Of a stretch of 37,013 bases of DNA, positions 1 through 37,013 are shown piece after piece. Numbering within the stretch: position 1 is the stretch's first letter; the number at the start of each line of letters is the position of its first letter. A program made the translations under genes and the position numbers. The stretch covers positions 1 to 37,013 of the forward strand of contig JACROS010000043.1 of the NCBI GenBank assembly GCA_016214325.1. Reading direction: 5' to 3'. The DNA comes from Candidatus Omnitrophota bacterium (GTDB lineage Bacteria; Omnitrophota; Gorgyraeia; Gygaellales; Profunditerraquicolaceae). The notes below the pieces were generated by a model. That model ran no database searches. It was not told the DNA's origin and saw only the letters and a program-made list of their open reading frames with translations.

Positions 1-1
1 G

Positions 2-247
2 GAGAATCTTAACAAAGAAGGCAAACAAAGAATTAGCAAATTGGCTGTGGCAGCACTCATCTTTGGAATTCTAGGTATAATACTTAAACCAGCACCCTTA
101 GTTGCAATAATATTAGCTGAGACCTTTCGTTATAATAATAAGAAAAGAGAAATCCCTTTAAGAGGCAAAGGTATGGCGTGGTGGGGATTTGGGCTTGGGG
201 TATTGTTTTTAACAATGAGCCTAGCTATGATTTTCATTAAGAAGTAG
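2..247 (+). CDS. Small membrane protein, DUF4190-like (5' truncated by window edge)
   Basis: Frame is open upstream of 41 to the window start (ENLNKEGKQRISKLAVAALIFGILGIIL...); two hydrophobic segments; stop at 245-247. Confidence 0.5.
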   Translation, partial: ENLNKEGKQRISKLAVAALIFGILGIILKPAPLVAIILAETFRYNNKKREIPLRGKGMAWWGFGLGVLFLTMSLAMIFIKK

Positions 248-281
248 CTTGGCGTATTAGGCATAAAAATAATAGTAAAGT

Positions 282-320
282 AGGGGCGTTTCAAGAAATT
301 AGAAGCGCCCCTTGTTTTTT
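282..320 (+). terminator. Rho-independent terminator
   Basis: AGGGGCGTTT ... AAGCGCCCCT stem followed by TGTTTTTT. Confidence 0.75.
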
Positions 321-479
321 AACCCAGATTTTGCAATAGCAAAATCTGCCCGTAGGGCCGCCTGATTAAATCTCAAAGAGATTTAATCAAGAATGGTGGG
401 GTAAACCCAAATTTTACCTGTATTTCTTTCTTACAACGTAAGTCGACGATAGCATATTTCTAATGTACAATTTGGGTTT
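321..479. repeat. Multi-hairpin intergenic element with imperfect terminal inverted repeats
   Basis: CAGATTTTGC-AATA-GCAAAATCTG (325-348), GCCC-GTA-GGGC (348-358), TGATTAAATCTC-AAA-GAGATTTAATCA (363-389), AAACCCAAATT (403-413)/AATTTGGGTTT (469-479). Confidence 0.55.
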
Positions 480-485
480 AATATG

Positions 486-513
486 TTGATTTCGTTATCA
501 GAAGCGATATAAT
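486..513 (+). promoter_or_regulatory. Putative sigma70 promoter TTGATT-N16-TATAAT
   Basis: -35 at 486-491 and -10 at 508-513, upstream of the small ORF at 592 and the addAB-like genes. Confidence 0.45.
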
Positions 514-591
514 CAAATTAGCATAAACAAGAAAACCAAAATAATTCCTGGTGTTTTATAAACCTAAACATAATTCTTAGCAGGAACAAAT

Positions 592-699
592 ATGTTAGAT
601 AGAATTCTGAAGCATAAATATTTTTATCATATTGTTGCAGTGGTCGCTGTTATTGTAGTGACAATCTATTTTATCGTTTTTAGTGGCACCTCCAATTAG
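592..699 (+). CDS. 35-aa single-pass membrane microprotein (candidate)
   Basis: ATG...TAG: MLDRILKHKYFYHIVAVVAVIVVTIYFIVFSGTSN; one strong TM helix; below the ORF-track length cutoff; AGGA-type sequence upstream. Confidence 0.4.
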   Translation: MLDRILKHKYFYHIVAVVAVIVVTIYFIVFSGTSN

Positions 700-707
700 T
701 TTTTTCC

Positions 708-3700
708 ATGGTTCAAAGAATATCAAAAGAAACATTTCCTTGTATTTATGTTACCGAGGCATCCGCAGGAAGCGGGAAGACGTATACTCTAGCCAAAAGG
801 TATGTTAGGCTCTTAATTAATCCTTCTTTGGCCGCACAAGAAATTCCCCTTCAGACAATTCTTGCCATTACTTTTACAAATAAAGCAGCGTTAGAAATGA
901 AAGAGAGGATACTTGATTTTTTAAAGAAAATCGCTCTTGATAAATTTCCTACCATAGAAGAAAAAAATGAAATTATTAAGTTTCTAGGAGTGTCTGAGGA
1001 TGCTGTGCGTAAGAAGGTTTTTCTGATTATGGATGTGCTTTTGTCTAATTATCAATTTTTTCAGGTACAGACTATTGATAGCTTCATTAATGCCATATTG
1101 TCTGGCTGTGCTTTTAAACTGGATTTATCTGCTGGTTTTAAGACGCAAACTGAATACAAGGAGTATCTTTCTTATAGCCTTGATAAATTAATTGATAAAG
1201 CTGGTTCTGATAAAGATGTTTTAGAGTTATTCCGCGGATTTTTAAAACAATATCTTTATATTGAAAACAAAGAGGGATGGTTCCCCAAGAAGGATATTGC
1301 TCTTATTATTGCTGATTTATACTCTCGCAGTAATAAGTATCACGGTAAATTTCTACGCAGTAATATTGAAATTAAAGATTTGCTTTTTTGTAAGAATGAA
1401 GCTCTTGGGTTAATTGAAGAACTTGCACAAAATATTCCTGAAGGTACTGATAAGAGGTTTGCTGATTACCTGTCGGATTTCTCAAGTGATGATAAAGACA
1501 GTTTTGATATTGCAAAATTATCTAATTATTTTAACCGGGAGGGATTTCCGCTAAATAAAGGATACGTTCTTTCTTCTGAAATTGAAGTTCTTTGGAAGAA
1601 AATTAGAGTAAAATTAAAACAGCTTTGTGAACTGGAGGCTTTATCAAAGTTTAATTATTATATTGATATATTTAATCGGGTGCTTGAGGATTTGAAGATT
1701 AAGGCATCTAAAGAAGATGTTTTATTCTTGGAGGAGTTAAATAAGCAAGCGAGAGTTTTATTTGACGAAAAGTCACTGGAGCTGCCAGAGTTGTATCTTC
1801 GCCTTGCCACGCGTTTTAGGCATTTTTTGCTTGATGAATTTCAGGATACAAGTTTATTGCAATGGGAAAATCTGGTAACAATGATTCAGGAGGCGCTTTC
1901 TCAAGCAGGATCGCTTTTTTACGTTGGCGATAAAAAGCAGGCGATTTACCGGTTTAGAGGAGGAGAAGTTTCTTTAATTGATACTGTAAAAGAGCAGTTT
2001 AAGGGCTATCCAGTGATTAGCGATACCTTGCAAAGAAACTTTCGTAGTGCTAGAGAAATTGTTGAATTTAACAATGCTGTTTTTTCAAAAGAAAATTTAA
2101 CGCGTTTTTTGACAAAAGATGAAATTAAAAAAGAATTATCGCTCTTGTGTATTGATGAAGTGCTGCATATTTTTAAGGATGCTAAGCAAGAGGGTATGCG
2201 CCATAAAACCGGAGGGTATGTCAAGTGTGAGTTCATTGGCAATAAGAACGAGAATGAGAGAAACAGTGTGCTTAAAGAAAAGTTTATTTGTCAGTTGGAA
2301 GATTTAAGAAAAAGGTTTTCAGCAAAAGATATCGGTATTCTTACCCGCACTAATCTAGACGTTCAATTAGTGACCTCATGGCTCTTAGAAAAAAATATAC
2401 CTGTTGAATCGGAGAAAACACTTAATATTCGCGAGAATGCTTATATTAAGGAGCTTATTTCATTTCTTAAGTTTCTTAATTCTCCAATTGATAATCTTTC
2501 ATTTGCCTCTTTTATTTCAGGCAGTATCTTTTGTAAGGCCTCCGGCATTTCTCAGGAAAAAATCCGAGATTTTATTTTTAATGTTAACAATAACTCCGAT
2601 AATCAGGTGTATCTATACCGTAAATTCCAACTAGCCTTTCCGGATGTATGGGATAATTTGTTAAAAGACTTTTTTCGTAGTGTCGGCCTTGTGCCGCTTT
2701 ATGAGTTTGTGGTTACTATTTATAATAAATTCTCAATTCTTGGTAATTTTGAGCGTTACCAGGGTTTTTTTATGCGCTTTTTGGAGTTAGTTAAGGAGCA
2801 GGAAGAAAAAAATCCGGGAATATCTGATTTTATAGCGTTCTTTGATAGCGCTAGAGATGAGGATTTATTTGTTAATGTTACTTCTGATGAATCAGTGAGA
2901 GTGATGACAATTCATAAATCAAAGGGCCTGGAGTTTTCTGCGGTGGTAATTCCTTTTCTTGAAATGGATATTAAGCTTAATTCAGATGTAGTTGATGTTA
3001 AGGACGGCACTTTAAGACTGCTTTATATCAAGCAGAGATTTGGTGATTTTTCTGAAGGGCTTAACCAAATATTAGAAAGAGAATATTTGAAATCTTTTAT
3101 TGATGAATTAAATAGTGTTTATGTTGCTCTTACTCGTGCCCGGGATGAATTATATGTTTATGTTTCTCCGAGAGTAGGGAATAAACTCAATTTTGCCAGT
3201 TTATTATTTGAGAATAATAAACTTGAGATTGGAGAAAAACGTAATTTTCTAAAAGAAATTAAGCGTAAAGATTTATCTAATATTGAAATACCGGTTTGTG
3301 TTTATAAGGATTGGATACATCTTTTGCAGGATGAGTTTATTGATGAGAATGCCCTCATTCAAAGAGAAAAGATTTTAAAGGGCGATGTTTTGCATTTTGT
3401 TTTATCCTGCATCGGTAATTTATATAATCAGGATGGCGATCTATTCATAAGAAATGCGTTTCAAAAGGCAAAGCAAAGGTTTTTGAATTTTGATGACTTT
3501 CCTGGCTGTGAAAAGATTACCCGCAGGCTATTTAGTGATAAGGACTTCTTAGAGTATTTTTATCTTAAAGATGCCAAGGTGTATCAGGAAAAGGAGATTG
3601 TTTCTCGTTCAGGCGATACAAAAAGAATAGACCGTTTGATTATAAAAAAAGACGAAGCCGTTGTTATTGATTATAAAAGTGCCAGGATGCTTGGCCAAGA

Positions 3701-3818
3701 TTATCAAAAACAGGTAAAAGAGTATATGGAGCTTATCAAAGAGATTTATCCGAGTTTAATCGTGCGCGGAGTTTTAATTTATCTGGATGATTTAACCATA
3801 GAAGAGGTTGAGGCTTAA
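708..3818 (+). CDS. addA: UvrD/RecB-like helicase with C-terminal PD-(D/E)XK nuclease (AddA-like)
   Basis: ASAGSGKTYTLAKRYVRLL Walker A, LLDEFQDTSLLQWEN, VGDKKQAIYRFRGGE, VMTIHKSKGLEFSAVVIP, VALTRARDELYVY; C-terminal RIDRLIIKK..AVVIDYKSA nuclease motif. Confidence 0.85.
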   Translation: MVQRISKETFPCIYVTEASAGSGKTYTLAKRYVRLLINPSLAAQEIPLQTILAITFTNKAALEMKERILDFLKKIALDKFPTIEEKNEIIKFLGVSEDAVRKKVFLIMDVLLSNYQFFQVQTIDSFINAILSGCAFKLDLSAGFKTQTEYKEYLSYSLDKLIDKAGSDKDVLELFRGFLKQYLYIENKEGWFPKKDIALIIADLYSRSNKYHGKFLRSNIEIKDLLFCKNEALGLIEELAQNIPEGTDKRFADYLSDFSSDDKDSFDIAKLSNYFNREGFPLNKGYVLSSEIEVLWKKIRVKLKQLCELEALSKFNYYIDIFNRVLEDLKIKASKEDVLFLEELNKQARVLFDEKSLELPELYLRLATRFRHFLLDEFQDTSLLQWENLVTMIQEALSQAGSLFYVGDKKQAIYRFRGGEVSLIDTVKEQFKGYPVISDTLQRNFRSAREIVEFNNAVFSKENLTRFLTKDEIKKELSLLCIDEVLHIFKDAKQEGMRHKTGGYVKCEFIGNKNENERNSVLKEKFICQLEDLRKRFSAKDIGILTRTNLDVQLVTSWLLEKNIPVESEKTLNIRENAYIKELISFLKFLNSPIDNLSFASFISGSIFCKASGISQEKIRDFIFNVNNNSDNQVYLYRKFQLAFPDVWDNLLKDFFRSVGLVPLYEFVVTIYNKFSILGNFERYQGFFMRFLELVKEQEEKNPGISDFIAFFDSARDEDLFVNVTSDESVRVMTIHKSKGLEFSAVVIPFLEMDIKLNSDVVDVKDGTLRLLYIKQRFGDFSEGLNQILEREYLKSFIDELNSVYVALTRARDELYVYVSPRVGNKLNFASLLFENNKLEIGEKRNFLKEIKRKDLSNIEIPVCVYKDWIHLLQDEFIDENALIQREKILKGDVLHFVLSCIGNLYNQDGDLFIRNAFQKAKQRFLNFDDFPGCEKITRRLFSDKDFLEYFYLKDAKVYQEKEIVSRSGDTKRIDRLIIKKDEAVVIDYKSARMLGQDYQKQVKEYMELIKEIYPSLIVRGVLIYLDDLTIEEVEA

Positions 3819-6671
3819 GTGGACAGGGTAATTACTTATAATTTAGAAGATAACTTTATAGAAAAAATCTGTGATTTCTCTAGAGAGAATTTCTTAGATA
3901 GCGGGAAAGATATCTCAAGAGTTTGTTTTGTTTTTGGCGGAAAGCGCCCGGGACTTTTCTTAAAGAGGCAATTGGGGAAGGTCTTAAAGAAAGGCTTTGT
4001 TTCACCGGCAGTTTTTTCTATTGACGAATTTATTCAGTATGTTTTAGAAAAAGAATCATTTTGCGGTAAAATCTCTGATTTAGATGCTGCTTTTATGGTT
4101 TTTAAACTGGCACAGGAAATCTCACCAGATATTTTAAAAGATCGTGATAGTTTTGCGCGGTTTTTACCCTGGGCAAGAGAGGTGTTGTCTTTTGTTGAAC
4201 AACTGGACCTGGAAGACATCTCTTATGAACCGCTTAAGAATGTTGAATTAAAGGCTGCAATTGGCTTTGATGTTCCGGAAAATATTAATCGTTTATTAGA
4301 AAGCATCATTGCTATAAGGCAAGAATTTCATAAGCGGCAAATTAAGAATAAATTATATTCCCGCGGATTAAGTTATTTGTTGGCCTCAAAACATATTTCA
4401 GGGATTAATTTTAGCGAGTTTGACCATATTTGTTTTTGTGGATTTTTTTATCTTCATAAAACTGAGAAAACAATCATAAAGACGCTTTTGGATGCCAAGA
4501 AAGCAATCTGTTTTTTCCAAGGCGATAGCCAGAATTGGCAGGTTCTAGAAAGTTTGTCTAAAGAGATTGCTTTTCCTATTAGTTCAGGTCTTGCATGCTG
4601 CAAGCCGCATGCTGCAAGCTGTATGCCGCGCATTTCCATTCAAACCGGTTTTGACGTGCATTCTGAAGCTGGGCTTGCCCGCGAGGCGCTTAAAAGAATA
4701 AAAGATTTGAATAATACAGTAATTGTCCTTCCTCAGCCGGATAATTTAATTCCTTTATTATCTGAGGTTACATCATGTACGGATAGTTTTAATGTTTCTA
4801 TGGGGTATCCTTTAAAAAGAAGCGCATTGTATTCGTTGTTTGAATGTGTATTTAAGGCTCAGGAAACAAAAAAAGATGGCCAGTATTATTCTAAAGATTA
4901 TCTGAAGTTAATGGCTCATCCTTTGGTAAAGAATTTGCGGTTGTTTAAAGAGGCTTCTGTTACCAGGGTTTTGGTGCATAAAATAGAAGAGGTGCTTATC
5001 GGGGCAGAAAATACCTCTTTAGGCGGAAGTCTTTTTGTGAATTTAGCTGATATTGAAAGACTGCGGGAGCTTTTTGATTTAGCGCTTGTTACCATGAAAA
5101 GCATGGAAATATATGTGACGTATGATGAACTAAGAAATGCTTTAGAAAAACTGCATAAGCTGTTGTTTGGCTTATGGGAGAATATTGGTAATTTTTATGA
5201 ATTTTCTTTGAGCCTTGACGAATTTATGGAGTGTTTAGTTGAGAAGAGCCATTTGGCAGCATATCCTTTAAACCTCAAGATGGCCGAGAAAATATTTGAT
5301 ATTAAAGAAGAATTATTTAATGCTAGTTTTAACCGTGAGCCATTTAACAAAGAGGAAATCTTTAAGATTTTTGATAACAAAATAGATGCTGAGCTAATTT
5401 CTTTTTCTGGATCTCCTTTAAAGGGCCTGCAAATTCTGGGCTTATTTGAGACTAGAGTTTTAAATTTTGAGAATGTAATAATTCTTGATGTCAATGAAGC
5501 AGTATTACCGAGCATGAAAATATATGAACCGCTTATTCCGCGCGAGGTAATGATTGGTTTGGGGATAAACCGTCTTGAAAAAGAAGAAGAGATCCAGCGT
5601 TATCAGTTTCGTAGGTTGATCTCAGGGGCAAAAACAGTGCATCTAATTTATCAAAAACGCCCAGAAAAAGAAAAGAGCCGTTTTGTTGAAGAATTAATCT
5701 GGCAGGAGCAGAAAAACAAAAATTCTCTTGAGGTTGTTACTATCCCTCAGGCAAGCTTTAAGGTGGAGGTTTTACCCAAAACATTAGAGATAAAAAAAGA
5801 TGAAAAGATTATTAATTATCTGAAAAATAAATCTTATTCTGCCTCTAGCCTTAATACTTATCTTTCTTGTCCGCTTAAGTTTTATTATCATTATTGCTTG
5901 GGCCTAGAAGAAAAAGAAGGCCTTGCGGATGAGCCGGAAGCAGTGGATATTGGTAATTTTTTGCATGAACTGCTTGAGAAAACATTTGAACCATTTTTAA
6001 GCAGAAAGCCAGAGTTTGACAAAAAGTTCCGGGATAATTTCTTTAACAGTCTCAATGATAAATTTGAAAATGATTTTGTCCGTAAAATGAAATCAGATTC
6101 TTTTTTGGTTAAGGCAGTGCTTGATTACCGGATGGAAAAATTTATTAAGAATGAAAAAGAGCGCGATGTTAGAAAGTTGATTTGTGTTGAGGAGCGCTTT
6201 GATGCCAGGATAAATTTGTCTGGCAACGAATATAAATTTACCGCCAAGATTGACCGCATTGACTGCTTAAGCGACAAAAGTTTTCTGGTCATTGATTATA
6301 AAACTGGATATACCCGAGAAGTGCTCCCGCTTGATGCAGAAAGAATTGCTGAGGCAGGATTTACCAGGGAAAAACTAAAAGATACCTTAAAATCATTTCA
6401 ACTTCCGCTTTATCTTTATTTAGTTTCCAGCGATAAGCGTTTTCAGGGAGCAAGAATTAATGCCGGGCTTTATTCATTAAAGAATTTAAGCCTCGAGAGG
6501 CTTTTTAGAAAAGAAGAGCACTTTGTAAATATAGAAAAAATAATGGAGGTATACCTTAAGGCCATGGAGGTTATTCTAGCAGAGATTACCAGCCCTGAGG
6601 TTTGTTTTAAGGCTGATGAAACTAATCAACGGTATTGTCATTACTGTCCATTTTTTTATTTGTGCAGGTAA
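3819..6671 (+). CDS. addB: AddB-like PD-(D/E)XK nuclease/helicase-fold subunit
   Basis: GTG start directly after the addA stop; C-terminal KIDRIDCL..FLVIDYKTG nuclease motif; Cys pattern YLSCPLKFYY...CHYCPFFYLC consistent with an AddB Fe-S site. Confidence 0.8.
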   Translation: MDRVITYNLEDNFIEKICDFSRENFLDSGKDISRVCFVFGGKRPGLFLKRQLGKVLKKGFVSPAVFSIDEFIQYVLEKESFCGKISDLDAAFMVFKLAQEISPDILKDRDSFARFLPWAREVLSFVEQLDLEDISYEPLKNVELKAAIGFDVPENINRLLESIIAIRQEFHKRQIKNKLYSRGLSYLLASKHISGINFSEFDHICFCGFFYLHKTEKTIIKTLLDAKKAICFFQGDSQNWQVLESLSKEIAFPISSGLACCKPHAASCMPRISIQTGFDVHSEAGLAREALKRIKDLNNTVIVLPQPDNLIPLLSEVTSCTDSFNVSMGYPLKRSALYSLFECVFKAQETKKDGQYYSKDYLKLMAHPLVKNLRLFKEASVTRVLVHKIEEVLIGAENTSLGGSLFVNLADIERLRELFDLALVTMKSMEIYVTYDELRNALEKLHKLLFGLWENIGNFYEFSLSLDEFMECLVEKSHLAAYPLNLKMAEKIFDIKEELFNASFNREPFNKEEIFKIFDNKIDAELISFSGSPLKGLQILGLFETRVLNFENVIILDVNEAVLPSMKIYEPLIPREVMIGLGINRLEKEEEIQRYQFRRLISGAKTVHLIYQKRPEKEKSRFVEELIWQEQKNKNSLEVVTIPQASFKVEVLPKTLEIKKDEKIINYLKNKSYSASSLNTYLSCPLKFYYHYCLGLEEKEGLADEPEAVDIGNFLHELLEKTFEPFLSRKPEFDKKFRDNFFNSLNDKFENDFVRKMKSDSFLVKAVLDYRMEKFIKNEKERDVRKLICVEERFDARINLSGNEYKFTAKIDRIDCLSDKSFLVIDYKTGYTREVLPLDAERIAEAGFTREKLKDTLKSFQLPLYLYLVSSDKRFQGARINAGLYSLKNLSLERLFRKEEHFVNIEKIMEVYLKAMEVILAEITSPEVCFKADETNQRYCHYCPFFYLCR
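4593..4631. repeat. 14-bp tandem repeat inside the addB-like CDS
   Basis: GCATGCTGCAAGCC / GCATGCTGCAAGCT / GTATGCCGCGC. Confidence 0.7.
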
Positions 6672-6686
6672 AATAAAGGAGGAAAA

Positions 6687-7067
6687 ATGTATTCTGTAGA
6701 TATTACTAATAACAGCGATTATTTATTTAATGTAAAATCAAAAGATTATGAATTTAGTGTGGATGTTAATGGAAAAGGCGTAACGCCTCCTGATGCGTTT
6801 CTTGCAAGTTTAGGGACTTGTATCGGGGTTTATGTGCGTAAATATGCAAATGGTGCAAAGCTTGGGCTTGGTAAATTTAGTGTTAAGGTTGAAGCTGATT
6901 TATCTAAAGATGCTCCGGTATGTTTTAAAAAGATAAATGTTCAGGTGGATTTAAAGGGTGCTGGGCTTGATGAGCGCAGGTTAAAGGCTTTGCATGAATT
7001 TGTTAAGAACTGTCCGGTGCATAATACAATAAAAAATAATCCTGAAGTTGAAATTATTATTAGCTAA
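6687..7067 (+). CDS. OsmC family protein
   Basis: DAFLASLGTCIGVYVRKYA and CPVHNTIKNNPEVEI typical of the OsmC/Ohr fold; SD AGGAGG. Confidence 0.85.
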   Translation: MYSVDITNNSDYLFNVKSKDYEFSVDVNGKGVTPPDAFLASLGTCIGVYVRKYANGAKLGLGKFSVKVEADLSKDAPVCFKKINVQVDLKGAGLDERRLKALHEFVKNCPVHNTIKNNPEVEIIIS

Positions 7068-7078
7068 GGAGGTGCGTA

Positions 7079-8317
7079 ATGGATGAGAAGCTAAAGGTAA
7101 AGCAATTTTCAGCTGGAAGTTGTTATTCTTATGTCTTAAGTTCTCAGAATCAGGCTTTGATTATTGACCCTCATATTAGTTTATTCGGGGAATATTCAAA
7201 TTATCTCAAAAAGAAAAAGTTGTCCTTAAAAATAATAATTGATACTCACACTCATGCTGACCATTTTTCTCTTGCCGCAGTGCTTAAAAAGCAATTTGGT
7301 GCTTTGGTTTATATGCATGATAATGCTGTATCTTCTGTGGTAGACAGGCGCATTAAGGACGGAGATGATTTGGTTATTGGTTCAGTTACTTTAAAAGTAA
7401 TTTATTCCCCGGGACATACGGATGATGCGGTGAGTATTTATGGAGAAGGAAGGTTGTTTACCGCAGATGTGCTTTTAATTGGCAGCGTCGGAAGAACAGA
7501 CTTTCAAAATGGCTCTCCGGAGGCAATGTTTGATACTTTGCAGAAAATAAAGGCTTTGCCTGATGAAACAATTATTTTTCCGGGACACGATTATCATGGT
7601 AAATTTTATTCTACTATCGGTAAAGAAAAACAAAACAATGTTTTCTTGAAAGAAACAGATAAACAGGCTTTTGTTACAAATATGCGTCAAAAGAATATTC
7701 CAAAGCCGTTTAATATCGACAACATTATTCGCGTTAATCAAAAAGGAGAAGCAGTTTCTTTAGAGATGATTTCTCCGCGTGATGCATTTAATCTTGTTAA
7801 TAATGATAAGAATATAAGGCTGTTAGATGTGCGTTCTATCTTGGAGTTTGCGCAGTTGCATATAAAAGATTCAATAAATATCCCAATTGATATGCTTTCT
7901 GCAAGGATTAACGAATTAGGTAAAGATGCTCATGGTTATGTTGTGCTTTGCCGGACTGGAAATCGTTCTCCCATGGCAGCAGATATGTTGATACAATCTG
8001 GTATTCATGGGATAAAAGTTATGGATGGCGGGTTAACGAGTTGGGAAAAAGAAAAGCTGCCTGTTATAAAAGGCGTAGGCGGGGTTTCTATTGAACGCCA
8101 GGTAAGGCTCGCAGCTGGAAGTTTGGTTTTAGCAGGAGTACTGCTAGCTTTGTTTGTCCATGTAGCTTTTATAATTATATCCATATTTGTTAGCTGTGGG
8201 TTAATTTATTCTGCGTTAAGCGACAACTGTTTTATGGCGATGTTGTTGATGAAGTTGCCATATAATAAAAAGCTTTATAAAACTAAATTAGGCGGCGGTA
8301 CCTGCGCTATGGGGTAG
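7079..8317 (+). CDS. Metallo-beta-lactamase fold (persulfide-dioxygenase-like) + rhodanese + YgaP-like TM domain fusion
   Basis: DTHTHADH and FPGHDYHG MBL motifs; rhodanese LLDVRS...VVLCRTGNRS active-site loop; C-terminal two-TM DUF2892-like segment. Confidence 0.85.
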   Translation: MDEKLKVKQFSAGSCYSYVLSSQNQALIIDPHISLFGEYSNYLKKKKLSLKIIIDTHTHADHFSLAAVLKKQFGALVYMHDNAVSSVVDRRIKDGDDLVIGSVTLKVIYSPGHTDDAVSIYGEGRLFTADVLLIGSVGRTDFQNGSPEAMFDTLQKIKALPDETIIFPGHDYHGKFYSTIGKEKQNNVFLKETDKQAFVTNMRQKNIPKPFNIDNIIRVNQKGEAVSLEMISPRDAFNLVNNDKNIRLLDVRSILEFAQLHIKDSINIPIDMLSARINELGKDAHGYVVLCRTGNRSPMAADMLIQSGIHGIKVMDGGLTSWEKEKLPVIKGVGGVSIERQVRLAAGSLVLAGVLLALFVHVAFIIISIFVSCGLIYSALSDNCFMAMLLMKLPYNKKLYKTKLGGGTCAMG

Positions 8318-8341
8318 TTGGTAACACTGCCTAAAAATACC

Positions 8342-8370
8342 TTACTTTTTAACTTCAATTCTGTTATAAT
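8342..8370 (+). promoter_or_regulatory. Putative promoter for dnaX, TTACTT-N17-TATAAT, predicted leaderless
   Basis: -10 TATAAT at 8365-8370, 6 nt before the ATG at 8377. Confidence 0.45.
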
Positions 8371-8376
8371 TAAGCC

Positions 8377-9969
8377 ATGTCTTACACAGTTTTTGCCTTA
8401 AAATGGCGCCCGAAGAACTTTGATGAAGTTGTCGGGCAGGCCCATGTTACCGGTGTTTTAAAGAATTCTATCCAAAAGAGCCGTTTGGCGCACGCCTATT
8501 TGTTTTCTGGGCCTCGAGGGGTGGGTAAGACCTCTTGTGCCAGGATTCTGGCTAAATCGCTTAATTGTAAGGCTGGGCCTACAGCGAACCCCTGCCAGGA
8601 ATGTTCATCTTGCAAAGAAATTAACGATGGCCGTAGTTTGGATGTGATTGAAATTGACGGCGCCTCGAACCGCGGGATTGATGAAATCCGTGTTTTGCGG
8701 GAAAATGTTAAGTTTGCTCCTACCTCGGGTAGATTCAAGATTTATATTATTGATGAAGTGCATATGCTTACAACTGAGGCATTTAACGCGCTTTTAAAGA
8801 CGCTTGAAGAGCCGCCAGAGTTTGTTAAATTTATTTTTGCTACTACTAACCCAAATAAGGTTCTACCGACCATACTTTCGCGTTGTCAGCGTTTTGATTT
8901 TCGTAGAATTACTGCCCGCGAGATTGCCTCTCAGCTTGAAAAGATCGCTGCTGCTGAGAAAATTAATGTAGAAAAAGAAGTTTTATTTGCTATTTCTAAA
9001 TCTAGTGATGGTTCTTTAAGGGATGCTGAGTCAGTTTTGGATCAGCTGGTTTCATTTTCGCAACAGAGAATTTCTTTAAAAGATGTAATTTCTGTGTTGG
9101 GCCTGGTGGAGCAGGAAGCGCTTTTTGAAATTACTGACAGGATGATTAAAAAGGACCCGCAGGCTGTTTTGGCGCTATTTAATAAGTTGATTGATGAGGG
9201 CAAAGATGTGTTTGTTTTTCTATCTAATTTAATTGAGCATTTTCGTAATCTTATGATTGCTAAAGTTACTAAAGCAGATGCAAAACTTATTGATTTACCT
9301 GAGGATATATGCGCAAAGCTTTTGCAGCAAAGCCAGGCTATTAGCTTAGAAGAAATCTTTAGTGCTTTTAATATTTTGGTTAATACTCAAGAAATGGCCA
9401 AGCGTTTTGATTCACCGAGGATACCCTTGGAGATTAATTTAGTGCGCTTAAGCTGTGAGAGAAAGCAGGAGCATAATACAGTTAAATCTCAGCCTGTTCA
9501 GGAGTTAAAAATTCAGAAACCAGCTTTAAAGCAAGAAAGCTCTCCGATGGAGCTTAAGCCGGAAGTTAAGCCTAAAAAAGAAATTCTGCCAGAGCCAGCT
9601 TCTTTACCGGAAACAGTAAATATAACTTTAGAAGAAATAAAATCAGGCTGGAAAAATATTGTAACAGCTCTTAGCACGATAAAGATGTCTCTGGCTACTT
9701 ATTTAGATGAGGGCCAGCCGACAAAATTAAAGGGCGCGGTTTTAACTGTGAGTTTCCCGAAGAATTGCTCATTACATAAAGAGTCGCTTGAGTCAAAAGA
9801 TAACAGGGTAATAATTGAAAAGGCGTTTTTTGATGTTTTAAAAGTGAGCTTGCGTATTAATTTTAATCTTTCTGAAGAAGTAATCCGGGAAGAGCAAGGC
9901 ATGGATCATCCTTTTGTTAAATCTGCTTTGGATATGTTTAACGGTAGAGTGGTGAAAGAAGATAGGTAA
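8377..9969 (+). CDS. dnaX: DNA polymerase III subunit gamma/tau
   Basis: MSYTVFALKWRPKNFDEVVGQAHV, GPRGVGKTSCARILAKSLNC, Cys zinc site, IDEVHMLTTEAFNALLKTLEEPP. Confidence 0.97.
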   Translation: MSYTVFALKWRPKNFDEVVGQAHVTGVLKNSIQKSRLAHAYLFSGPRGVGKTSCARILAKSLNCKAGPTANPCQECSSCKEINDGRSLDVIEIDGASNRGIDEIRVLRENVKFAPTSGRFKIYIIDEVHMLTTEAFNALLKTLEEPPEFVKFIFATTNPNKVLPTILSRCQRFDFRRITAREIASQLEKIAAAEKINVEKEVLFAISKSSDGSLRDAESVLDQLVSFSQQRISLKDVISVLGLVEQEALFEITDRMIKKDPQAVLALFNKLIDEGKDVFVFLSNLIEHFRNLMIAKVTKADAKLIDLPEDICAKLLQQSQAISLEEIFSAFNILVNTQEMAKRFDSPRIPLEINLVRLSCERKQEHNTVKSQPVQELKIQKPALKQESSPMELKPEVKPKKEILPEPASLPETVNITLEEIKSGWKNIVTALSTIKMSLATYLDEGQPTKLKGAVLTVSFPKNCSLHKESLESKDNRVIIEKAFFDVLKVSLRINFNLSEEVIREEQGMDHPFVKSALDMFNGRVVKEDR

Positions 9970-10568
9970 TGGCAAATTATACTGAATCTATAGAAAAATT
10001 AATTGAAAGCCTGGTAAAGCTTCCTGGAATTGGAAGGCGCAGTGCTGAGCGCATAGTGAACCATATTTTAGGAGCTTCAAATCAGGAGTCCAAAGATTTG
10101 TCTGAGTCAATTACGCGCGTAAAAGAAAATGTGCGTTTTTGTTCTATTTGTAATAATTTGAGCGAAGAAGAAATTTGCAGGATTTGTTCGGATATCCGGC
10201 GGCACAAAGATGTGGTGTGTATTGTTGAGAAAACAAGTGATGTTGCTGCTATTGAGAAGGCAGGAACATATCATGGAGTGTATCACGTATTATTAGGATC
10301 AATTTCTCCTTTAGAAGGAAAGGGGCCGGGTGATTTAAAGATTGACGGCCTGATGAATCGAATTAAACAAAATAACATTAAAGAAATTATTATTGCTACT
10401 GATGCGGATACTGAGGGCGAAACCACTGCAATTTATTTGACAAAGCTTATTAAGCCTACGGGAGTTTCTTTGAGCCGTATTGGCCTTGGGCTTCCAGTTG
10501 GTTCTAACCTGGAATATGCAGATTCTACCACTCTTTCTAAGTCTCTTGAGGCCCGCCGCGCACTTTAA
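9969..10568 (+). CDS. recR: Recombination mediator RecR
   Basis: LPGIGRRSAERI HhH, CSICNNLSEEEICRIC zinc finger, Toprim VEKTSDVAAIEKAG; TAATG overlap with dnaX. Confidence 0.96.
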   Translation: MANYTESIEKLIESLVKLPGIGRRSAERIVNHILGASNQESKDLSESITRVKENVRFCSICNNLSEEEICRICSDIRRHKDVVCIVEKTSDVAAIEKAGTYHGVYHVLLGSISPLEGKGPGDLKIDGLMNRIKQNNIKEIIIATDADTEGETTAIYLTKLIKPTGVSLSRIGLGLPVGSNLEYADSTTLSKSLEARRAL

Positions 10569-10571
10569 TCT

Positions 10572-12329
10572 ATGATTAGCATATCTAACGTTTCAAAAAA
10601 TTACGGTAAAAGAACTCTCTTTGAAGGAATTTCATTAAGCATTAATCAAGGAGAAAAGATTGGTTTAATCGGGCCTAATGGGTCGGGGAAGAGTACTTTG
10701 TTTTCTTTGATCCTGGGTGAGCTTGAACCTTCCTCAGGAGAAATTAAATTAAACAAAAATACGCATATCGGTTATCTTGCCCAGGAGTCAAAATTCCATT
10801 CAGAGCGAACAGTACTGGCGGAGTTGACTGAGGGTGATGATAGAATTCTGCGCTTTAAAAATGAGAAAGAAAAGCTTGAAGAGAAAAATGAGGCGGACAG
10901 CCACAGATACGGCGAGGTTTTGCATGAACTAGAAACCCTTGGATATTTTGAGCTTGAGCATAAAGCAAAAAAGATTCTTTCCGGGCTTGGATTTAAGGAA
11001 AAAGATTTTAATCGCCCAATTACTCAATTAAGCGGCGGATGGCAGATGCGTACTTTGTTGGCAAAGCTTTTGACTTTTCAGTATGATTTGCTGCTTTTAG
11101 ATGAGCCGACAAACTATTTGGATTTAAATGCAGCATTATGGCTTAAGGATTATTTGGCTTCTTTTGACGGCACATTTATCATGATTTCCCATGACAAGGC
11201 TTACTTAACAGAAGTTACTAATTACACTTTGATTCTTGAACACGGTAAAATCTTTAAAGTGCGGGGTAATTACGAGCATTATGAGCAAGTTAAGAAAGAA
11301 AGGCGTATTCATTTAGAGAAACAGTTTAAAGAACAGGAGAAAAAAAGAGCTCAGCTTGAAGAGTTTGTGGCTCGTTTTCATGCCCAGCCAAATAAGGCTG
11401 CTGCGGTGCGCTCTAAGCGCACGGCACTTGAGCGTTTGGCTCAGGAAGCAGTGGAGCTTCCTCCGGATACACGCGAGAGTATTGGGAGCTTTCATTTTCC
11501 GCCTACTAAAAGAAGCGGCCACCGGGTGATGCAGCTTGAGAAAATTTCAAAGAACTACGGCGAGATTCAGGTTTATAAAGATTTTGATTTTGAAATTACT
11601 CAAGGAGAGAAAGCAGTTTTGGCTGGAGAGAATGGTGCAGGTAAATCTACGCTTTTAAAAATTATGGCTGGCGTAGTTGATATTGACAGCGGCCAGCGTG
11701 TAGCTGGGCATAATGTTAGTGTTGGGTATTTTTCGCAGACGCGCCTTGACGTGTTGAGCCCGGAGAATACAGTTTTACGCGAGGCTTATTCTGCGGCCCC
11801 TGGGTATATGTCTGAAGAAACTATCCGGACCATTCTAGGAGCATTTTTATTTTCTGGTGATGATGCGGAGAAAAAGGTTAAGGTGTTGTCTGGAGGAGAG
11901 AAAAGCCGCCTGATTTTAGCTAAGCTTTTGATTAATCCTCCAAATTTTCTTTTATTAGATGAGCCAACTACGCATTTGGATGTGGATGCTGTTGAGGCAT
12001 TGGTTAAGGCGCTTAATGAGTATGAAGGGACAGTAGTTTTTATCAGCCATGATATTTATTTTGTGAGCCAGGTGGCAAATGTGGTTTATGAGGTTAAAAG
12101 CGGTAATGTACGTAAGTTTCCTGGAACATTTGAATATTATCTTGAGGCGAGAGATCGGCAAGAGGCTTCTTCGCCCGGGGTGAAACCAAAGGTTAGTCCT
12201 GAGAAAACAAAAATAGAAGAAGAAAAGAATAAGAAGAAGGAAGAAGAAAGAAAAAATAAAGAAGAATTATTGTTGAGATTACAGCTAAAATTAGTGAGCT
12301 TGAAGGCAGGATGCTTTAGGGGTAGTTAA
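10572..12329 (+). CDS. ABC-F family ATP-binding protein
   Basis: Two ABC domains (GPNGSGKST, LSGGWQMR, LLLDEPTNYLD; GENGAGKST, LSGGEKSR, LLLDEPTTHLD). C-terminal end probably frameshifted (see findings). Confidence 0.93.
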   Translation: MISISNVSKNYGKRTLFEGISLSINQGEKIGLIGPNGSGKSTLFSLILGELEPSSGEIKLNKNTHIGYLAQESKFHSERTVLAELTEGDDRILRFKNEKEKLEEKNEADSHRYGEVLHELETLGYFELEHKAKKILSGLGFKEKDFNRPITQLSGGWQMRTLLAKLLTFQYDLLLLDEPTNYLDLNAALWLKDYLASFDGTFIMISHDKAYLTEVTNYTLILEHGKIFKVRGNYEHYEQVKKERRIHLEKQFKEQEKKRAQLEEFVARFHAQPNKAAAVRSKRTALERLAQEAVELPPDTRESIGSFHFPPTKRSGHRVMQLEKISKNYGEIQVYKDFDFEITQGEKAVLAGENGAGKSTLLKIMAGVVDIDSGQRVAGHNVSVGYFSQTRLDVLSPENTVLREAYSAAPGYMSEETIRTILGAFLFSGDDAEKKVKVLSGGEKSRLILAKLLINPPNFLLLDEPTTHLDVDAVEALVKALNEYEGTVVFISHDIYFVSQVANVVYEVKSGNVRKFPGTFEYYLEARDRQEASSPGVKPKVSPEKTKIEEEKNKKKEEERKNKEELLLRLQLKLVSLKAGCFRGS

Positions 12330-13297
12330 ATCCATTTCTTGCGTTTGAAATAAGTTAGCATAATTATGGTTGAGATGAGCATAAAGCCGATGACAGCAGG
12401 ATAGCCGAATTTGCTGTTAAGCTCAGGCATATGCCGGAAGTTCATGCCATAGATACTGGCAATAAGCGTTAAGGGCATCATAATAGTAGCAATTACTGTT
12501 AAGGTCTTCATGATTTCATTTAAACGGTTTGAAACTACAGAAACATAAGCTTCCATTGCGCCTGTTACAATATCCCGTGAAGTTCCGACGATATCATTGA
12601 GCCTAACCAGATTGTCGTGTATATTCCTGAAGTAAACTGCATTTGAAGGAGAAATAAGATGAAAATCTCCGCGGGCAACCAATCCCATGACGTCTGCTTG
12701 GGGGCCGATAGTGCGGCGCAGGTACATAATTTCATTTTTTAAGCCGTAGATTTTTTTAAGTGTTTCGTTTGTCGGGTCCTTGAATAATTCATCGCTCATT
12801 TCATCAACCATATTATCAAATTCATTTATAATTGGGAAATAGCTGTCTACAATACATTCAATGATGGAGTAGAGAAGAAAGTCTGCTCCATTCATGATGA
12901 TTGGGGACAATTTTCTGATTCTTTCTTTACTTGTAATTAGTGCATTGAGGCTGTCGGTATGAGTGGTAATTAGAAAGTTTTTCCCTAAACAGCAGTCAAG
13001 CTCTTGTGTCTTGATTCTTCCTCTTGCTTTGTCATGGGATTCCATAGAGAAGGCGACAAGAAAGATGTAATCTTTAAAGTTTTCAATTTTCGGGCGGGCA
13101 TTTACCATAATAAAATCTTCAATGGTTAGCGGGTGGAGGTTAAAGATTTCAGTAAGAATATCTATATCTGTATCATCCATATCCCGCATGTCGACCCAAA
13201 GCAGGTTTTTTTCGTCTTTTAAAGATTCTCGGATATCTTCAGGAGTAAGATTTGTTTTTAATTCTTTTTGCGGGGTGTAAAGAAATGCTTCGTACAT
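12326..13297 (-). CDS. corA: CorA family magnesium/cobalt transporter
   Basis: YGMNFRHMPEL signature with C-terminal TMs. Start re-assigned to MYEAF (ORF extends to 13336) because GGAG precedes it and a likely -10 TAAAAT overlaps the upstream ATG. Confidence 0.9.
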   Translation of the reverse strand: MYEAFLYTPQKELKTNLTPEDIRESLKDEKNLLWVDMRDMDDTDIDILTEIFNLHPLTIEDFIMVNARPKIENFKDYIFLVAFSMESHDKARGRIKTQELDCCLGKNFLITTHTDSLNALITSKERIRKLSPIIMNGADFLLYSIIECIVDSYFPIINEFDNMVDEMSDELFKDPTNETLKKIYGLKNEIMYLRRTIGPQADVMGLVARGDFHLISPSNAVYFRNIHDNLVRLNDIVGTSRDIVTGAMEAYVSVVSNRLNEIMKTLTVIATIMMPLTLIASIYGMNFRHMPELNSKFGYPAVIGFMLISTIIMLTYFKRKKWI

Positions 13298-13405
13298 ATC
13301 AGCTCCATTTTTAACAAAGTTTCGTATTTTATTCATTTTAGCACAAAGCCTTTTCTAGGCAAGAGAAAGATTTTTTATTAGGATTAGTTTGGTGCTGTTT
13401 AAATA

Positions 13406-13444
13406 AAAATACCCAGTTAATTAATAGTTTTAACTGGGTATTTT
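13406..13444 (-). terminator. Rho-independent terminator for tRNA-Asn (symmetric stem)
   Basis: AAAATACCCAGTTAA / TTAACTGGGTATTTT 15-bp perfect stem, 9-nt loop. Confidence 0.85.
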
Positions 13445-13519
13445 GGCTCCCCCTCGAGGACTCGAACCTCGGACCTGGTGGTTAACAGCCACTCGCTCTA
13501 CCGACTGAGCTAAGGGGGA
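13444..13519 (-). tRNA. tRNA-Asn (GTT), CCA encoded
   Basis: Reverse complement TCCCCCTTAGCTCAGTCGGTAGAGCGAGTGGCTGTTAACCACCAGGTCCGAGGTTCGAGTCCTCGAGGGGGAGCCA; cloverleaf readable, anticodon GTT. Confidence 0.97.
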
Positions 13520-13680
13520 ATAGTTTAAATATTTTACCTTAAATAGCGACTCAGTCAAACAAAATCTTTTCAAAATAAATTAGAAATTCATCTCTAAAAT
13601 GTTGATATGCAAGTAAAATCTTGTATAGAGTTAAATTTTTGATAGAATAATTCTAAAGAGGAGCTTAATTTTTTAATTCT

Positions 13681-14316
13681 ATGATGCGAAAAATTAAAAT
13701 TTTATCATTAATTTTTGTATTGCCGGTAATATTAGCGGCTACGGCGGTTTTTGCCGGGTCGCAACAGGATAAATCTCGAACTGATAATTTGCCTGCGCTC
13801 AAAAATGCGGTCATTCTTATCATCCGGCACGCCGAAAAACCGGAGAGTGGATATGTTCTGTCGCCGCAAGGCCAGGAGCGAGCCCAGGCTTATGTAAAGT
13901 ATTTTCAGAACTACACGATTGATTCTAAGCCTCTACACATAGATTATTTATTTTCTTCGGCTGATTCGGAGAAAAGCCATCGTCCACGTCTTACCATTGA
14001 GCCTCTTAGCAAAGCGCTTGGCATCAAAATCGATACCCGTTTCAAAAATGATGAGTTTTCAGAGTTAGCTCGAGAAATCCAATTGCGTCCGCACGGCAAA
14101 CATATTTTAATCTGCTGGCATCACGGAAGGATTCCTTTGCTTTTAAATGCGCTTGGCGTTGATCCTGATCGGCTTCTGCCTCAGGGAAAATGGCCGGCAG
14201 ATGTTTTTTGCTGGGTTATTCAACTGCGTTACAATGAAAATGGGCAGTTGTTTAACAGCATGTGCATTAATGAGAACCTGATGCCTGGAGATTCAACTAA
14301 ACATACCTTAAAGTAA
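13681..14316 (+). CDS. Secreted histidine phosphatase (phosphoglycerate mutase-like) family protein
   Basis: Signal peptide followed by VILIIRHAEKPESG (RHG-type motif) and ILICWHHGRIP. Confidence 0.75.
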   Translation: MMRKIKILSLIFVLPVILAATAVFAGSQQDKSRTDNLPALKNAVILIIRHAEKPESGYVLSPQGQERAQAYVKYFQNYTIDSKPLHIDYLFSSADSEKSHRPRLTIEPLSKALGIKIDTRFKNDEFSELAREIQLRPHGKHILICWHHGRIPLLLNALGVDPDRLLPQGKWPADVFCWVIQLRYNENGQLFNSMCINENLMPGDSTKHTLK

Positions 14317-14502
14317 TTATACGCTAGGTTAAAAAACGATAATTCAACCGATCGCTGTCCATTCTTCGAGTAAATCTTCCGCTCTTGTTAAACGCAGTCA
14401 GTTACGAAAATTGTTTATGAATGGGATTAGGATAAGAATAGTGTGTTTAAAATAAGCTGTTGGGTTTTTATCTGGAGGGGGAGTTTGATTACCAGGCACT
14501 TA

Positions 14503-14524
14503 AAGCCATATTGCAATATGGCTT
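14503..14524. promoter_or_regulatory. Perfect 22-bp palindrome abutting a -35 element (candidate operator)
   Basis: AAGCCATATTGCAATATGGCTT. Confidence 0.6.
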
Positions 14525-14550
14525 GCCTAACTTTTTGGTAGAGCTATAAT
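14523..14550 (+). promoter_or_regulatory. Putative promoter TTGCCT-N16-TATAAT
   Basis: -35 at 14523-14528, -10 at 14545-14550, upstream of the CDS at 14585. Confidence 0.6.
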
Positions 14551-14584
14551 TGTCTTGGTTGTTTAAATTTTACAGGAGGCGACA

Positions 14585-15679
14585 ATGTCAAATAAACTTG
14601 CAACAAAGCTTTGGTTAGCATTAATTTTGTTTTTAGCTTTCTCGGATAATGCAGTTTTTGCCTGCAGCGATTTTCAGATTAAGGCAAAAGATAACAGTAT
14701 TATAATCGGGCGTTCAATGGAGTTTCCTGTTGATCTTCATTCTCGTGTAGTGATTGTCCCTCGGGGTAGGCAGTTTGTCAGTATTAATGACAAAGGCGTA
14801 AAAGGGATTAGTTGGACTAATAAATATGGTTTCTTGGGTATTGGTGCTTTTAATGTCAAGAATTCTTACTTAGAAGGTTTTAATGAAAAAGGCCTTGCTT
14901 TTGATGCCTTAATGTTTACAGGAGCTAAATATCAGCCAGCAGTGCCCGGCAAATTCGTAACCATAAGTGATTTCGGCTCTTGGATTATGGGTAATTTTGC
15001 GAATGTTGAAGAAGTAAAAGAAGCTTTACCTAAAATTAATGTTGCAGGAATAAAATTAAAAGAAGCAAATGGCGAGTTATATTTACATATTGCGCTGCAT
15101 GACGCCGCAGGGAAGAACCTTGTTATTGAATTTATTGAAGGAGAGGTAAAGGTTTATGATAATCCATTGGGGGTGATGACTAACCGCCCAGAATTTCCGT
15201 ATCATTTAGATAACCTGCGCAATTATATTAATCTGGATGCCTACGACAAGAAGGCTAAGATGATTCTCGGAGTTAAGATTGAGCCAACAGGAGTGGGTAG
15301 CGGAATGCTTGGTTTGCCGGGTGATTGGTCGCCGCCTTCTCGTTTTGTGCGTTTGGCACTAAGTGTTAATGAAGCTTTGCGGCCGGAAAATTCAGAGCAA
15401 GCAATTAATCTAGCGCAGCATATTTTGAATATTGTGGATATCCCTAAAGGAGTAATTAAAGAAAATCCTGCTCCTTTAATTACGCTTGAAGGTTATGCGC
15501 AGTGGGTGGTGATCAAGGATTTGACTAATAAGGTTCTTTATTACAAAACACATGACAACACTTCCTTAAAGAAGGTTGATTTGAAGTATTTTGACTTGAT
15601 GCCCGGAGCTTTAGAGCGTTCAATTGCTATTGACGACGCGCACCAGAGTGTTATTGATGTAAGCGCTGAATTAAAATAA
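14585..15679 (+). CDS. Choloylglycine hydrolase / penicillin V acylase-like linear amide C-N hydrolase (Ntn)
   Basis: Signal peptide then candidate nucleophile Cys: AVFA|CSDFQIKAKDNSIIIGRSMEF; LEGFNEKGLAFDALMF; conserved NRPEFPYHL. Confidence 0.85.
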   Translation: MSNKLATKLWLALILFLAFSDNAVFACSDFQIKAKDNSIIIGRSMEFPVDLHSRVVIVPRGRQFVSINDKGVKGISWTNKYGFLGIGAFNVKNSYLEGFNEKGLAFDALMFTGAKYQPAVPGKFVTISDFGSWIMGNFANVEEVKEALPKINVAGIKLKEANGELYLHIALHDAAGKNLVIEFIEGEVKVYDNPLGVMTNRPEFPYHLDNLRNYINLDAYDKKAKMILGVKIEPTGVGSGMLGLPGDWSPPSRFVRLALSVNEALRPENSEQAINLAQHILNIVDIPKGVIKENPAPLITLEGYAQWVVIKDLTNKVLYYKTHDNTSLKKVDLKYFDLMPGALERSIAIDDAHQSVIDVSAELK

Positions 15680-15693
15680 AAGGACAAGAATTA

Positions 15694-16287
15694 ATGATGC
15701 AAGATTTTAAAGAGCTAATAAAGTTTCTTCTTGGTTTTTCCCCGTGGCTTTTGTTTCTTTTTATATCCGGCCATACATTAGCCAGCCTGGAAAGAGCTAT
15801 TATTATTTGTTTCTTGGTTAGTTTTTTATTAGGTTTTAGAGATTTGTGCAAAGGTTTCATTTTGCAATGGGGAACTTTATTTTTCTTTATAACTTGTTTG
15901 ATAACTATTAATTTGATGAAACTAGTGTTTGTTGCAGAAAACATGGGGATAGTTTCAAATGGATTTCTTGCAAGTATTGTCTGGGTAACAATATTAATTA
16001 GAAAACCCTTTACACTGCAATATGCAAGATCGGATCTTCCTAGAGAAAGATGGGATGATCCAGGAGTTCTAAAAAGCTGTCGTTTTATAGCCATTGTTTG
16101 GGCGTTAATATTAACTTTTTCTACATTGGTATCTATTTTTAGAGTTTTTAGGCCTCATGTGTATTCTAGCGGTTTTTATTTTGATATTAGCCTAGCCACT
16201 ATGTTAGGGGGTAGTATTTTCACGGTTTTATATAAAAAATATAAACGAAACCAGCGTCTCCGACAAAATAAAGAAGTTGTTAAGTAA
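15694..16287 (+). CDS. Hypothetical multi-pass membrane protein
   Basis: Several hydrophobic helices; IRKPFTLQYARSDLPRERWDDP segment; overlaps the downstream ORF frame. Confidence 0.6.
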   Translation: MMQDFKELIKFLLGFSPWLLFLFISGHTLASLERAIIICFLVSFLLGFRDLCKGFILQWGTLFFFITCLITINLMKLVFVAENMGIVSNGFLASIVWVTILIRKPFTLQYARSDLPRERWDDPGVLKSCRFIAIVWALILTFSTLVSIFRVFRPHVYSSGFYFDISLATMLGGSIFTVLYKKYKRNQRLRQNKEVVK

Positions 16288-16315
16288 CTTAGGTAGTTTA
16301 TTTTTAGTATTTATT

Positions 16316-17008
16316 ATGAGTTTAAAACTTGATTTACAAAGACACAGCGATAAGAAAAAGGCTGAAATATTACAGCGTTTCTTTAAAACCGGCGCTGGTG
16401 AATATGCCCAAGGGGATATTTTTATTGGAATTATAGTGCCGGTATTAAGAAGTTTGTCCAGGCAGTATCAAGATTTATCGTTTGCTGAAACTCTGCAGTT
16501 ACTTAAATCTCCGATTCATGAAGAGCGGCTGTTGTCTTTATTTATTTTTATCCTAAAATATAATAAATCTGATCTAACGGGGAAAGAAAAGATATATAAA
16601 ATATATTTGAATCATACTAAATATATAAATAATTGGGATCTTGTGGATGTTACGGCAAAGCATATTGTTGGGGATTTTCTAAAAAATAAAGACAGGTCGC
16701 CTCTTTATAAATTAGCTCACTCTGATTCTTTGTGGGAAAAAAGAATTGCTGTTTTATCTACGTTTCATTTTATTGGAAATAATGATTTTAAGGATGCTCT
16801 AAAAATAGCAGAAATTCTTGTTCAAGATGAGCACGATTTGATTCATAAGGCAGTAGGTTGGATGCTGCGGGAAGTAGGCAAAAGAAATATTAATTTCGAG
16901 GAGAAATTCTTAAACAAATATTATAAAGCTATGCCTAGAACAATGCTTAGGTATGCAATTGAGCGTTTTCCAGAATCAAAAAGAAAAGCATATTTAAATT
17001 CTAAATAA
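16316..17008 (+). CDS. DNA alkylation repair protein (AlkD-like HEAT repeat)
   Basis: GAGEYAQGDIFIGIIVPVLRSLSRQY, NNWDLVDVTAKHIVG, WEKRIAVLSTFHFI, HKAVGWMLREVGKR; ATG at 16316 preferred over the ORF-track start at 16277. Confidence 0.85.
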   Translation: MSLKLDLQRHSDKKKAEILQRFFKTGAGEYAQGDIFIGIIVPVLRSLSRQYQDLSFAETLQLLKSPIHEERLLSLFIFILKYNKSDLTGKEKIYKIYLNHTKYINNWDLVDVTAKHIVGDFLKNKDRSPLYKLAHSDSLWEKRIAVLSTFHFIGNNDFKDALKIAEILVQDEHDLIHKAVGWMLREVGKRNINFEEKFLNKYYKAMPRTMLRYAIERFPESKRKAYLNSK

Positions 17009-17014
17009 TATTTA

Positions 17015-17042
17015 TTGCCCAGGTTATTCTTAGAGCTATAAT
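17015..17042 (+). promoter_or_regulatory. Putative promoter TTGCCC-N16-TATAAT
   Basis: Shares TAGAGCTATAATT with the promoter at 14523-14551. Confidence 0.5.
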
Positions 17043-17109
17043 TATATTAAGCACTGTTTGGTTATTTCTTTAAATTGTCGGATGAGCAAGATGGAGAAGA
17101 ATAATTAAT

Positions 17110-17523
17110 ATGTTATCAAGCAAGCAGAAAGATCTTAAGCCTAAAGTTTCAAATGCTGTCAAAGATTTAGCTATGGTTGTTGTGGTGTCTGTTTTTGTAG
17201 GTATTCTTTCATATTTCTTTGATGTGTTTGTTTTTATTGTAAGATTCCTGGAGCGGCATCCTCAAGATATAATCTATGTTGATGAAATTGTGACTGGGCT
17301 TTTAGCTCTAAGTATAGGCTTAGCTTTTTTTGCCTGGCGCAGATGGTTTGAGTTAAAAAAGGAAACTGCGGAGCGCATAAGGCTGCAGGAGGAAATTATT
17401 AGGATTGCAAATACAAAGGCAGAAACCGAGCGGATTATTTCTAAGCAACTTCGTAGTGAGATTGAGATACGAAAACAAGACATAAATCCTTCTTTTAATC
17501 ATAACAAAAAGAAGGATCTTTAA
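17110..17523 (+). CDS. Membrane protein with two TMs and coiled coil, resembling the N-terminus of a sensor kinase
   Basis: Two TM helices then a RLQEEIIRIANTKAETERIISKQLRSEIEIRKQ coiled coil, no output domain. Confidence 0.55.
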   Translation: MLSSKQKDLKPKVSNAVKDLAMVVVVSVFVGILSYFFDVFVFIVRFLERHPQDIIYVDEIVTGLLALSIGLAFFAWRRWFELKKETAERIRLQEEIIRIANTKAETERIISKQLRSEIEIRKQDINPSFNHNKKKDL

Positions 17524-17568
17524 AGTATGAGCTTGCAGGGGTTTATTAGTTAAAGAGCAGGTTGGATT

Positions 17569-18483
17569 ATGAAGACTAAAATAATATTTTTAATATTTAT
17601 CTTTTCTTTTGTTTCAGTTGTTTCGTTATTCTTCTTTAAAGAACGCCAAAATATTATAAGAAAACAAATTCTTTTAGAGAAAAGAAGAGAAAGTTGGCTG
17701 CATTTAAAGAAGGATCTAGCAAGCAAGGTTAAGCATTTTAGGGGCACAGTTGCTTTAGTGGTTGAAGACCTTGAAACTGGGCAGAAGATTGCTTTCAATC
17801 AGGAGAAGCTTTTGCCTTCAGCAAGCCTGGTGAAAGTTCCCATCATGCTTTCTTGTTTTTATGCGGCACAGGATAACAAGATCAATCTGAAGAATACTGT
17901 CATTCTTAGGTCTTCTAAAAAAGTGGGTGGGTCGAAAGTATTGGGCGATAAGCCGTCGGGTTCTGTTTTTACACTAGAAGAACTATTAGATCCTATGATC
18001 ACTCAAAGCGACAATACTGCTACTAATATGTTGATTGATAGCTTAGGGTTCGATTTGCTAAATACATATTTTAATAAAATTGGCCTCAAGAATACCAATA
18101 TTTCCCGTAAGATGATGGATTTTGCAGAAAGAAGAGAAGGAAAAGAAAATTATACAACTGCGCAAGAAATGGCCTACCTATTAAAGAGGATTTATTATAA
18201 GAAATTTTTGAATAAGGATATTTCTGAAAGATGCCTTGAATTGTTGGGCCAGCAGAAGGTTAATGACCGAATTCCTAGAAAACTTCCGAAGGGAACTTTT
18301 GTTGTTCATAAGACAGGTTTAGAAAATTATATTTGCCATGATGCGGGGATCGTGTTTACTGATAAGGGTAATTTTTTGATTTGTGTTTTGGTTAGGCATC
18401 AAGACAAACTTGCTCAACCTACTAAAAAATTTATATCTGATGTAACATTACTTGCGTATAATTATTATCAAGGTTTAAATTGA
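17569..18483 (+). CDS. Membrane-anchored serine hydrolase, class A beta-lactamase-like fold
   Basis: SASLVKVPIM (SxxK), QSDNTATNML (SDN), VVHKTGLENYICHDAGIV (KTG); N-terminal TM. Confidence 0.85.
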   Translation: MKTKIIFLIFIFSFVSVVSLFFFKERQNIIRKQILLEKRRESWLHLKKDLASKVKHFRGTVALVVEDLETGQKIAFNQEKLLPSASLVKVPIMLSCFYAAQDNKINLKNTVILRSSKKVGGSKVLGDKPSGSVFTLEELLDPMITQSDNTATNMLIDSLGFDLLNTYFNKIGLKNTNISRKMMDFAERREGKENYTTAQEMAYLLKRIYYKKFLNKDISERCLELLGQQKVNDRIPRKLPKGTFVVHKTGLENYICHDAGIVFTDKGNFLICVLVRHQDKLAQPTKKFISDVTLLAYNYYQGLN

Positions 18484-18499
18484 ATTTAAGGCTGCTAGT

Positions 18500-18597
18500 G
18501 AAGCCTCCTCGGCCTGAAGACCGGGGCTTCCTCCCGAGCAGAAATCGCATTTGCCTTCATCCCTCGGGCTAAAGTCTGGGGATTTCTGTCGAGGGAT
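18500..18597. repeat. Pair of diverged hairpins, REP/IS200-IS605-end-like
   Basis: CCTCGGCCTGAAGACCGGGG (18507-18526) and CCTCGGGCTAAAGTCTGGGG (18562-18581), 16/20 identical; AGAAATC/GATTTCT and ATCCCTCG/CGAGGGAT inverted repeats. Confidence 0.55.
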
Positions 18598-18602
18598 TAA
18601 AG

Positions 18603-19229
18603 CTATTTAGCGAAATGTTTTATTATCCAAAACCCACCCACTAGTAAGATTACAAATACAATTGAGAGAATATCAAAGTATTTTTCAATTGAGTCGGCGA
18701 TTTTTTTCCCAAATACGCGCAGGCCGAGTGCGACCAAAAAGAATCTTCCTGCCCTGCCAAATATTGAGGCAACAACCACAGTTATTAAGGAAATATTAAA
18801 GATACCAGCAGCAATTGTAATTACTTTGTAGGGTATAGGAGTGAAAGCAGCTGTAAATATGGTGATAAATGAATTCTCGGAGAATTTTCTGCCGACTAAT
18901 TCAACCGCTGCATTTAGGTGGTAGGTGTTGATAATAGTTTTTCCGATTGTTTCATAAAGGCCCCATCCGATAAAATAACCAAGTAGTGCTCCAGCGACAG
19001 AACCAATCGTGCAGATTGTAGCGTATAGCGCCCACTTTTTTCTTTCTGCCATAACCATGGCAATAAGCAGTACATCAGGAGGTATCGGGAAAAATGAGCT
19101 TTCGCAAAAAGCAAGCCAAAAAAGCGCGTAAGGCGCTTGTTTGGTTTTTGCCCAATGCAGGGTCCAGTTGTACATTGCCTTTAAGAGGCGAAGAGGTGAT
19201 TTTATAAAGTTGATGATTTTATTTTTCAT
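18603..19229 (-). CDS. YqaA/DedA-like VTT-domain membrane protein
   Basis: LAFCESSFFPIPPDVLLIAMV, GSVAGALLGYFIGWGLYETIG, FTPIPYKVITIAAG, GRAGRFFLVA; start re-assigned to MKNKIINF (ORF extends to 19301). Confidence 0.8.
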   Translation of the reverse strand: MKNKIINFIKSPLRLLKAMYNWTLHWAKTKQAPYALFWLAFCESSFFPIPPDVLLIAMVMAERKKWALYATICTIGSVAGALLGYFIGWGLYETIGKTIINTYHLNAAVELVGRKFSENSFITIFTAAFTPIPYKVITIAAGIFNISLITVVVASIFGRAGRFFLVALGLRVFGKKIADSIEKYFDILSIVFVILLVGGFWIIKHFAK

Positions 19230-19335
19230 TTTAGCCACGATTTGTATTAGCGGTATTATATCAGTCGTTTGTTCTTTGTCTATATTTTTTAACCAACACA
19301 ACTGATGAAATTATTGCAACTAATGCAACTTTCTC

Positions 19336-19380
19336 TTGACATGATTTGTATGATATGATACACTTATCATACAAATCATG
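19336..19380 (+). promoter_or_regulatory. Promoter TTGACA-N17-TACACT overlaid by a perfect 16-bp-arm inverted repeat
   Basis: CATGATTTGTATGATA (19340-19355) / TATCATACAAATCATG (19365-19380), 9-nt spacer. Confidence 0.75.
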
Positions 19381-19408
19381 TAAATCATACTTTTATTAGG
19401 AGGTAAAT

Positions 19409-19639
19409 ATGGAAAAATTTCCCATGCCAAAGATGTATGGAGCTGTAACCGTAGGAGAGAGAGGGCAGGTGGTTATCCCTGCTGAAATTCGCAAGCAATA
19501 TGAAATTAAAACTGGGGATAAATTAATAGTTTTTGCCAAGCCCGGCGGGCCAATCGGTTTGATACCAAGCGATCAATTTACTCATTTTTTAGAGCATGCT
19601 ACTAAAATGCTCTCAAAGATAAAGCAAGCTAAACCATAA
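19409..19639 (+). CDS. AbrB/SpoVT family DNA-binding protein
   Basis: GAVTVGERGQVVIPAEIRKQYEIKTGDKLIVF; SD AGGAGGT. Confidence 0.92.
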   Translation: MEKFPMPKMYGAVTVGERGQVVIPAEIRKQYEIKTGDKLIVFAKPGGPIGLIPSDQFTHFLEHATKMLSKIKQAKP

Positions 19640-19648
19640 CTATAAATA

Positions 19649-20944
19649 ATGAAAAGTGCTGTAAGATTTTTATTAGGATTAATTATCAGTCTAGTTCTGT
19701 CAGCGCAAGGGATTTGTGCTGATGATCTGCTTAGCTGGCAGGATTGTTTAAAAAAAAAAAAAAAAAACAATCCTGATTTAATCTCTTCTGTTGAGAATAT
19801 CAGCCAGCAGAAATCAGCAAAGACAATTACAGCAAGTTCTCTCTATCCTCAAATTAATGCTGATCTTAATGTCTCTACATCTAAAACAGGAAAATCTTCT
19901 TCTACGTCTACAGGAAGCTCGTCAGCTACTTCAGGTGATTCATATTCTTATGGCGCTACAGGTTCACAGTTAATTTTTGATGGCTTTAAAACTCTTAATG
20001 AAGTTAATACAGCTAAACAAAATATTGAGGTTGCAAAACAAAGTTACCGTTTTGCTTCTTCAGAGATAAGGCTAAGTTTGCGTAATGCCTTTGTTAAATT
20101 GCTAGAGGCACAGGAATTAGTCAGGGTTGTTGAGGAAATTATAAAAATACGGCGGGATAATTTAGAATTAATTACTATGCGTTATTATTCAGGGCTTGAA
20201 CATAAAGGTGCTTTGTTGACTGCTCAGGCTAATCTTAGCCAGGCTAATTTTGAACTTTCTCAGGCAAAGAGAAATGTTGAGTTTTATCAGCGTCAGTTAA
20301 CTAAAGAAATGGGGCGTAAGGAATTTGTTCCTATGATTGTTAAGGGAGAGTTTGTTGTGCGTGATACTGCTAAGCCTAAACCGGATTTTGCATTGATAGT
20401 TAAAAATAATCCTTCAGTATTGCAGGTGTCTGCGCAAAAGGCAGCTGCATTTTATAGCCTCAGGTCGGCTTACGGTAATTTCAGCCCCCAGCTTATTGGT
20501 TCTGCTTCTGTGGATAAGGCTAATTCTCAATGGCCGCCAAATACCAATCAGTGGAGCGCCGGCCTTGGTTTAAGTATGCCTATATTTGAAGGAGGCTTAA
20601 GGTTGGCTCAAGTATCTCAGGCAAAATCAGTCTTGAAGCAATCAGGAGAAAATGAAAGAAGCGCTAAGGATACAGCAATAGTAGCTCTTGAGCAGTCTTG
20701 GGTTTTGTTACAGGATGGCCTGGAATTTGTTAATGTGCAAAAACAAATATTGAATGCAACAGAAGAGCGCTCAAAGATTGCAGAGGCGCAGTATTCAATT
20801 GGCTTTATGTCTTTTGATAATTGGATCATTATTGAAGATGATTTGGTGAAGGCAAAAAAGAATTATTTATTGGCTCAGGCAGATGCGCTTTTGGCTGAGG
20901 CAAATTGGATTCAGGCGAAAGGAGAAACTCTTGAATATGAATAA
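19649..20944 (+). CDS. TolC family outer membrane efflux protein
   Basis: Signal peptide, LSWQDCLKKKKKNNPDLISS, two OEP repeats with long helices. Confidence 0.9.
   Translation: MKSAVRFLLGLIISLVLSAQGICADDLLSWQDCLKKKKKNNPDLISSVENISQQKSAKTITASSLYPQINADLNVSTSKTGKSSSTSTGSSSATSGDSYSYGATGSQLIFDGFKTLNEVNTAKQNIEVAKQSYRFASSEIRLSLRNAFVKLLEAQELVRVVEEIIKIRRDNLELITMRYYSGLEHKGALLTAQANLSQANFELSQAKRNVEFYQRQLTKEMGRKEFVPMIVKGEFVVRDTAKPKPDFALIVKNNPSVLQVSAQKAAAFYSLRSAYGNFSPQLIGSASVDKANSQWPPNTNQWSAGLGLSMPIFEGGLRLAQVSQAKSVLKQSGENERSAKDTAIVALEQSWVLLQDGLEFVNVQKQILNATEERSKIAEAQYSIGFMSFDNWIIIEDDLVKAKKNYLLAQADALLAEANWIQAKGETLEYE
19739..19775. repeat. A18 homopolymer inside an 11-bp inverted repeat within the tolC-like CDS
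   Basis: CAGGATTGTTT (19739-19749), A18 (19750-19767), AAACAATCCTG (19765-19775). Confidence 0.85.
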
Positions 20945-21914
20945 AAAGATTAAATTGATTTTTATTCTTTTGGTTGTATTTGCAGCGGGTTGGTTTTTGT
21001 TTTCAATGTTGCATCGGACAAAAAAACCCGATGAGGTTTATAAAGAGATTAAGCCTTTTTCTGGTAGTGTACAGAGTACATTTTCTACTGTTGGTTCGGT
21101 ATTGCCGAAAAACAGGCTGGAGATTAAGCCTCCGGTAGGAGGAAGAGTTGAAGAAATTTTGGTTAAAGAAGGGCAAAAGGTAAAAACAGGAGAAACCTTA
21201 GCTTGGATGAGTTCTACTGAGCGGGCAGCTCTGTTGGATGCAGCGCGCGGACAGGGAGAAAAATCTTTAGAATACTGGAAAGATGTTTATAAGGGGATTC
21301 CTTTAATTTCTCCGATAGACGGCGAAGTGATCGTTTCAAAGACACAGCCGGGCCAGACAGTAGTTACTAGTGATGCAGTGATTGTTCTTTCGGATAAGTT
21401 GATTGTTAGAGCACAGGTGGATGAAACCGATATCGGTAAAGTAAAACTTGGCCAACAGGTGGTTATGTCACTTGATGCCTATCCGCTTGAAAAAATAAAG
21501 GCTGTTGTGGACCATATTTATTATGAATCAAAAACAGTAAATAATGTTACCACTTATGAAGTTGATTTACTCCCGGAAGAGATTCCGGAATTCTTTCGCT
21601 CTGGGATGAATGCTACTATTTATTTTGTTAATAAGTCAGTTGAGCAAGCGCTGCTTATTCCTGGTGAGGCGATGGTAAAGGAAAATGGCAAAGAATATGT
21701 GCTTATTAAAGAATCTAATGGGAATGCGCCAGTCAAGCGTCTAATAGAGACGGGCATTTCCGACGAAAAGAATATTCAGGTTATCTCTGGAATAAATCCT
21801 GATGATATTGTTTTGGTTAAGGAGAAGAAATATTCGCTTCCTAAGGGTAGTTCTGCCTCTAGCCCATTTACTCCGTTTGGTGCAAAGAAAAAGGAAGATA
21901 AGCCGAAAAACTAA
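20937..21914 (+). CDS. Efflux RND/ABC periplasmic adaptor (HlyD/MacA-like)
   Basis: N-terminal TM, lipoyl half-motifs GRVEEILVKEGQKVKTGETL and PLISPIDGEVIVSKTQPGQTV; ATG overlaps the tolC 3' end. Confidence 0.9.
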   Translation: MNKKIKLIFILLVVFAAGWFLFSMLHRTKKPDEVYKEIKPFSGSVQSTFSTVGSVLPKNRLEIKPPVGGRVEEILVKEGQKVKTGETLAWMSSTERAALLDAARGQGEKSLEYWKDVYKGIPLISPIDGEVIVSKTQPGQTVVTSDAVIVLSDKLIVRAQVDETDIGKVKLGQQVVMSLDAYPLEKIKAVVDHIYYESKTVNNVTTYEVDLLPEEIPEFFRSGMNATIYFVNKSVEQALLIPGEAMVKENGKEYVLIKESNGNAPVKRLIETGISDEKNIQVISGINPDDIVLVKEKKYSLPKGSSASSPFTPFGAKKKEDKPKN

Positions 21915-21915
21915 T

Positions 21916-23874
21916 ATGATTGAACTAAAAGAAGTATTTAAGACCTATAAAATGGGCGACACCGAAGTGCGCGCCCTTAATAATGTGTCATTAAAGATTT
22001 CTGCAGGTGAATTTGTAGCGATTATGGGGCCGTCGGGATCCGGTAAATCAACATTAATGCATGTGCTTGGTTTATTGGATCAGCCGGATGCAGGCAATTA
22101 TGTTTTAGACAAAAGAGAGATTAATGGATTAAGCGAAGAGAAGCTGGCTATTATTAGAAATCAGTTGATTGGTTTTGTTTTTCAGCAGTTTCATTTGTTG
22201 GCTCGGTTGACGGCGCTTGATAATGCAGAATTGCCTTTAATCTACGCCGGAAAAAGGCATCTTAGAGAAAAAGCGCGTCAGAAGATTGAGCTTGTTGGGT
22301 TAAAAGATCGTATATCGCACCGTCCTAATGAGCTTTCTGGTGGGCAGCAGCAGCGTGTTGCTATTGCCAGAGCATTGGTTAATGATCCTCCGATTATCCT
22401 TGCGGATGAACCGACGGGAAATCTTGATTCTAAAAGCAAAGAAGAAATTTTAAATATTCTAAAGCAGCTCAATCAAGAAGGTAAAACTTTAATTATTGTT
22501 ACGCATGAAAGAGAAATTGCCGAGCATGCAAAAAGAATTATTTTTATGCGCGATGGAGAAATTGTTTCTGATGAAAAAAATAATGTTAATCCGTTGATAG
22601 TAAGCCCGGATATTCCCGATGGCGTTGAGTTTGAGAATAAATCTACGGCATCTACAGGAGCAAAGTTTATTGATTATTTGCGCGAGGCATGTTTTGCAAT
22701 ATGGTCGCATAAATTAAGGTCATTTTTATCAATCTTGGGTATATTAATTGGAGTAGGCGCTGTAATTGCTATGCTTGCTTTGGGCCAGGGAGCAAAAGCG
22801 GCAATTGAGAAGCAGTTAACAGGGCTTGGTTCAAATCTTTTAGTAGTTAGAGCCGGATCACCTAAATTGCATGGAGTTGCACTTGAATCAGGCACAGTTA
22901 CCCGTTTTACTTTTCAGGATGTGGATGCCTTGCGTAATTTATCAGATGAAATTGTCCGGGTGAGCCCGTCAGTATCCGGGCGGGGGCAGATTGTTTATTT
23001 CAATAAAAACTGGAATACTCAGGTTGAAGGCGTTGATGTTGATTATGAATATATGCGTTCATTTACCCCGGAAGTGGGCAGGTTTTTTAGTGCATCAGAA
23101 GTGAGGATGCGTGAAAAAGTAGCATTGCTAGGCACAACTGTGGCAAGGGAGCTTTTTGGAGAAGCTAACCCAATAGGAGAAGTAATTAAAATTAATTTAA
23201 TTAATTTTCAGGTAATTGGGGTATTACCTGAAAAGGGGGCCACTACATTTCGCGATCAAGATGATGTTATTCTTATCCCGGTGACAACCGCGATGTTTAG
23301 AGTATTTGGCAAACAGTATGTTGATGCTATTTTTATTGAATGCCGCGATCCCCAGGCAATGGATGCTCTTTCAGATTCAATCTCAGCAATGATTATAAAA
23401 TTACACCGGTTAAGAAAAGATAATGAGGATTCTTTTGAAATTCGTAACATGGCGGATATTAAGAAAACTCTTGAGGCTACAACAAAAACCATGTCTTTAT
23501 TGCTGGGTGCAATTGCAGCAATTTCTCTTTTTGTAGGCGGAATTGGTATTATGAATATTATGCTTGTTTCTGTTACAGAGCGCACGAGAGAAATTGGCCT
23601 GCGTAAAGCAATTGGGGCAAATAATCGGGATATTTTGGTGCAATTTCTAATTGAAGCTGTGTTAATGTCAGTTTTTGGAGGCGTGGGAGGAATTTTATTA
23701 GGAGCCGGCGTATCGGCATTGGTTACTACTATTGCCGGATGGAGCATGATTGTTTCATTATCTTCTGTGATTCTTGCGACGGTATTTTCACTTATTGTGG
23801 GTGTTGTGTTTGGGCTCTGGCCTGCAAAGCAGGCATCCAGGCTTGATCCTATTGAGGCATTGAGATATGAATAA
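21916..23874 (+). CDS. macB: MacB-like ABC transporter, ATP-binding/permease fusion
   Basis: [41 protein letters not shown]; MacB periplasmic domain and FtsX-like permease [15 protein letters not shown]. Confidence 0.93.
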
Positions 23875-23876
23875 GA

Positions 23877-24731
23877 ATGATTGAATTAAGGCTAAGCTTG
23901 AGGAAAAATAATTCTGGTGCCCTGGAGCTTTTGAATTCTGTGCTTTTAAATTGCGGTGTTAAGCAGGAGAGAATAGTGGAGAAAAAACATAAGAATAGAA
24001 TTTATCTTTCAGTTTTTCCTGAAACAACGAAACAGGCCGTCAGCTTACAGAGAAAAATCTCTCTTTCCGGCTTAAAAGGTATTTATTTAAAGAAAATCCT
24101 GCTCAAGGACTCTGATTGGAAGACGCGTTGGAAGAAATATTTTAAGCCTTTTAATATTACCAGAAATATTAGGGTTATTCCTTTGGGAAGAAGAGATTTT
24201 GATAAGAATAAAACACTTAAAAGAATTCATATTGATACAGTTGTTGCTTTTGGAACAGGGACTCATCCGACGACCAAGATGGTGGCGCAGTTTATTACTT
24301 CTAAGAAAGGAAAGTTTTTTAGTTTTCTTGATATTGGCACAGGCTCAGGGATTCTTTCGGTGGTTGCTTCTTGTTGTGGGGCAGGTGAAATATTTGCTAT
24401 TGATTTTGACGAGCAGGCAATTAAAACCGCAAAAAACAATTTCTTCCTAAATTGCATTGAGCCGGATTATATTAAGGCAATTGATTTTGGCAACTTTAAC
24501 CCAAAAAGAAAATTTGATTTTATCGCCGCAAATTTGCTCACAGATGATTTATTAAGATTTAAAACAAAGCTGGTGGCTTTATTGAATCCTGGAGGGTATT
24601 TGGCTGTTTCCGGGATTCATAAAGATAATTACAAACGCTTTAGGGAATATTTTAAAAGCAGACAAATTTTATTCTTGAATGTTAATAAAATTAAAGGTTG
24701 GTATGCTTGCTTGCTGAGAAAAGAAAAGTAA
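23877..24731 (+). CDS. prmA: Ribosomal protein L11 methyltransferase
   Basis: VAFGTGTHPTTKMVAQFI, FLDIGTGSGILSVVA, IAANLLTDDLL, GGYLAVSGIH. Confidence 0.93.
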   Translation: MIELRLSLRKNNSGALELLNSVLLNCGVKQERIVEKKHKNRIYLSVFPETTKQAVSLQRKISLSGLKGIYLKKILLKDSDWKTRWKKYFKPFNITRNIRVIPLGRRDFDKNKTLKRIHIDTVVAFGTGTHPTTKMVAQFITSKKGKFFSFLDIGTGSGILSVVASCCGAGEIFAIDFDEQAIKTAKNNFFLNCIEPDYIKAIDFGNFNPKRKFDFIAANLLTDDLLRFKTKLVALLNPGGYLAVSGIHKDNYKRFREYFKSRQILFLNVNKIKGWYACLLRKEK

Positions 24732-24737
24732 ATTTTG

Positions 24738-25814
24738 ATGAAAAAAAATGTATTTAATTTTGATTCAAGTGATCTTAGTGATAACAAAAAAGATATTTGT
24801 GCTATTTTAGGCTCAGGAAATATCAAGCTAACTTCTTTTTTAAACTGGCCCGAAATGTTAAGAGTTGCCAGGCACTCGAGTGTTTCCCCTAGTTTATATT
24901 TGGCTGCTAAGCATAATGAGAAAAAGTTTTGTGTCCCTGACGAAATATATAAGGAATTAAAACTTGATTATACTATTTGTAGTTTTTTAAATCAGATTAA
25001 GTTAGAAGATTTTGAAAGAGTCTCGTTTGAATTTAAAAAAACAAATATCAGCTTTATTTTGCTCAAAGGAATTCATCTCTTGAATACGGCATTTAGTTTT
25101 GATTCCGGGGCGCGAGCAATAGGTGATATTGATATTTTGGTTAAAAAAGATGATTTAGTGAGTGCTTCTAGAATTATAACTGTTCTTGGTTACAAGTATT
25201 TTGAATCATTAACAAATGCTCGTCCTACACGGATGTTTATTAAAAAAAGTGAAACTGGGATTGAGTTAGCTGTTCATTTACATACACACATAGTTAATCT
25301 TTCGGAAAAATTTATGGATAAGGATTTGACGAGTATTAATCTTGATGATATTTTTAGCTCGGCCAATGTTGCAGCGCCATTATTTGGTAAAGATGCTGGT
25401 TTATTGATGAAAAATGAACACATGCTAATAAGCCTGTGCGAGCATGGGTTTAGGCATGGTTTTGCCCGCTTGGGCTTACTTTATGATATTCATAAATTTA
25501 TTGGCTACGCAGGGAATAACTTGGATTGGCAGGAAGTTAAGAGAGTATCTGTTAGCTGGTCAATTAAGGTTCCTGTTTGTCAAGGGCTTTATCTTTCAAG
25601 ACTATTCTTTGGTACAAATATAGAAGCTGATTTTTTGAGTCAGCTTTGTCCGAAGGGGTTTTCTTTGCTGGAGCAGTATCTTCTAGGAAGAGTTGCTAAA
25701 CAGGATTATCTTAAAGAGTATGAATATCCATTTTTATATTTTTTACAGAAGAAACCTTTGTTTTCCAAGACACGTTTTTTAAAAACTTGCTTTAGCAATA
25801 AGTTTAGAATATAA
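24738..25814 (+). CDS. Nucleotidyltransferase family protein (NTP_transf_5-like)
   Basis: FILLKGIHLLNTAFSFDSGARAIGDIDILVKKDDL signature; ATG at 24738. Confidence 0.82.
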   Translation: MKKNVFNFDSSDLSDNKKDICAILGSGNIKLTSFLNWPEMLRVARHSSVSPSLYLAAKHNEKKFCVPDEIYKELKLDYTICSFLNQIKLEDFERVSFEFKKTNISFILLKGIHLLNTAFSFDSGARAIGDIDILVKKDDLVSASRIITVLGYKYFESLTNARPTRMFIKKSETGIELAVHLHTHIVNLSEKFMDKDLTSINLDDIFSSANVAAPLFGKDAGLLMKNEHMLISLCEHGFRHGFARLGLLYDIHKFIGYAGNNLDWQEVKRVSVSWSIKVPVCQGLYLSRLFFGTNIEADFLSQLCPKGFSLLEQYLLGRVAKQDYLKEYEYPFLYFLQKKPLFSKTRFLKTCFSNKFRI

Positions 25815-25815
25815 T
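25787..25815 (+). promoter_or_regulatory. Internal promoter candidate TTGCTT-N17-TATAAT upstream of the radical SAM gene
   Basis: -35 at 25787-25792, -10 at 25810-25815, ATG at 25823. Confidence 0.45.
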
Positions 25816-25822
25816 ACTTTTA

Positions 25823-26893
25823 ATGAATAGCTCAACTGAACTTTTCGATGCTATAGTTGCAAAAATTGAGCATAGCCGTATACCGCTTAATGCTCATATT
25901 GACCTTACCTATCGTTGTAATCTGAATTGTGTTCATTGCTATTGTCAAAATCTCTCGCCTAGTTTCTCAAGGGGCCAACCAGAAATGAGTGATAGTGAAA
26001 TATTAAAACTTATTGATGAGCTTGCTGAAATTGGTTCGCTTTTTCTTACCTTGTCCGGAGGAGAAGTATTGCTTCATCCATCTTTTTTTAAAATTGCCGA
26101 ATATGCAAGGAAGCGCAATTTTTCTGTTACAGTGCTTACTAACGGAATGTTGGTTGATAAAAATATGGCACAGAGATTAGCGGGGCTGTCTTTAAAAAGT
26201 GTTGAGTTGAGTATTTATGGTGCCAGTGCTACAGTGCATGATTCTATTACTGGTAAAATAGGATCTTTTGAAAAACTTAAACAGGCAGTTGGTTTCTTAA
26301 AAGATGCTGGTTTGTGGGTGATGTTGAAGTCGGTAATTATGAAGCAAAATATGCATGAGGCCCACCAGATAGAAGATGCAGCCTTAGCTATGGGTGCAGA
26401 TAAGTATATTTCTACTTTGGAAGTTACTGTTAAAAATGATGGTTCAAATGATCCCAAAAGATTTCAGTTATCTGAACAAGATTTACTGAAACTTCTCATT
26501 GATGATCCAGATCCGCTACCTGGGGCAGATCAGGCATTAGGGCAAAAAGCAGAGGATAGGCCGATATGCGGTTGCGGCATATTAGGGACATATATTTCTC
26601 CTTATGGAGAAGTTTATCCTTGTATCCAGCTTTTGGTTTCAATGGGAAATATCCGCGAGAAAAACTTTGCCCAAATCTGGCGCTCATCATCAGAAATTCG
26701 GGATAAACTCGATTCTATTCGCACATACGCGGATATGCCTTATTGCAGGGATTGTAAATTTGTGGGTGTATGTAAGAAATGTTTAGGGACAGTGTATTTG
26801 GAGACTGGCGATTTGTGCGCTTGCCATCAGACGCAGCGTGCCATACTGGAAAAAGGCTATCAAGTATATTGTAAACAAGGAGGGGAGAGATGA
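25823..26893 (+). CDS. Radical SAM/SPASM peptide-modifying enzyme (PqqE/anSME-like)
   Basis: DLTYRCNLNCVHCYC (CxxxCxxC), LTLSGGEVLLHPSF, SPASM cysteines CGCGIL..YPCIQ..YCRDCKFVGVCKKC. Confidence 0.93.
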   Translation: MNSSTELFDAIVAKIEHSRIPLNAHIDLTYRCNLNCVHCYCQNLSPSFSRGQPEMSDSEILKLIDELAEIGSLFLTLSGGEVLLHPSFFKIAEYARKRNFSVTVLTNGMLVDKNMAQRLAGLSLKSVELSIYGASATVHDSITGKIGSFEKLKQAVGFLKDAGLWVMLKSVIMKQNMHEAHQIEDAALAMGADKYISTLEVTVKNDGSNDPKRFQLSEQDLLKLLIDDPDPLPGADQALGQKAEDRPICGCGILGTYISPYGEVYPCIQLLVSMGNIREKNFAQIWRSSSEIRDKLDSIRTYADMPYCRDCKFVGVCKKCLGTVYLETGDLCACHQTQRAILEKGYQVYCKQGGER

Positions 26894-27051
26894 GTGATAA
26901 GAAAAAGAAATATGTGAAACCGCAGTTAAAAAAGCTGAATATGCTGGAGGTAAGCGCAGCTGTTTGTTGCCGGAGGAATGGAGCTGTTCCTGATTGTAGT
27001 ATGGTTAATAAAACTGGCGGTAAAAGTAGTAAATATAATACTCAGTCGTAA
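26890..27051 (+). CDS. Candidate RiPP precursor peptide, 53 aa (absent from supplied ORF track)
   Basis: MSDKKKKYVKPQLKKLNMLEVSAAVCCRRNGAVPDCSMVNKTGGKSSKYNTQS; ATGA overlap with the radical SAM stop; YxxPxL leader motif; 3 Cys; GGGGAG SD upstream. Confidence 0.82.
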   Translation: MSDKKKKYVKPQLKKLNMLEVSAAVCCRRNGAVPDCSMVNKTGGKSSKYNTQS

Positions 27052-27059
27052 TTTCTTCA

Positions 27060-27470
27060 GTGCAAGAATTTAAGATTACAATACAGGGTAAAAGCATGAT
27101 GCCTTTCTTGCTTCCCAGGTCTTTTGCAATAGTAAGGTTTTGTGGAGTTGATCAGCTTTGTTTGGGAGATATTGCAGTTTTTAAAGAAAAAGGCTTGTTT
27201 ATTTGTCATCGGGTAATAAAAATATTACAGCGTAATAGTCAGGTTATCTTGAGGACAAAACCAGACATTTCTTTCTTAGCAGATCCATTGATAAATAATA
27301 GCTTAATTGTAGGCAAAATAATCTCTGTGCAATATGGAAAGGTCTATTTTAAAATTGATTCTTTTCCAATAAGGATTTTTGGTTATTTACTTGGCTATAG
27401 CATTCCTTTTTTAGCCCGGGTTTATTTTAAAACAAAGAAGATTCTTTATGCTTTCAACAATCGGAATTAA
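27060..27470 (+). CDS. S24/S26 signal-peptidase-like protease (Ser-His type)
   Basis: GTG start; IQGKSMMPFLLPRS (Ser box), LGDIAVFKEKGLFICHRVIKI. Confidence 0.8.
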   Translation: MQEFKITIQGKSMMPFLLPRSFAIVRFCGVDQLCLGDIAVFKEKGLFICHRVIKILQRNSQVILRTKPDISFLADPLINNSLIVGKIISVQYGKVYFKIDSFPIRIFGYLLGYSIPFLARVYFKTKKILYAFNNRN

Positions 27471-28248
27471 TTTCGCAGGAATTCAGTATAAAATAGAAGG
27501 TATTGATCTTAAAGAAGAAACCGGTCAATTTTTAGATGGCTTTATGGGTTTTTCTGACTCAGATGTTGTTTATACAGTTAAGATCAATAGGAATGCTTCG
27601 TGGCAGATTAAAGATTCAGAGTTTCAAACCTTGCCAGAATGGAATAAAGATACGCTTAAAATTGGGTTATCTTTTTGTGATGTAGAAATTGATTTTGTGC
27701 GTCGAAATGTGTTTGTTTTAACAGGAAAATATATCGGCTTGTTTGGTTTGCTTCGGTTTTTGTCTGCAATGCATCTTGTTCGTAATAATGGTTTTCTATT
27801 GCATGCTAGTTCTTTAACTACTGTTAAAGGTGTTTATGTATTTAGCGGAGTTTCAGAAAGTGGCAAAACTACTATTGCTCGGATGGCAGAGGAAAATATG
27901 CGTGTTTTAACCGATGAGACAACGGCAATCTTTAAAAATCAATCTGTATTTGAAGCGCATGCTACTCCTTTTGCTGGAGAATTAGGTAATCTTGGATTTA
28001 ATTCTGGTTCAAAATTAAAGGCTTTATTTTTTATTAGAAAAGATAATTCTTTTTGGCATAGACGCTTAGAAAAGCAAGAAGTTGTGAAGGAGCTTTTTAG
28101 AAATGCAATTTTTACTGCGCTAGATCAGAAAATAATTGAAACTGTTTTTAATACTTTTATTTCATTTGCCGAAAACGTGTCTTGTTACGAACTTGGATTT
28201 AACCGTTCAAAAGATTTATGGAGGTATATTGATGGAATTGCTGGATAA
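27448..28248 (+). CDS. HprK-like serine kinase (HprK-related kinase)
   Basis: LLHASSLTTVKGVYVFSGVSESGKTTIARMA Walker A; VLTDETTAI; overlaps upstream and downstream genes. Confidence 0.82.
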   Translation: MLSTIGINFAGIQYKIEGIDLKEETGQFLDGFMGFSDSDVVYTVKINRNASWQIKDSEFQTLPEWNKDTLKIGLSFCDVEIDFVRRNVFVLTGKYIGLFGLLRFLSAMHLVRNNGFLLHASSLTTVKGVYVFSGVSESGKTTIARMAEENMRVLTDETTAIFKNQSVFEAHATPFAGELGNLGFNSGSKLKALFFIRKDNSFWHRRLEKQEVVKELFRNAIFTALDQKIIETVFNTFISFAENVSCYELGFNRSKDLWRYIDGIAG

Positions 28249-28510
28249 GAAATTCTTACGCAACAAGAATGTCGCTTGGCGAATTATTGATGGTGAAGCA
28301 TTGTTGGTGCATCCTTCTACAAACATTATTTCTCCGCTTGATGAAATATGTACGCGTATTTGGGAACTGATAGATGGCAAGCTTACTGGTAGAGATATTG
28401 CTGGTATTGTTGAAAAAGAGTTTACAGAGAACCTTTCTGTTATTGAAACTGATTTGAATGCATTCCTTGATGAACTCCTTCAAAATAATCTCATTATTTT
28501 ATGCGATTAA
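28232..28510 (+). CDS. PqqD-like RiPP recognition element protein
   Basis: MELLDKKFLRNKNVAWRIIDGEALLVHPSTNIISPLDEICTRIWELIDGKLTGRDIAGIVEKEF; ATG at 28232 overlaps the kinase 3' end. Confidence 0.88.
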   Translation: MELLDKKFLRNKNVAWRIIDGEALLVHPSTNIISPLDEICTRIWELIDGKLTGRDIAGIVEKEFTENLSVIETDLNAFLDELLQNNLIILCD

Positions 28511-29319
28511 TTTCTTGTATTTCATTTTCTATTAGTAGGGGTCTTTATTTTATCTCAGAAAGATTATATAGGCTTATAGCTATGTTTGATGCTTTTAATG
28601 TAGCTGTTTTGACGCCAGAAGAGATGGCGGATATAGGGCGTCGAGCATATAATCGACTCTCTGAACAGTTTGGTTCAGAAGAAACGATTAGAACAGGCCT
28701 GGTGGATTGGGAAAAGGAAGCAGTTGCTCGTTTTTGCCAAAAGAAAAGTTCGTTTCTTGTGCTTGGTTGTGGTGGAGGCAGAGAAGTAGTTGCTTTAGCA
28801 AAAATGGGATTTTCTGTTGTGGGGATAGATTCATCTTTGGGGATGCTGGAGATTGGCCGTGTTAATGCTCAGCGTGAAAAAGTAGCTGTAGATTTTAGAG
28901 AAGGAGATTTTTTGTCGCCTGATACAGGTAAAGACAAATTTTCTTACTGTCTTTTGTCTTGTGTTATGTATAGTTCTGTTCCCTCTCGCCAGATGCGCGT
29001 AGCCATGCTTAGGCAGATTAGGAATGTTCTTGAGGATAAAGGAATTTTGATTATTCATTTTTTGCTTGATTCTAAGAAAGTTAATAGCCGTTGGCACACA
29101 GCAAAGAAGAAAATAGCTTCTTTTTTTCGCGGGAATGTTACTTATTCTCCCGGAGATACATTTTCTACGTCTTTGCATTTCATGAGGTATTTTCCAAGTG
29201 ATGAAGAAGTTGTTTTAGAAGCTAAGGAAGCCGGTTTTCTTGTGCAGGCTAAGGGTGTTTTTCCGGAATCAGAATATATGGTGCTTTCACATGAAAGAAG
29301 TTTTCTAATAGGAAGCTAA
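28501..29319 (+). CDS. Class I SAM-dependent methyltransferase
   Basis: FLVLGCGGGREVVALAKMGFSVVGIDSS; overlaps the pqqD-like gene by 10 nt. Confidence 0.8.
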   Translation: MRLISCISFSISRGLYFISERLYRLIAMFDAFNVAVLTPEEMADIGRRAYNRLSEQFGSEETIRTGLVDWEKEAVARFCQKKSSFLVLGCGGGREVVALAKMGFSVVGIDSSLGMLEIGRVNAQREKVAVDFREGDFLSPDTGKDKFSYCLLSCVMYSSVPSRQMRVAMLRQIRNVLEDKGILIIHFLLDSKKVNSRWHTAKKKIASFFRGNVTYSPGDTFSTSLHFMRYFPSDEEVVLEAKEAGFLVQAKGVFPESEYMVLSHERSFLIGS

Positions 29320-30108
29320 TGTTCCTTGTTTTTTTGCATAATTAATTGCCCAACCGAAGAATTTTATGCCTGTCGGAAGCAGTACTGTAGAAAATATCAC
29401 AAGAATAGTTAATTCAGTTTTAAGCTGATAGATGGTGTAGCCGCGGTATACTGCAAGCTCCATTGCCTTTACTGCATAGGTCACTGGAAAAAGCATGGAG
29501 ATTATTTGTAACCATCCTGGAAGCACAGAGATCGGAAAGAAAATTCCTCCGACGATTCCTTCAAAAGCTCCAATCACCCAAGCTAAAGGGTTTCCTCTTT
29601 TAAAAATCACTACAAAACTTGCTGAAATTATTCCAAGGCCTGTGAATGAAAGAATGCTTAATATAAGCACTAATGCTACTGAGGCAAGATTGGCTGAGCC
29701 TAAATTAACCCTAAAAACAAATAAGCCAAGGATGGCATAAATAGCAAAGTCAACACTGGCTACGATAAAGTTCCAGATGCCTAGTCCTGCTAATATAATC
29801 TTGGTTTTGGTTGGAGTTAAAATGATTGCTTCTAATGTTCCTTCCATTTGTTCGTCGGCAATTTTCTGAGGAAATGAATTTATTCCGACAGAAATATAGC
29901 CAAAAAGGCCGGTACTTACTAATACATAAGAAAAATAATCTACTCCAAATAATTCTAGGTGAGTTGTGATTTTCTGTCCGAAGAGTTTGTTAATAAAAAA
30001 ATAGCTTAAGAGTCCTAAAAAGATACTGGCAATATTTAAGGCTAAGGGAAATTGATATGATGATTCAACTAAAAATGTTTTTTTTAAGAAGGCGATAATT
30101 TTTTTCAT
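29305..30108 (-). CDS. ABC-2 type transporter permease
   Basis: Six-TM ABC-2 topology; EQMEGTLEAIILTPTKTKIIL signature. Confidence 0.85.
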   Translation of the reverse strand: MKKIIAFLKKTFLVESSYQFPLALNIASIFLGLLSYFFINKLFGQKITTHLELFGVDYFSYVLVSTGLFGYISVGINSFPQKIADEQMEGTLEAIILTPTKTKIILAGLGIWNFIVASVDFAIYAILGLFVFRVNLGSANLASVALVLILSILSFTGLGIISASFVVIFKRGNPLAWVIGAFEGIVGGIFFPISVLPGWLQIISMLFPVTYAVKAMELAVYRGYTIYQLKTELTILVIFSTVLLPTGIKFFGWAINYAKKQGTLASY

Positions 30109-30110
30109 AT

Positions 30111-30893
30111 TTATTGGTTTTCTAACGCTATTTTTTCATATGTTTCTTTTAAAGAATTAAATTCAGCTTTCAACGTAGATTTAGTTAGTGTCTCGCGCAA
30201 TCGGCCATTTTTTAATATAATTGCTTTGTCGCAGAAATTAGATATTTCTTCTAAGTGGTGCGTGGTAAAAATTATTGTTTTGTTTCTTTTGGTGGCTAAT
30301 TCGTCAAGGACAAATTGCATAAACCGTTGTGCTGAAAGGTAGTCGAGGCTCTTCGTTGGTTCATCTAACAGGAGTAGCTCTGGATCGTGTGCTAGGGCTC
30401 TAATTAATGATATGGCCTGTTTCATTCCAGCTGAATAACTGTCAAATCTTTTGTTTAGGTCTAAAAATCTAAATAATTCTGAAAGCTCATTTGCTTTTTT
30501 GAAAGCTGTTTTGGAATCAATGTTGTGCAGTGCCATAAAGAATTCTAAATTCTGTTTTCCCGTTAGTCTCCAGTAAAAACCGCGTTCTTGAAGAGAAGAA
30601 AATCCTATGAGTGAACGAATATTAAGATTGTCCTTTTCAATGTATTTACCTGCAATGCTTATGGTGCCTGAGTCGGGAAATAAAAGAGTGGCAATAATTT
30701 TTAATAACGTGGTTTTTCCGGCGCCATTGGGGCCAAGAATGCCGAGAATTTTTCCTTTCTCTAAAGAAAAAGAAAGGTCTGTAATGGCATGAGTAGATAA
30801 TTTATTTTGAAATTTAAGGCTTACTATTTGAGAAAAGGATAGGGATGGGGTGAAATTCTTAGAGATATGATTTAATTCTACAAAATTTTCCAT
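30111..30893 (-). CDS. ABC transporter ATP-binding protein
   Basis: GILGPNGAGKTTLLKII, SAGMKQAISLIRAL, LLLDEPTKSLD, TTHHLEE. Confidence 0.93.
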   Translation of the reverse strand: MENFVELNHISKNFTPSLSFSQIVSLKFQNKLSTHAITDLSFSLEKGKILGILGPNGAGKTTLLKIIATLLFPDSGTISIAGKYIEKDNLNIRSLIGFSSLQERGFYWRLTGKQNLEFFMALHNIDSKTAFKKANELSELFRFLDLNKRFDSYSAGMKQAISLIRALAHDPELLLLDEPTKSLDYLSAQRFMQFVLDELATKRNKTIIFTTHHLEEISNFCDKAIILKNGRLRETLTKSTLKAEFNSLKETYEKIALENQ

Positions 30894-30901
30894 TGGATTT
30901 T

Positions 30902-30930
30902 AGTCTAACAGAAAACAAATCTTGCGTCAA
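30902..30930 (-). promoter_or_regulatory. Putative promoter TTGACG-N17-TAGACT for the ABC genes, predicted leaderless
   Basis: -35 at 30930-30925 and -10 at 30907-30902 on the minus strand; ATG at 30893. Confidence 0.5.
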
Positions 30931-30958
30931 TGTTTGTTAATAAAATCATGGATTTCTT

Positions 30959-30986
30959 TTGACATTTAATAAATTGTTTGTAAAAT
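30959..30986 (+). promoter_or_regulatory. Putative promoter TTGACA-N16-TAAAAT for the EPS-side genes
   Basis: -35 at 30959-30964, -10 at 30981-30986. Confidence 0.55.
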
Positions 30987-31040
30987 AAAACTATAGTCTT
31001 TGTGATTTAAGTAATGAGTAGAAAATAGAAGGAGGGTGGA

Positions 31041-31670
31041 TTGAATATATTGGCGATAGGTGCGCACCCGGATGACATAGAGTTTGGCTGTGGGGCTACG
31101 CTTTTGCAATTCTCCCGTCGCGGGCATAAAGTATTTTTTTTCGTGGCTACTGAGGGAGAGGTTGGCGCAAAAGAAGGCTTAAGAAGAAAAGAAGAGATGA
31201 ATGCGATGCGTTTTCTGGGCGCTAAAAAAGTATTGTGGGGTGGATGTGTTGACACTAATGTTCCCACTAGTAAAGAGTTGATTGATGAAATTGAGGCAGT
31301 GATTAAAGAAGTGAAGCCTGATATTGTGTTTTTTAATTTTTCTGATGATACTCATCAGGACCATCGCGCTGTGGCAAATTGTGCGCTTTCTGCAACTAGA
31401 TATGTGAAAAAAGCTCTCTTTTATGAAGTTCCCACCACTAGGAATTTTGAGCCGGATGTTTTTATGGATGCAAGCAGTGTAATGCAGAAAAAGGTTTCTT
31501 TGCTTAAGTTGCATAAATCACAAATCAAAAGGACTCGTGTGCCAAAGCTGACCATCTTAGAGAGCGCCTTGGCCTGCGCGATGTTCAGGGGCTATCAAGC
31601 TAGAGTAAAATTTGCCGAGGGGTTTAAGGCAGTGCGTTTTATGCTTGATTTTGAATCTGACAAATTATGA
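31041..31670 (+). CDS. PIG-L family deacetylase
   Basis: TTG start with GGAGG SD; ILAIGAHPDDIEFGCGATL; SDDTHQDHRAV. Confidence 0.92.
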   Translation: MNILAIGAHPDDIEFGCGATLLQFSRRGHKVFFFVATEGEVGAKEGLRRKEEMNAMRFLGAKKVLWGGCVDTNVPTSKELIDEIEAVIKEVKPDIVFFNFSDDTHQDHRAVANCALSATRYVKKALFYEVPTTRNFEPDVFMDASSVMQKKVSLLKLHKSQIKRTRVPKLTILESALACAMFRGYQARVKFAEGFKAVRFMLDFESDKL

Positions 31671-32692
31671 GGCTGCGCTTAATTCTTCTGTCCTCGTTTA
31701 TAATTAGCTTTGTTTTAACTCCCTTTCTTATAAAGTTATCCCGCAGATTAAAAGTTCTTGATTATCCAGCAGAAAGAAAAATTCATAATGTTCCCATGCC
31801 TCGGTTGGGAGGAGTAGCAGTTTATTTGGCCACCGTGGTATCCTTATCTTTTGGCATTTTCTCTTCAGCTAAATTAACCGCAATATTTCTAGGGGGGACA
31901 TTGATTTTTGTTCTGGGGCTAGTGGATGACATTAAGCATATTTCTGCTTCTTCAAGATTACTTGGACAAATTATCGCTTCAGCAATTTTAATAAGTTCCG
32001 GTATTTATATCGATGTTTTTCCTGCTGCCTTTAACTTTTTTAATTATTTTATTACTGTAGTTTGGCTAGTGGGTATTACTAATGCTGTAAATTACTTAGA
32101 TGGGGTAGATGGCTTGGCTACTTTGCTGGCGATTTCAATATTGGCATGTTTTACTTATATAGGTTTTATATCTAATCAGTTCTGGTTATTAAATTTAATT
32201 GTTGCTTTGTCTGCAGCATTGCTAGGTTTCTTGAGATACAATTTCCCTAAAGCAAGAATTTTTCTTGGAGATTGCGGCAGTAATTTTATTGGGTTTATTT
32301 TAGGGGCTGTTGGAATTATGGGCACATGGGCAGAGGATAGTGTTGTAAAAATATTTGTGCCGGTTTTTATACTGGGAGTTCCGATTTTTGATATGTGTTT
32401 TACTACTGTAATGCGCATTAGAGAAGATAAGATACATGATGTTATTGAATGGCTCGAATATGCAGGAAAGGATCATTTTCACCACCGCTTGATGAATTTA
32501 GGGTTAAATAGAGTCGGAGTTGTGTGTTTAATTTGTGCTTCAAGTATAATCTTGGGTATTTCTGGTATAGTTTTGTATAATTCTGAAAGAACCGATGCTT
32601 ATTTTATGTTGGTACAGTCGTTTTTTATCTTCGTTATTATTTCTATCCTCATGATTATGGGCAGTAGGGTTTCCTGTAAAAATCAGAGTTAA
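31667..32692 (+). CDS. WecA/MraY-family undecaprenyl-phosphate sugar-1-phosphate transferase (GT4)
   Basis: ERKIHNVPMPRLGGVAVYL, NYLDGVDGLATL, ARIFLGDCGSNFIGFILG, GKDHFHHRLMNLGL; ATGA overlap with the upstream gene. Confidence 0.93.
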   Translation: MRLRLILLSSFIISFVLTPFLIKLSRRLKVLDYPAERKIHNVPMPRLGGVAVYLATVVSLSFGIFSSAKLTAIFLGGTLIFVLGLVDDIKHISASSRLLGQIIASAILISSGIYIDVFPAAFNFFNYFITVVWLVGITNAVNYLDGVDGLATLLAISILACFTYIGFISNQFWLLNLIVALSAALLGFLRYNFPKARIFLGDCGSNFIGFILGAVGIMGTWAEDSVVKIFVPVFILGVPIFDMCFTTVMRIREDKIHDVIEWLEYAGKDHFHHRLMNLGLNRVGVVCLICASSIILGISGIVLYNSERTDAYFMLVQSFFIFVIISILMIMGSRVSCKNQS

Positions 32693-32712
32693 AAAGAAAG
32701 TGGTTTTTGTTT

Positions 32713-33393
32713 ATGATTGTAAGTGTTCATCAGCCCCAGTATATTCCTTGGCTTGGCTATTTTGATAAAATAAAAAAAAGCGATTGTTTTGTTTTTCTTG
32801 ATGATGTGCAATATAAGAAAAGAGAGTATGAGAACCGCAATAAAATCAAGGCTTCTGCTGGGGCGCATTGGCTGACTGTCCCGGTAATTACTAAAGGCGC
32901 TTATTTTCAGAAAATAAGCGATGTTTTAATTGATAATGCTCAAAGATGGCAGGAGAAACATTACAAAGCTTTTGAGTTTAATTATGGCAAGGCCGCATAC
33001 TTTAAGAATTATTTACCATTTTTAGAAGAAATTTATCTTCAGAAGAAATGGGTAAACTTAGTTGATTTAAACATTTTTATTATAAAATTTGTATTGAAAG
33101 AATTAGGAATTGGTACTAAGATATACTTAGAATCTCAGGTTCAGGCTGATGGCCAGGCTACTGACAGGATTGTAAATATTTGCCGTAAATTAACTTGTGA
33201 TTCGTATCTATCCGGCATAGGAGGAACAGCTTATCTAAAGGAAGAAAAGTTTTCTTCTGCCGGAATAAAATTGATTTATCAGGATTTTAAGCATCCGGAA
33301 TATCCTCAGCAATTCGGGGAATTTGAAAGTAATTTGTCTGTGATGGATTTGCTTTTAAATTGCGGCCCGCAAGCAAGTAAATATTTTGCCTAA
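32713..33393 (+). CDS. WbqC family protein
   Basis: MIVSVHQPQYIPWLGYFDKIKKSDCFVFLDDVQYKKREYENRNKIK. Confidence 0.93.
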   Translation: MIVSVHQPQYIPWLGYFDKIKKSDCFVFLDDVQYKKREYENRNKIKASAGAHWLTVPVITKGAYFQKISDVLIDNAQRWQEKHYKAFEFNYGKAAYFKNYLPFLEEIYLQKKWVNLVDLNIFIIKFVLKELGIGTKIYLESQVQADGQATDRIVNICRKLTCDSYLSGIGGTAYLKEEKFSSAGIKLIYQDFKHPEYPQQFGEFESNLSVMDLLLNCGPQASKYFA

Positions 33394-33398
33394 AAATT

Positions 33399-34211
33399 AT
33401 GTATGAAAGTTACTGGAATTTAAAAGATAAACCTTTCGAAAACACTCCTGATCCTCGTTTTTTCTTTTTAAGTCGGCAGCATAATGAAATCCTCTCTCGC
33501 TTTATGTATGTAATTGAGCAGCGTAAACAAATGGCCATGTTTACAGGAGAATATGGAGCCGGCAAGACTCTTGTGAACATGATGATTCTTTCAAAATATA
33601 AAGAAAAGTTAGATTATAAAATTATTCTGATTATAAATCCTTGTCTTAGTTTGATTGATTTCTTACGGGAGATACATTATCAACTAAAGAATGATCCTGC
33701 AATAGGGATGTCAAAATTTGAAATTTTAAATTCTCTCAGGCAGGGGTTATTAGAGAACCCTCATTTGAGAAAGATTATTATTATTGATGAATCGCAGATG
33801 ATAGAAGATTTAAACATCTTTGAAGAGCTTAGACTGCTTTCTAATATTACTTTTGAGCATCAGTTTATGTCAAGCATTATTCTCGTCGGACAGCCGCAGT
33901 TAAAAGACAAGGCTTATCAGTTTCCACAATTACGTCAAAGATTGGCCCTTGTGCATCATCTTAACCATCTTTCTGAGGAAGAGACAAGAGAGTATGTCGA
34001 TTACAGGCTGAGAGTGGCGGGTGCAAAATTTACAATTTTTGATGATGAAACTCTTAGTGTTATTTTTGAAGTAACTAAAGGAGTGCCCCGTCTTGTTAAC
34101 ACTTTATGCGATATAAGCCTTGCGATTGGAAAGGCTCAGAGTAGAACGACTATTAATAAAGAAATTATTGATCAGGTTGCTTCTGAAATAATAAGAGAAA
34201 TCAATGCTTGA
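33399..34211 (+). CDS. ExeA/GspA-like AAA ATPase (XrtA-associated ATPase type)
   Basis: YWNLKDKPFENTPDPRFFFLSRQHNEIL, TGEYGAGKTLV, IIIDESQM. Confidence 0.88.
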   Translation: MYESYWNLKDKPFENTPDPRFFFLSRQHNEILSRFMYVIEQRKQMAMFTGEYGAGKTLVNMMILSKYKEKLDYKIILIINPCLSLIDFLREIHYQLKNDPAIGMSKFEILNSLRQGLLENPHLRKIIIIDESQMIEDLNIFEELRLLSNITFEHQFMSSIILVGQPQLKDKAYQFPQLRQRLALVHHLNHLSEEETREYVDYRLRVAGAKFTIFDDETLSVIFEVTKGVPRLVNTLCDISLAIGKAQSRTTINKEIIDQVASEIIREINA

Positions 34212-35331
34212 TTTTTCAAATCTTTATAATTCCCAAAACAATGAAAAAGATAATTTGAAGGATGCGAAAACAGATAAGCCTTTAGATAATCTTCCGCAAG
34301 AGCCTGTTAAATCTCCAGGAGAATTTTCATCTTCAGGAAATCAAGCCAGCCAAGGTATTTCATTTTCTGAAATAAATTTCAGCCAGGAAGACACCACTTT
34401 TAACGAGAACGTTTTTCAAAACTCAAGGCAGTTTTATCTTGAATGCCTTGCAATGGCAGAGGATGCGATAAATAATCTTCAGAAGGCAAAGGGAGTAGAT
34501 TTTCAAGCTATTCACAAAAAGATTCTTGAACTAACTGAGAATATTTCTTTTGGTGATAAGTATTTCTTGGTTTTAATGAATGAGGTTAAAAATAACAATT
34601 TTCTTGCTGTGGAATCAGTAAATGTAGCAATTCTTGCCCTTGAGATAGGAATCCAGCTTGGATTTAATAAATCAAAGCTGGAGAAACTGGCTCTTGCTGG
34701 TTTTTTTCATGATATGGGTTTAGGGAAAATGATAAATCTGGTTAATTCTACGAGGTCGCTTACTTTTAATGAAGTAAATCAGATAAAAGGGCATCCTCGC
34801 GTAATTATGGATTTACTCAACAATGAAGCAGGAATTTCTGAGGAAGTAATTAACGGAATTTTACATCATCATGAAAAACTGGATGGCTCAGGTTATCCGA
34901 ACGGATTAAAAAAAGGGCAAATTAGCGAATTTGGCCAGATAATTTCGGTAGCTGATATTTTTGAATCATTGACTCATCCTCGTCCATACCGCAATCAGGT
35001 AAATTTCTTGGAGGCATTTAAGACTATTTTTCAGTCCAAGCAGGAAAGAATAAATCCTAAGTATGTTGATGCTTTGATCAGAGGTGTTGGATTTTATCCG
35101 CTTGGAAGCTGGGTGAAGTTGGATGATGGGCATATCGGCAAGGTTGTATTTGTTGATAAGAAATTCCCCTTGAGGCCGGTTATTCTGATTTTATTTTATT
35201 CAACAGGAAAAACTCTTGATGTTCCTAAGAGGATAGATTTAAGAAGACACGCTCAGTCTAATATTGTGACAATTATTTCTTCTGATGAGGTTAACTCTCT
35301 TGCCGTTATAAAGAAAGAATTAGCAAATTAA
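34204..35331 (+). CDS. HD-GYP domain protein (putative c-di-GMP phosphodiesterase)
   Basis: AGFFHDMGLGKM, LHHHEKLDGSGYPNGLKKGQIS, IISVADIFESLTHPRPYR. Confidence 0.9.
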   Translation: MLDFSNLYNSQNNEKDNLKDAKTDKPLDNLPQEPVKSPGEFSSSGNQASQGISFSEINFSQEDTTFNENVFQNSRQFYLECLAMAEDAINNLQKAKGVDFQAIHKKILELTENISFGDKYFLVLMNEVKNNNFLAVESVNVAILALEIGIQLGFNKSKLEKLALAGFFHDMGLGKMINLVNSTRSLTFNEVNQIKGHPRVIMDLLNNEAGISEEVINGILHHHEKLDGSGYPNGLKKGQISEFGQIISVADIFESLTHPRPYRNQVNFLEAFKTIFQSKQERINPKYVDALIRGVGFYPLGSWVKLDDGHIGKVVFVDKKFPLRPVILILFYSTGKTLDVPKRIDLRRHAQSNIVTIISSDEVNSLAVIKKELAN

Positions 35332-35361
35332 TTGTAGTTTTATGTTTTCTGTAAATTATTG

Positions 35362-35389
35362 TTGAAATTAAAGTTATACCTGTTATAAT
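35362..35389 (+). promoter_or_regulatory. Putative promoter TTGAAA-N16-TATAAT, predicted leaderless
   Basis: -35 at 35362-35367, -10 at 35384-35389, ATG at 35400. Confidence 0.55.
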
Positions 35390-35399
35390 TTCTTTAATT

Positions 35400-36374
35400 A
35401 TGAAGAAAATCTTATTATTTTTCTTAGTAATCTTCGCTTCATGGTCTCTTTGTTTTGGTGTTGAAGAGAGCGCAGAGAGAATTTTTAGCTTTTCAATTGA
35501 AACTCCTCAGAAAGTTCAGGCAAACATTCCTTTTAGGGCCACCATAAAAGTAGTTGATAATCAGGGTAACATACTTAAAGATTATAGTTCGTGGGGAAAA
35601 GGCGTTGAGATTACTTCAGATACTGCAGGAAGCGTTACGCCGTCTTATATTGGCGCATCTTCTTTTATAGATGGTATTGCTAATGTTGAAATGACTTATA
35701 ATAAGGAAGGCGATATTACGCTTTCTTTTAATGAGGCACGTAAAGTTAAAAAAATAACTGAAAGTGACGCCGGGTCAGGAGCTAAGCAAATTCCCTTGTC
35801 GTATAAAATTAATTCCTATGATGAAATTGAAATTTCTGTTTGGCAAGCAGAAGGCTTGACGCAGACAGTTACTGTTTCGCCAGATGGAAATATTTTCTTT
35901 CCTCTTTTAGGAGAATTGCGCATTGAAGGCCTTACTGTAAAGCAACTTGCTGATATTGTAACAGAAAAGATCGCCGAGTATGTAAAGAGTCCTCAGGTGT
36001 CTGTTGTTTTAAAAAGGCTGGGAGGAAGAAGGGTAATTGTTTTGGGAGAAGTAAAATACCCTGGTGTTTACAATCTTCAGGAAATGAATATTATTGAGGC
36101 AGTTACTGCGGCAGGAGGTTTTACCGAGGATGCGGTAACAACCAAGGTTGTGATTATGCGCGGAGGCATGTATAAAAAACCTGATGTAAAATTTATTAAT
36201 GTTATTAAATTAATAAGGACGGGTAAATTTACTAAAGAGGCATATTTATTGCCAAATGATGTTGTATTTGTTTCCCGGAACTTTATTTCGGATTACCGTT
36301 ATTTTATAACAAATGTTATACCTAATGCAAGCCCGGATAAGGCGATTGAATATAGAACTCATAAGATGTGGTAA
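35400..36374 (+). CDS. Polysaccharide export protein (Wza-like, SLBB) with extra N-terminal Ig-like domain
   Basis: Signal peptide; YKINSYDEIEISVWQAEGLTQTVTVSPDGNIFFPLLGELRIEGLTVKQL; SLBB RRVIVLGEVKYPGVYNL. Confidence 0.88.
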   Translation: MKKILLFFLVIFASWSLCFGVEESAERIFSFSIETPQKVQANIPFRATIKVVDNQGNILKDYSSWGKGVEITSDTAGSVTPSYIGASSFIDGIANVEMTYNKEGDITLSFNEARKVKKITESDAGSGAKQIPLSYKINSYDEIEISVWQAEGLTQTVTVSPDGNIFFPLLGELRIEGLTVKQLADIVTEKIAEYVKSPQVSVVLKRLGGRRVIVLGEVKYPGVYNLQEMNIIEAVTAAGGFTEDAVTTKVVIMRGGMYKKPDVKFINVIKLIRTGKFTKEAYLLPNDVVFVSRNFISDYRYFITNVIPNASPDKAIEYRTHKMW

Positions 36375-36392
36375 TGCTGATTCACCAATAAA

Positions 36393-37013
36393 ATGGCTAG
36401 ATACGAACTTAATATAAGGGATTACTGGAGAATAATGGCGCGCAGAAAAGGTATAATTTTTTTGAGCGCGTTTACGATTATTCTTGTGACGATTATTTAT
36501 ACTTTAAATCAGCCAAAGATTTATGAAGCAATTGCTGTTGTTAAGATTGAAAGGACCAATACTGCTGCTGGGTTATTGTTGGAATCGGTTATGCAGTGGG
36601 GCCCGGGAGACATTCTTACTACTGAATCTCAAGTAATTGAAAGTTGGCCGGTTGCAGAAAGAGCTGTGAAAACCTTAAATTTAATTGATTCAAAAACTTC
36701 GCCACCTGAAGCAAGAGAGATTGTTTCTGGAGTTCATGACAGTATTTCTACAAAAACACTTTCTGATACTAATTTAATTCAAATTATTATTAAATATATT
36801 TCAGCAAAGAAAGCTGCGGATATTGCTAATGCCGTGGCGCAGGCTTATTTGAAGGAAAATGAACTATCTCGCAGTAAGCGCAGTCGTGAAGTTAGAGAGT
36901 TTATTGAGCAACAACTACAGCTTTCAGAAAAAAAGTTAAAAAGCACTGAAGATACTATTATCCAGTTTCAGGAAAAAGAGAAAGCAACTGGGATTGCAAC
37001 GCATCTTCAGTCA
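36393..37013 (+). CDS. Polysaccharide chain-length determinant (Wzz-like), 3' truncated by window end
   Basis: MARYELNIRDYWRIMARRKGIIFLSAFTIILVTIIYTLNQPKIYEAIAVVKIE...; open to 37013. Confidence 0.85.
   Translation, partial: MARYELNIRDYWRIMARRKGIIFLSAFTIILVTIIYTLNQPKIYEAIAVVKIERTNTAAGLLLESVMQWGPGDILTTESQVIESWPVAERAVKTLNLIDSKTSPPEAREIVSGVHDSISTKTLSDTNLIQIIIKYISAKKAADIANAVAQAYLKENELSRSKRSREVREFIEQQLQLSEKKLKSTEDTIIQFQEKEKATGIATHLQS

Follow-up and report, generated by a model that had tools for sequence, protein, structure and literature searches.

A precursor peptide gene of Omnitrophota and its probable place in a radical SAM branch of the RRE/HprK/PF14907 pathways

The window analysed here (the whole stretch of 37,013 nucleotides from a Candidatus Omnitrophota genome) carries at 26890-27051, on the forward strand, an open reading frame which almost certainly encodes a genuine precursor peptide of 53 amino acids. 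We further consider it likely, speaking of the class of pathway, that the peptide is the precursor of a RiPP from a radical SAM branch of the RRE/HprK/PF14907 ('phospho-tail') pathways. An encoded precursor with a conserved leader and a more variable core, modifying enzymes in adjacent genes and an RRE protein within the cluster (PqqD family, PF05402, E=5.8e-11) are all present, as expected of a RiPP. The chances are about even that the locus represents a widespread and undescribed RiPP superfamily (Omnitrophota, Acidobacteriota, Nitrospirota, Chloroflexota, Verrucomicrobiota, Thermodesulfobacteriota and others), in which the core would be Cys-crosslinked by a radical SAM enzyme, a PF14907 enzyme would decorate a C-terminal phosphoserine (a nucleotidyl- or sugar-phosphate tail being one example), and a repurposed archaeal-type signal peptidase would remove the leader. 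Such a compact cluster brings together the radical SAM modification of peptide cores and the decoration of phospho-tails, each known so far as a logic of its own, and each family member gains a predicted precursor, cleavage site and phosphorylation site. It also suggests that the use of a signal peptidase as leader peptidase, reported from Bacillota in 2026, extends well beyond that phylum, and it provides dozens of natural precursor-enzyme pairs from which the unsettled function of PF14907 might be learned.

The genes are ordered PF14907 nucleotidyltransferase, radical SAM/SPASM enzyme, precursor, S26-type peptidase, HprK-like kinase, PqqD protein and methyltransferase, and several of the gene ends overlap:

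24735-25814, forward strand: PF14907 nucleotidyltransferase, LppN/PsmN-like (Pfam NTP_transf_5, E=8.6e-36)
25823-26893, forward strand: radical SAM/SPASM maturase (PF04055, 8.8e-25; PF13186, 7.4e-11)
26877-26883, forward strand: Shine-Dalgarno sequence AAGGAGG of the precursor gene (read from the sequence)
26890-27051, forward strand: 53-aa precursor peptide gene (sequence, homologues, constraint)
26911-26928, forward strand: predicted RRE-binding motif YVKPQL, Y8-L13 (Y and P invariant in 11 aligned CC-subgroup peptides)
26941-26952, forward strand: predicted leader end MLEV, residues 18-21, with the cut after V21 (family pattern and LppA analogy)
26953-27048, forward strand: predicted core SAAVCCRRNGAVPDCSMVNKTGGKSSKYNTQS, with invariant C26, C27 and C36 (alignment)
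27046-27048, forward strand: C-terminal Ser53, predicted phosphorylation site (Ser ending of the family and kinase precedents)
27060-27470, forward strand: archaeal/SipW-type signal peptidase-like protein, predicted leader peptidase, LppS-like (TIGR02228, E=1.2e-9, below cut-off)
27448-28248, forward strand: HprK/PEPCK-fold kinase, LppK/PadeK-like (AlphaFold model, pLDDT 85)
28232-28510, forward strand: PqqD-family RRE protein (PF05402, 5.8e-11)
28501-29319, forward strand: SAM-dependent methyltransferase (PF13649, 3.9e-13)
29305-30108, reverse strand: ABC-2 permease of the likely convergent exporter (homologue recurring across loci)
30111-30893, reverse strand: ABC ATPase of the likely convergent exporter (domain search and recurrence across loci)

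The precursor gene and its homologues

The open reading frame (MSDKKKKYVKPQLKKLNMLEVSAAVCCRRNGAVPDCSMVNKTGGKSSKYNTQS) had been proposed as an overlooked gene in a sequence-only reading of the window, and both its exact sequence and its coordinates are borne out. None of the 41 members of the precursor family was matched by a Pfam or NCBIfam model at E <= 0.01, and for want of such a match its assignment to a known curated precursor family was rejected. A second copy was not found elsewhere in the organism's own genome assembly (1.48 Mb, 84% complete). The sequence AAGGAGG, graded a strong Shine-Dalgarno sequence, lies 6 bases 5' of the precursor ATG, which shares the tetranucleotide ATGA (26890-26893) with the TGA of the radical SAM gene, exactly as first read; because of this overlap of start and stop and the preceding AAGGAGG, translational coupling of the precursor to the radical SAM gene is plausible.

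With the precursor alone as query, a search of 286 Omnitrophota genomes gave 6 clear matches (E = 6e-8 to 1e-3), all of them small open reading frames adjoining radical SAM genes homologous to that of the window, and the homologues span other genera and families of Omnitrophota, including one outside the class. The sequence-only reading had staked its case on a homologous small gene at the same locus in relatives and on coding constraint, and both were found. Ten syntenic homologues could be aligned with the window peptide (together the CC subgroup), across which Y8, P11, E20, C26, C27, C36 and G44 never vary, while K5, K45 and the C-terminal Ser are almost as strictly kept; Ser22 is poorly kept, being Gly in most homologues. 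For one same-genus pair, from a sister subgroup of precursors, dN was 0.14 versus a dS of 0.41, and in the remaining pairs the synonymous sites are at or near saturation with residues kept, a pattern which indicates that the precursor family is under purifying selection. Furthermore, a strand control over 109 kinase-bearing loci counted 70 precursor-like frames on the operon strand versus 1 on the opposite strand. The frames counted begin with ATG, encode 30-90 aa, contain [YW]xxPx[hydrophobic] together with a basic leader and two or more Cys, and lie no more than 250 nt from a cluster gene. A chance open reading frame was rejected on this 70:1 bias together with the coding constraint.

The comparison also displays the conserved leader and more variable core that had been anticipated for a RiPP precursor. 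It supports the earlier reading of a precursor with an RRE-type leader and a three-Cys core beside a SPASM radical SAM enzyme; the CC pair and the third Cys, then called plausible substrates of that enzyme, are invariant. The YxxPxL pattern, which had been likened to lasso leaders, stands as an RRE-type motif with invariant Tyr and Pro, but it does not by itself assign the peptide to the lasso class, as motifs of this type serve LPP and PQQ leaders as well (PMC13381572). The HprK-like kinase, the PF14907 protein, the archaeal-type signal peptidase, the conserved exporter and the C-terminal Ser had been missing from that reading, and the kinase, nucleotidyltransferase and peptidase, taken with the terminal Ser, hold greater interest than the peptide and its leader.

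Cluster enzymes and predicted maturation

The Cys residues of the radical SAM CxxxCxxC motif and of the SPASM domain are invariant in alignment, as are D131 and D133 of the PF14907 protein, whose AlphaFold model (pLDDT 84) matches nucleotidyltransferases of the MenAT/ANT(2'') type (E 2e-4 to 2e-2). Foldseek matched the kinase model to PEPCK (E~1e-9) and HPr kinase (E~2e-4); H119, K140 and D156 of this protein are invariant and are common to the kinase of a Paenibacillus lasso cluster, and where the published His-Lys-Asp-Asp kinase motif has its second Asp, this protein appears to have Glu157. The S26-type peptidase is matched by SipW (3e-5) and its family profile matches SEC11 (E=4e-11), with S12 and H50 invariant and D75 nearly so.

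In a profile search near radical SAM genes, the window and 56 further loci yielded 55 kinase, 63 PqqD, 44 PF14907 and 36 S26 open reading frames, the radical SAM gene itself being present at every compared locus by construction of the search. The S26 peptidase is fused to the kinase in locus L068 and to the PF14907 protein in L064 and L065, and the methyltransferase is fused to the PF14907 protein in L068 and L069 (fusion genes at L068 6362-7621 and 9116-10843, L064 2326-3669, L065 4010-5314 and L069 9080-10600). These fusions tie the parts of the pathway together. In 29 loci the ABC-2 permease homologue and the radical SAM gene lie on opposite strands, against 1 locus in which they share a strand, and the permease/ATPase pair is likely the exporter of the product. 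Genes of the TolC, HlyD/MacA and MacB types are found at 19649-23874, directly upstream of the cluster; as exporter candidates the TolC/MacA/MacB-type genes were set aside for their lack of recurrence with the clusters (a MacA-MacB pair occurs in L103 only). A promoter and terminator scan of the locus performed no better than on shuffled sequence, and for this reason it was not used to place an operon boundary.

Precedents for the tailoring steps come from two systems. Linear polyphosphorylated peptides (LPP) of Bacillota carry S, K, B and N genes, the lpp cluster of Paenibacillus alginolyticus being the reference system (Popov et al. 2026, PMC13381572); there the SipW-like LppS, acting jointly with the RRE, cleaves off the leader, the cut in LppA falling after F-3 E-2 T-1, LppK polyphosphorylates Ser3 of the core, and LppN was inactive in heterologous expression (PMC13381572). 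In phosphorylated lasso peptides, PadeK, ThcoK and PsmK phosphorylate the C-terminal Ser and PsmN adds a hexose to the phosphate (PMC9266682).

Starting from the conserved precursor, the co-located and in places fused genes, the catalytic residues, and the Tyr, Pro, Cys and Ser of the peptide, it is reasonable to postulate the following sequence of events. The PqqD protein would bind YVKPQL and present the peptide, a step that analogy with known RRE proteins makes very probable. The radical SAM/SPASM enzyme would act on the CC-x8-C core, most likely installing thioether or other radical crosslinks; that it acts on the core Cys we hold with moderate confidence, the radical chemistry being speculative, and conservation of the Cys could also reflect disulfides or metal binding. 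The HprK-like kinase would phosphorylate Ser53, which the lasso kinases render fairly probable, and a further group may be added to the Ser53 phosphate by the PF14907 nucleotidyltransferase, possibly aided by the methyltransferase. Action of the nucleotidyltransferase on that phosphate is an evenly balanced proposition, and the identity of the group added by the two enzymes, like the biological role of the product, is speculative. Removal of the leader would fall to the signal-peptidase-like serine protease, for which the LppS analogy argues with good confidence, most likely after MLEV and near V21/S22 (MLEV/SAAV), and by comparison with LppA we lean somewhat toward a cut within two residues of V21. 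Last, the convergent ABC-2 transporter would export the product. As a counterpoint, the published work on LPP kinases and peptidases concerns precursors without a radical SAM enzyme.

Variation across the precursor family

Most of the regions around the radical SAM hits of 386 genomes contained a precursor-like open reading frame. Single-sequence scans of genome and viral contigs with the radical SAM enzyme as query returned no match, whereas an alignment-based scan of GTDB genomes did and so extended the set. In all, radical SAM clusters from about ten phyla supplied 65 distinct precursors; the YxxP motif in this set belongs to the selection rule. Beyond Omnitrophota, the phyla comprise Acidobacteriota, Nitrospirota, Rokuibacteriota, Chloroflexota, Verrucomicrobiota, Thermodesulfobacteriota, Elusimicrobiota, Aminicenantes, Lentisphaerota and Myxococcota, and there is one uncultured Clostridia bacterium. 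In the tree of radical SAM enzymes, those belonging to the CC subgroup constitute one supported clade of 11, all from Omnitrophota (98/86), whose branching departs from the listed host families, a hint of horizontal transfer.

The cores are otherwise variable, and yet 48 of the 65 precursors end in Ser. The S26 gene goes with this ending (40/48 versus 8/17, Fisher p=0.008, uncorrected for relatedness). An acidic residue occurs at Y+12 or Y+14 in 45/65; it is followed by V, A or T in 21 of 23 cases at Y+12 and by A, T or V in 18 of 22 at Y+14, the latter spacing being the one seen for FET, the cut motif of LPP. The 17 precursors without a terminal Ser nearly all belong to loci with a kinase gene, and the kinase may for this reason sometimes use another residue. 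Among them is an 'FFF' group of five (L070, L076, L077, L078 and L085; leader ...KKL..FFF.C), which has kept the kinase gene, has no terminal Ser and is without an S26 gene found at its loci; judged from these sequences, the target of the kinase in this group must differ.

SPASM enzymes, usually accompanied by an RRE, are characteristic of sactipeptides, ranthipeptides, PqqE and mycofactocin systems, and the thioether classes among these have Cys-bearing cores. The present cluster has all three of these elements. Its product might be a thioether peptide of sactipeptide or ranthipeptide type whose neighbouring kinase and nucleotidyltransferase act elsewhere, for example in regulation or on the neighbouring polysaccharide. 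The three invariant Cys beside a SPASM enzyme, the kinase retained in groups that have no terminal Ser and the polysaccharide genes at 31041-36374 fit such an arrangement, but the kinase-S26 and S26-nucleotidyltransferase fusions bind the enzymes to the peptide and the terminal Ser is strongly enriched, and we regard it as quite improbable. The radical SAM enzyme falls far below every curated NCBIfam maturase cut-off (148 bits versus 500, 144 versus 265). The GeoRSP and SynChlorMet cassettes of NCBIfam likewise pair PqqD with SPASM enzymes, and here too the model matches are far below cut-off.

Two further sets of loci were noted in passing. Clusters of S26, kinase, PqqD and radical SAM genes occur at L120, L123, L125 and L128-L145 (mostly Acidobacteriota), in most of which the YxxP rule recognised no precursor; their precursors perhaps use another motif or position. 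L107 (G196:C1:222000-241000) holds six radical SAM, two PqqD and one HprK-like kinase gene within 19 kb, and its sole motif-bearing small open reading frame is without Cys.

Relation to described peptide families

Without its radical SAM and methyltransferase genes, the gene set corresponds by sequence to that of the Bacillota LPP (PMC13381572) and to much of that of the phosphorylated lasso peptides. With LPP the cluster has in common a YxxPx[hydrophobic] leader, a discrete RRE, an HprK-like kinase, an NTP transferase, ABC export and an archaeal/SipW-type signal peptidase, in which Ser, His and Asp follow in the same order at near-identical spacing (Ser12/His50/Asp75, 38 and 25 residues; LppS Ser29/His68/Asp93, 39 and 25). 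One may thus ask whether the peptide is itself an LPP, with the S26 protein cleaving off its leader, polyphosphorylation of a Ser close to the N-terminus of the core and the radical SAM enzyme as an accessory. The shared N, S, K and B genes, the leader motif with an FET-like cut motif, Ser22 directly after the predicted cut and the polysaccharide genes next door, as for LPP (PMC13381572), speak for this. The radical SAM enzyme, however, is part of the operon here and the term 'radical SAM' is absent from the LPP main text (PMC13381572); the Omnitrophota cluster also adds a methyltransferase and a Cys-bearing core, and its exporter is a convergent ABC-2 pair rather than MsbA-like. The LPP leader consensus YxxPxVLxHQxIxFETxxS is not matched by YVKPQLKKLNMLEVSAAV, which keeps YxxP and the [F/L/I]E[V/A/T] site but differs in the middle and in spacing. 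Ser22 is mostly Gly in homologues, whereas the terminal Ser is conserved. LPP hosts are Bacillota, as opposed to the Omnitrophota and many other phyla here. Membership in LPP is unlikely on these grounds. If the cut falls after V21, core position 3, the site of the phosphorylated Ser in LPP, would be Ala, and Ser is not kept there in homologues. At 31041-36374 the genes beside the cluster encode a PIG-L deacetylase, a family 4 glycosyltransferase, WbqC, an AAA ATPase, an HD-domain protein and a polysaccharide export protein, a neighbourhood reminiscent of the capsule loci that surround the LPP clusters of Bacilli.

The YxxPxL leader with PqqD, together with a kinase and PF14907 pair typical of paeninodin-like clusters (PMC9266682), would also suit a lasso precursor, and clusters of the paeninodin/pseudomycoidin type share with ours the HprK-like kinase, the nucleotidyltransferase, the discrete RRE and a precursor ending in Ser. 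They differ from it in that the window has an S26-type peptidase in place of B2, and a radical SAM enzyme, with which related clusters likewise pair these genes. A search of the organism's own genome found no lasso B2 (PF13471), which at 84% completeness is no proof of absence, and Asn-synthase-like genes (PF00733), hence a lasso cyclase, were not found near the cluster, the genome's matches lying on other contigs only. The lasso family was rejected on this basis, and we consider such a peptide highly improbable. The proposed pathway would operate like that of LPP with phospho-lasso tailoring added to it. Being neither lasso (no B2 found, no cyclase nearby) nor LPP (leader consensus and exporter), the radical SAM branch proposed here is filed as a variant of the RRE-dependent RiPPs. 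A full-text literature search, in which few subscription journals were covered, found no paper combining an HprK/HPr kinase with a radical SAM enzyme in a RiPP, and HprK was unmentioned in the radical SAM RiPP literature so found; this silence is weak evidence of novelty.

The family profiles do extend into lasso neighbourhoods. In the lasso cluster of Paenibacillus cellulosilyticus (L202) they match the kinase (E=5e-19), the nucleotidyltransferase (1e-45) and PqqD (5e-17), and its precursor, MSKKNWQAPVVEALEI...TVTIS, ends in Ser; this precursor (L202 11207-11404) has no listed gene, the stored gene table being incomplete for the record. A plasmid search with a relative's kinase gave no match, and one with the nucleotidyltransferase gave two lasso-type neighbourhoods. 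Beside the haloarchaeal lasso cluster of Halopiger, the profiles match the nucleotidyltransferase, PqqD and a kinase-like frame; this HprK-like frame (L203 7136-8041, Halopiger xanaduensis plasmid), annotated as a hypothetical protein, lies between the PF14907 gene and the lasso cluster.
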